Positions 1-64,000 of a stretch of DNA of 64,000 bases are shown piece by piece (the stretch's first letter is position 1; the number at the start of each line of letters is the position of its first letter). Source of the DNA: Ectocarpus siliculosus. Its lineage: Eukaryota > Sar > Phaeophyceae > Ectocarpales > Ectocarpaceae. Position numbers and translations under genes: made by a program. A model generated the notes under the pieces. The model had not been told where the DNA came from, made no database searches, and saw nothing but the letters and a program-made list of their open reading frames with translations. The stretch spans positions 5,747,775 through 5,811,774 of the forward strand of contig FN649741.1 in NCBI GenBank assembly GCA_000310025.1. Reading direction: 5' to 3'.

Positions 1-3000
1 CGGGGGCCACTTAGACCTGCAAGAGCTTTATCGTCTTCCATCTTCGGAGGGCGCGGAACGGTGTCGCCGGCACGAAAGAGGGGAATGCCCAAGGCATCGC
101 TTACGTTCTTTGCTTCCTCGATGACCTAGCAGGGGGGCGAGAGGCCGAGGAAGAGAGAATCGCCCACGCGAGAGCTCGACAACGAGCTGGAATTCGAATA
201 ACATGGTCCCAGGGGTTGAGACACTGCCCATGGCAGCCTACAGGGTGTGTGTGCGTTGCTCTCGCACGACATTAATTCGGCAAGCGCTGCTGGACTGGTG
301 TTTGAGACGTTACCAACGAGTGCGTGGTAAGCTCCAGTGACAGGACAGCATACATACAGCATGCACTCCATTCACGTTTCGGGCGTGTAGCGTTATCTGG
401 ACTTTTGTTGTGTAGTTACCCAGCTCAAATGGAGCGTACGCCGACTCCCTGACGAAGGAGTAAACTTGTTGAATAACAACCACAAAAATATATACGACAA
501 TACACATTTCACACACCACTGGCGCCACCATCGTCACTAATCACATCACCATGTCTTCTTCACACGGCATGAAGGGAACCGCACGGAACTCATCTGCGTG
601 TCGTCGTGCATGTGGCTAGCTCAGCGCCTACTGATTCCCCTCGCAATTTCCTGATCGGAAAAAAAACTTGCAGCGCAAATTGTGTTTCAGAGGTGACCGG
701 AGATCCTTGGATGGCGGATGGCTGACTCACCTGCCGTTCTAAAGATGCGTCGCGGTTGGAACTGTAGTATATCTTGTCCATGAAAAGCACGGCTTCTTTG
801 TTGTCCGAGCGCACCAACATTCTCAATACGGCGCGGGCATCCATACGGCCATCCCTTGTAGACTGCACTCCGACGAAACGCACGTTCCCTTGGATGAGGT
901 AGCTGTGATAGAGGCCAACGGGGGGTGGCCGTATGATAGACGTGTTTGGTTCCAGATATTGGTCGGAAGCAAAATAATTGGCAAGGATTAAGAGCAGAGG
1001 AGAGGGGAAGAAGCAAGGGGGGTGTTGGGTGTCTTGAAGCATGAAACTCCCAATAATGGGCGTGTGTCATAGGTAAGTAATCGGGGATAGCGCCGTCTTT
1101 CTGGCGTATCCCCTCCCCTCTCGCCCTACTGTGCTCACCCTAGGAGCCCACGGTTCGTCTTTATGCAAGAACGTTGGATGCCCATGCAAGACCTTGTGTC
1201 CTCTCCCATACGGAATATCACACACGGATCTGTAGTACCCGCCAGCGTGCACGGCTCGGCCTGACAAAGACGGGAAAAACGATGAATTTTTTAGTTCAAG
1301 ACACATTTCAGTGCATGACATCAAAGGAACAGCTGCAGTTTCACTTTCGGGGGCGCACCATGGGATGCAATTCCAAGGAATGACTTGTGTACCTGTTCTA
1401 GAGTTAATCTCACCGCACTAGGGTAGGCATAACTTCTCGTCGGAGCACTGCGCCCTGGTTGGCATGGAGCTGCTGAATTTTTGCATACGGCAATGGGTTA
1501 CCGCACGTTTCAGTACGAGAGTAGCGTAGAGGCTACAGCTGTACCACAACACACCATGACCAGGCCCAGCCATCTTTAGACAGATAACCGTGCTTGGAGT
1601 TGACTCTGTACCAGTCTAGCACAGAGAGATTGACCCCAAAACTTCGACGATGGAGATTATCTTTTTTGGTTCTGAGGGGTACAGGATTCACCAAACAGCT
1701 GCTATACGTCCGTGTTGGGGGGAAAGTCTACACGTCGCAAAATCACCACGAGCCTTGTATCTACGGTGGCACCTCACACCTGGTCGGGTGCTAAGCTACT
1801 GATACCGATGCCAGAGATTCCAGTCGGAGAGGTCATTCATGACGACGTGCTTTCAAAGGCCCCTCCGCTCTCTCTCTCTCTCGATGCATCCACACACTAC
1901 CAGCCCAGCCGGGCGATATTCACATGAGCCCGAGCCTTAGTAATTACCAATTGTGAACACTAGGTATAGCATAGCCAAAGACTCACCGGCAGGCTCGAAC
2001 AGAGGAGCAGCATAGCACGCTCAAAGCCCACCCTCTCACCACCTACTCTGTTGACAATAAACGTCATGGGGGTACGGGAATAAATAGAGCAGTGCACAAA
2101 TTGTAGCCCCCGACCAATGTGCATGTTTTAGCCACTCTCACCTCCCAGAGCTGACGTGCCCTAGCGGGGAGGTGCTGCATCTGTTGCGCATTTGCCGGGT
2201 CCCGGAAGCGCATATCGTGCAGGCTCTCGTCCGATGCCCCTAGCAGAGCTCTGAGGAATCGAATGTAGTTCCCCATTACCTAAACGGGGAAGGGGAGAAG
2301 GGAACATCATCATCTCGTCATTGCCACAGTCATACTTGCGGACGGCGCTGACATGACTTTCTGACGAGCGCACATAGTTCATTCCTCAGGCTCTTGGCCA
2401 CGTCAAGCACGCGCGAGAACTGAGAATAGGAAGGGAGCTTCCAACACGCTCAAAGAAAGCTGGAAGAGGATTTCGTTGGTGGTCCAACTTTCTGTCACCT
2501 TTCGTTCTTTTTGTTGGATATTGTAGTAGTCTGCCAGGATTTGAGGAGATCGCCATGTCCTCAGCACGCTTGAAAGCGCTTGCCGGAATTTCTCGGTGCG
2601 AATTTTGTCCTGAACACAAGTAAACGAAAAAAGCAGCAGCAGCAGCAGCAGTAGCAGCAACAACAACAATAATAACACCAAGCACAGGAGTTGCGACAAC
2701 AGAGACAAGTATCATACCGACGTTCGAGGTGCAGTATCAAAACAAAAACACTGCAGCCAAATAACCAACACAGGAAAAAAGCCTGGCGCTCTTCCTCTTC
2801 GGTCTGTCTTGAAGAGGAAAACTAATCAGCATTACTTGAGCGGGATTACTCCCCACCAGCCAGCCTCAGACTAATGACCGAACTCTCAATCCCTCCACCA
2901 AATGTGACCAGAGCACACCAGGCTACCTCGGACACGCGGAGAACTGAGGCCATTCCGAGATCCATCACCCTCGCGGCCTCCTTCCAGCTGGTGACTCTTT

Positions 3001-6000
3001 CCCTCGACCCCCTCTCGGCGCTGAAGGACATGTCTTCGCCGGGGACTCTTCCCGAGCCTATGAGTCTCTCGTACCCGCGTCTGGCCTTGGCACCCTCAGG
3101 CATACTCCGCAGGAACGTCGTGACGAACATTGCGTGGTTAACCTCTCTGTGTAGTGGGTATTGGGGTATGGTATGAAAGGAGCGGCAGGGGGGGGGGTGT
3201 CCGGGGGGAGGTTCGGCACGAAACAAACAGATGAGGTGTAGGGACAGTGAAGATCATGCCATGGTGACGTTGACTGCGCGTACTGCATGCCTGGACCTAC
3301 CGTTTGGATACGCTAAAGAGGACAGCGATGGCGGAACCACTAGACGGAAAATATACAACGACAAACAACATTAATAATTCAGAGAAGGCGGTGAGACCTC
3401 AAGCTGAAAACTACGCCGGCATACGTTGTCGAGGATGGTATTATCCGCCTTGGGAGTTGGGAAGCGAGACACTCTCGTTGAAAAAAATGCCACTTCTACA
3501 GCAATGTTCCAGATTAAAACACGCAAGATACCACACCCGCAGAACACCACACATGATGATATTTACATCTTCAACGCCAACCTAAATTTCTGGGTTTCAT
3601 CCCCGGCTTGAGCGAATTTCACGTAACGCGGTGATGAACCTTTGGACCCATGTACCTTCAGGTGTCACAAACCCTTGGTATCACGTCCCCTTACTACCAT
3701 GCTCCATGCTGTACGTGCGTGATTCACATACCCCTGGTTGCCACACACCCTGTCTACGCTACCCCTTCACAGCTCCCAACGACATGTTCTTTTCTTGCCC
3801 GGGTCACCGAAAATTCCACACCCTCCACAAAAGAATACACCTGGTGATCATAGCAATGACATCATCTTATCACCGGGACATCGGGTATTTTAACGTGTGT
3901 AGAATACGGCACACCCGATCAGTACGCCAGAACAGAGAACACAGAAAGGCCAACAAATGCCATTCTGGTATTTACACAACAACGGTAGTAAGGCGAATGC
4001 TCATACGCATGTAGGTGTTACGATTTTATCCGTCTTTCTGCTAGAGGACCCACGTCATCGCCTACGGTACGCTTTGCTCTTGACTGTTGCAGTGACTATC
4101 GTTTCGTGCGTTTGTTCCATGCCGCTGTCTCATCACGAACCTCGTCAAATCCTCTCCTTCTAGGCCATCGTCATCCAGAACTCCGACCAGTAGACTCAGC
4201 ACGTCCCCAGCTTCCCGACAGGCCCGCATCCAGCTGAGGTGTCTAGCGTCTCGACAGTCGGAAAACATTTCTCGAGTTGACATGAGACAGCGCGCGACCT
4301 GCTTATGGGTGTACGATTGCATATTGTAGGCCCCCGTGAGATGTTGGCTCGTTCAAGGTCATAAGGATATTCGAGCACAAGTCGGGGTCGTACCTACAAC
4401 CCTCATCCTTCAGGGCTACACGCAACCAATACACACCGCATACGATATTTTAAGAAACCACTAGTTCTAACGTCTTGGCGTTAAGAAATATTGTCTTTGG
4501 TCGTGATTTTCTGTGGGAGACGTGGTATCTCATGTCGTCCGGGTGATTAGTACAGGTCGCCGGAGCCATCGAGGGGGAAAAAAGAAAAAATAACTAGGGT
4601 ATGCTGCAACAGGACCGTCGCTGTTGCGTGGGTTGGAGTCGATCGGCTCAGTTTCGTTCACTCCTACTGCGCCCAGCATGGTGTCTCAACGTCTCAACAC
4701 AAGAAGTTGCGGCTTGGCGTGCACTGACAAGACTAAGCTAACAATGACAGTACACGTAAAGCCAAAAACGCTGGAGGGTTACGATCCCTCGTTTCTCTGC
4801 GTGAAGCAGAGGGCTCTGTCTATTGAGCTACAACGGTAAGTTGTAAGATAAGCACAGGACAGATCTCGGGGTAGAAAGCCGGCCAGGTTAGGGGAGAAGA
4901 AACAGGGGAATGTCTACAGTAATGGTCAGAATGGGAGAAGGGGCGTGGGTGACACACAGCTCTCGTCATGGAGTAAATGAAGGACAGACAAGTTGCCAAG
5001 CGTGCCGGTAAACAACACGAAAATTCTCCCAGTGTGTTGTGGTGTGACAAGGCATCGGAGGGTTCACATGTCCTCGAAAGTCGTACATCTCCCGAGATGC
5101 TCATAACCCGGGGAACGCGCGGAAAACGTTACTCGGTTTCCAACATGGTACGGTACGACTAGGAGCGGTTGGTGTGCAGGAGGACAGCGATCCACATTAA
5201 GGCAAGCACGAAAGTGGCCGACACCTTCCCTCTTTGGTGTTGTCCTGCACCAATGTTTGTCTGCGTATCGCTGCTCGCCCTCGTATCTACCTATTGGAAC
5301 TCATCAAGTCTATCTTTGCGTTTCTCCTTTGTCTTTTCGCACCTCATTTCTGTCCGCCAATGTGCCGGTGGCACTCCACGGAGCTTCCCCCACCTGCATG
5401 CAGAGTAAAACAAGAAACAACAGCAGCCGTCAGTGATAGTGGAACCCAGTCCGCAAAAAACAAAACATACCCATGGAAATAGCTGGTAAGCTCTGGAGAC
5501 GGGGGTGTTGAAGGGAATGGCTATGTTCTGCAGGAGTGCAATACCTGAGACGCACCAGCACGTACACTTAGTTTTACCACGTATACATGGTTTTACCGAG
5601 TACTCAACTATCACTAGAGGAGTATAGATTGACATGACATTTCTTGCCACAAAAATTTACAGGCGCCAAACGGATGCAGCAAGAATACATCTACCACACA
5701 GTAGGCAACCGCACCTGTTCCGGCATCAGACCCTCGATAGCCCACCGCATCATGGATTTTATTGTCTCTCCCGAAGGGTCAGCCTTCGCCAACGCCACCA
5801 ATAGCGATGCAACTCCCGTGTTGTCACGCCCCCTCTTTCTCCTCCCACTCCCTTCCCGTCCCGCTTTGGTGTCATCCTCATTCACATCGCCGGTGCCAGT
5901 CTCGCCGTCGTTGTCAGTAGAGGAGGTCTCTGGTGTCCGGCAGCGCCAAGACCACCTTCAAAACGGAAACAGCGAACACAGCATTCAGCATCCAGTCAGT

Positions 6001-8873
6001 CTCTAGCCAAGGACACGAAGAGACAAGACGCGAAGTGAAGGAGGGTGTTGATGCACTCGCAGCGAGTCTGCACCCTCTACAAAAGCAGTCAAACCTCACT
6101 GCCGTCTTTGTCACGAAAGACATAACATTAAATCGACAATCGTGGGATTTTGCGGATAAAAAAAACGGGTGTGGCAACGCTATTCTGAAACCAAAAAATA
6201 TTTTTTTGTCGCCGTACTGAAATGTTTGATGGAGCTCGGGGGGAGCTAGTTCCACGCACCTTGTGAGAGGCTCCAAGAAGGGAAACGCCTGCCTGGCGGC
6301 CCGCAACGCTCGGGGATGCTCTGCGCTCCCTTCTTGAACCTGATACGTCCATGCATGACAGCAGTCCCGGAAGCAGGTTGGGGAGGAACAGGTGAAGCGG
6401 ACACACGACAGCACTGAGTCAGAAAGTCGAGTGAGGCGGAACACTGGCGGAGTGCGTAAGGTGGCACCAAGTGAGGATAAGGATACCTAGCGGTAAGCAA
6501 TGGTGAGGCCTCACCACGAAGAAGAGCCGAAACCATCAAAAATCAACGGAGTGAATTCCGATGCGTGGTGAGCACGCCACCTTGTGTGTGTACGAGCACG
6601 ACGGTCACCAAAATACGGTCGGTCGCGGTAAGGTGTGGCGTAAGCATCACAATCCAAGTCAGGGGAAATGTCAATTCTTGTAGAAACGTTTTTCGAAACT
6701 CCTTTGTGTTGAGGGAACATGTGCCGATCGGGCATCTCGGTCGTGTGCAGCTCGTACTCTTGCCTAGAGAGAGGCAGCACACGCCGCACATTCATTTTCT
6801 AATAACTCTATCTTAACACTGGATTACAGTGCTGTCCGTTCACTTGCAAACGTACATTTACATTTGCATGATGGCGTAACCATGCACAGTATTCCCATAT
6901 CATTTGACATCACGGAAAGATTGAACAAGCCGGCAAATGACACACACGTGTTTGACAGAACATACTGCTGTGGTAATCAAGAAGGCGACCAGCCAAGATA
7001 AATATCACAACGTTCACCAGTGACACTTGTCACTAGCGTTCATCAGTGACACTTGTCAATACCAAGTGGCGTATCCAGTCAACCTTCCTCACATGAACAA
7101 ACACTTACCTGCGCCTTCTAATTTCGACAGTGAGAGCAAGGTCTGGTGGGGAAGGCCTGCACACTGCCACCCTGCTGCTGAATGCACAGCACGATAATTG
7201 TGCATGAACACCCTCTCTTCGTAGGTAAGAAACATTCCAGCGCAGAATATCCCTGGAGACAGATGTGACGGACATAAACAACTCTACGAAGCGAGGGCTA
7301 AACACAACAACGAAAACGGCGGTTGAGAGAAGGAGAGAAATGACACATGGAAGAAAAAGTTATTCACCTCAGCAAAAGCGCTGGCCAGAGAAGATCCACC
7401 CGACTTCGGTTGGAACACCGCTGCAAAGACATGGTGCTCCCACTTGGACTCCACCACATCATTTTGTGGCGTGAAAATCCCTCTGCACAGCACTAGCACT
7501 GCCTGCGGCAAACAAAGCGACGACGCCATCCATGAGATAACGTACGTTTGGTCAACAACCACAAAGCAGTAGAAACAATAAGAACTAGAGTCCTGACCCG
7601 CCGGCCTCCCGTTCCAGGTAACGCAAGAATAACGCTTCAAGAAGCACAACATGCACTCCTTCCTCTCATATTTCACTCTCAACGCTTCCGCCCTCCCGCA
7701 CGCCCTATACAGCTCCATTCAGTTAATGCTGGCAGCGTTCCCCTTCACAACATCACTCGACCCGGCTACCGCCCCCCCCTTTCGTTACACAACCACGCAT
7801 CCTCTCCACCTCGCCTACCTCGTGGCGGTCACGAGCAGCGGTGTGCTCTAGAAGCGGCTTGAGGTGGAAAACGAAATCGCTCTTTGTGGCGGACTCGGCG
7901 TGGGAATCGAGCAGCCTTGCGGTCGACCACACGATGCAAAACTCGCTCAGGCATCGCTCCACGCCTCGGATAGCTGCCGCCCTCTCCCTGGTGCAGTCGT
8001 ATGACGGGAGTATATCCCGAGCTATCTGAGTGTTTCACGTACCAGGCACAAACATGGGTGACCCAATACTTAAAAACGTAGAACGCGTCGCTCTAGCAAC
8101 GCTTAAAGCCTTAAGTATTGGGCAATGGAAAGCCGTTGTCACTCTGTTGCATATTCGAAATCCACGGTACCTGACGTTAGAAAAAATGTACTCGGAACCG
8201 GTTCACACATCAGCAAACGTTGTTTTAAAAGGTCACGATCGTATCTCTCGGGTTGGAAAACGACGAGTGAATAGAGCATCAGCAGGCTTTCGGGTTGCCA
8301 CAGCTTGGGGTAGAAAAACAGCACCAGCACACGCTTCAAAGCGAGAGCGTCCTCCGAAATCCAACGCTTGGTGTCCACCCAAAGTGTAATAGTGCACTAT
8401 TGAGCTCAGTAGGAGGGCGACCGGAAGCCCGACTCCCCTCGCCGCCTACATGTCTCACAAACCCACCCCATCTCTGAGATAGCACTGGGCGGCTGGCACG
8501 CTGTTGGCACATCCGTAGGTGCTCACGTGCGTCCCGCAGACAAAGAAGGCCTAGGAAACGCCCGCTCACCTCGCTAGCCGCCTTTCCCAATCCATTCTTC
8601 TTGATGCAGTACTTGAGCGAAGAACCCAGGCCGGCTGGCACACCCAGAAACTCCCCTCCCCCCGCCTTCTTGCCACTCCCTTCGTTTATCACGCCGCCCT
8701 TGTCGAGCTCCCTGCACCGTTTAGATAGACGAGTGACCATCGAGAGCGCCTCAGCGTGCTCGAGAGGGAGATACGGTGTTTCGGCGAAGGGTTCGACGCA
8801 TGACGCCAGAGAGACGGCCACGCGCAGGACGTACTCGCACGAGTTCCTCCAATTACTGTCCGTGAAGGGCTCC
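1..8873 (-). CDS. large multi-exon gene of unknown function, 3' end beyond left edge
   Basis: I do not recognise the family. A run of minus-strand exons has clean AG/GT borders. The clearest are 8873-8570, about 8380-8230, 7987-7819, 7502-7368, 6339-6260, 5929-5715, 5544-5471, 4298-4141, 3146-2927, 2609-2499, 2250-2142, 902-731 and 125-17. Several joins keep phase (7987 to 7502, 4298 to 3146 to 2609, 902 to 125). The exons read as soluble, mixed alpha-helical protein with segments such as VERCLSEFCIVWSTARLL, FNTPVSRAYQLFPW and AVLFMDKIYYSSNRD. No membrane segment or zinc motif is visible. Other joins (7368 to about 7262, 6260 to 5929, 5715 to 5544, 2499 to 2250) do not keep phase as drawn, so small exons are missing or more than one gene is present. 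The last exon's donor at the left edge shows the gene continues outside the window. Confidence is good for coding exons on this strand, low for the full model and nil for function. Confidence 0.55.
2635..2680. repeat. CAG/CAA/TAA trinucleotide microsatellite
   Basis: Consecutive AGC repeats grade into AAC and AAT repeats just upstream (on the minus strand) of the exon 2609-2499, so it forms the polypyrimidine-side flank of that acceptor and is intronic. Confidence 0.8.
7012..7061. repeat. 25-base tandem duplication
   Basis: CGTTCACCAGTGACACTTGT and CGTTCATCAGTGACACTTGT follow each other at a period of about 25 bases, in a non-coding stretch of the unknown minus-strand gene. Confidence 0.8.
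8062..8122. repeat. short hairpin element with 12-base inverted ends
   Basis: CCCAATACTTAA at 8062-8073 is mirrored as TTAAGTATTGGG at 8111-8122. It lies in an intron of the unknown minus-strand gene. It may be a tiny MITE or simply a hairpin. Confidence 0.6.
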
Positions 8874-9116
8874 CTGTTTGTGTTTGTAGGCGACGGAGTG
8901 CGGATTTCCCCGGGGGATAACACAGCAGTGGAGAGTGTGGTGAGGGAGCAGACCAGCAGAGCACATACATAACCAGCCAACAAGCCAGTGACCGCTGTGC
9001 GAAGTACACCGAGTACTCGCGAAACCCTACATGACGAACACAAACAACCGAGGTTCTTCGTTCTTTACCTATGCAGTGACGGGGGCACGTGAGGGCGCTA
9101 CGTTCAGAAATCACTT

Positions 9117-10442
9117 GTCACACTGCTGTGCCTGCGAAGGAACCATGTAGACTTGCATTCTATACATTTCTGCATGTAGACCAACGTGAAACGGAGGCTG
9201 GATGAATCCGTCACGACTGCTGTAACGCACTCCCCCGACTTCGGCTGAGGACAGAGTAAAGCTCCTTATACCCCCAGGGAACCTATTCGGAATTGGCGCA
9301 GTGCTTCGAAACGTTTTCACCCGCGCACATGTTTTTCACTGCGAGTTCCCATAGAACACAGTTTATATAAACACCAGTACTCTGTACATCATGTCGACCA
9401 CAAGTACTGCAGAAGTTTTTGATGTTGTTGTCTTCACAGTAAAAACCGTTCCGTTCTCTCTGCCCAGTACCTTCTACACATGTAAACTAAATATGGAATA
9501 ATACGAACAGCCCCAGCAATTTCAAAGTTGGTAGTGAGCTACACTCCTTTCGGAAAGTATAATCATTCCAAAGAGCAGGTGTTGCAGAGTTGGAAAAGTT
9601 CAAACGTTCACCCAGGCAACAGCCGTCGTCACACGATCCCTGTTCGACCGCGTCTTCATACCGCAGCAACCTCACCGGCTAGCTCATGTTACACCTGGCT
9701 GGTTTGGTTGATTACCATGTTAGCTCCTAGAGATGCCAGTCGCAAACGGTACGTACGTACCTACGACATTCCCTTTACAGCAGACTTCCTCCGCTCCTTC
9801 AACATCCGAACCAGCCGCCCCTTTACCAGTGTTGCAAGTGCACATGATCGTACCTCAGCAATTCATTCTCCAGCTGTTCAAACGCGGGCCGTAGCAAGTG
9901 ATCTCCTGCAAGCCTTGCTGATCGCCTCTCTCCCTCAACAACCGCCACAGATGTCGTACTAGCACCAAGCCTCCCCTGGAGAGTACGGGTAGAGGAGAAG
10001 CAAAAGGAACGGGGCTGGCGTGCGCCGCCATTTCGCTCATGCTGGCCGTATCGTGCCGGGGTACGTGCATGTACATGTAGTGCGAACGTGCTTTGAAATA
10101 ACAGGAGGGTTGGGGTTGCAAGGGATAGGACGCGTTTCACTGTAAAGCGCAGCACCTCATTATGAGTTATTCGCATAGCCTCACGCCGGCCAATCTCCCA
10201 AACAATTCAACGCGTGGCACGAGGCCCGTGCGCTGTAACACATCAGGCGGCGGACGGAGATTTTCCGCTGCCCAAGGAGTTCCATCTGGCGCCAAGAACG
10301 TTTTTTTGTTCCTCCCCTCCGCTCCCCCCCCTCCTCTCTCTGTGCTCCTCAACTTAGTTTCGCGTTTGAACAATCTACCGCGCAAGACGTCCCACCTGCT
10401 ACGGGGAACTCGAGAGGCCGCACGCAACTTGGCGCGTTTCAT
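9117..10442 (-). other. possible 5' exons of the unknown minus-strand gene
   Basis: Three minus-strand stretches look partly coding. 9960-9831 has an acceptor-like CAG upstream and ends in CACTG before GTAAAG. About 9300-9117 is an open frame with segments such as FIQPPFHVGLHAEMYRMQ. 10442-10167 begins with ATG and is Arg/Lys-rich, which could suit an organellar presequence or be chance. I could not join them in phase to the exon starting at 8873, so they are offered only as candidates for the start of that gene or of a separate small gene. Confidence 0.2.
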
Positions 10443-10788
10443 AGGATAAGCACTTATTCAATTCAGTACAGGTATGGCGAGCGCTGGGCATTTTTGAAAT
10501 CCCTCCGCATGTTCGACACACAGAGGCAGGTGTCCTCCCAGCACCTGCCTCCTGCGAGTAGCGCAGGAAGCTACCAAGTGTGTGCAGGAAACACAAGACC
10601 GCAGATGCATGTTGTGCAAGGAGTCTACTGTGTCACGAGTCTTCTGGTTGGCAAGTTAGTCGAGAACGCCACTTCGTTCAATCCCATCACGACATAACTC
10701 GCCTTGGTCGATTACCGAAACGCAAAACAAACGTCGCTGCAGGTACATACAAGAGGCCTTTTGTCCGGGTACAAAGCCGAGCGGCGAG

Positions 10789-13700
10789 ATGAGCTCCTTC
10801 CATCCGCTGGGGTCGTCCGCAGATGCTGATCCCCTCACTGCCGCTGCCCCGGCCGATCTTCGATTCCATCACAACGATGACGACGACGACTCCTGGACGC
10901 CACCTTCGTTGCCTGGAGAGACCCGTATTCTCCCTCGTTCCAGCGCCAGCGCTGGTCGAACGCGCAGCGACCGAGGCGGTGGCACCAAGGGCATCACAGA
11001 CCCTCTCCACAACAACAACAGCGCCGGCGGTAGCTTTGCAAGCGGTGGCGGTGATGGTGCTGACGGGGCGGCTGCGGAAGAGGAGAGCTACAGCCGTGCG
11101 GTAAGGAACAATGGTGGCGCTACCGGGAGTAACGCCGCCCCCACAAGAGGGCAACGAGAGTGGGAAAGAGGGCCATCGCCGGCAGCGGGAGGTGAGACGA
11201 ACAAGAAGAAGAGTGTTGTGCGATGGTAGACTGTTTTGGTGCCTCATTGAAATAAACAGCTGCGCTAAAGCAGCAGCAGCGGCAGTGACAACAACAGCAA
11301 CGGCTCTAGATTATGTGTGCATGCGAACGACTCTCAGTTGCGCTGCTGTGAAGTGGTACCATAGACTATTCTTTTAAGTGAAACGAGACGAGAGGGATTG
11401 GAGACCCGACATATTCTTATCTTGCATCGTGACACGGGGACGGACAAGAGATAGCATGCGCCTTACGTGCTACGGACAGACGGATGGACGGACAGAGTTT
11501 GATACTTGTATAATGCAAAATGTGTGTGTCGGACGGACGGACGGACGGACGGACGGACGGACGGAAAGTAATGTAGTATGCATGCACCGTATGCCCCGAA
11601 GAAATTTGCTGGTAAATCTAGACTACTCACGTTCCAAGAACGGCTCCGCAGGTCTTGCTGGCAAATGCCACACGAGGGAAGATGACCACCTGGACGCCGT
11701 GAAAGGAATTATTTCTTTTTTTTCTTCATGGGGTGGGGCTCATGTGCTCACTTGTCTCATGCTCTCTTCCTTATATTTGGTAGTACTCAACGCACCCCTG
11801 CCGTTGTTTGCTGTCGACGTTGCTGTGTTTGCTCGTTGATTTCTTGTTGCAGCATCCCGCACGCTCTCCGTGGTGCACTCGTTTAGGCTGCACAGCTACT
11901 ACGCCCCCACTTTTTGCGACGTCTGCTCGCAGCTGCTCATCGGGATCATGCAGCAAGGGTTGCAGTGAGTGTGCGGTTTCATATGAGAAGCAGTATTTAG
12001 TGTTGCTTGCTGATTTTCGTTTATTGGGTTGGGGGTGCGCCACCCGTTGGTTCAATGTTTTCGAGCAACTTCTGGGTCGCATACGTAGATCCTCTCGCGT
12101 TCGGTATAACGGGGACGTACATTGACGAGCGAGGTTTGTTTGTCTCTTTGATCGGCTTTGCAGCTCCGATTTTCAGGTGCTACCCAGTCTCGGCCAGGGA
12201 TCCTCGCCACGTTGTCATCTCGCTGGCCGCGGCATTCCGCTGTCAGGGATCTGCAGCATTTTCAACCTCGTTGCAAACGCCAAGCCAAACTCGCGACTAT
12301 TAGGAGCCGAAACCAAACCATTTGACTAGCCAGCGGGTGACTAGGCTAACTAGGCTGATTGTTTGATTCGACTTCTGTAAAGGTTTGTCGGGTGGTCCGA
12401 ATGACCCGCTGACTGGTCTAGTGGTGTGATTTCGGCTTCTATACGACGTACGGTACCCCAAGGGAAAGTGTACAGCACTATTAATATACATACGCTGATA
12501 CCCTTCTACCCCTTGTCCGCGTCCTCCCCCTCCCCCCTCCCCCGCCTCTCCATACGAAAGGTGCGCTGTGTGTGGCATGAACATTCACCCCGAGTGCCAA
12601 GCCACGCCCTGCTCCGACGACCACTGCTGCCGCCCGCCCGAATCCGTTCAAATATCGGCCGGGGTTGACGGCTCTCGGAACATGGGGGTACGTCTGAAGC
12701 CGGGGTACCCCGGTGGGAAAAACGGGGTGTTGGGCGGGAGCAGGAGCGGTGGCACTTCCGATGCTCTTGTGGAGGACCCGCTGAACAGCGATTGGCACCA
12801 GCAGCTGGTAAGTTTTTGTGGACACTTTTTTTGTCATTCCTGATGCTGTTCTTTGTTTGCTTCTGCCCCATGTTTTTTCCTTGCGTGACTGCACTGGCCG
12901 GTGAACGGCTGCTCCGTGTTGGTTGTCATCTCCCTGCCGTCTATTCCCGTATGTGGTATGCACTATCCCGCTGTCAAGGTGCAAAACAACCAGCTGTGGG
13001 TGCCAGACTCGGTGGCCGCGGGTTGCATGGTCTGCTCCCGCCCGTTCAACCTCGTTCTCCGAAGGCACCACTGCCGTCGGTGCGGGACGTGCATGTGCGG
13101 TTTTTGCTCCCACACGGCTGTGAGCGACAAGGTGCGTTTTCGAAGAGTCTCTAAGCTTTTCCTTGTGTTTACTGCATACGGCGTATGACTGGACCTTGTG
13201 GTCTCGTTTTGCGATGTCAGTGTGTGAGGCTGTGTTGACACCAGGTCAATCGTGTCCAATTGCGCCACATGGGTGTGGTAGGCAGTCTTCCGACCAAATT
13301 TCGCCATCGGATCCGTTTGCCACGTGACAGAGCCGACTGTTGTTGCTGTTGGTGCCCTATGGCTGCGTTGTTGCTCGCGCACAAGTCACGAACATGTAGC
13401 AGGAGCGGGCGGAACGACATGATCTTGCTGACGACTTGTCATGCATACGGTACATGGACATGGTGGAAGAGAGTGTATCGTCGTGTGTTGGCACGGACGA
13501 GTCTCTTTACTGCGCACTATTGGCGTTGGGACCCCCCTTGGTTTGTCGCTAACCGCTGCTTGTCGTCTCGTCTCGACTTTGTACCGCGCCCAGGTCCTTT
13601 CCGTGAACCAGACAACCGGTGCAGTGATACGGTTGTCTTCCGGGGAACCCGTCCGCTGCTGCACCCCATGTACGCGCGTCCTTGACCAGCAGCTCGCGCA

Positions 13701-15063
13701 TGCTTTGCAGGTCCGTGGGTGCAGGGTAGTAGTGGAGGTGTGGTGCGTACTCTTGATATTTCATGCCGTAGTAGTAAGACCGTTGACCTCGCAGTCTACC
13801 ATCCGGGGACAGAGCACGCCCGGCTTCCACCGGACCCAGGCGCTTTGCTCCAACCCTGTGCGGTGTTCATCGAGTTGATATCGTGTTTCTCTCCCCTTGT
13901 ATATGGATGACATCTCCGAATGGGTTGATTTATTTCATGTCTCGCCACTTGCTACGAAACGCTTCGGTTGTGTGTATGTGGAAACTTCACACACGTAGTA
14001 CAGCAGTCATCCCCATTTGTGCGGGACCAAGGTTCTCCACCCGCTCGCAACGAGTTAATACCAAACGCGCAACCCCTCCCCGGCAACCTGGTTTTCTGGT
14101 TTCATGTAGTAAGTGGCGTGTTTTACGGCTTTCGGCGCCAACCCGAAGTGCGGGTGTGTGTGGGTGGGGGGGACCGAGGAAAGTGAAGTCGGCGGATCTC
14201 TCTTTGGTAATAAATTGTTGCCTTGCGATATCTACATTCCAGGCGGCGTTTCCCAGTGAAGGAGGAGAGACGCCGGTCTCGCTTCTGTCCAATCTTTTAA
14301 GTTTTTAGGAAATTTGTGGGTGGCCCATCTTTGTCTGTACCTCGGCACTGGCTGGGTTTTTTACCTTCCTCTCCCCCCCCCCCCCACCCGCATGATATCC
14401 CTCATTGTCCACCACCAGCGAAAAGGGTGGGGTGCTAGGCATGGCACGCCGGCCGCCATTAATGCAATTCGCAAGAGGTTTCCGGGCCCGTCTTCGTCAT
14501 CAACTCCTTTCGTCGCCGCCGGAGGGGCAGGCTATGCTGCCACGCTGCCGATATTGTCGGCTGCTGCAACGGAGGGCTACGATGGCGGCGGTTTCGTGCC
14601 CCCCCCATCCACATCCCGGCCGAATGCCGAGGAGGAGGAATACGAGGGGCAGGAGGAGCAGGAAGGCATGGGTGGTTCAGGTGGCAACGGCAACTATCAT
14701 GGCGGTGGAGATGGGAGAGGCTATGATAGTGAGAGCCCTGTCCGCCGTATGAAGCACGGCGTCGAAGACCCACTCGCTAGCGTGCAGGAGCATTCGCCTC
14801 CACCCCCGCCGCGTCGATGGCAAGAGCCACAACCAACCGCTGGAGAAGTTCCATCTTGGCTGGGCAAGAGCTCGTTGGGCTCGTCCCGACTCCCGGCGGC
14901 AACACCGAAAAGTGCTGTCACTACGAGCGCCGGCAGGGCGCCGCTGCCCGATGCGGAACAATACTACGAGGAGGGTCTCGAGGAAGAGGGTGGGGTGTGG
15001 GGCGAAGAGAGCGCCGGCATGGAAGAAACCACAGACTGGTCCAACTCCGGGGCTGTCGTGTAA
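10789..15063 (+). CDS. C1 and FYVE zinc-finger protein
   Basis: Predicted to bind lipids at membranes: C1 domains bind diacylglycerol, phorbol ester or partner proteins, and FYVE domains bind phosphatidylinositol 3-phosphate on endosomes. Exons 10789-11191, 11853-11964, 12561-12807, 12979 (or 12994)-13131, 13594-13710, 14243 to about 14275 and about 14419-15063 join in phase, giving about 570 residues. The first exon is Ser/Gly/Asn-rich and disordered. The C1 domain (about 142-190) spans exons 2-3 with the spacing H-x12-C-x2-C-x13-C-x2-C-x4-H-x2-C; its last Cys spacing is irregular. The FYVE domain (about 260-340) shows WVPD, CMVC, the basic RRHHCRRCG patch and a final RCCTPC pair. The C-terminal exon is Gly/Glu/Pro-rich. 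No kinase or GTPase-regulatory domain is visible, so it may be an adaptor. The exon 6 donor is weak and its boundary uncertain. Confidence 0.8.
11530..11565 (+). repeat. (GGAC)n microsatellite
   Basis: About nine copies of GGAC in a row in intron 1 of the C1/FYVE gene. A related impure patch with GGACGGACAG lies about 50 bases upstream. Confidence 0.95.
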
Positions 15064-17494
15064 TTTTTCTCAAGTCCAACTTAAGTCCATGTCAAAAGCG
15101 ATGCGTGCCGATGTGCTGGCGGAAGGTTGGGTGGGGTAGGGGTTAGCGACGGTGGTGTTCGTGTCATGGCGCGACTCTGTTGTCGCTTTGCGTTGAGGTG
15201 GGTGTATTGGTAGCTTGGGTGGTGTTTGTGTAGGAAAGAAGGTCACGGTGGTGATTACAAGAAGCGCTGCAGCGGTTTTCGATAAGGAGGAAGTTGTGCT
15301 GATTTTCGTGCGATTTTTCCAGACGAGAAACGACTCGCAAAATTTGCGCTTGTCGAAACGCTTCGACAACGCGGGACTTTCGAAGAATTGACCACAATAT
15401 GCTTTATTGTGGAAGTTTGATAGATAAATGCCGATAACTAAAAGAATGGCGCGTAGGGAAGGGAGCTCTGTTGGTGAACGGATTAAGAGAGGGCTGGAGA
15501 AGTTAGATTTTTTTGAATTTCCCAGAAGGAAAAAATCGTCGAAACTACTTTGCTTGGTATGACATGCTTTGGTTCCTCTAGAATCCTTTGTCAAGCAAAA
15601 CAATCGGATTGGCCACGGCAGCCTTTACTAGTTGAATCGTCAACCATTCAAGAGTCTGCTCAATACCCTTTGTCATTGACAACGGTACCCCGCGTAAACG
15701 GAAGATGCCCACACTCCAGACCTTGTACATCCTCGAGAGGAGATAACCATTGCTCACCAAAGCCGTCCAACCCAACGCTGCACAACAAGTGATGACTATG
15801 GATATCACGTGGCCCTCCACCGTCACTGCCGTGATCCAACCAACCACCCAATTACCCCCCCGCCCCGGTAACCACCGTCAATCGATTATATGGCCTGCAC
15901 TAGTGATTTATTTCCGCAACGGGTTGTGACGAAGGAGGTCGAATGGTTACACAGACAACATACAATATGCGGGCTGTTTACGGTGGTGCCGCTTCGTTCG
16001 GTAGTCTTCATGTCTAGAGGTATATCTCTCCGCCTTGACGCTTTTGGGGGGAAACAGGGAATGATCAATGTGTTCGTTCATTTCTCAGTAATTTGGGGGC
16101 CTGCAGCTGGGGCGGATCCGTGCCGGATCCGTTCCCCTTCTGAGGTCTCCCCGATATCACTGTTGTATTCTCGTCTCCGTTTTTGGATCACTTACAGAAA
16201 GTATTGGATGGAATTGTTTGGATGAGGCCTCCTGTCCCGACACCAAGAACCTACCCGAAACTTCGTTCCGCATCCTCCGTAATTGCCTATCCACCAGAAG
16301 TCATACCTCGACCCTAGGCATGCCAAACTGTCTAAACGGTGCGTTTACCACACCGACACACGCTCCAAACGAGTCCTTCCGAAAGTGCTTCGGGCACACG
16401 GCACATGGATCGACCATGTGACAAATTGGGAGGCGATCTCAAGAGGAAGAGGATCAAACCTCGTCTTGTCAACGGGGCGGTGGAAGACCGCTTGACCCTT
16501 CATTAGGGAAAATCTCATTCGTTTCCTTGAAGTAAAAAGAAAAACACAAACGATCCGAGCCGTTTGTACAACCGGTCGTGATGGCTTTCGCGTCGTGCTC
16601 AGGTAGTTGCACAGTGCCACAGGTCATCCATGGGCACCACGGGAAGAAACATGAGCAGCCAGCCTCAACCGGTCGACCCTCGAAACGCGTGTACAAATAT
16701 TCGTTTTGAACGGCAGCTTCAGCGACATAGATTTTGATTTGTTGGCTTCCCTCCCTCAGTTACCCGATGCCAAGAAGAAATGAAGCCGGAAGAGGTTACC
16801 AATTCATGCCACCGACTTGAACTGCTATATCTCCCCACTGCACCGTCCGAAAAAGAAAAAACAGACCCTACTGCTGTACGAGGAAAAAAATTACCACAAC
16901 CGGGGGGATTCGGGCCGAACGTGTGCCACGTAGTGTGCAACTCCTCGCCGTTACGCCTGTTCCCGGCTGTTAACATTCCACAGTCGGCTCCACTCATTGA
17001 AGCACTTGGGGGAAATCACCGAGATGCACAAAATTGAAATTGTCCACTCACCAAAGCTACCCTGTGTGGTAGAAAAAAAGGCAAACATTTCCCATACAAC
17101 AGAAGACAAAAACAGCAAACGACGGAGACAAAATCTAAGCCGATATATCGACTGAAACCGTGTACGGGCAAATGCCTCCACCGGTTCGGCCTGTCTTAAT
17201 GGTGCCTTGAAGAAGTCTGCTGCAGCACTCCATGAAGTCTCACTTCAAACAAATGGTCCTCTCAACAACTTGTGGCGTGCCCAAAAACAGACTAACATCG
17301 ATCCTCTCAACAATTTGCAGACGTGCTCAAAACAACGACAAATATCGAAGTTTGTCCAATACCGTGGTGGTTACAGGAGGTCCAGCTGGATGGATACAAC
17401 GATGACGAAAACACAAACGATTTCATTTTGATTGGGAAGGGAGGCGGCGCACATCGGTCTGTCTTCCAAATGGATCCAACCAACAACAGGATCG
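15064..17494. other. intergenic region between convergent genes
   Basis: This lies between the stop of the C1/FYVE gene and the stop of the zuotin gene, so it should hold both 3' untranslated regions. Open frames here (for example 15070-15603 on the minus strand) have no splice support, no recognisable motif and a composition unlike the nearby exons. I see no RNA gene or clear repeat. Confidence 0.5.
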
Positions 17495-20400
17495 CTACTT
17501 TTTTGCGGCCGTTGCCTCCGTTCCCCCATTTGCCGCGGCCGCCTCTGCCGCCTTCTTTTCCGCCTTCTTCTTGGCAAGAAGTTGAGTCTTGACGAACTTG
17601 AAGCGCTCGACGCACTGTTTCTTGCTCTTGCCGGGAACCGCGGCGGAGATGGAAGCCCACCTCTCGTTCTTATCCATGCCCATCGGGAAGCGGGCCAGCG
17701 CGGTCTCGAGCTGCTGCTGCTGGGCTTGGCTCCACACGTCCTCCTGTTTCGGAGGGTATTTTGGGTATCCAACAGTTTGTTCGGTTTGTTTCTTGTTTCT
17801 TGTCCATGGTTTGAAGGACCCACTTTCACCAGTAGACACGACTTGATGGAACCGTTCCAGAATGCAAGCAATCGCAGCGCTACGAAGCAAATGCAGAATC
17901 TGTGCCACGCATTACAAGACGCAAACACAAAGGCGCTCACCCTAGGTTCTCGGCGAGAGGGTCGCTCCGGCGCAGACCTGGCGTTTGCCGAAGAGGAAGC
18001 AGCCGCGACCGCTGGAGCCACGACCTTCTGAGGCCCTGCAGGAGCAGCATGAAGCTGCTGGTACTTGGCGATGCAGTCCTCCTTGCTGAAGGGATCCTTG
18101 GCGCGCGTCGCCTGAGCGATGAACTGCGAGATGTGCTCCCAACCTATGCCGACAGACACGACCGTCGACATCAAGAACGTGTTTCCATATGTCGTAGTCT
18201 AGTCTTGATCGACGTTGGGTTTACGTAACGGCTATGCTTCTCAAGCAAATAACCTCTATTTATAGTTTGATCGACTTGTTACCCATGTTGATACTAAACT
18301 TGAGCAGGATGCGAGCTATGGATCACGAGTGCAACACACAAGAACCTTCAGTGACAATCCTTCCAGCCCCGACTTTGAGCGCGGTCCACCAAGAACAATA
18401 TTCTACACTCATCAAACAATCCTAACAGATGAACACGCAATGTATCACGCGCAATAAGCAATAAACAGCTGCGCCAAACACAACAAACTCACGGTTTTGA
18501 GACCCTGCGGGGAACTTGACGATGGCTTTGGCGAGGGACGACAGCTCATTTTCTTCCCATGCCCGCTTGCGTGACTCACGGTCAGACCCCATCTTGAGTT
18601 GCGCCGCAACAAGCGCCTGAACAAAATGGAATGCCGTAATAATGCAAGAGCAAAAAACGAGAGGTTAAGACCGACGTTTCATTCGTGATTTACGGCGCCT
18701 GCTACTAGTACCCATTTGCACGATACTGTCAGGCTGAAAGATCTTTAGTCAACCCTTGGCTCGCCATAGTCTACAGACTCTGAGAAATTACGCAACGCCT
18801 CAAAATAAAGACAACTGTTCATTCCTAGAGGCAGAGGAGCTGAAAGAAGAAGCGGCTGAGACAAAATAATTATCTTCGTATTATAGTAGGATACCACGTC
18901 AATCCTATCGGTTTGAATCTAGGAACGCTTCAAACGTGCACTGGTATGTATCGACTGCGCCAGCATTCTTATCTACTCGTGTTGTGGTTGGTGTTCGCCC
19001 AACACATAAAGGGGAATCTACTTGGTGTATATTTTCATCATATTGCCTCTCTGTCCGTCCTCTGCTTGGCCTCCGCTGCCTCTTCCTCTTCCTTCAACTC
19101 CGCCTTTCTCCGCTCCATCAGCACCTTCATCACATCCAACCCTTCGACCTTGATGTCCTGCAATGCAAATCAAACACCCACGCATACACTACAATTAGTG
19201 TACGCTACGAGGTGTGCGGCGAGGCAGCAACAGCTTGCGGGAGGGTGGTTTAATGGAATGGACAAGTGACAGAATTTGAGTGCCCTTTGCATCTCTCTCG
19301 CAAATCGACAAAAGTTCCCATCCCACTCCTGTCTCTTCCAATAGCAATGCCTAGCGATCACGTCCAAGTACTCGAGGACGCACGTGCGGGGCCACGCCGC
19401 TGATTCCACTTGTACCGCTGAAAATAAAACATAGAAGGAAGGAGCTCTACTGGCACGCGACAACGACCATCGCGAACTACTGCTTGAGAAAGAGGCAAGG
19501 GGTCACAAGTCGTCGCCGGATCCTACACAGGTGTAACGCCAGCATCACCGAAAGTGGGTGAAAAAAGCACGCCGAGTCAAACAAGGTCACAGTCGAGAAC
19601 GGCAGTCGACAACTTGCACAACGCTCTGACCCACAACCACAAGGCAGAACCATTGCGGCTACTATATCATGCGCACCAACGCGTCATGTTTTACTTTTTT
19701 TATTTCTGTTCACCAAATCTTCTTGCCCACTCCTCAATCACCTCCTCTGTCCCCAAGGCTGAGATGGCGGCGTTAAGCTGGTCCAGCAACAGGTTCTCCT
19801 TCAACCACTCCATGTCCTCTTCGCCCACAGGTGTAACCCCCGCCTCCGAACCGGAACCGCCGACAGTCAGCTGCGCTACCGCCAATGAGTATAGGTTTTT
19901 CATCACCTGTCGAGGGGAGAAATCCAAGCGGCATGGAGGGAGGGTGATCCGACATGTAGACACGTGCATGGCAGCTGATCATCATGTTGTATATAAAAGC
20001 CATATGCATATGCTGTTTGTGGTCTTGTTAGTACCCATGTGTCCTCCATCAGCTACTCACACTGTCCTCCATCGCACTTTGCCGCGCTGTGCCATTTACA
20101 TTCGGAAAAAGCAACTTCTCTCCACTCAAACGATGCAGCAGCAAACCGTTGGACTCAAAAATCCCACGCCAGCGGTACCATCCATGCATACATCCTGACC
20201 GAACCCCAAGAGCGTAGCAGATGTTCTTTAGACCTTCTCACATACCTTCTTTCGCCTGCGCATCTCCTTCTTGTGAGCTTCCCTGCCCGCCTTAGCCTGC
20301 CTGGAAATGGCCCTCAGACGTTCCTCCTCCTCCTTCTTTCTCCTCTTCTCGTCCTCCACGGCCTGAATCTTAGCCTGCTCTCGCTCTCGCTTCTCGCGCT

Positions 20401-23400
20401 CCTTCAGTCCAGGCCGTTGTCATCGCAGTAACACCCAGCATCAGAACGTCAGATCGTATTCAGACGGGGCGATGTGCTACAAATTGGGGGCCCGCCCCGT
20501 ACCTAATTCGTCGCATGCATGTACAAAAACAAAACACTATTTTCGCGTAGGTCGGAGACCTCGCGCTCCTCTGTTGGTTCATACTCCATACTTGTCGAGG
20601 AGGACCTATGAAACCATCCAAGTGACACGCAACTAGTTGCATTACTTTAGGAGTGGGCCAAGCTCATCGGATCTTCGTAAAAATCAAGAGCACGCCCCGA
20701 GAACGTTGCAATCCAATGTTCGGATGCAGTAGAGAGTGCTTTCAGTCCTCAAGAGTATCCAACACCTGCGGCATGCCCGTACTGCCGCACACCCAAGAGA
20801 TTAAGGCAAACGACGGCACAGGACAGGACATCACGCCTGTTACAGATAGAGCTGTTACCGATAGAGGGACACCATGCAGCGCGAGCCAGGGACATGAGCA
20901 CACAAGATGAAGGCAGAAGAAATGCTACGGTGTGTAGAATAACATCGGGGGCGTCGGGACGTTGTTGTGCTCGGTCGTGTGGAGTCAGTCAAACGGTACC
21001 TTGTTTTCCTTGGCCGCAATCTTGGCTTCCCTCTCTCTAACTCGTTCTCGGATGATGCGAGGGTCGACCGCCCTGAAAAGAACACAAAACAATAGCCAAG
21101 ACAAAAACAAGCACGCCACGAGAAAAACACGGTCCACAACAACCGAAAGTAAGTACAAGTACACAGACGCCAGGTAGACGAAGGACACCGGCGCCATGAG
21201 TCACCACACTAGAATATTCAGTGACCAACCGCAGTAATGGGGAAGACACACAAAAGTCCAATTCAACCCGTCAGCGAAGGTAAGAGTGGTTATGATCCAT
21301 CCAACGCAGACACGATTTAGAATGGATACTACGGAGTGCAGATTACTGCGACACTAGCTATCACCGCCGCCAGTTTCTTATAACTCTGTTGTGTACTGTC
21401 TAGGCTGTGCCCCCCTTTCGTACCTAGCTCTGTCCACCAGGAGCGCCAGGCGCTTCACCTCCTTCCGCTTGAGCTCCTAACGTGCCATTTGCACACACAC
21501 GAAAACACGGGCAGGCAGCGGAAAGAAAAAAAGGCAACCAGTCAGTTCAAGGGAAACTTCCGGATAACACGGCATCAACATATGCAGTACGTCCAATAAA
21601 CTCGACGTGCGCAAGTGGCGTCAAGGTGGCCGTGCACACGAGCCCCCAACGTGGCATTCTACATCTACAGGCATAGCCATTTCTATTGCACTCCACCCAA
21701 CTCTTCGACACACGATGACTGACGTCATGCGTTGCAGTAGGAAGATGGCACCCCATCCGCGCGATGTGAGTGATGTTTTCCACCAACACACCTTGGACTT
21801 GCGGTCGTTCTCCTTGATCATCCAGCGCTTCTCGTAACGGTCATGCGCATCCTCAACATCGTGCTCCCCCTCAAGCGAGAAATCCCTCCAGCTCTCGAAG
21901 TTCACCCAATATTCGTAGAAGTTGTTCACCTATGTTGTGTTTTCGTCGGAGTAAATTTGACAAAAGGCTGAGGGTGGTGACGAAACGAGATTCGAGCGAC
22001 GGCAGTCGTGACGATCTACCACATAACAGCGTACAATAGATGCAGTTGCAATGGCAAGGCCACACACTGGACGGCCTTGTTCAACAAAGGGACTGCCATT
22101 CTTCGTTCTGCCTGCCCTCCCTCCTATAATCCGCCCACCCGCCCCTCTGCACATGGCAGACCATCAGTAGACAATTTTTCAATTTACTCTTTTCGGACCT
22201 TCTCCAGGGCGTGACAAAAATTGACACGCTTGTTTTCCCCCCGGTGCGTCACACACCTACCACTCACACCCCGTTCTTCACCCTCAAACACACAACCCTA
22301 ACCCCCCCCCTGCAGACATGCCTTCGTACCTCATCGATGGGGGTGTCATCGTCGCCGAGGCTCGGTGCCGGCAGGATTACGGCGAAACGCTTGTTTCGCT
22401 CAAAGACCGGCTCGTACACCTTGTAGAAGCTCGTTGGTCCGCTGACTTCCTTCCCTTCCAGCTCATCTGTGAACACGAAGAAGCACAGCAAGGACAAGTA
22501 TATGAGAACAAAACGCACGATCATGAAATGGTAATCAAGGCTTCAACAGATATTCGAGCCAGACACGAGACAAACACATAGTACGGAGTTGCGTGGTAGG
22601 CAAGACGACCGGGGAACGGGTGTAAAGAGGGAAATCGAAAAAAAGGAGCAACCAGATGATGCGCCGCAACCCACAGGAACATGGAATGTGGATGCACCAG
22701 CACGCGTTGAAAGAAATCAGGGACATCAGGACAAGCTAGATGTCGCACCCAGCCGCGCTCGACTTCCTACCTGTAGCGAAAAAAGCACAAGAAAGATCTC
22801 ACCGACAAAACGATATCATACCCGATGATGTTCACTTGCCTGGGATACTGTCGTCGAACTCGAGCGAGGAGTCGTACGCGCGGCGCTTGGTCATGTCCGT
22901 CAACGTGTCGAACGCCTTCTGTACCGCCATGAACACCTGTCGATCAATGTTCCAGTTCGTTTTCCCACAAACAAGATGCCCATCACGCACACGACAACCG
23001 TAACAAAACCAGCCGTGTGAGACGGAGCCCGGAAGGATAGAGGGGTCGAAAGACAGCGGGCAAAAAAATCGACTTTACGTGGTCCTTGAACTGAACGGAT
23101 GAGATCCAAAACCTGAGCAAGACATGGCGAACCGAGAACCATCTGAGAATAAAATTCGGTACGGAAGATGACGCATAACAGCGATAGGCACCGAAATTAT
23201 GGGCAAGGGTGCGGCAAATTGAAAACATACAAAGGCAACACGTTGTGATCCAACTATTTATAGTTGCAATCCATGCTAGAAACAGAGAACCGTCTCCACG
23301 AAGAAAAAAAACGCCAGACATAGCGGAAACCCCACCTCATCCTCTTCCCCGTCCTGCACCCCTGTCTTGTCGGGGTGGTACTTGAGCACGGCCTTGCGGT

Positions 23401-24744
23401 AAGCCTTCTTCAGCCCCTCGTCCCCAACGCCGTTGCCGTACTTCTCGAAACCCAGGATTTCGTAGTGTGTCAGCTCCGGGACAAGCTCGGGCGTGAGATC
23501 GTCCCGAAGGAGAAAGTCCACGTCTTCGCTAACCTCCTGCAAGACGGGGGGAGTGTAGCGGGGAGGGGGGGGGGGTACATGAGACAGGTTTGAGAGTTGC
23601 TTCGGCAACAACGCAGCGAGTTTTATGAGTAGCTTTCTTAATTATTTGTACAGAGGAGGAGGGCTGTTAAGGAAGTGAGACAGCATGACAGCATGGTGCG
23701 GCGAAGTGCAACGACAGTGCAACAATATGCCTTTGAGTGGCTTGGCCTGTCTGCCGTGCTGCCCTAAAACGGGGGACGGACGCTTTCAGCAGGTTAACTA
23801 CTGTTGTAGAACGTTCCGTATGAGCGATTCACCTTCACAAACCGCTGCAAACTTCAATCGCGCAGCTATGGGAACAGCGACCAGCTCGAATGAACCCATT
23901 GCTTGGAAAACATGTGTGTGTATGTGCCAATGGCCAAGATGTTACTGCCGTACAGACCCGCGTTCGCCCGTCCGCGCTTGCGCGTAGCAAGTGCCCATGT
24001 GCGTCGCCGGCGGACAAAATACTCCGATTCAAAAGTGCACGTCTCAGATGACAACAGAGCAAAGGAGGTGCCGGGAGCTAGCAACACAAAGACTCGAGCA
24101 GGCCCCCACGCTCGACTAAATCTATACGACTGCTCACTGCTGTGGGTCGAACGCAGCACACCCCAGTGTTGCGCCTGTCGTGAACGCTTGACACAATTAC
24201 AGATGCGGACATCCACACACACAGATTCGACTGAAAATTGAGCGCACCCATGCCAGAGGGATGACCGCTGCGCACTCGCCACCATCTCTTTCGACACCAC
24301 CCCCTCCGTCACCGTGGGAAGAACAGATTGTCTGTCCTACTGCTGGACCGGTGTCACAAGCAAGCGTGTGCGTACGTACCAGGAAGTTGCCGAGTGGCCA
24401 CCGACACACGGAAAGTAAAAGTTTCAAAAACACGATGACGATGCTTCTGTGTTTCTCCACCGTTCAAAATACTACCAGTGCAGACTTCCTCATCAAACCT
24501 TCGCCACACCATCGAATCGCCCAATACGGAAGATATTGACCCAACATACCTCTTCGTCGACTTCGTCGTCCACGGTGAAGGCGCTTACGTTCCCCAGCTG
24601 CTTATTGTCGATTGCCCGTGCGCGCTGCAAGAATGACCAGTAGCTGCGGCCGCACGTCTCCACTTCAATCGTCTCCTCGCTCCACGTCAGGGACGCTACT
24701 TTCTGGGCAGTCCCACCATCTGCGGCAGAAGAGAGCACGGCCAT
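17495..24744 (-). CDS. DNAJC2: DNAJC2/zuotin ribosome-associated J-protein
   Basis: Zuotin-type J-proteins sit at the ribosomal tunnel exit with an Hsp70 (the RAC complex) and help nascent chains fold; the animal and plant forms also have SANT domains tied to chromatin. Exons (minus): 24744-24550, 23536-23336, 22936-22840, 22466-22330, 21929-21792, 21476-21424, 21072-21000, 20401-20246, 19906-19714, 19157-19047, 18616-18493, 18143-17941 and 17743-17495, about 640 residues (human protein 621). The start was chosen because MAVLSSAADGG resembles the family's N-terminus. The J-domain (exons 2-3) has YHPDK. Then come the zuotin-homology segment (FYEYWVNFESWRDFS, KRWMIKEN, LVDRARAVDPRI), a charged helix, SANT 1 (AWEENELSSLAKAIVKFP) and SANT 2 (RFPMGMDKNERWASISAAVPGKSKKQCVERF). 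The join from 19714 to 19157 is out of phase by one base, so a small exon is missing; an acceptor near 19425 is a candidate. Two introns start with GC. Confidence 0.93.
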
Positions 24745-25111
24745 GGTGTTGACGCCGATTTTCTTGAGGAGTTGATGAAAGGAGGTGCGCTCGACCTCGC
24801 GCCTGCAGCCACTGCCAAAAGCGAGCAGGAGACCGAGACCCCGAGAGAGGGGCTTGAAAAAAGCTGGGCGCAGGGGGTAGGAGGGGGGCATAATATATCC
24901 ACATATCCACGGTATAATATATCCACGGTAAATTAAACCAGGTAATATGTCCGTTTCCCGTGTTCCAGTATAACAAATGGGAATTACCGGCCATCGAAAT
25001 CGTCTGGTCTCTCACCGCTCACGCCGCTCACCGCTCGCTTTCTCTTTCCGTCAGAAACCAGCAAGGTCTGCTGGTACTGCTTCCGGACAGACCAGCTCAC
25101 GAAGACGCACG
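24745..25111. promoter_or_regulatory. divergent promoter between zuotin and PTB-like genes
   Basis: Only 367 bases separate the two start codons on opposite strands, so the two genes probably share a promoter region. It holds a direct repeat of an AT-rich motif, ATAATATATCCAC, at about 24890 and 24915. These are the only strong TATA-like sequences between the genes and could position transcription in either direction. The function is inferred from position and sequence only. Confidence 0.5.
24890..24928. repeat. tandem TATA-like direct repeat
   Basis: ATAATATATCCACA is followed about 23 bases later by ATAATATATCCACG, with a partial ATATCCACGG between. It lies inside the divergent promoter. 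Confidence 0.8.
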
Positions 25112-28100
25112 ATGAATCCTAACAAGAGACCGCCACCATCCTCTTCGACAGGGACGTTCGAGGGAGGCGATGCTACGAAGCGAGCGCGCGATCATCCCGA
25201 CAAGATCCTTCGGCCTGGGCAGGAGCAGCCTGGAAACGTGCTCTTGGTTCGAGTTACAGACATCGTCCATCCGGTGAGATACTTACGAAGAAGAGGGAGA
25301 ACGTGGCTCAAGACGATTATGTGCACGCATGCCAATCGAAGGGGCAATGTCCGTACTTCTTTTTCGCAGGAACAACCTATTTGTTGAGAGCATGGTGTTT
25401 GCCAACATGCCTACAGCAGTATGCCTAGAAAAAAAACCGGGCGTGCCGAGAGGGTCCTCCAACTTGCCCCAAAACCAACACAGCAGGTATAAATGCGGTT
25501 TGGTGTCGCGGACCCCATCCGGATTTTTCTCGACAGGTCAAGACTAAGATTTCCTCACAAGAGGGTGAAGAAAATGTCTCGAACGGGTCGTCTTTCTGTG
25601 AGATTCTGTGTGCTTTCTAAAGACAACCCCACGCACCGCAGCAGCAGGCACGAATATTGGATTGAGGAAGCGTCTTTGTATTTGCACTTCAATGAAGTGT
25701 AATGATCGTGGAAACACATCCTGTTCGACTGTGGGTATATCTCGAATGGGTAGTCTTTCTGTGTGTGTTTTTATTATTCCTTAATTAAATGAGGGTGTGC
25801 CCAAATCGTACTGAAGGCATTCAAAAAAAAAAAAATGGTTCAAGTACATACCATAGCATCTTGGCAATCGCGTAGTCCATTTTTTTCTCTGCGAAGCGTA
25901 TGCAGTTCAGCAGCAGACTACCAGTCGGTGTGTACCAATGGCTTGCAAGTACGACGACACTCTTGTCAAGATTGCCCCATCTTTTGCAGAAACACGATCT
26001 CTCTCTGTCCTGGTCGTTCCTGCTGTACGGTTGTGCTTCCTCCTGTTCCTTCCTTCTCCACTCTCCACCCGTGTTCTTCCTCTGTCGCAGGTGACGATCC
26101 TCGCACTTCAGCAGATTTTTTCCAGGTTCGGGAAGGTGGATAAGATTGTCATGTTCGACAAGGGCTCCGGCTCACAAGCACTGGTACAGATGGCGAATGT
26201 TCACACGGCTATGAGCGCGCACGAAGCCGCGGACATGCAGGTCTGCAACTCATGAGAAATGAGAAAAGGATGCGGTTTTTGTGGATGTTGCCGGACGCGT
26301 TCCCCGTGACCTCAAGATGTTTCGCTTCATTTGAGCGGACAGGGGTTAGTTTGTGTTGGTGGTTCTGGTGGCAATTACAATGAAGTGATGAGCCGTTGCG
26401 CAATATGAATTTGCTTTCTGCTAGGTTTTCCACAGCATGTTCTTTCCCCCCGATCTTACTTACCATGTCGTATGCATAACTTGTTATGGGTCCAGAAAAT
26501 ATCGCGTCCGCTCATTGGGAGAGGCTGTACAGCCCAGAGGGATGAAGGCTAACTTGGCTTCATTATAGAAAAGTGCCCCCAAATGCACTGGCGACACTTT
26601 CTGTACTGAAACCAAGTCAGCAATTTTTTCCAGTACTATTTCGGCTATGTACTATGTACTGCGGTTTTACCAACAAGGAGACCGGCGGCTTGGGAGATTG
26701 TGCACGGCAAGTCAGAGACCCCGGAGAGGCACACAGGCATCACACAGCAGCATATCACACAGCGTACTACCTCACACAAGCATGCTAGACCAAGGTTTCC
26801 CACGCACGTTTCTCGCAGCGGAGCATAATGACGACCATGGTGCGGTAAACTTGCATTTGAGTGCTGTGTCCCCAAAGTGTCCCCATTTGGGCTTCCAGTA
26901 GTGGGAGGGTTAAGGGGCTGCACTGTTACAAACGTAACGACATAATAAGTGTGCTCCGATTCAAACCACACCCCTTGCATTGTTGAAGAGAGGTAGGGAG
27001 CAACAGGTTACGATAGCAAGACGGCAGTAAACGAAAATGCCAGCACAAGTACACACAACGAAGATTCAATATCACCTAAGAACGAGGTTCATGGTGGGGC
27101 GCAGCAGGTTGTTGGTTTCGCAAAAGTTGGGATTATGAATTGCTGTAGGCACTCGTGCTGCCAGCACTACCGCAGTCGGGAGTTTCCTACGTTGGTGTTG
27201 TTCATGTCGCTGGTTAATTTCCTGCCGTTACGCCAGTCACAGAAATGCAAACCCAACCGTTGCAGCAGCTTTGGTTGGAGGTCGCATGCTATGTTGTAGG
27301 GCACATGGACCGCCTCAAGTGTCGATATCCGGCCAGGCAAAACACGATCATACCAAGCCATCGAGTAGGCGTGTCCCAACTATAGTCATCGTTGTGTGTC
27401 GCCCATCGTGCATAGCCGGGCGTGTGACGTATATCGCTCAGTCACACGTGTTCTGCACCACATCTCGTGTACTGTAAGACCTGTTGGAGTTGTCGCAAGA
27501 CCATTTCACCTGGAGAGGAGGAAAGCACACGCCTGAAGAGAAGCATATATATCCGTTGAGGTTATACCTGGTCGGATAAGGTCTCTGTGCTGCGCGTAGT
27601 GCATGGCAACAGCATTTTCTCAGTTGGGGTCCGGGAGCTCGTGAAGTGTTGATTGCGTGATCTTGCAATGATTGCTGGTGCCCCCGCCCTGCCCCACGGT
27701 CGCCCTATTGTGATCCATGATCCATGGCCTACTACATTGTATTTCACCCCGACGACACGTGCTTTTCTAGACAGCAGTGACACCTTAGTGCGGAATCCGA
27801 GTGTCGTTGAGGACTGCTGTTGTGAACAGGTCCTCGTCCATCCCTTCTGGCCAACAACCCCTTCTCTACCTTTGCATCGACGCAACTCTCTCACAGGAAA
27901 TGTACTCTGGGTGCAATCTCATCCGCGTAGGCTACAGTAACCTCCAGAACGTGACCGTCAAGGGAAACACGGAGCGATCGTGGGATTTCAACATTGGCCC
28001 TCCTCTTGAGGGCGCTCTGCCCCCGGGTGTAACCCCTGCTCCTACCGCTACGACTGGTGGCGGTGCCAACGGGTATCGCGGCCCCCCTGCTGCATCGGCG

Positions 28101-31100
28101 CCCCCTGTGACCCAAGGACCCCCAAACCCCCCGTCGTCGACCTCCCACCGACACACCCCTCAGCAGAGTTACTCCTCCCAGCAGTACTCACCCTATTCCG
28201 CTGCACAGCAGCCCCAGGCGACCCCGTACGCCCCCCCCGCTCAGCAGCACCAGACATACACCCCCCCTCAGCAATCTTATGGCGCACCTTCGGCGCCGTC
28301 GACGTATTCCCCGCAACATCAGCAGCAGCAGCACCAACAGCAGCCATACGGTAACGTCATGCCGAGCGGCGGTGGTGGATCATACACCTCCCCTTCATAC
28401 GTTCAGCAGGGTTACGCTCCCCCTTACGGCCAAACGTCCACTCCTCCGTTTTCACAGCAGCCCTATAACCCCCAGCCCTACGGGCAACATGGGTACAGCA
28501 GTCGAGGCGGGGCGCGCGGCGGTAGCAGTGATGACAACGGCGGCGCCAGCGGTAGCAACGGCATCGCGGCGGTAGGTAGCGGAAGCTACTCCCGCCCGCC
28601 GCCTCCCCACGCCTCAACGAATTACTACACCTCTCCCGCCAACAACGTCATGCCCTCACCCCAGAGCGGTCCGTACGGTAGTATTCCCTTCTCTTCCGAG
28701 AGGAGCCCTGGCGGTTTCGGGTCCATGGGCATGGGTGGCGGCGTTGGTGGTGGTGGTGGTGGTGGTGGTGGTGGTGGTGGTGGCGGCGGCGGTGGCGGCG
28801 GTGGCGGGGCAAGGGCGATTCCCCACTCTGGACGACCCGGCCGGGGGGGCGGGACGGGCGGCCCGGGCGCTGGCGGCCTTGGTGGCGGCAGCGGAGGAGG
28901 TCAAGGGAGAGCGGCGGCGGGGCGGGGCCCACCGCTGGGTCCTGGCGGCGGCGGCGGCGGCAGTGGGCTATTGCAGGCACCCATGCACCGGCAAGGCCCC
29001 ATGTTCCTGCACGACAATGGGAACTATCGATCCCAGATGAGGTAGGGTGAAGCGGTGATTCATTTCCAGAGCTTTGCTAATCGGTGCGACCCAACCCAGG
29101 GATGGGTCTTGTCGGATGTGTTTAGGTTGAAGAACTATGCATAGCGGGTCGGACTGGGTTGCGTCGCTAAGATCCCGTCAGGCCCAGAGAACGTGCCATG
29201 TTTGGGGTGCGGGGGTGAGGTCAAAACCGGTTTCGCGGATCTATAGTAAAGTTTCATGCCGCAGTTCGGGTCGTGACCCGTGGATTACGATTCGTGTACG
29301 GGTGAGGTCCATCAAGCATCTCGCAGGTTGTGTCGGAGCTCCGAAAGATTTGATGTTTCGCAGATTTTTGTTTTTTTTTGCCGCCACCGCCGAAAGGAGC
29401 AAATTAGATCATGGTTTTGACCCTCTGTTGAGAGCTTTCTTGAAAAACGTTGTTTTTTTCTTTAGCCCACAAAGTAGTACGGGACGCTGTCTCTTCTTCA
29501 CAGTTATGCCCCCAAAATCGTGTGATTGTTTTCATGCCCGCTAGATTGAGTGATGCACCGGCCGGTGTTCGGCACACATATCGCGTGGGCATGCCCGAAG
29601 TGTATCAAATCGGACCAGGAGAATATTAGTAGAACCTGCGGTCTGATCGACGGTTGTAAAGCGGGGATTAGGTGTATATTTGTGGGCAAGGTGAGGGCAT
29701 CTTCGCTAGATTGTGGTAGTTGGCCACGGTGTTACAAAGCTTGGGTTAGGTTTGCTTGCCCTGTGTGCCTGTCTCCCTGTACCTGTGCTAGCCCCCCGTA
29801 TCAGAGAGAAGTGCGTAAAGTTCTTGGGTCTCAGCTTTCGGCTACCCCCAGTGTACGGCGAGACACCCCACCTCACGTCTACGGCTACGGCACTACCTAT
29901 ATGGAAACATGCTTCCCTCGCCTTACCGTGCCCTCGACTTGCACCCTCTCAACCCCCCCCCCCCCTCAACCCCCACCTGCTCTTGAACGAGCGTGGCATC
30001 CCTTTTGGTATCCCCAAAGAGTTTCCATTCCATGGCGAAAGTACCCCCNNNNNNNNNNNNNNNNNNNNNNNNNNNNNNNNNNNNNNNNNNNNNNNNNNNN
30101 NNNNNNNNNNNNNNNNNNNNNNNNNNNNNNNNNNNNNNNNNNNNNNNNTACCGCTCGCCCAGAGAGCGCCGTGCGTCTACTGCGGGATGACATCATACCC
30201 CCCCCCCCTCCCCCCCGTTGGCACATGCCATGCATCGGCTTCACGCGTGTTGGATACCCCCCAGGTTCCGCTCGTCTGATAAAAAGCCGACGACCAATGC
30301 AGCGCCCGGAGGCGCAATCAAGCCGAGGTCTCGTGTTCCTCGCCTCGATCCTGTCCAAATTCAGGCACTAACGGCAGCGGCGGCCGTGGCAAAGAAATCG
30401 GTCCGGCAGCCCAAGTCGGAAGAGAATGTGGAGGGCAAAGAGAGTGGCAGCGAAGCAACTGTAGTAGCGGGTAGGGGAGGTGGCGGTGGGGACGGCAAGA
30501 CCTTGTCCGGTTTCGTGAAGGAGGGTGCGGGATCCAGCGGAGGTAGCGGCAACAAGACCGCGAACAAGCGGGAGGCCGCGGAAATGCTGGGGCCGGACGC
30601 TACCGAACAGCTGGCTGCGGCGACAGCCAAGGTGTTTCTGGAAAAGAGGACCAATAAACGTGAGGCGGCAGAGATGCTGGGCCCCGACGCGACGGATCAG
30701 CTGGCGGCGGCGACGGCGAAGGTGAGGGTTAGTGACGACGGGGACGGCGAAGACGCTTCGTTGTCGGCCGGAAAGGACGTAGAGGCGGGCGACAGCTCGG
30801 AAAAAGCGGGGAGCCGGCAGGACGAGAGTAAGCGCAAGGCATGCGCGGTAGAGGGTGACAACGAGGGTGAAAAGGGTAGCGGGAAGCGAACGGCCGGTGC
30901 TGGCGGGGGCAGTGTAGGAGAAGAAGCCCCGGTGGAAGGCGTGGTGACCCGGCGAGGGGGGCTCAGGAGCGGAAGCACGGGGGGGGGGAAAGATTTCCCG
31001 CCAGAGGACAAGACAAAGGCAGAGGACGTTGCGCCAGAAGAGAAGACAAAGGCGGACGGCGTTGAGGTCGCGGAGGGAGAAGACCCTTCAAAGTCGCAGG

Positions 31101-33623
31101 AAACCGGCGAGGAGAAGGTTGAGGAGGCTGCTCAGTGTGACGGCCCGACCGGCAACGCAGAAGAAGGGAAGCAAGCGGAGAACGTAGAAAACGACGGGGA
31201 AACTGAGTCCGAGCCCGAAGTAGAGGCTGGGGGGGGGGACAAGGAGAAAGAGGAGGAGGAGGAGAAGCTCGAAGCCGGCGACGAAGTAGACGACAAGAGC
31301 AAAGGAGGGGATGAGGTTGAAGGCGGCGAGAAGCAAGGGGAAGGGGAAGCCGGCGATGGGGCCGAAGGAGAGACTAAAGTTAAGGTCGAGACGGAGGACG
31401 ATGCCGAGGCCGAGGCCGAGGCCGAGGGCGATGGCGGTGGCAACCATGATGATGAAGATGACGAAGCCGCGGGAGACGGAGAAGAGGAGAGAGTTGACGT
31501 TGGGGCTTGGGCTGCGGCTGGTCCGGTTGCTCGGTCTCCCATTGTCATGGTGCGGCACGTCGACACGCTCGAGGTTAGCCCGGGCGCCTTCTGCCACCTG
31601 TTCGGGCTGTACGGTGACGTGATGAAGGTGATAACACGTATCTACAATAATTAGAGAGGATTTGTCCTGGCGTGCTGGGGATTTATTGATGGTTTGCAGT
31701 GTCGTGGGCTCCACACTCTATCGCATGCAAATACGATGAGCCCAGAAGCAAAGGCTGTTCCTGCTGTGGCACGCATGCGAACCACACCTCTACCCTTACA
31801 GTACGTATACCCGTCCACGGCTGAGACCCGACTTGATGTGTGTACTCCACTCCCCAGACGTTTCCGTGTGCCCTGCCCTCACTGCCGTGCGCTACTCTAT
31901 CGTGCTACTGCTGTATGGTCGCTACCCATTGGTCTTTTTGTTTTTACCAGGTGAAACTTGTTGCCAGCCGAGGGATGGCGCTCGTGCAGATGAGGTACCC
32001 CGTCCAAGCTGCCAACGCCCAGCGCCTCCTGGACCAGGTAAGACTGAAAAATGCCCTTCAAGTAGCCTGCAGGGTGTGCGTCTTCTTGTTTCCGTGACGC
32101 TGAGCCGCATGTTTTTCGCGTTCCTCCCATCGTCTCCCTGCTCACTTCGTCCCCCTGGCGAGGGGTGACGGCGAGGATGACCTTTCACGTCGGGGAATGT
32201 TTCGCGAGACGACCGTGTTTGTGTGTTTCATAGAGTACGTGCCTAAGTAAATTTGTTGCGTCGAGCAAATCTCTGATCTTGTTGGAGCTTCTTGAAATGT
32301 TTCACGCCGCCTCTTGGCATCGGTCTCTCTCTCAGCCTGCCGGCCATTCCGCCCGTCCGTGATTTTGCTTGTGCTTGTTTGGACATTCATCCACATTCTG
32401 CCGTGTGCCGCCTTGCCGTAAATATTTTGCATACCAGACACCGCTCTCCGGCATGACGATAGAGGTCAAGCCGTCCAGCCAGTGGACTATCAACGACCCA
32501 ACCGCTACAGACTTCAGCGGGGTCCAAGGGTTGCACAGGCAAGCGCTCCAGCCAACGGTTGGTGTTCAACCGAAAACTACCTGTGTGGTGTAGCGTTTCC
32601 TCTCGTCATATTCGGTAGGCGTACCCCACAACTCGTGCTGAGATAGATCGTTTTGCGTTGGACGCTGCTGGTCCATGCACAATTGATCGCCTCTCCTTCC
32701 CCCTCCTCCAACGCACATGAACGACCCCCGCCCGTTCTCGATATCGGAAACGATTTTGAATTGTTCGTCAGGTTCAGTACGACCCCTACACCAGAAGACA
32801 AGCGCTACCGCGACTCCCTGTCGCCGCCGTGCCCTACGCTGGTGGTGGACAACGTGTCTCCAGACGTGACGGCGGAAACCATCACCTCCATTTTTGCGAA
32901 GGTATGTCGCCATCCTAACGCTTGCTTCGTTGTACGCGACGTGATAACGGTACCCGTACGTACGAACGCCATTTGTGTATCAGGCTGCTGTGTATGGAAC
33001 CCTTCACCAGACAGTTCGAATCTGAAAAGAGCGCTGTGTTGCTTTGTGGTTGACACCTCCGACCGCGCAAACATACAGCATGGACGTGAATACCGTTGTT
33101 TCGTGGCTGAAAACAGCTGTGGCTACATGCACCCGAAACCTCGTTGTTGCACAGGAGTAGAGTACTTCAGCTGTGCGCCGCGCTGTCTGATTTGAGAAAC
33201 ATCATTTACTTCCTCCCCGGGTGTCTTCCGATCGCCGTGTATGCCGTAGAGCCCACTAAGCAGGAGAGCTACAGTATTCCCCTTTTCGCGATCCCAACCC
33301 TGCTGGAGTATCTAAACAAGCGATAACTCCGCTGTCCCTCGCGTATGGTGCCTTGTCAACAGCATGGGGCGGTGTCTTCCGTAGACCTCGACACCCATGC
33401 CAAGGCCCCGTTGGACACGGCATCAGCCCTTGCAAGCACCGGGGGTAGCAACGCTGAGCCTACCAAGCCTTCGGTGCAGGCCCTGGTGCACATGGAAGCG
33501 GACGGGAAAGTCCGCGCAACGGAAGCTGCAGTGCACGCGCTCATCATGACCCACAACCTCACCTTGGCGGAGCGCAGGCTGCGTGTATCTTTCCTGAGCG
33601 GAGAGCACCATATCGAGAAGTAA
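25112..33623 (+). CDS. PTB/hnRNP-L-like RNA-binding protein with long low-complexity inserts
   Basis: Polypyrimidine-tract-binding proteins bind CU-rich RNA and control splicing, mRNA stability and translation. Exons 25112-25273, 26091-26240, 27897-29041, 30265-31627, 31951-32037, 32438-32538, 32772-32901 and 33363-33623 join in phase to 1132 residues. Three RRMs are visible. The first (about 40-135) has LQQIFSRFGKVDKIVMF and the PTB-type end CNLIRVGYSNLQNVTVK. The second (about 905-990) has FCHLFGLYGDVMK and GMALVQMR. The third, at the C-terminus (about 1018-1128), has TLVVDNVSPDVTAE and LRVSFLSG, like PTB RRM4. Usual PTBs are about 450-550 residues; the excess is a Gln/Pro/Tyr then Gly-rich stretch (about 145-485) and an acidic Glu/Asp/Lys/Gly stretch (about 500-900). 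The intron after 32538 begins with GC. The intron 29042-30264 contains an assembly gap. The family call is firm; orthology to PTB or to hnRNP L is open. Confidence 0.92.
28733..28808 (+). repeat. coding (GGT/GGC)n tract, polyglycine
   Basis: A run of GGT then GGC codons inside exon 3 of the PTB-like gene encodes an uninterrupted polyglycine stretch. Such tracts are prone to length change. Confidence 0.95.
30049..30148. other. assembly gap (100 N)
   Basis: Exactly 100 N bases, a conventional spacer for a gap of unknown size. It lies in the intron between exons 3 and 4 of the PTB-like gene and is flanked by C-rich runs that may have broken the assembly. An exon could be hidden here, although the flanking exons join in phase. 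Confidence 0.99.
30563..30724 (+). repeat. tandem duplication of a 24-codon element in the PTB-like gene
   Basis: Two copies (30563-30634 and 30653-30724), 90 bases apart, each encode a helix-like segment beginning NKREAAEMLGPDAT. Over 24 codons there are 13 synonymous changes and one conservative replacement (Glu to Asp). The second copy ends in AAG then GTGAGG, a potential splice donor inside the exon. Confidence 0.9.
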
Positions 33624-35132
33624 AGTAAACCAAGTGGTATTGCTGTAAACGGAAATGGAGAGCGGATTGAAGGATGAACTGATGGAGACAACGGCGGCGT
33701 TTGATTGGTATACAGTGGGGATAGATCGGCATGAACTTCGATTCAGTTTGCTTCGGTTCATGTCGTTGGACCTGTGGTCTCAACGCGGCTTGTAAGGGAT
33801 GGAAGCCGCGTTCTTGGCACGGCGGTATTCTGTTCTTCTAGCCTCGGCAGTGTTCTTGATTTCATGCGCGCTGTCGGTGTGGTTCTGGTGCGCACACGAA
33901 TCCCGGCACCTTTGCGTCAATGTCAGTCTTGTGAGGAGAGAACAGATTCGCCTGTAGCGTGTATATCACTGATCATGACATTTTGCTAGAAGTTCATTTA
34001 GTATCTAAATATCAAGGTGTTTGAGGATTCCCATGAAATCCTTCCTAAGTTTTGCACTCGAATGCCGATGCAACCAACACCTAGAGGAATTATTATGTTG
34101 GCACACGGGTGGATGAGTGATGTTGTGGGTTCGAGTGCTTGTACACGATTCGTTATGTGTTCCATGATTCCGTCGGCTTCCATCCAGCAAACCCTGCTAA
34201 TTCTAACGCAAATCGTGGTGCGGAGGTACTTCGAAGTACTTAGACGTTTTGAGGGCCCGAGTGCCGAAATTCGAAACTGGTGTTCGCTGGATTCATAATC
34301 GTGGGGCTGGTGAACGTAGTTGTTTTGATCCACTCATCGAAGATGGAGGTGATACACGCGTGTGAATGGCTAGCAGCGGAGAATCGGATAATATCACGCG
34401 ATGACATACGTTGATGAGCAGAGTGGAATATTTCGGGCCATGCCTGAGGGCGTGCCCGGTACACACTCTGAACGCGCTTTGACGAGCGTCTTAACGGGTC
34501 GAAAGAACATGCGTAATCGATGGCTTGCTGTGTGACAAGTGACCGTGCACGCACCACCAATGCTCGCAACAAGTCAACATGCAAGGGCCCCCTTTCACGG
34601 AACAGAACTGCCCGGCTGTACCTACTACACCATTGACGAGATGGATGCGAGCTTGACCGGAAAATGTCTGTTATTCCGTGACAGGCATGCTAGAAACCAA
34701 GTTTGGGGGGAAGTCATATACGCCTCGAAGTTCCACAACCTTGGAACGGTGGGCATTCGTACAACATCTTTTCGGGACTTGCATACCATACCCACGCAAG
34801 GACTTCCAACCCAGATCGCCGCGCCCGTCATCACGCACGACCCAACTCCCACCCAAGCCGGACCCTCTGTGATCGGTTTTCGATACACACACCTATTGCC
34901 AAGCATGTACACACCTTGCACATGGGTCAAATTTCGACACGAAACTTGGAAGCTACAATGAACGTTTGTTTGGGCGAACCAGCTTCGAAACTCCTGAAAG
35001 TACCAGCACGGTTATCAAAACCCATGAGCGTGCAGCGAAGATACAAGGTGTGCTGCTTGCTTTCCTCATGTTCTGGCGATGAGTCCACCATGTCTTGCCA
35101 CCTGCGCGCTACCACTGAAATAATACAACTAC
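33624..35132. other. intergenic region, nothing recognised
   Basis: This follows the stop codon of the PTB-like gene and includes its presumed 3' untranslated region. Short open frames on both strands lack splice signals and family motifs. The lower end may contain downstream exons of the minus-strand gene whose Ala-rich exon ends near 35133, but I could not define one. Confidence 0.4.
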
Positions 35133-35848
35133 CGCGGCCCGCAAGGTGGTGCAGGTGGCGTCGGTGGAATCGAACACGGTGCTACAGTAGTACCCGACAC
35201 CACCAAGCCCCCAAGCTCGCCCACGAACGGATTGGGCGGCTCTGCAATGGCCGTCGCCAAGGCCGGAGGAGGAGATGGCGCAGGTGCAGCGGGCGAAAGG
35301 GTGGACGTTGGTAACGCGCTGACAGCACCGCTACCGGAGGTTGCGACGGAACTGGCCGTGAGGGAGGCTGTTGGATGTGAAGCAACAGCAGCGGTAGCAG
35401 CGGCAGCCGAAGCAGCTGTAGCCGCACTAGCAGTAGCCGCAGCAGCCGCAGCAGCGGTAGCCGCAGCAGCGGCGGCTTCTCTAGCGTTGACAGCCTTGGC
35501 CTCTTCTTGCCCCTCCACCGTGTACGTCCTCGGCTGCAGCACCGCCGCTGAAGACTCTTGCTCTTTTCCCGTTCTCGCCGCTTCTTGAGCTTGTCTTGTC
35601 GCCTCCGCTGCTGCAGCCGATGCCGCCACCGCCACCGCATTTTCCGCCGCCCTTTTTCTCGCCTGGGCTGCTGCTGTGGCTCTAGCGGCCGCCGCGGCGG
35701 CCTTGGCTGCCTTTGTGGCGGCTGTGCAAGTCGCCTTGTACGCAACGCTGTAGAAGGGGTCTTCCTCCAGGCTCTTGTCCTGCTTCATCAAGTGCTGCAG
35801 GATTTCCAGGACTTGCTGCGGCTCTGGATTCGCCTTGGCGGCTTCCGC
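35133..35848 (-). CDS. Ala-rich exon of an unrecognised minus-strand gene
   Basis: An open frame runs from an acceptor (CATAG before GCGGAAGCC, 35848) to a donor (CGCG before GTAGTT, near 35133). It begins with a helical segment (EPQQVLEILQHLMKQDKSLEEDPFYSV), continues as a long Ala-rich helix with Lys/Arg/Glu, and ends Pro/Ser-rich. No catalytic motif is visible. It is open in phase 0, as is the exon of the winged-helix gene ending at 37821, so the two may be one gene with an intron of about 2 kb. It is partial either way. The opposite strand is also Ala-rich but has no splice borders. Confidence 0.45.
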
Positions 35849-37820
35849 CTATGCCGTCGTCGTAGTATGCGAAAAGCAGCACAACAACAGGGTAGAGTAG
35901 CATTGGAGAGTTACGGCGACGTGTAGGGGGTGTGCGCAAGTGTTTCGGACGACGAGGAGGACACGGCAAGAAGTTGAACGAAGGAAAGAAGCAAACATTT
36001 TCCCTCGTTCTTGGCTTGGCGTTGGCATGGGTACCGACCGAGTCGGATAAACGACAGGTGGCCATCGGCCGTGACCATGGTAGCCATTGGCGTCAGATGA
36101 GGATCGGCAAGGCTACGCTTTGCCGGGTAGACGGGGAAGCATGAACCACAGTTATTTCTCCGGTCGTCAAGTACGGGAGAGAATGACCGAGGGCAGCCCC
36201 GTAACACGGATTCATCAGGGAGAGGATTGCCGCCGGAGTCCGTTCCGGACCCAAAGAAGGGGGTCGTTGCTGGGGTGGACGCATCATTTTGTCGTGCAGG
36301 CAGTGCTTTGTGAGTAGGAGCTTTCCTCTTCACAGTTGGAGTCGACGCGAACAGGAGAAGGATAGCCGCGAAGGCCACAAGCCGGACGTACACGACCTCT
36401 GCAGCTTGTGTGTGTGTGTGCGACAAGCAGACGGGAAGTGCAGGCGTATGACCTGTACACCCACCATAGTTGGCAGTCGAATTGCGTATCTATACAATTG
36501 TAGAAGTCCAAAGTTGGCAGTTGGCAGTCGACTTGCGCTGTATCTACTGTACGTATCTATAGAAGAAGTGCCATGGTTGGCAATTGGTTGCGGATGTATG
36601 CCGTACAAATACATGTATGCACACGTAGTACCACAGTAGTACAGTAGATCCTGCCCACAAAAGTGCAGGTAAGACACGCCCTGACAAGAGATTCGATGCC
36701 CCTGTGTGCCGACTACTGCTGTGTGTGGTCCTCAGTCAGTCAGATTACTGCTGTGGTCCTCAGTCAGTCTGGGAGACCAATAATATATTTGTGCAACCTA
36801 ACAACAGCAGTAAGCAGTGCTGCGAGGTGGATGGTGCACGTCGTGTTGAGGTTGATCTCTTGCGAGATGTGTGGCCTGTATGCTAGGGGCAAGGGGAGAA
36901 CATGGGATGTGCCTATGGGGTTATGAGCACAATCAGTCTGGAAGAGACAAAAGAAAATGCTGACTACTGACTGCGGTGAGTGGTCCACAGACTAATTTGT
37001 CATATATTGCTGTGGTCCACAGTCAGTCTGGAGAAAAATAAGTTTTGTACACACAACAACACCCTCATGAGGTTACATACTTCAGTGCTGGTGAATGTGC
37101 TCTGCCTTCGAGCACTGCCTTTTGCCTTGCCTTGCTCAGTGGTGATCGGTGAAAGTTTTGAGGTATGTTTCACTCATTGTTGACAGGGGTGTGTCCTAAG
37201 TCGTCGACTTTCGTGCATGATTCTGTACCAACCGTGGACGTGCATGCTTCCCGTCGTGGGTGCGGCTGTACTTGCGACCAGTGGGGGTAAAACTGGGGGT
37301 AATGCTGAGGGAGGGGTGGTTCGGTTGTTCGCGCACGGGGGAAATCTACGAATGAGACATACAACAACGGAGGCGTTCTCACGAGGTGACACAAGCGTTA
37401 GCACGAAACTCGCAGGAGGGGCCGAACGGGCCAGGAGAGACACCTCTTCCAACCCACACGAAAATCTGTCATTGCACTCTCAAGAAACATGGACCGAAGA
37501 AAAACAACCTGCTTTTAGAGAAGAGACCGGAGATCGCCTACTCTAAAACCAAGTGAAATGCAGAGAGTGGGGTCACTTTTTGGTGGGGTAAAAAAAGTGG
37601 GGTCGTTTTCGAATATAGGTTCTGAGAATATCGGTGACAGAAACTGAATCCCTATCGGGCTTCAGAATACTCTCGAGACTCGCCACAAGGCCAGCGGAAG
37701 CGAGAAAATTCGCCCCTTTCACTTTCCGTGGACATTACTGCACGAATCTTCTCTCGTACATGTATTCCAATCCAAAGACTCTTAACAGGCCCCTTTGGGC
37801 CATATTTCAACACCCATCAC
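35849..37820. other. region without a confident gene
   Basis: Possibly an intron of a minus-strand gene. It contains repeated copies of a CTGTGGTCC-type motif (about 36724-37035). A minus-strand open frame (36426-35911) begins with a hydrophobic segment resembling a signal anchor (VRLVAFAAILLLFAS), but no splice or family support was found. Confidence 0.3.
36724..37035. repeat. dispersed local repeat, TGTGGTCCWCAGTCAGTCTGG
   Basis: Copies at about 36724-36743, 36751-36775 and 37011-37035, and a shorter one at about 36978-36992, share TGTGGTCC, then T or A, then CAGTCAGTC. Spacing is irregular, so this looks like decayed local duplication and not a satellite. Confidence 0.7.
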
Positions 37821-39030
37821 CTTTAGCACGTTGATTCGTTCGTTAAGCCCGGTTAGTTCCGCCTGCGAGGTCTTGATGCGCTTCGAGATGGACCCAAGAG
37901 AGACAGGCCTCCCCCCTCCGATCTCAAGCGCCGTTGCTGGAGATCGGCCGGCGGAGAAACGATACACCTCGGTTACGTGATCCTCTCCCTGCGGTCCAGA
38001 CAACGGCGATGCGGTACGGGTGACGTAAACCTTTGTGCTCTACCTCGCTTAGCGCCCCCATAAACCAAACACTCAACGGGAAGAAAACGAGCATGACTCA
38101 AGGCCATCTACGCCATACCACAACAGCCAGCAACATGATTGTGTATCGTCGCGCGGTTTGTCGGCGTCTTGAGACTCAGAAGCTTCATGACTTTGTATCC
38201 CGTGCCTCCTCTTCTGCACCCCTAAAGATTGTTGGCGCTCCCCGCCATCATATTTCACCCCCATTAAAAATACCAGACATTGCTGTTTAGAAAGGGGTTT
38301 TGAATCGTCCTCCGCGGATCCCCTGGCGTCTGGAGATGGAAACGGTGTGAGTCCCCTCCACACCAGAAACGACGGGGTGCCTTCGTTACGGTTCAGCTTC
38401 TTTCGATTCGTCAAGCAGACACGACGGTGGGAGCGAGAAGCGAAAAGGCACCGCACACATGTGCCAAACCGACACAATTCACCAGCGAGTAATTTTGGGC
38501 TCATGAGCGGTCACTATTCTCACCATTGCGTTGGGCGCGTGCTTCCTGACCAGCGTTACGAGACCAGCAGCTCGCAGAGCCTCCATGACAACCTCCACGC
38601 GAGCTTTGGAAAGCTTCGGTAGGCTCTGGCCCAGCTCCACGAGGGACATATCTCCGTACTGCAACCATTCAAGGGCCTTGCGGGTGGCGTTCTGGACGCC
38701 TGCCACCTTCTTGACCGACACAATCGTATCGTGACTACCGGTAGCAGGAGCAGTGTCAGAAGGTGATGGACTAGCGACTGGAGTGGCAGCAAAGGGGCTG
38801 CTTTGGTGCGGCGTTTGTTGCGTTGCTGTTGACTTGCCCTTGCGATTGCGTTTGTTGTGGTGTTGTCCATCTTCCGTCGGCTCTTCCTCCCTTTCGGTGG
38901 TCGCCTCCTCCTCCCAAGCGACGTAGTCAGCAAACTTCTTGGCCTTGCGATTTCGTTTGCGTTTGCCGTCACCCCCAGTGGAGGGGGAGAAGCAGGCTGT
39001 GGGTGGAGCAAAAGCACAGGGACCGTTCAT
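37821..39030 (-). CDS. winged-helix and coiled-coil nuclear protein, partial
   Basis: Exon 39030-38524 (donor ATG before GTGAGA) and exon 37988-37821 (acceptor CCGCAG, donor AAAG before GTGATG) join in phase 0. The N-terminus has two basic stretches (GKRKRNRKAKK, KRNRKGK) that could be nuclear-localisation signals, then a Ser/Thr/Pro-rich linker. Residues about 110-185 read as a winged helix: ALEWLQYGDMSLVELGQ, then LSKARVEVVMEALRAAGLV as the recognition helix, then a wing ending TEVYRFSAG. After it comes a short heptad-like helix (SISKRIKTSQAELTGLNERI). A winged helix followed by a coiled coil recalls E2F/DP and TFIIE, but no family signature is present, so I name no function. Downstream exons are not resolved; the Ala-rich exon at 35848-35133 is a candidate. 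Confidence 0.6.
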
Positions 39031-39362
39031 GTGAGGGAGGATGGGCCCCAGGTACAAACGCCACTGCTACAGGTTTCAAAGCTTCACAATCGGACCATAA
39101 GAAGTGCATTGGGTGACAACCCCCCCGATATCACGGTCGAGACGGCTTTTACTCGCCCAGCGTAGGGTCTTGCCACCAAAAATCGAAGTATCCACACAAC
39201 ACCAAGGGCGCGATGAGTTGCATTATCCTACTTTTCTTAACCCCAACGACAACTGGTGGATCTCTCGAGAGGGGTGCGCACGACTTGTTCGAACGCAATG
39301 GTTGACGGGAATCTTCCTGTGGAACCCGTACACAATTGTACAAGCTCCAGAGTCTCAGTAAA

Positions 39363-39440
39363 TCGGTGATGTAATTTACCCCGATGGATAGCACGTTTCC
39401 GTTCACAACCACTGGTCCCTGGTTCGAACCCGACCTGCTC
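39363..39440 (+). pseudogene. tRNA-like relic (degenerate tRNA or SINE head)
   Basis: The sequence has an A-box-like part (TGATGTAATTT, then ATGGATAGCACG) followed by a B-box-like GGTTCGAACC at about 39420. Neither the acceptor stem nor the anticodon stem pairs, so it is not a functional tRNA. It may be a tRNA pseudogene or the head of a tRNA-derived SINE; no other copy is seen here. Confidence 0.25.
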
Positions 39441-39569
39441 ATGTGCAATTTTTTGCACCGCTTCTAACCTATTATCCCTAACCCCAACACAAACAACCCG
39501 ACCAAAAGTCATACCACGCTGGTAAGCGCTAGGTCTGTACATAGGAAGCCTAGGCTGCGGCAAGGCGCA

Positions 39570-39744
39570 GCGCAAGAGGGGTATAAGCTAGGTTGGGGTG
39601 CACGGTTAGCGCTAGGTTGCTTAACGGTGAAAAACTACGTTCATGTCAGGTAAGCTTACGGCGGGATAGGTGAAACGCTAAGTTGCTCTACGTATACGCC
39701 TAAGTCGCGGCGCAAGAGGGGGTAAGGGCTAGGTTGCTGTGCAC
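39570..39744. repeat. imperfect direct repeat, GCGCAAGAGGGG...GCTAGGTTG
   Basis: Two 35-base copies at 39570-39604 and 39710-39744 share GCGCAAGAGGGG, then AAG, then GCTAGGTTG and GTGCAC. The stretch between carries further GCTAGGTTG/GCTAAGTTG variants. It is an AT-poor intergenic cluster with no coding potential. Confidence 0.7.
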
Positions 39745-39826
39745 AAGCTGCACCTACCCAAGGAATGTTCCGAGAAACGGTATTCCGACCGTCAACCAAT
39801 TCGTTCGACCAAGTCGTGAGCACTAT

Positions 39827-40019
39827 TACACGGGTGGCCAAAGGGAGGTTGTAAGTGGTGCCCAACCTCCCCGGGGTCAGGTTGGGACGTTGGGGATCGA
39901 CCTTGGACAACATGTAGTCTACGCTGCCCGTCCGCCCTATTGAATGGACCAACGTCGCAATCTGGGATGCGGGGCTAGCTTCATATGTCGGCGTACAACC
40001 TGCTTTGGCCACCCGTGTA
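39827..40019. mobile_element. TA-flanked MITE-like element with terminal inverted repeats
   Basis: The left end CACGGGTGGCCAAAGGGAGG and the right end (reverse complement CACGGGTGGCCAAAGCAGG) match over about 23 bases with one indel/mismatch. Both are flanked directly by TA (39827-39828 and 40018-40019). The total of about 193 bases, lack of coding capacity and TA flanks fit a non-autonomous Tc1/mariner-type MITE. An inner palindrome (CCCAACCT...AGGTTGGG, about 39860-39886) adds secondary structure. Superfamily assignment is inferred from the TA flanks alone. Confidence 0.7.
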
Positions 40020-42440
40020 GTACTGCTTCTCGTCGTCTACTGCTGTATGCTATGTCGTTGGTTGAGGAAACCGAAAAAATGACGATATGCTCGAGCCTGG
40101 TTTAGACCTATATCATCCACCATGGTATGTGGGAGGCCGCTTGATGTTTTTTTCGTTCCTCTGTAATCCACGCGTCCTGTCCATCTGCAGCAGTCTTAGG
40201 AAAAATAAATACACACACAGAAACTACCCTGCAGCAGTCTTACAGCAGTAGGGCCATATGGCGGTACTCGTACATACTACTGCAAGATGTTGCACGTGAT
40301 CGTGCTTGCTGGGCATCGGATGGCATATTATTGCGGCCATTATGATGCGAAAACTTGGAATCGATGTGTCTGCATCCATCCTTCGTATTCCTCATCGGGC
40401 TCGACACCCATGTCGCTTCGTGAAATCTCTTATGCGACGGATAACGAAGGAGAATATTCATGTCGAGGCCATCCACGCGCGGTATGTACGCATACAAACA
40501 TGGTGAAAAAATGATTGTGTGCACAGCAGCGGTGCAACTTGTGACTTCGTCTCTTTCGATCGCTGGTGAGGATACGGCCATGATATTTTCGTTGTTACAG
40601 GGAGACATAATGAAATAGAGGAAATGTACCGCTTGGCTTGTGGCTCTGTAGGTGGTGCGTGCATGCTTATTTCGACTGGTACTGCTGTATGCGTACTGCT
40701 GCAACAGCCAATGGAGGTCGGGTCAATTATAACATAGAGGGCATTTCGCCCAAATACCTCCGGTTCCCACATGCTCATATTCATACCAACGGCCTCTGCT
40801 GGCTATCACTTCAATGTCAAGGCAGGCCCTTACCGTCGCCCATAGTAGTGGAAGAAGGCACGTCCATGATCGCTGCTCGTGGCAGGAGGGAGGTGTTTGT
40901 CTGGGTCGGTGTCCAAGGGTGGTGTTCAATAGGTGTGACGGGAGGGGGTCGGCAAATATAAATTTGACCTCCCCCTGGTTCCGATCTCGATCGCTGCCTC
41001 GGCACTCGCTGCTCGCTGCTCGGCACCACCATTCATTGCCACGCGTCTGCTCCATCCCTGTAATATCTCTCCTCTTGTGGACTTTCTGTTTGCTATGCCC
41101 GTGTTATATGATTTCCACTAGACGTGTTATCTTGCTCGGTACATCCATATTCATTCGCCAGAACACATCGAGCGGTGTTCGGTGGATGGTTTTTTGGTTT
41201 TGTCGCCGCGACCCGCGACCTTGGTGTTGGTTCGGAGATGGGCAATTCGACGACCTAGCGATGACAACATGAACCTGCCGTCCGTCTTGGGAGAAAATCG
41301 TCCACGTAGGTCTCGGGCACGGCGGTTTCTTCCGGGATCAAGACACTCCTTGACACCCGCCGAGATCAACCGAGATGTACAATCGAAACTCCGAAAAGAG
41401 TGCGCGAACAAGAACGGCCGCGGATTGATGAATGACGTGTGCGTACTGTAGAGATCAGATAATTCGTCCCTATATCTACGTGCAGGCGAGCACCCAATTA
41501 CTTCATTTCGCTGCTTCCCGTGCCGTTGCAATGTTGCAATGCATCGCAGCGTTTCTCGCGGCGAGAGAGGAGAGCAGCTCAGAAGTACACATAACACACC
41601 CTCGTCGTACTCGTTCGTTCAAAAGTTGTTTGTAACGGGCAACCAATGGAAACCCCACGGGGGCATGTTCCTCGCATAGGGTACATACGTCTCCTGGGTT
41701 GCCGCCCACCGCTCGGCCCGCCGCTGAACGCTGCTGCCTGGTCTCTTTCGTTTACGGACGAGCTGAAGAAGTCCTCCGCATCGGCGAACGAGAAAGGGTT
41801 CAACGTAAGTTTGACGCCTTTCCGCGGACGGTTCCTCGGTGTGTCGGCCGTTACGCGGACGGTCTATTTTCCACGCGTATTTATCACATCAGCTGTTCCT
41901 CTGTCTGCAAGTATGCAACAGAGGTCATTCGTCTGCTGCCGCTGCTGCTGGCCAAGGCCTGGACGTTCCTCCCGTTGCCCGCACCGCTACAGGGCGCGTA
42001 GGACGATCCTGGTAGCAGACTTAGTATCGGTAGCAGGGTTGATCAACGTGTCGGAGACGACCGCCGCTGCTGTTGCACGCGACCGGGGTAGCCGGCCGCG
42101 CAGAGATAGATAGGTAGATGATAGATGTAAGAAGTGCCATCACACCGCACCGGCAAGGAGCCGGCGTCCAACTACAAGTCTACAGTAGATTGTGCTCGTT
42201 TGGACAATCCCACGGAGGATTAGCTTGTACGGACGACCCACCAGCAAGTATACAACAGCAGTATCGTCCCATCGTGTCGCTCGGCATGGCCCGTTTAAAA
42301 CTTGACATCAGTCTCCACGGCTTGTCCGGCATCCGAACAGGGCGACAAGCGTACACACCGGCGGGGAGAGACTGCTGTGTGGAGAAACGCACGCGCCTTC
42401 TGTGCGTTCCTTCAAAAGGTCGACGAAGTTCATCAGCCGG
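40020..42440. other. intergenic region with a probable 5' untranslated exon
   Basis: There is no protein gene I can support. A strong donor (TTCAAC before GTAAGT, exon end 41804) suggests a leader exon of the chromatin gene downstream. The open frame before it does not join in phase to the first coding exon, so I treat it as 5' untranslated sequence. The rest is non-coding in appearance. Confidence 0.35.
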
Positions 42441-45400
42441 ATGGCCGCGTCTGCTAATAGCAAGGATGAAACGCAGTTCTGGAAGCTCGTGTGGCCTCCG
42501 CTCAAGAACGGTGGTTGGCGCTACGAATTACAGACACCACCGGTAGCAGCGGATGCCGGCAGCGACCAGTCGGATGAAGCGAGCCCGCAAACCTGCCACA
42601 GCAGTCGCCGGACCAGCCCCAGAACTCGCAATAGGATGACCAGGAGTAGTAGCAGCAGCAGCAGTAGCAGTTCCACAGGTAGCAGCAGCAGTTCACCCCG
42701 CTGGAGAAACCCGTCAGCGGCAGCGGCGGCGGCATCAACAGGAACAACAGCAGGATCCTCCCAAATGCCTGGAAAAGTTACGGTTTTCTTTCCGCCCCCG
42801 GTCGGAGAGGCCAGTGAGGCGTTAGAGGAAGCTATGAGACGTGCGGCTCCTGCGGATGGCTCTCTCGACGAAGAACGGCCTGATCACCTCGTCGGGGTGA
42901 CCTCCGTGATAGAGCTCCTCCAGCAGGTGGCTGGCTACCCCGGTCCGACCACAAGCTTGGGCATCATCAACTTCGATGCCGTCGCCGCCGCCGCCCGCGG
43001 CGTGTTGGTTCGAACGCCGTCTCCTTCGAAATCGGGCTCCGGCCGCAGAGAGGCCACGGCACTGGGAGTGGCGGCGGGAGCGTGCGCTGCTGAGGTAGGT
43101 TGCATCCACGCTACAATACAGCAAGCCCGCGGCTTTTCTTGGTCTATGTACGAGATGTAGGTGAATCTACAACTCTACTCCATAGTATGGATACGTAAAA
43201 GGGCTACATTCATTCATAGAATTGGAGGATAACCTACGACCGGCACGTGGCGCGCTGAAAGCAGCAGTGTACAGTGGATGTGCCTGAGTGGTGGCGAGCG
43301 GTGTGTACAATGCATGTAACTCAAGTCTGTTTTGCCGGTGACTGGCTGATCTTACAGTAGTACATACATTTGTGATGCAAAGACTCGCGTACGCGAGTGC
43401 TGCTGAACGCACCCCCCACGCACGATTCGTTTGTTTTCCGCGGGGTATACTGCCGTACTCAATATCCGGCCAACCTCAGCACCATGCTCTCTCTAAACTC
43501 GTTTTCTCTGCGCTAGCAGTATTTTGTCGGCAGCTTTTTGCAGCAATACATGGCACGGGTTGGGCTACAGTAGGAGACGCAGTAGTCCAAGAGACTGCTG
43601 TGCCTAGAGACTGCCTTCCGAGAACGGCACGTCTAGTTTTACATCACTAACCCAAGTACAATAACAGCTTGCTCATGGTGCCGCCTGGGGCAAAAGGCTG
43701 CTGTACCATACAGCGTACAGTAGTCTTCGCAACATTCGTCACCCCTGCCGGATGAAATCCCCTGAGACGCCTGCATGGGTCTATTCTCGATATCTCGCTG
43801 CGTCCCCGCGGAACATTGGCCTAGAGTGAAATGCTGAATAATGCTTAGAATCGGTGTTTACTAAAACATTTCCGATGAGATACTTCTGTCCATTGTCTCA
43901 TGTGATCGACACAAAACAGCACGTGTCCGTCACACGCGGCAGTACTCCTGCTTGGCAATCACAAGTACTGCAAATATGTCACCCCAAACGATAGATCGTC
44001 CTAGTGCATTGCTCCTGGCTGGAGTGAAGAGAACGTCTCGCCTCCCACCCCCTGACCTCCCACGATGGAAACCTCCGTTTGGATTTTGTGTCTATTCGCT
44101 CTGCGTGACCCTGCTGTGTGACCGGTTACGCCTGCCTGCAGGGCAACACGCCAGTGATGGCATCTTCGCGAAGCAGGAGCAGCAGTATCAGTAGTTCCGA
44201 CGAGGCCGTTGTCAGGGAGGAGCTGCAACCATGGCCAGTGACGACCGGCGGGGGAGTGCAAAGCTCCGCCGCCGAAAATACCGACCTTCAGCAGAAAGCC
44301 CAGCCCTCGATTGATCCTGGGTCGGTTGGACCTGCTGCCGCAGGCCCCGCACCCTCGCAGCTGTTGTCGGCGTTGGCGTTGTCTTTTTCCTCCGCGATGA
44401 GTAGCAGAGGGGGCGCCACTGCTCCGGAAGGAAGCATGTCCGCCGCGGCGGCCGCCGCCGCTACCGCAGGTGTGTCAACCACCGCCGCAACAAGGCTGGG
44501 TCGTGTGATCAAGAAGCCCGTGAGGCTTGAGCACGAAAAACCCGGAAGACAGACCCTGGCCGGTAGGAACGGACGCGCTGACGCGCCGGCGAAGGTAGCA
44601 GCCCGGGTCGCTGCCGCCGCCGTCGCTGCCGCCGCTGGTGCCGTTGCCGCTACGAGTGCCACCAACACTGCCACCGGAGAATCAGCTGCAGGGTTGTCGT
44701 GTACCAGCGGCAAGGCTGACAGCCAAGCGCGTGATGTTAACATTACCGGGGGGGAAACGACGGCGACGGGGAAAGGGGCGAAGCGTTGCGTGGCGCGCCT
44801 CGGCACGGCGCCGGGCAGCGAAGGCGTCGTCGGTCCAGGAGACCAGAGCGTTCTGCCGTCGGCTGGAAATGGTAGCATCGCGATGAGTAATGCCTCGGGT
44901 ACCGCGAGCGATGCGTCGTCGTCTCCTGCAGCAAGCTCTGTCGTCAGGATGGCGCTGCCGGCGGACGTGCGCACGGCAGGAGCGCCACCGAGGGGAAGGG
45001 ACGCCGACGAGACCGGTGGCGACGGGGGCGGAAATTCCTCGAGGAGATCGCGAGATTCGGTCAGGGAACGCGATCGTATGGTATTGCCGGACCCTCCGCC
45101 GAAAAGACCTGTTGGAGAGCTCGGCCCGGTGCCCGAAGACGCGATCAAGGAGTACAAGCGCGCCTTTGATGATGTGAGAAAGCGGTTCACCAACATGTCA
45201 CCGTGCTACTTAGTAGATTACTCCTTGGAATGTGAACACAACAGCTACGGACACGAAATAGAAATAGGCGGCCTCTCGTCACTGCGCTAGGCATACCTCT
45301 GTCAAATATCTCAGGCGTCCGAGAGGCAAAGGGGTGTACCAGGAAGTCGGAAATCCATGTCATCATTTCAGTGGAGCGATGCTTCGAACTTGCCTACGCG

Positions 45401-48400
45401 TCACGTCGCGGTACCGCAGTCCTGTTTATACCCAATCAAGAACCAATCACACAAGTACACTGCTGTGGCAAATTGACACAATCGAGCATCATCACAAGAA
45501 CTTTTAAATCTAGATTCGAGAAAGATAGATCGTGCCAATTCTCAGCAGAGGAAGATTACCCCCAAAGCACCCACACTCAAACACACCAAGTACGTCCACA
45601 ATCCCACTGATTTGTGTCGCCGCATGGTGCGAGTACCAGTCCTCTACCCGCCGTCTCGTTCGTGGGTGACACGACCGGAGGCGGCCATCCCCGAGTCGAC
45701 CAAAACGTGTGATAAGAACGCGGGACCGTCATGCGGCGTTCTCTGTGCGGCCCACGACCGGACGTCCGGACCTGGGGATGACTACCAGCCCTTTCCGTGT
45801 CAGGCGCCCGCTCGCCTTGCTGTTGCTGGTACCCTATTCTCCGCCTAAAATCACACATCTACCACGCACTCGTGAATGAATGTGGCCTTTGTTTACTCGT
45901 TTGGTGGGTTTTGTGCCCGTAAGGTGCAGCTAGCTATCGTTCACGAGAAAGCACACACGTCATCGCCGGTCAACTCCCAATAACCATTAGAAGCCGTCTG
46001 GTCGTTCGGTTGCCTGCTGTACAGGTCGTTTGGCCCGGGCTTGCGCAGGAGTTCGGTTGGAAGAGAGTACGCGGTCCCCGTCCAAGTGACGTGTACTACC
46101 TCCCGCCAGGGGTCGTTCGGGGACAGAACGGCGCGAAGTGCCGCGTGGACTACTTCGACAGCAACAGACAGGTTGGGTTTGACCGGCACTGGCTGTTGTT
46201 TGCTAGTCGGTCGTGTGGTTTGAACAAAATCGGATACGAGGTGGTTGTGGGCTTGGGTGCTTCTGTGCTCTAACTCGTAGGGAGCAGTGTCCGCGTGGGA
46301 CTAAATTGTGCATGGCCCTATCAAGATTGTGCGTCGAACTGTTATTGACAGGCGAAGAGATTTTGATCAGAGCATCCTATGTTCATGCGTCTATCCCGTT
46401 GTGGTACGGCCGCATCGGGGGTGCAAGGATGTTCAGAAGCTGCTTCTTGTGTTTGTTTTAGTTGTCCCCTGTGTTCTTCGATTCGTGGTTTCTTGTATCA
46501 TAGGTGTTGATCCACATGGCGGAGCGCGAAGAAAAGTTCAGTGACCTTCTGGAGAGGGCTTGGGCGGAGGCAATCGCAAAGCCAAGGGTGCTCGGGAGAA
46601 AAGGCGGGGGTGGCGGAGGTTCGAAACGAAGGAGGCGCTGGACGGAGCTGCCAAGGGTGAGTCGCGTAGAGATAGTAAGGCTTGTCTCAGATACGTTTGT
46701 GTTATCTGCCGGGCAGTCGAGCTCTGGGCGTCTTCGGTTCTAGTCACGTACTCGCTTCATTGTTCCCGCGGGCGGTGACGACAGAAAAATGAAACCGAGG
46801 TAACCGACATGAACCCTGTCCTCGGTTGCTTCTGAAGGCGGAAGGCACCTCAACGTCGTTTCTATATCGGTATTCCTCTTCCTTTCTCCCGCCTCCTTCT
46901 CATGTGCATACCGCACCGCTTCTTTATCCTTTTGCTCCTGTCACGGTGTGCACTCGCTTGCCCTTCCTGGGCATGCTGTCCGCACCCAACAGCGGAAATC
47001 GACGATGATGAAGAAGGAGTATCCCAAGAAGGTTTCTTTGGTGGGAACAGCGCATCAGGTGCGGGGAAGACAGAAGGGAATGGAGTAGCGCGAGATTGCA
47101 TGATTCAAGGCTGGGAGGAGATGGCGGTCGTCTTGGAGATTTGGTTTTTTCACCTACGAACATAGCTGTGTAGTCTATGGTTCATGCCCAATATCTCGAG
47201 TCCAGGCTGTCGTTATTCCGCAAATTGAAGGTTGTCATTCTGAGGCGTTCCCCCCCAGCATCCAGAGCAGCAACTCGCATTTCAGGCCACGCTAAACCTG
47301 AAACCAGGGGAGTACGCAACAACTCTGCAGGTCTCGACAAGACAGAAAGTGTCCCAAAGTTCAGAGGGAGTTTGTACAGACGAGTCCACAACTTCCTCCT
47401 CGAAACAGGAACGCTTCCTTGCAACAGGTCACACTCGAACTTGGCAGCACGTTTCAACTGTGTCTTGTGTGCTCGACCACAGGTGGACCCTCTGAACTTG
47501 CCCGTTCCCGTGTCGAGCGAGGACTACGTGCCTCCAGAGGACGTGCTGTTCGAGCAGGTGTGGGACCCGAGCGTCGTGGTTCCCTCTCCGAAAGGCGTGG
47601 GCGCCCCTCGGGAGCTTGCCGAGCTCGTGAAAGAGTTTGCCGGGGTGGTGAGCCAAGACAAGGTGCGGGAAACGGTGGCGTGTTTCAATAGAGGGAGAGG
47701 GGGCGTGTGCTGTGGTACACGATGCATCAGGTGGTCTACAGGGTTGTGATTCAGCCGGTGGGGGTGGAGTAAGTACCTCTCTTCCGACACGGGGCGACGA
47801 GCGTAGTCCTGTCTTGAAGCGTCGCTGGTGGCGCCTTGCCGGCCTTGGTGGTAGTATGAAGAAGGAAGTTTTGTTTCACACACCAACATAACTAAAGCCT
47901 TGCTCCGCAGAGTGGGTGTCCGTCAAGTGCTCTCGTCCCAAAACAGCCATCTCGTGCAGCAGGGTGCCGCTGTCCTCCTCTCCCGTTCTGCGGGCAGTTC
48001 AACCCTCTACGCTGCAACCCGCTCAAGCCTGGTTCAATCTTTCTTAGTGTTCCTCGACGTGACAACCATGGCAACCTCCTTTGTTCTCGTCTCAATCATT
48101 CATGTACCATTCATGTACCAGTGTCTGGAGATCGTTCATCGCTTCGAAGGGGACTACGGTGAGGCTCGCAAGTTGCTTAGAAACCTCTCGCGGTCGTGGA
48201 AGTCCCGTTACCTGGTCGCCTCGAATTCGACGAGGGAGACGGCGTCAGCAAAGGCCATCGTGGCCAGAGAAACCGCCGCGCGCCTTGCAGCTGCACCGCC
48301 GCCGTCTTCATCGTGGTCCTCGTCGTCAACCAAAGGTGGCGATCCCGACGTCGCTCGTGGTTGTGGTGGTGGGTGTCCGATTGTGGCGGGTTCGACGACG

Positions 48401-51400
48401 GTGACTGCTAACACAACAAGAAGCGCGGTGGCTTGGGGAGGGGGTGCGGCGGCGGTGGCTGCCCGAGGTGCCGGTGGGGGCGTTGTCGGCGGCAGCAGCG
48501 GCGGCGCCAGCCGCGGCGGTCGCGGTCACGTTGGCCTTGCAGGCGCCCCGGGGATACAGGACGCGTTCTGGTGTCGCCCGCTGAAATCTCTCGCAGGAGG
48601 CGAGGCCGCGTTGAAGCGGCAGGTGCAAGGAGGCGTGTCCAGCATCCCGCCGGGGGCCAGGAGCAAGGACAAGCTGTCGCTGGACTTGAACTTAGCGCGG
48701 CCGTGGCTCCCCCACGAGGCGGCCATGTACACGAGGGCAATGCTCGAGGAGGGGTCAAAGAACTTCTACGCCGCGCAGGTAGGACGAAGACTGTAGTTAG
48801 TACTGTAGCACTCTACCGGGAACGTGAGGCGGGAACCCTTTTCGTGCATTCCCTGGACTAACAAGAAGGCCTCTTTGCAAACAACAGTCTTGCATTTCCG
48901 GCGAAGCGTCTTTGCACGTGCACGACAACTAGCGCAACACACATAACACGAATCTGGTGCACTAGCCAACGAACGCTTGGCCAAGAACGGCGAGCATCAG
49001 CCTGTTCCGCACTTGACCGTAAAATGTTGGACCCTCCGCAGGAACTCCACTCGCTGTCCTCCTACCTCTTGTATCCACCACCCTTTGCGCTGTCTGTCGT
49101 GTTGAAGCGGATATAATTGTCCATTTCCAAGACCGTATCTACTGACCTTACGTTGGCGTCATCTATCGAAGTCATCACTGGCACCTTACCCACCTACGCT
49201 CCGAAACCTTGCTCTGCTGTCCCCCTGGTGCGAACCCTGTTCGATGTACATTTTCTTTCTTACGCAATGTCGAGCAGAAAGCCCTACCGGGTAGGCAGGT
49301 GTGCGAGCTGGTGGACCGATACTACGGGGGTTGGAAGCAAACAGACGGGTATAGGGCCCTCAAGGAATCCATCCGGTATGTATGTTTCGTGTGTGTTTGA
49401 GAAATCTACTATTTTTGTCTTGAAAAAAAACGGAAATGTATGCCATCTATCGAGAAGTCTCATTAGGCCCATTATAGCATAATCATGCTTGTGAACGATC
49501 GCACCGGTTATTCCTTGGTTTTTGTCTCTGCACCCCGGTGCAGAACCCCGCTGGGTGCGAAAACCCCGATATTGGTGGAAATACAAGTTAATCAATGCGT
49601 CCTAGTTTTTCAAAGGCACCCCCGGTGCGATAGCTCCGATGAGCGATTGGTAGGTGAGATGCGTATGAAATACAGTGGCCTTGATGTACCGGCGCTATGG
49701 TGTCGTATACATATGCAGGCACCGCGGTGCGACGATCGCGATTGTGCGATATTGAAAAACACCACAGCGGCTTGGGTTGCCTGCAGATAGGTGGCCAGTG
49801 ATGGGGTCGAATACGAGTTTGGTCATGGCTTGTGGCAAGGGCGAAAAACGATGTGGTTCCCTTCTGGGCGTGTGCGGTGTAGGTTGTCTTTCCAGGTTCT
49901 TGCTGACAGGCGTCCTTCCCTTTGTCGTTTTTGGCCTCCTCACCGAATACTGCTTTAGTACCACATAAGTTCTTTCTTCAGTAGTTGGGTGGTGGATTGC
50001 GGGACGTTCTGCACCTCCTGTCGAGTTTTGTTTGCCCGTCAACCCCGGGAGGTATTGACGTTCCGCAATCATGCGTGTCAAGGTACTTCGGCTTAGCCCA
50101 TCAGAATTGGCACTAAGATCATGGGGTATACACGCACACCCGCCCCTTGTACGCGTGGGGTTCGTATCTTGGAAACGCCTCGCGTTTTTGTGCACCTCCG
50201 TCCCAAGACATATGAACTTTCGTGACACGTAGTTTGTCGAGTCTTGTCTCCCCAGCGTAGTGCTTGCTGCATTTCGTGTATCTACTCGTGGTTTCATCCC
50301 AGAATAGAACAGCCCAACAGAGATCATTCTCTGCGTTTGCCCGCCCGCTCTGCTCTAGTCTCCCTAACTCTGCCCCACCGTGTGTCATGTTTGCCTCTAT
50401 GTTTGCCGTACCGACCCGTCAACACTTGCCAACCGCGGAATACGCAGCCTGTCAAAGAAACAATCGGTGAGAGCGGCAACAGCAGTTGCCACATCTTGCA
50501 TTAATTGGGGAGTAACGAAACAGGATGTTGAACGTATTGCAGACGAATTGCATGGCGAGTGAAAACACGCACCGGTAGTCTACAGGCGAAGTACATGGTC
50601 TAGCGCAGGCAGTGGTACAGAGGAGGAAACGTGGGCTGTGGCCGGAAACCAGGGAAAAATGGAATTGTTGTTTTTTCTTGGCTCGCCGTGCACCGCTCTT
50701 CGCTCAAAACTAGCAATGCCTTGCGAGAGAGCGGGTGTGCTTCGGGGGCACGCGCCGCCTTGGCCGGTCGCACGTTTTGCAACTTTCGGTGTCCCTCTTT
50801 CTCTGTATTTGATGCTGTCAGGCCTGTGGAGGGTGCCACGCAGGAGGAGACCTCATCTGCTGCGACGGTTGTGAGGCCGTGTATCACCCGGAGTGCGTGG
50901 GGCTATCTGTCGTCCCGGAGGGAGACTGGTTCTGCCCGGCGTGCGTCATTCGCAGGAAAAAGGAGGCCGAAAGGCCGTTAGGACAGGCATCGTCCTCCTC
51001 CTCCTCTTGGGCCGCAGGGGGGAGTTCTGCTCGTCTTGCCGGCGCTGCGTCGGGCCGGGGGCGGGTGGACTCCGCGGTGGCGGCCACCAAGCGTGAGAAT
51101 ACCGCCGGTAGGAGCAAGAGGTATATCTCGATGACCGCCACTGTGACCGCCGCCTCCGTGGCGTACGTTGCGTCATCCAAGAAGGCCCGCACGCTTGCGA
51201 AGGACAAGGGGGCTGAAGGCGGCGGTGGAAGCAGCGGTGGTGGCCGGGGCGGGGTAGGGGGCAGAGATATCAGCGCGGGGACTGAAACCAGCCGTGCAAT
51301 TGTCGGTGGGGTCGGGCCGCCGCCGCCACCGCCCATGCGAATGGAGAGGGTCCCGATCCAGTTGGGAATCGCGCGAGGTGCTGTTGGCGGCGCGGCTAGA

Positions 51401-52600
51401 GTGGCTGAACTAGTCTCCTCGGGCGCGGGCGGTGCTGCTGCGACAGTGTCGGCGTCGGTGTGTCCACTAGGGACCGCGACCTCGGCCGCCTGTGGGAGAA
51501 GTGGCGCGGCTTTCGGGAAGCGCCCAATCGTTGGCGAGACTCCTATCCATACACAACACCCCGGCAAACGCCCTGCCAGATTGGTCAAGACCGCTGCTGC
51601 TGCATCTGCAAGGAGCGCCGAGGAGTCTCCTCCTGTAAAGGTGGCCCCGCTGACGATTGCGCCACGGCCGCCCTCTTCTGCAGGCGGAACGACCGCTGGC
51701 GCTGCCGGTGCCCAGCTAGGGCGAACAGCAGCGATCAAAGCGACCAATGGTGCTCCCGCGGGGAAAACGTCGGCCGCAGCAGGCGATTGGGGCTGCCTCG
51801 GCTGCAAGCACCGCAACCGAGCTGAGGACACACGGTGTCGTCGGTGCGAGGGGCTCAGGTTGGTCGGAGCGGAGATTAACTTGAAAGGGGTTCCGCGCCA
51901 GGCTGAGGCTCCTCCGGCTGCGGCTCCCCTCGTGGGCAAGGCTCCCGCGGCTGATTCTGTCCCCATCGCCGCCGCTGAGCCCACCGGTGGTGTGAAGCCG
52001 CCGCCTCCCGCGCCGAGCGCCGAGTCCGCTGCTTCGAGTAACGCCTCTGCCGTCGCCGACACCCAGGCAAATGCTGAACCGCGCGATGCCGCCGTGGCTC
52101 TAGCTGCTTCCGACTGTTCCACCCGCGCTTCTCTAGCCTACACAGCCGCACCCGCTCCTCTTGCTTCGAGTGACCCGTGGGCGCCGGCGGCGGCGCCGGC
52201 GGTGCGACCGGCCCAATGGGGCTGCCGCGTGTGCTCCACGTTAAATAAGCACACCGAGGCCGTTTGCGTGAGCTGTGGCACGCGCAAGGAAGACAAGGTC
52301 AAGCCTGTAGACGAAGGGAAGGCGGCCGAGTGGTGGAACGGTCGAAAGTGCTCCCGCAACGACAACCAACAACACGACGGCACCACACGCAGGGTCTGCT
52401 CGGCTGTTGGGGGCGATGACGAGCTGCAGGTAGAGGTGGGATTGGAGGTGGGGGAAGAAGTGGAGGGAGAGGAAGAGGACGAGGAGGAGGAGGAGGAGGA
52501 GATATCTGTGGGATTGGACGAAGAAATCTCGGTCGGGGAGGATCGGCAGGGTCTAGCGCCCCCTCTCTCCGGGATGACCTCAACGTTTGTGCAGCTCTAA
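42441..52600 (+). CDS. ELM2-SANT-PHD-RanBP2 zinc-finger chromatin protein with two GW/PPV modules
   Basis: ELM2-SANT proteins (MTA, MIER, RERE, CoREST types) recruit histone deacetylases; PHD fingers read histone tails. Exons 42441-43094, 44142-45173, 46025-46171, 46504-46656, 46993-47058, 47483-47662, 48122-48778, 49278-49375, 50448-50466 and 50822-52600 all join in phase: 1594 residues. In order: a module with FWKLVWPPLKNGGWRYE and VTVFFPPPV (about 11-160); Ser/Ala-rich linker; a second module with VVWPGLAQEFGWKRV and DVYYLPPGVV, ending DYFDSNRQVLIHM (563-615); ELM2 (VSLVGTAHQ, EQVWDPSVV, EIVHRFEGDYGEARKLL; about 675-770); SANT (WLPHEAAMYTRAMLEEGSKNFY, VCELVDRYYGGWK; about 930-995); PHD (CGGC...ICCDGC...YHPEC...WFCPAC; 1003-1047); two RanBP2 zinc fingers (W-x-C-x2-C-x3-N-x6-C-x2-C, about 1325 and 1468); acidic tail. 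The start ATG has a good context. Exon 9 of this list is a 19-base microexon, chosen because it restores phase. Confidence 0.88.
49528..49735. repeat. spaced palindromes GCACCSSGGTGC
   Basis: TCTGCACCCCGGTGCAGA (about 49527), GCACCCCCGGTGC (about 49616) and GCACCGCGGTGC (about 49719) are three near-identical perfect palindromes about 90-105 bases apart, each followed by short related sequence. They lie in the intron between the SANT and PHD exons. Confidence 0.6.
50448..50466 (+). other. candidate 19-base microexon
   Basis: Bordered by ACGCAG on the left and GTGAGA on the right. It completes one codon and adds LSKKQS. Without it the exon ending at 49375 (phase 2) cannot join the PHD exon starting at 50822 (phase 0). 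A longer exon using another acceptor cannot be excluded. Confidence 0.5.
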
Positions 52601-55213
52601 AGTACACAGAGCTGTTTTGGTATGACAGCAGCAGCCTCGCAGCAGCAGCCACGCCCGTCGCTGCTTGCAAAATTTACACTTACTTGTTGGAGACCGCTGA
52701 CTGACTATCGAGGGAGCAGAGGCGACGACACCGGCGGCAGCATGTACACGCCCGAGGTGAATGAACAAATAGCATTTGTTGTTGTATCGGAACGGAGAGA
52801 ACGCGGAACGTGTGCGAAGTAGCAGCGATCCTGCAGGTTCCCGCTTGCTCCGACTGTTTTTAAAGGAACGTGTGTCGCTAGGCCACAAGCATGTGCGTTG
52901 TGCCGAACGGAACATTACGTGGGTCGGTTTTCGGGGTGTTGGTCGCCTGTGACGTTCCTGCGTAACGTAAAAGTAGTAGTTAGCGCCGCCCCCGCTTGGT
53001 TGCGATTTTACTGGTCGCCGGTTTCGACCGCCGTCGAGTGTTTGTAGATGAGAGCGGCATGTTGTGCGTGGCCGTCATGAGTGTGTTTGAAAAGGGTGGT
53101 GTTTTTTTCATGTACTCCGGGGGATGGATATGTTTTGGCGAATTGACCACGACGGGTCTCGAGCTTTCGGCACAAAAGATGGGAGACTTGATAATGAATG
53201 TGTTTGTGGGGGAAACTCGGGTGCGCCCGTGTCTAGGTACTAAATTTCGTAATAAGCGGAGTAGAGGTCTCATGGATGCCGTGCTGGGCGCAGTCGCGTC
53301 TCTTTGTCTTGGTTGTTCGTGTCTAAGTGGGTCTGATGTAAACCAGAAAAGCGCATGTAATGTGTCGTGCATCCGTTCGTGATCCGGTAGGCTGGTGCTG
53401 CGACTGTGTATTCTAGAACGTTGTGCAAATAATGAGCAGAGTGAGTTTGTTGAGCGTGTGTTTGCGCTCTGCCTGCTGCCTGATAGGTGTTGTGTGTGTT
53501 GTGTGTTGTGAACGAAACGATAAGCCGCTTTGTTCACCTTCACCTACGATGTTTGTGTTGAATTAATACCACATGCATCGCCGTGCCGACGACTGAGTGT
53601 TGGTGAGCGATCTCGTGCAGGGTTTTTGACCAAAAAGTAGGTCGACACGATGAGTTTGGTTGGCGTCGCTGTTTGTGTCCGTAGAGTTGCGTACGAAAGA
53701 AGAGGCGACTTTTTGCCCGATGTCAGTATCAAGTGAGCCGAGAGCTATACTTGCACGTGGTCGACTAAAGAGTCTCAAGGTTGGCCATGTGAGCAAAATA
53801 CGAGCAATACAGCGTATTCTTCTCGAATCAACCGCTCTCACACCGGAGCAATTTGCTGGAGGTCGTATCTGGGGTAAAAGCGCGAATGATTATGTCGCCA
53901 CGAAATTTCGAACCTTTTTGCCTAAGAGTGCGGACTTCCCCACTCGTGGCTGCTGGACTTGGAATGACTCAATCTTGTCGTTGAGTGTCAAGTCTCAGCA
54001 GCCGGAGAGAATGCCTTCTGTTCCAGTGTACGCGGTTGTCTTTTAGATTTGGCAACCTTCGGAGCATAGGTTACAGCCCCGGTCGGGAAAGTTGGGCGAT
54101 TCATTGTATTGTGTTGGTCTCGACACTGTCTGAATGGCTGCATAGTTCGGCCGCCAACCGTTGCGAGTGCACAACTTGTTGCGAGACTTCAAACTGCGAA
54201 CACATGATTCACTACTCATAGTAGAGCGGAACCAGTGACACACGTGCTCGACGCTTCAATATATTCAAGTGTTGATACCGCTCGGTACTTGGCACAAGGG
54301 TCAAAACAGGGCAATAACGTTGTTCGCAACGGGCGACGCAATCGTTCGGTCAGTGATGAAAACAAAACGATTGCCGAACAAGGGCAGGCAAATAGTGAGA
54401 ACACATCTGACGGGACGCTTCGCAGTCAACCTTTGGGTACGGGCCGGCTGCCTCGTCCTAAACTTCAAAAACTCTTGCTGTCTTCCGAAAACGATCGCCC
54501 TTGTTCTTGACTCTTATCGATCGTACCGTAGGAACTAGACGTTGCACGCGTGCAAGCGTAAGGCGGAACCGAACAACAACCATTAATAATCCCAAGAGAC
54601 AGAACCGAGAAGGAAAATTTTGAGGGCCCAAAGTACTGAAATGTGCAACAATCGACACTCCAGGATTTTCATCCCCGTTTCTGCTGGCGAACCTTGCAGT
54701 AAGAGCACGTGCCGGGTCTCCGACGTACCACATTAACCAATGTGGCTTGGCCACGTGCACAAACTGGCAGGCTCAAAAAGGATGGGAGCGTTCCGAGCCT
54801 TTCACCCGTCCCCCGTACAAAAACGCGGGCAGTGATAGGTGGGGAACGCTTGCCATCCGCCAAACCAACAAGCAAACAAACAATACCATCTCCTTGAAGA
54901 AAAACGAATCGTGTACGTATGAACGTGGCGATACAGAGAGCATGCATGGCCGTAGCCGCGGTTACGTGTCCCTCGTATTGGCCTGCACTACGTGAGAATG
55001 CGCATGATCTGTGCATCAACCGGCAACAACCTTACCCGGTATCACCCGAACACCCCGCGACCGTCAGACGCCCAAACTCTAATTACTGCTTCGCTTATTT
55101 CAAGCTTTGCGACAACGCGCCGAATCGAGAAGCCCACATAGAAACATAACCGCCCCCCTCAACCTTCACCAACGGAGTCTTGGAATGCTGACAAAATTAA
55201 CGAAAGCAAAAGC
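52601..55213. other. intergenic region between convergent genes
   Basis: This follows the chromatin gene and precedes the end of the SAM synthetase gene on the other strand, so both 3' untranslated regions lie here. An open frame at 53660-54046 (plus) has no splice borders or recognisable motif. I see no repeat or RNA gene. Confidence 0.45.
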
Positions 55214-58200
55214 TTAGAGGGTAAGGTCCTTGGGAGTTTCCCAGGTGAACTCCGGGTCGCTGCGCCCGAAGTGGCCGTAGGCAGCCGTCTTGCGGAAGAT
55301 GGGCTTTCGCAACTGCAGGTCGCGCAGCAGGCAGCCGGGCCGCAGGTCGAAGTTGTTGTTGATGATCTCCACGAGCTCCTCGTCGGTCTTGCCGGAGCGG
55401 GTCTTGGCGGTGCCGTACGAGTCCACGTGGATGGAAAGAGGGTAGGGGACGCCGATCGCGTAGGACAGCTGCACCAACACGCGGTGGCAGAGGCCGGCGT
55501 GTACGAGGGACTTGGCCACCCACCGAGCAGCGTAGGCCGCCGACCGGTCCACCTGTCGACAGCAAAGCAAAACAACCAGTTGTTTTTGGTCATCAGACAT
55601 TGACTCGCCTTTGGGGGGTGGGTGGGAGAACTCCCCAAGTCGCAGAGATGCAGCAACATGTAGCATAGCGAAACGTAGACGCATCATCAATCTACGACGG
55701 GTACGCTGTTTTCGGCACAAGCAGCACGACGCCCACCACCCTAGCCAACGCAAATGCTTCCGAGCGCCAGGATAGGCGAGATAGATGAGAGCTTCACTGA
55801 CAGGCACCGTCATTTCATCCTCGAACCAAACGGTCTGGGTTTTGTATCGTCTTGCCTACGCTTCAACAAGGCAAGACTACCTGTGACAAGGGACCGCCAT
55901 AAGTCTCGTGTCTCGAAAGGGACTCTAAGCGATAAGTGATCAGACGACGACACAATGATAAAGGTAAAACAAAACGAGAATCCACTGAACTCCCGCCGCC
56001 GCATCCTCTACTCCACCCCCACACCCCGGGCGAGACATGCCGCCGACTGTTTTTCCTTCCTTTCCTCACCTTGGTCGGGTCCTTCCCGGAGAACGCCCCA
56101 CCGCCGTGCGCGCCCCACCCGCCGTAGGTGTCGATGATGATCTTGCGGCCGGTGAGCCCGGCGTCCCCGTGCGGTCCACCGATGACGAAGCGGCCGGAGG
56201 GGTTGAGGTGGTAGATGGTGTCGTCGTCGAGGTACTTGGCCGGCACGACATGCTTGATCACGTGCTCCTGGAGGTCCGCGCGGATCTTCTCGTTGGAGAC
56301 ATCGTCGTCGTGCTGCGTGGAGATGACCACGGTGTGCACTCGCTGGGGCACCATGCGGCCGTTCTCCTCCTTGTACGCCACGGTCACCTGTGCAATAGCG
56401 GTGGGTTTGAAATTTTTCGCAAACGGGGGAGCAGATCCTCGTCAGAGAGATGGGGATGGTTTGTTCGAGAGGAGCACCAGAGGGGAGCACGTTCGTGCAC
56501 TTGGGCTGTTGTGTGCGGCAGTTGATGCTTCCAGTCTCGGTGACAGCATCAAGACATATGCATACCACATGAAATACTGTCGTTTTCGGATGGCCGAACA
56601 GACCGCACACATGCTGGCAGCCGGTATACTATGCACATATTGAGGGGTCGAGTACTACGAGCGACAAGTTTCCTCGACACAGCACTAGCGCTTCTCTTTC
56701 TAGTGTCCGAATTCTACCCTCTCATTGTCGCACCGCACACTACCGCCCTAAATGACATATTAAGACATGTGTGCACTCGTGCAACAAATTAGGACAGGGT
56801 TTTAAGCTCCTGGCCAGCTGGGGTTATGCCTCTAGCAACGGGGGGGGGGGCATGGTGTTTTACCCCAATGACACTGCAGGTCTTTCCCAAATAGTAGCCA
56901 GTGTTGCCATATTGTCCTCTTGGGATTCACTACTGCTGTTGAGCGAATCTAACTAAAAACTGCTGTAGGCGCTCTTGACCTCCTGGGCAAGGGCAAGGGG
57001 ACAAAGGGGGTTCGTGCAACTAATTCAAATTTCGTGAGAACCCTTCCGTCAACGTCTGAACATACGTATTTCCATTTTCAGTCCCACACACAATGCAGTC
57101 TTGCTCTATGCTGTCCCTTCTGAATCAATCGATGAATGCTCACATGTCTTTTGCGGATGTGGGTGCACGCACATATCTTGTGTGTGGCTATGCAACATAC
57201 GTGGACGCGTATCTATGCGTACCTCTTGGATCATTATACTGTACATGGATAATGGGGCGGGTGTGGTCCAAATCCCCAAATGTTTCGTGCTCTTGTTGTG
57301 GTCGGTTTGCAAATGGCCGCATTTCTAAGAGCGCCACGCACGTTTCTGACAACAACCCACTAAGCTTCAACAACCCACTAAGCTTCCATCCAAGCTCGTG
57401 TTCCGAGGGAGTGCTTGCGGTCGTCGTGGGCAGGTTGAAGTTGGGCATACGTTGCATACGCGCGACTCGTTTGGCGCTAAAATGGTGGCGGGGTATCCAC
57501 TGTTGATTCACAACGAAACGATTTCGTTTGTTCCGTATTTGCCCACCGACTACGGGTCAGGCCGTAGCCATGGACTTTCCGCGTGTCGCGGCACTAGGCG
57601 GAATGGGCACGTGGTACCATGGGCGTGGCCACACATGTCCATTCATCGCCTTGTGCGAGGTGACGCGATCTTTTCGGTTCGGTACACACTACTTACACAC
57701 CCGCCCCGATAGGTTCAAGCTCGTTCGGCCGCCTTTCGCTACGATCACTACTAACGTGTGCAATATATATAATACACGCGACCCTCCAGATCTAGTTGGC
57801 ACGTTTCGCGACACAGATCTTGTGCATCCTGACGTGCAGCAATTACGACAAACGGTCGGTGGGTACAACGCCCGCACGCGCCCAAACAAGTCCCTCTGTT
57901 CGACCATGGGCGTGCGCACATCGTTGGTTGACGTGTATTTTCCGTGGTGCCATAAATCTCCCTCCCCCACCACTTGCCTGGGTCTTGCCATCGGGTCGGC
58001 ACCACTCGCAGATCCCCTTCTTGCGGACCTCCGTAAGCCGTGCGCCGATCTGCGTGGAGAGCTCGTGCGACAGGGGCATGAGGCTATCCGTCTCGTCCGT
58101 GGCGTAGCCGAACATGATGCCCTGGTCCCCGGCCCCGATGTCCTCGATGCGCGTCGCGTCCACGGACTGCGCGATGTCGGGCGACTGCTCCTCGACCGCC

Positions 58201-58938
58201 ACCACCACGTTGCACGTCTTGTAGTCGAGCCCCTTGGCCGTGTCGTCGTACCCGATGTCCTTCAGGGCGTCGCGGATGACCTGCTCGTAGTTGACGTTGG
58301 AGTTGGTGGTGATCTCGCCGAAGATCATGACCATGCCGGTCTTCGTGCAGGTCTCGCAGGCCACGCGAGACCTCTCGTCGTCCTTGAGGCACGCATCGAG
58401 CACGGCATCGCTGACCTGGTCGCAGATCTTGTCTGGGTGTCCTTCGTTCACAGACTGCGAGTTGTGGCGAAAGTCAGGGGCAGGACACGTTGGGGGAGAG
58501 GCGTAGTGAGAGGGGCCAAGGGTTTCTTGCCGACATGCACGCGATGATGCGGCGCTGTCTTGTTTTGCCCGTGTCTGGATTTTTCAGTACTCGAAAGAGA
58601 CAACGAAAAAACAACGAGCGATAAAAGAGAAGGCAAAGTGCAACAAAACCTACCCGCACAGCAAACACGGCTTTTCCGGGCCCTCGACGCCCATGCCAAG
58701 AAAGCTAACGTGCATGACCAGTCTTCCTATGTGTAGGATCAAGTACTGACCTCAGGTTCGGCCCCAACGCACCAGATTCAGAAGTGACGTTCACCTCCTC
58801 CCCACGTTGCCCCAAAAAAGGCACACATGTACCCCTACAACGAACAGAACGCGTTCCGATCATCACCCTCAAACCTACCTCACTGGTAAAGAGGAAAGTT
58901 CCCGGTGCAGGTGCGCCTGGTGCCTTGATGTTCGCCAT
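55214..58938 (-). CDS. metK: S-adenosylmethionine synthetase (methionine adenosyltransferase)
   Basis: Makes S-adenosylmethionine, phosphate and diphosphate from methionine, ATP and water; cytosolic, working as a dimer or tetramer. Four exons (58938-58879, 58454-57978, 56387-56070, 55552-55214) join in phase to 397 residues, the usual family length. The start is the only upstream ATG in frame and gives FLFTSE before the first signature. Visible signatures are [17 protein letters not shown] (ATP-binding; the His and Asp lie in GHPDK), [39 protein letters not shown] and the phosphate loop [14 protein letters not shown]. The C-terminal domain is complete, with [15 protein letters not shown] and FTWETPK near the end. 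No signal peptide is seen. Intron 2 begins with GC (CCCAG before GCAAGT) yet the joined sequence is exactly the conserved motif, so that GC donor must be used. The gene is divergent from the WHEP/GST gene. Confidence 0.98.
57350..57386. repeat. 19-base tandem duplication
   Basis: CAACAACCCACTAAGCTTC is present twice in direct tandem in intron 2 of the SAM synthetase gene. Confidence 0.85.
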
Positions 58939-59187
58939 TGTGCAGCTGTTACTCTTCTTGCGATGGACTGGCGGGCGGGCGGGCGTGGAGGTTTTAGGGG
59001 CGTGTGAATGTGACCGACGTGGTGTGTGGCCCTCCCTTGGGGGGGCCGGAAGAGCGTCGAAGCAAATGGTATGTCAAAAATCCTAGCTGCGTGATTCTGT
59101 AAGATTCTCCCGCACCATGCTCTACAACCACAAGAACAGCACCACTGGGGGAGGACTGGCTCCGTTGCAACCAAGCGAACAGCCGCC
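58939..59187. promoter_or_regulatory. divergent promoter between SAM synthetase and WHEP/GST genes
   Basis: The start codons on opposite strands are 249 bases apart, so both 5' untranslated regions and promoters must fit here. A CACGTCGGTCAC-type element occurs near 59015. There is no clear TATA box. Confidence 0.45.
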
Positions 59188-62100
59188 ATGGCTACCCTGC
59201 AAGAGGTTGAGGCTGAGATCAAGGAGATCGCTGCCAAGATAACGGAACTCAAAGCTGCAGGAGGCGCCGACCCTGCTCTGATCAAGCAGCACGTGGTAAG
59301 TAAAAGACCCATCATATTGATGCCTCGACCGCACAACCTCCAACCTCCTCGGTCTCGGCGAAGGTTCAATGACCCTGCTGCTTGCGAGCCGGAAACAAGA
59401 ACGTTGCGTTGTGCATCCGATCCGTGTTTCCATCTATGAGCGACCCAAGTACTTCCAAGCGTGAAAATACCCAATAGCAACCTCTGTCTTTGTGTCAATG
59501 AACACGTTCCACACCCACCCCTGGTGGTATCTGGCGTCAAGCAGCTGCTACGTTTAAACGTTTACACCCTCAGCTATTCCACACAGCAGTGCTGTTTAAA
59601 GTAGTACTTCTACCAATAAGAGTTGGCTGAGCCAATGCGTTTGTGTTCTGCGCGTCCATGAAGGCGAGAGCAGGGGAGGGGAAAAGAATACTGTGTCTTC
59701 TGCGCCTTGCACGCCACATGACACAGATGTATTTGAACGGCATGCGACAGCACTGCACATCGGTGGTGGGATCCGGGGCCTACGGTACTATTTCTGTAAC
59801 GTAAGTCGTGAACAGCAATAATGCTGCTACTGCTGCGCTCACGCCGATCCGCCGCTCACGTTTGTCCGCGTATCGTACAAGATTTCGCGGCGTCGTGGCG
59901 TGTGGCACCCCACTCTGCACCCGGTAGCTGCTGCTTTACCTGTTCGCACCACCAAACTCCTAACATCGAGTAGTCGGGGGCGTATCTTCGTCCGCACCCA
60001 CCACGAAATACAGCGTACCGCCGGCGTAGTTTCAATTGAACCCGAGAATGGGAGCGAGCACCTGGCCTTAGACAAAGCGGTGTTATCTACCAATATAATG
60101 CACCCGCGGGAGCTGTGCACCAGGCTCAGACTGCTTGAAGTCCCGTTCTATGGCCCTGTTTCGCCGCGGTGCTGTTGGCTGTCTTCTTCCCAACATATCA
60201 TTGAAAGAGAGCGGCAGCACAGAGACGATGCATTCACAAGAACGAAAGCAGCCTAGAAACGAAGGCGCCTGGCAATATTCTGCATCTATCTATCAGTACC
60301 TGGGGGTATAAGGCGACACTTGGAGATACTCTGTGACCCCCGACCAATAAACAAACATTCCAGAGGGCAAACCCCGCCCCCTGAGCCCCTTCCTGAGCCC
60401 GCTGCACCTGGACATCAAGGCTTCGCCTCCAATGGGCATCAGCAGCGACGTCGCTCCTGCAAGCGGGGAAGGAGACGGGGAGAGTTCAAGTAGTCCGGAC
60501 CAAATATCTATTTCGAGCATCGTTTGACGTGCTCGTGCTCAACTCAAATATGCTGCTCGAAATAGAGATTTGGTCCGGACTACTTGAAACCTCGGCGTCT
60601 CCTTCCCCGCTTGCAGGAGCGACGTCGCTGCTGCCTTGATTTGATGTCTAGGTGCAGGGGGCTCAGGAGGCAGGGCTTGCCCTGGAATGTTTGTTTTGTT
60701 TTGTTTTGGGTATTTTGTAATTTTCAGCTTTGGGGACGCAATTATCCGAGGTAGCGAGAGGCGCTTATTTTTGCTTTGGGGACAGGCGAAGGTAAGGCTC
60801 CACCCCCACTCTTGCGTGAAGATATACACGTATGCATGTTGTTTGGCCCACGATCGACGCAGTTTCAGACAGCTTGCTTGCATCTCCCCGGTGTTGTGGC
60901 AATCTACGTGAAACCACGCCTGCTGTTACCTCCGGTATTACGCGTACACGACAGGCTGAACTGCTGGCAGCTAAGGCGAAGTTTGCAGATCTTAACGGGG
61001 GAGTGCCGTACGACCCCCCGAAGCCCGCGAAGAAGGTCAAGGGCCCCGCCAAGACCCCTGCCCCAGAGAGAGCTCCCGGAGAGAAGAGCAAGAAGGTCAG
61101 ACTTGAGAGAGAGAGAGAGCACCTCGACGCGAAAACTGAATGCGACATAGCTGCTCAAGGATAGGAGATGAGATGCATGTTCGCTTTGTCTTCGCGCTTG
61201 CATTGCCGTACTGTATGGGTTACGGGTTGTCGCTCGGGCATCTGGGAAGAAGAGCTTGTAGTCTCGAGACCCTGGGCCGTGAGCATACCTGCACGGATAC
61301 CTGTACATTTGTGCTGTGTTTCTGCAAGCGATTCGTTTGGTTCCACCGGATGATTTCGTTTCCAGTTTTCCCTCTTGGGTGCTGCACATCCATAAAACCT
61401 TCGGATGACACTCCATACGTGGGCCGGTCTTCCTCCCCATGGCAGTTAAAGTGGACAGACCCAAGGACAACGTTCAGAACTAAAGCCACGTCTATTTGTG
61501 ATTCTCGTCAAATAAGATATGAGGAGAATTGTTTCGAGTTGTGTTGTGAGTCCCGCAGAAGCCTACTCTCGTGGGAAACTCATCACGGGTGGAGTTTTCC
61601 CTGCTCAGAATTGGCGTTACCCCGTAAGCAAACGGATCATCATCATCGGTGCTACGGTCGTGCAAGGATGTCTCGACTTATCTCCAATGAGGTCTGGACC
61701 TTACGGCTTTGTCGAAAGAAATTCTTGACACTGTAAGACACACGCCCTTTACAGTTTGCGTACTGGTTTGAACCCTGACACCACCGGTTGATGTGAGGTC
61801 ATGGTACCGCGGATAGGTTCTAGGTCGGCTTGCACTGGATATGTTCCCAGAGGGTAAGGGTGGTATCGTTTTCCAACATGAAGGCCACCAAGTCCCACAA
61901 GTTTCGACCACACGGGAAGCACTGCTCTCTCTCTCTTCAGCCCGGTATGAAGGAGTGTCGCCAATTTTGACTGATGTCTGCGGCAAAACCCACGGCAACG
62001 ACACGTTAGGTGTTGTTTGTAGCGAACGTCTCTGAAGGCATAATCCCCCCCCCCCACGTTTTTGACCCCTCCGCTGTCTTTCCGCAACAGGAACAGCAGC

Positions 62101-64000
62101 GAGAGCTCAAAAAGGCGCAGAAGGAGGCCGCGAAGGCCGCAAAGAAAGCCGCAGTCGCCGGCGGTGGTGACCCAGGGGCACCCAACGCCGCTGCTCCTGT
62201 CTCCACGGCCAGGGGCATGCCCGATGGCGCGGCGCCTGCGGCCTCGGCAGCAACTGCAGCAGCGACAACCGCCCAGGCGACGGTCCAGTTTTGCTCGGCG
62301 ATGCCACCGACGGTAGCGCACGCGGCATGCTCGCTCACGGAGACCAAGTTGACGTTTGCCGCCGGCGAGGTGAGGTTTATTGACCCCGTTGTTTACGGGA
62401 GGGGGGAGGGGGGCCAGAGACATGCCATTTCATTTGGTGATCACGGGAGTCAAGTTCCGAGATTATTCGGTGCTTCACCAGTGTCCTTGCTCCTTGCTCG
62501 GGCAATTGGTCGTACGGAGTCGTATTCATGTTTCGCCTGAACAGGAGGTCGATGCTCATGTTTTGTGTGGTCATTGGTTGAGCTTGCTCAGCGGCTACCC
62601 CGTCACATGATCGCAGTGGACTCGTCCCGACACCGACCATCCCGTCACCCTCCGAGCGAGGACGTCTCTCCAAGCGCAAATCTTGCCTGATGCCTAGGAA
62701 GGGAAGGGAACTGAGTGTTCGCTCTTGCGCACGATGTCCCTCCCCGCCTTCTCGCTCGTGGCCGTTGTGGTCATTTTTCGATCGTATTTGTCTCGGTTTC
62801 CCAGCAAAGCATGCCTTGCCTTCGACTCCCCGACGGGCGGAGCGTGTCCGGAGATTTGGCGATCGCCCGCCACGTCGCGCGTTCGTCCACTTCTCCCGCT
62901 GCCGCGGGTCTCCTAGGAGGTGCAGATCCTGTCGAGGCTTCGGTGGTGGACCAGTGGCTGGACTTGTCGCAAACGCACGACCTGGTGGGGCTCGCGAGCA
63001 CCCTCGACGCCCATCTCGCTCCCAGGTACAAATGTAAATGTTTTACAGCAGTGTTGTTGGGCCAAAGAGGTCTCATGACGGATGGTGGCCGGTAGATTGC
63101 GGATATGATGCAGTCGGCTATCGTGCTGCGACCATGGCGCGGGCACCAATCACCCTTGTCATTGTTGCATCGTCGTCGCCGTCTATGAATTGTGAATGGC
63201 CTTTGCTCGCTTTGTCCAATCGGAATTGAACTTGCTCCGAGCAGGACATACTTGGCCGGGCACGAGCTCTCTTTAGCGGACGTGGCGGTGTACGTGAGCC
63301 TGTCTGGGTCGAGATTCAGCCCTCCCGAGGTAAGAACGGACAGCCGAGCCTCCGCCTACTTGTTGATCTTGGGTGGCTTCATTGCTGCGACGTAGCGAGA
63401 GAAGGCTCGAAGCGCGGTGCTCTTTGTGCGCAGACCGCAGCGGTTCAATGTGGATTTCATAGACCAAGCTTGGGTACCGCTGGTGGCCTGGGCGAATATA
63501 TTTTATGTTTGGTTGTTCCGCCTGCTTAGACTGACCAGCTGGACTTGGTACGCGCGGCTTGCTTCAGGTTGCTCCTCAGTTGTGCAACTCACTGGTTTCA
63601 TCGTTCGAAAATTTAGCCGACATACTGGACTTGACGGAGACAGGACAGGAAACGGTAGTGGCATGAATAGCAACCGGCAGGGGAACTTCGTCACTGGCGG
63701 TGGTGGTGACACCGTTGGCGGAACGGCAAGTGTAGCGCCCGTCGCAGACACTGCAACAACGCTCATCCTCTGCATCAAGAGCGGGGATGGCTTTAGCCGC
63801 GGCACCTGTGGCGCCGACGGTGACCGGTAGCAGTGTTGTCGCCGCTTCGTCGGTAGGGAGGGCGGCTGAGGCGCCCGCGTCTTGACTGGCGGCCGTGGCA
63901 CCAGCGGCCCCAGCCGAGAGAGCGGAGGAAAACAAGACAACATCGGCGGTAGATAGCAGAGGCGGCGGCAGCAGCAGCAGTACGCGGCCACGAACACCGC
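59188..64000 (+). CDS. WHEP and GST-like N-terminal part of a probable aminoacyl-tRNA synthetase, 3' end beyond right edge
   Basis: Exons 59188-59295, 60955-61095, 62091-62369, 62805-63025 and 63245-63329 join in phase to the first 278 residues; further exons past 63.4 kb are not resolved. Residues 1-60 form a WHEP domain (EIKEIAAKITELKAAGGADPALI, then ELLAAKAKFADLNG and PYDPP), a helix-turn-helix found in GlyRS, HisRS, TrpRS, MetRS and Glu-ProRS that binds tRNA or partners. A Lys/Ala-rich linker follows. Residues about 150-278 resemble the GST-like domain of cytosolic GluRS, MetRS and Glu-ProRS: CLRLPDGRSVSGDLAIARHVA as the end of the N-subdomain, VDQWLDLSQ, then YLAGHELSLADVAVYVSL in the C-subdomain. 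No HIGH or KMSKS catalytic motif is inside the window, so which amino acid it charges, or whether it is only a synthetase-associated factor, cannot be said. Confidence 0.75.
60350..60695. mobile_element. fold-back element (long inverted repeat) in intron 1
   Basis: The left arm 60350-60519 and right arm 60554-60695 are inverted copies around a 34-base loop. The inner part is nearly perfect (for example TTCAAGTAGTCCGGACCAAA and GCAGCGACGTCGCTCCTGCA on both arms). The outer part carries small indels down to the ends AAACAAACATTCC/GGAATGTTTGTTT. It has no coding capacity. It would form a long hairpin in the pre-mRNA of the WHEP/GST gene. It may be a fold-back or MITE-type transposon copy; no target-site duplication is clear. 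Confidence 0.85.

Follow-up and report, generated by a model that had tools for sequence, protein, structure and literature searches.

The corepressors CoREST (RCOR), RERE, MTA and MIER are not known to have DUF7650, PHD or RanBP2 fingers. PHF12 and PHF21A, which carry a PHD finger, are subunits of the Sin3-HDAC and CoREST complexes. Plant ELM2-SANT proteins in which DUF7952 and DUF7650 occur make up the SANT1-4 family, which belongs to the HDA6 complex. An association of plant SANT proteins with HDA6 is described in PMC10808059. The inositol-phosphate pocket of MTA1 is reported to consist of two Lys and two Tyr (PMC4244562), and HDAC recruitment by MIER1/2 to need a Trp of ELM2 (PMC5207708). 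In fungi, Snt2/SntB is described as combining SANT and PHD in one protein that partners the deacetylase Rpd3/RpdA, and association in KERS as inhibiting RpdA (PMC9508808). Here we describe a locus of the brown alga Ectocarpus siliculosus, within a stretch of 64,000 nucleotides (the window), that appears to hold a single large gene, whose product would be a chromatin scaffold with a probable role in recruiting a histone deacetylase.

A predicted ten-exon gene for a 1594-residue protein

All coordinates are positions in the window, on the + strand (Table 1). Spliced translation of the ten exons, across nine GT-AG introns, gave an open frame of 1594 amino acids with a single terminal stop. This is exactly the length of the single protein proposed in an earlier note on this DNA, and the architecture proposed there, an ELM2-SANT-type protein with modules upstream, a PHD finger and two RanBP2-type fingers, is supported by the analyses below. 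The junction into the microexon is in phase 2 and all the others are in phase 0; a model that bypasses the microexon through an alternative donor yields 1589 amino acids. We infer that the ten exons are carried on one mRNA. In the exon 2 region, a Pfam scan returned no match above cut-off. A short candidate exon between SANT and PHD is present both in this gene and in the paralog described below; when the two genes were tested for a conserved exon at this place, no clear pair was found.

Table 1. Features of the ten-exon gene (positions in the window).
Feature	Positions	Strand	Basis
Whole gene model, ten exons	42441..52600	+	1594 aa, open with GT-AG introns
Exons 1-5	42441-43094, 44142-45173, 46025-46171, 46504-46656, 46993-47058	+	GT-AG model
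Exons 6-10	47483-47662, 48122-48778, 49278-49375, 50448-50466, 50822-52600	+	GT-AG model
Module 1 (exon 1), degenerate DUF7650-like copy interrupted by a Ser/Ala-rich insert	42465..42935	+	DUF7650 below cut-off
Exon 2, low-complexity Ser/Ala/Gly linker	44142..45173	+	open frame in gene model
Module 2, DUF7650-like (exon 3), VVWPGLAQEFGWKR...DVYYLPPGV...DYFDSNRQ	46025..46171	+	profile of four non-window modules
Exon 4, closing part of module 2 (VLIHMAE) plus basic linker	46504..46656	+	gene model
ELM2 start (VSLVGTAHQ), exon 5	46993..47058	+	intron after Q, as in the paralog (LGGAYQ|)
ELM2 middle, conserved Trp (FEQVWDPS), exon 6	47483..47662	+	alignment
ELM2 C-terminal part CLEIVHRFEGDYGEARKLLRNLSR	48122..48193	+	blastp to the paralog, exon start CLE shared
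ELM2-SANT spacer, ~165 residues, mostly Gly/Ala/Ser-rich	48194..48694	+	spliced translation
SANT helices 1-2	48695..48778	+	PDB matches, ELM2-SANT profile
SANT helix 3 VCELVDRYYGGWKQTDGYRALK	49278..49364	+	PDB matches, ELM2-SANT profile
Microexon, 19 nt, SANT-PHD joint (tentative)	50448..50466	+	frame restored, total 1594 aa
PHD finger	50822..50944	+	Pfam; best PDB match PHF12
RanBP2-type zinc finger 1 CKHRNRAEDTRC	51782..51865	+	Pfam, PDB matches
RanBP2-type zinc finger 2 CSTLNKHTEAVC	52211..52294	+	Pfam, PDB matches
Acidic Glu/Asp-rich tail	52414..52545	+	translation

The ELM2-SANT core and a diverged paralog

When scored with an ELM2-SANT profile, the SANT segment ranked first among 1897 sequences (15.7 bits; the best of 2000 shuffles reached 4.1). 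The Pfam SANT model gave no match in the gene segments of the window or in the paralog. Five of the 14 PDB matches (E up to 10) were RERE, MTA3, MTA1, RCOR1 and RCOR3, with RERE and MTA3 at ranks 1 and 2, although these matches are weak (best E 0.023). Against comparison sequences, the Z scores were 13.1 for CoREST, 10.8 for RERE, 10.1 for MTA1, 7.7 for the plant SANT, 7.5 for TRERF1 and 5.0 for MIER1, compared to 3.2 and -0.5 for the controls Myb and ZRF1. By sequence, this SANT belongs to the CoREST/RERE/MTA class. The letters KNF, YY and WK, which would correspond to the two Lys and two Tyr of the MTA1 pocket, are present in both algal genes. The protein resembles CoREST (RCOR), RERE, MTA and MIER in the class of its SANT, the place of ELM2 and the conserved Trp, but YY and WK are one residue further apart, and the geometry of the pocket may therefore differ. 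Helix 3 also has the YYGxxxxxDGYR spacing of the plant SANT1-4 proteins.

The ELM2 segment is weak by profile, and the case for it comes mainly from the paralog. The signature sought consists of VGxxxQAxIP, then W-x-P, then a helix at the C-terminal end: the window gene has VGTAHQVDPLNLP and QVWDP, with QV in place of QA, and 65 of 5000 shuffles scored at least as high. Pfam reported no ELM2 in this gene or in the paralog, and the window was not among the six places returned by a genome scan with PF01448. The sole Trp of the MIER1 ELM2 aligns with a Trp in both algal genes, and the C-terminal halves of the two algal segments match by blastp (E 9.8e-5). We assign a putative ELM2 to the window gene mainly because the paralog carries LGGAYQ|ATIPE, has ELM2, SANT and PHD in the same order and agrees in its intron positions.

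This diverged paralog, on contig C489, has the ELM2-SANT-PHD order and introns positioned as in the window gene, and its ELM2-SANT spacer is far shorter. Its ELM2 motif is clear by eye, yet scores 2.2 bits by profile. The place was the last of six in the ELM2-SANT search (weak, E 0.044) and the weakest of 13 with the PHD query (E 0.0819); it is convincing because the two queries meet there. The exon limits of the paralog were set by eye while consulting the window gene, and the first exon of the paralog has no assigned acceptor; the match of intron positions is thus in part a guided one. Module profiles run over 25.5 kb around the paralog gave nothing above 8 bits. By eye, a Copia-like element lies upstream of this gene, whose 5' part it may have displaced. 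A split of the window gene between SANT and PHD is unlikely, because the paralog keeps the same order with similar intron positions and because the open frame of the PHD has no ATG ahead of the finger.

The N-terminal modules are distant relatives of DUF7650

The earlier note had described two copies of an unnamed GW/PPV module. We find that this module is a distant relative of DUF7650 (PF24662), a domain also present in plant scaffolds: by profile comparison (hhalign), five algal modules, including module 2 and excluding module 1 of the window, aligned with two plant fragments (score 41.5, E 5.3e-8), and without the window the score was 36.0, the best of 200 column shuffles reaching 17.6. A plant ELM2-SANT fragment itself matches DUF7650 at 7e-48. 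None of the six algal modules scored reached the Pfam gathering score of 27 (C30 module b came to 24.6 bits), and four of the six, module 2 included, were not reported by the Pfam DUF7650 model.

The two copies differ in strength. With a profile built from four modules, all outside the window, the gene model and the ORF of the module 2 exon took the top two ranks among 2245 sequences (E 3.3e-7 and 1.4e-6), whereas module 1 gave E 1.9, or a weak 0.077 once a plant sequence was added; this profile supports the second copy but not the first, which has no DYF and is interrupted by a low-complexity insert of ~80 residues. Against DUF7650, module 1 gave E 0.011 and 0.02 (16.2 and 15.3 bits), and E 0.0011 (19.4 bits) with the insert removed; in that form it scored 30.5 against the plant DUF7650, compared to 19.1 for the best of 200 shuffles. 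Module 2 alone scored 19.95 in this comparison, barely above the best of 200 shuffles (19.65). A genome search with DUF7650 (E up to 10) returned two places, one of them module 1 (E 0.591). When the plant protein was itself used to search the genome, the one match lay elsewhere (E 5.45) and the window was not returned; the plant link therefore rests on profiles. Two further large proteins encoded in the genome also contain the module family, one of them with BRCT domains above the Pfam cut-off.

An MBD-like fold (methyl-CpG-binding domain) for the module was tried and rejected (hhalign score 16.1, exceeded by one of 60 column shuffles). The AlphaFold model of exon 3 alone (mean pLDDT 56.8) was too poor for a fold search, no relative of exon 3 was confirmed in genome_contigs, and no mention of DUF7650 by name was found in the literature searched.

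Because the algal module matches a domain found in the plant ELM2-SANT fragment, the combination of ELM2-SANT with a DUF7650-type module in one protein is probably not lineage-specific, contrary to the earlier suggestion; what does set the alga apart is the order and the additional fingers. The plant fragment has a single DUF7650, C-terminal to SANT, and neither PHD nor RanBP2 finger; the alga has two modules, both N-terminal, and both kinds of finger. Pfam found no DUF7952 in the spliced ELM2-SANT segments of the alga.

The PHD finger and the RanBP2-type fingers

The PHD finger has the Cys4-His-Cys3 pattern and scores 36.8 bits with Pfam (cut-off 24). Its closest PDB matches are PHF12 (the best, E 1.4e-12), ZMYND8, NSD2, PHF21A (E 1.6e-7), AIRE and CHD4; ING4 and TAF3, readers of methylated H3K4, match more weakly. 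PHF12 and PHF21A bring the finger into their complexes as subunits of their own, whereas in the alga it forms part of the ELM2-SANT scaffold protein. No relative of the finger was confirmed in viral_contigs. As described in PMC9508808, Snt2/SntB is alike in holding SANT and PHD in one HDAC-partner protein, and may differ by a BAH domain, which a figure legend there lists for the complex.

The RanBP2-type fingers were examined for the pattern W-x-C-x2-C...N...C-x2-C and against the Pfam cut-off of 27. The ORF with both fingers keeps the pattern and scores 32.3 bits; in the genome scan, finger 1 reached 28.8 bits and finger 2 22.9 bits, so that the pair, once called perfect, passes jointly, the second finger alone falling below the cut-off. 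RanBP2 and Nup153 were the best PDB matches, a ranking in which multi-finger chains add up their scores, and ZRANB2 and ubiquitin-binding fingers matched more weakly.

Discussion

We favour the reading, with a probability of about 0.6, that the locus is a single gene for a nuclear corepressor protein, a scaffold for a class I HDAC that brings its own histone-H3 reader; the HDAC platform proposed earlier would remain the likeliest role. The most likely task of the ELM2-SANT core is to enclose a class I histone deacetylase and assist in its activation, and that of the PHD is to anchor the complex to the tails of histone H3, probably those with an unmethylated lysine 4. The DUF7650-like modules would serve in chromatin binding or complex assembly, and the RanBP2 fingers would provide an extra protein-protein contact of the Nup153/RanBP2 kind. 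The genome holds 14 matches to HDAC-family exons, counted at the level of the family. The PHD and RanBP2 fingers, the SANT class, the module family, their order and the paralog of like order are established from sequence, whereas HDAC binding, H3 reading, the roles of modules and fingers and part of the ELM2 assignment are inferred.

Two genes may have been read as one, with the modules upstream and ELM2-SANT-PHD downstream, the latter beginning close to the Met residues in exon 5, an arrangement that may also apply to the C489 paralog. In-frame ATGs do lie within exons 2, 4 and 5, and the 25.5 kb around the paralog gave no module match above 8 bits; however, every junction is in frame and GT-AG, the plant protein joins the same module family with ELM2-SANT, and the 5' part of the paralog may have been displaced by the Copia-like element. 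We consider a pair of genes quite unlikely. It is also unlikely, although to be reckoned with, that a diverged ELM2-SANT has lost HDAC binding and that the protein is mainly a PHD-based chromatin adaptor: the weak ELM2 with its QV, the residue inserted in SANT helix 3 and the long spacer would fit such a loss, but both algal genes keep the Trp of ELM2 as well as all four letters of the pocket.

The earlier view of a lineage-specific HDAC platform, steered by RanBP2 fingers that would bind to RNA or ubiquitin, has little probability left. Two such fingers exist, and the weaker PDB matches do include chains of ZRANB2 and of ubiquitin-binding NZF fingers. The residues with which ZRANB2 contacts RNA (N76, W79, R81, R82 and N86) are however absent from CKHRNRAEDTRC and CSTLNKHTEAVC when compared by eye with a ZRANB2 finger, as is the TF dipeptide of Npl4; the top matches are RanBP2 and Nup153, and the module link with plants speaks against a lineage-specific platform. 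A pseudogene or a chance mosaic of open frames, finally, is scarcely credible: low-complexity stretches are long, but 1594 codons stay open over ten exons, the zinc ligands are intact, and a paralog has similar intron positions.

The corepressor scaffold that we favour bears on the age of the plant partnership, which may be much older than its known occurrence, because the algal module is a distant relative of the DUF7650 of the plant scaffold. We tentatively propose, while holding it for somewhat doubtful, that DUF7650-type modules and ELM2-SANT became partners before plants and stramenopiles split, that the module is an ancient general chromatin-binding domain, also found in BRCT proteins, and that the plant HDA6-SANT scaffold descends from a widespread corepressor, which here carries its own histone-H3 reader. 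Through the formerly unnamed module, a plant domain without assigned function is connected, in a way that can be tested, with chromatin scaffolds in a brown alga. If plants and the alga share ELM2-SANT together with DUF7650, the function of the domain is open to study in lineages far apart, and plants did not invent the HDA6-SANT scaffold. With an H3 reader fused to it, the corepressor would also unite in compact, natural form what animal complexes need separate subunits for.

Gene model and C-terminal fingers

The window occupies G000:C16:5747775-5811774 (genome searched, 189 Mb in 492 contigs), and its gene was assembled from open frames. A ten-exon variant, in which the phase-2 donor that follows 49375 is spliced to a microexon of 19 nt (50448-50466), encodes exactly the 1594 residues claimed in the earlier note, and a nine-exon variant encodes 1589. 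As the frame of the PHD exon opens at 50813 and contains no ATG before the finger, this exon must be spliced to upstream sequence; the exon joining SANT to PHD is uncertain both here and in a diverged paralog on contig C489.

The PHD finger exceeds the Pfam cut-off, as do the two RanBP2 fingers jointly, finger 2 being below it on its own. In comparison with the PDB, the PHD resembles those of PHF12, PHF21A, AIRE and CHD4, with ING4 and TAF3 as weaker matches. PHF21A and AIRE read unmodified H3K4, and ING4 and TAF3 methylated H3K4; no aromatic cage was seen by inspection of the window PHD. RNA or ubiquitin binding through the RanBP2 fingers, as previously suggested, is unsupported: their best matches are RanBP2/Nup153, and by eye they lack the RNA- and ubiquitin-contact residues known from other fingers of this type.

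Features discussed in the text
Feature	Location	Strand	Basis
Predicted window gene	window 42441-52600	plus	open frames
Diverged ELM2-SANT-PHD paralog (L021, L022)	G000 C489:1043191-1047532	minus	profile/sequence matches
S-adenosylmethionine synthetase exons, downstream of the window gene	window 55217-56441	minus	Pfam
Open frame with SANT/Myb-like stretch	window 17498-17911	minus	by eye
Predicted selenocysteine tRNA	window 4766-4837	minus	prediction

SANT and ELM2 regions

The Pfam scan of the window gene reported neither ELM2 nor SANT, and a genome-wide ELM2 search returned six other places, the window gene not among them. When the PDB was searched with phmmer (E up to 10), 5 of the 14 matches were SANT domains of RERE, MTA3, MTA1, RCOR1 and RCOR3, this type taking ranks 1 and 2 (best E 0.023). 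A profile of five animal ELM2-SANT segments placed the window model first among 1897 sequences (15.7 bits; best of 2000 shuffles, 4.1). Pairwise SANT Z-scores were higher for CoREST, RERE and MTA1 than for the Myb and ZRF1 controls; none of 2000 shuffles reached the real score for CoREST, RERE, MTA1, TRERF1 or the plant sequence, compared with 3 for MIER1, 24 for Myb and 1377 for ZRF1. For ELM2 alone, 65 of 5000 shuffles scored as high, and comparison with one relative, MIER1, gave a Z of 5.0. The window ELM2 is thus not established on its own sequence.

Genes with the ELM2 start motif (PF01448) cluster on contigs C34 (L003, L004) and C22 (L006, L007, L008), possibly as tandem arrays; a BAH-like stretch, seen by eye, precedes the motif in L004, L006 and L008. 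Elsewhere in the window, the SANT/Myb-like stretch KQEDVWSQAQQQQLETAL...VPGKSKKQCVERF is ZRF1/DNAJC2-like by eye.

A paralog with the same order

The C489 locus was first met as two weak matches 2 kb apart (ELM2-SANT, E 0.044; PHD, E 0.0819). It reads EEEYSGRLGGAYQ / ATIPERETMP...QIWAAV... / CLELLYR...HPWCKAEKMLFSSAMVSNGQKDFSAI... / ...ECSTHYYSGWKIDPAYLELK, followed by a PHD that, at 26.1 bits, passes the Pfam cut-off of 24. The two genes share intron positions following VGxxxQ, ahead of CLE, within SANT and one codon upstream of the first Cys of the PHD, and in each gene the SANT exon has a phase-2 end. Blastp, run unfiltered and with E-values for a single subject, aligned the two over SANT (E 3.7e-8) and the C-terminal half of ELM2 (9.8e-5). 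Scored against the ELM2-SANT profile, the window segment reached 23.5 bits once its long stretch was removed and the paralog 21.5 (best of 2000 paralog shuffles, 7.8); the ELM2-SANT spacer is short in the paralog and long in the window gene. Contig C489 is absent among the 41 genome RanBP2-finger matches listed. A Copia-like retroelement, recognised by eye, lies upstream of the paralog.

Both ELM2 and the SANT-PHD link in the window gene were accepted mainly because the C489 ELM2 motif is clear by eye and the order is shared. The profile score comes mostly from SANT, the C489 ELM2 motif contributing 2.2 bits, and this value, like the genome-wide ELM2 negative and the lack of a Pfam ELM2 match in either gene, weighs the other way.

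Modules related to DUF7650

The two N-terminal modules, wrongly called unnamed in the earlier note, are distantly related to DUF7650 (PF24662), a domain also found in plant ELM2-SANT proteins. A genome search with DUF7650 (E up to 10) found two places, a C30 protein (E 0.0146) and window exon 1 (E 0.591), both below the cut-off; scanned alone, the C30 module reached E 2.6e-5 (24.6 bits), and among six algal modules scanned singly DUF7650 was reported only for the C30 copy and window module 1. Two copies each occur in two large proteins, that of C30 (L019), with a sub-threshold BRCT match, and that of C2 (L018), with BRCT domains above the Pfam cut-off. In genome-wide searches window module 2 and the C30 module recover one another (E 0.0133 and 0.129). 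With a profile built from the four modules outside the window, module 2 takes first place (E 3.3e-7 as part of the model, 1.4e-6 as an ORF), whereas module 1 gains no support (E 1.9).

A plant ELM2-SANT fragment matched DUF7952 (2.4e-64), DUF7650 (7e-48) and ELM2 (0.0012, slightly under the cut-off). Against two plant DUF7650 sequences, the five-module algal profile including window module 2 scored 41.5 (E 5.3e-8), and that without window modules 36.0 (best of 200 column shuffles, 17.6). Module 1 alone, its insert removed, scored 30.5 (best of 200 shuffles, 19.1), and module 2 alone 19.95 (best shuffle, 19.65). The shuffle control strengthens the DUF7650 link, and the plant sequences used score high enough to show that they belong to the family. 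Module 1 thus groups with plant DUF7650 and module 2 with its algal counterparts, the C30 copy bridging the two.

A candidate HDAC scaffold

ELM2-SANT scaffolds hold HDAC1/2, and a pocket for inositol phosphate is built with two Lys and two Tyr of MTA1 (PMC4244562); MIER1/2 need a Trp in ELM2, and inositol phosphate had little or no effect on them (PMC5207708). The Trp and the four pocket letters are found in both algal proteins, with one additional residue between YY and WK. In plants, HDA6 and MBD2 have SANT proteins as partners at unmethylated genes (PMC10808059). The Ectocarpus genome contains HDAC-family exons of no assigned class. The HDA6/MBD2-associated plant proteins are presumably ELM2/DUF7650 proteins. 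The histone-deacetylase platform proposed earlier is plausible; as to mechanism, we infer that the window protein would be an ELM2-SANT scaffold holding an HDAC. The original observation of a gene combining the modules, ELM2-SANT, PHD and RanBP2 fingers is sound, and its product is a new variant among ELM2-SANT corepressors.
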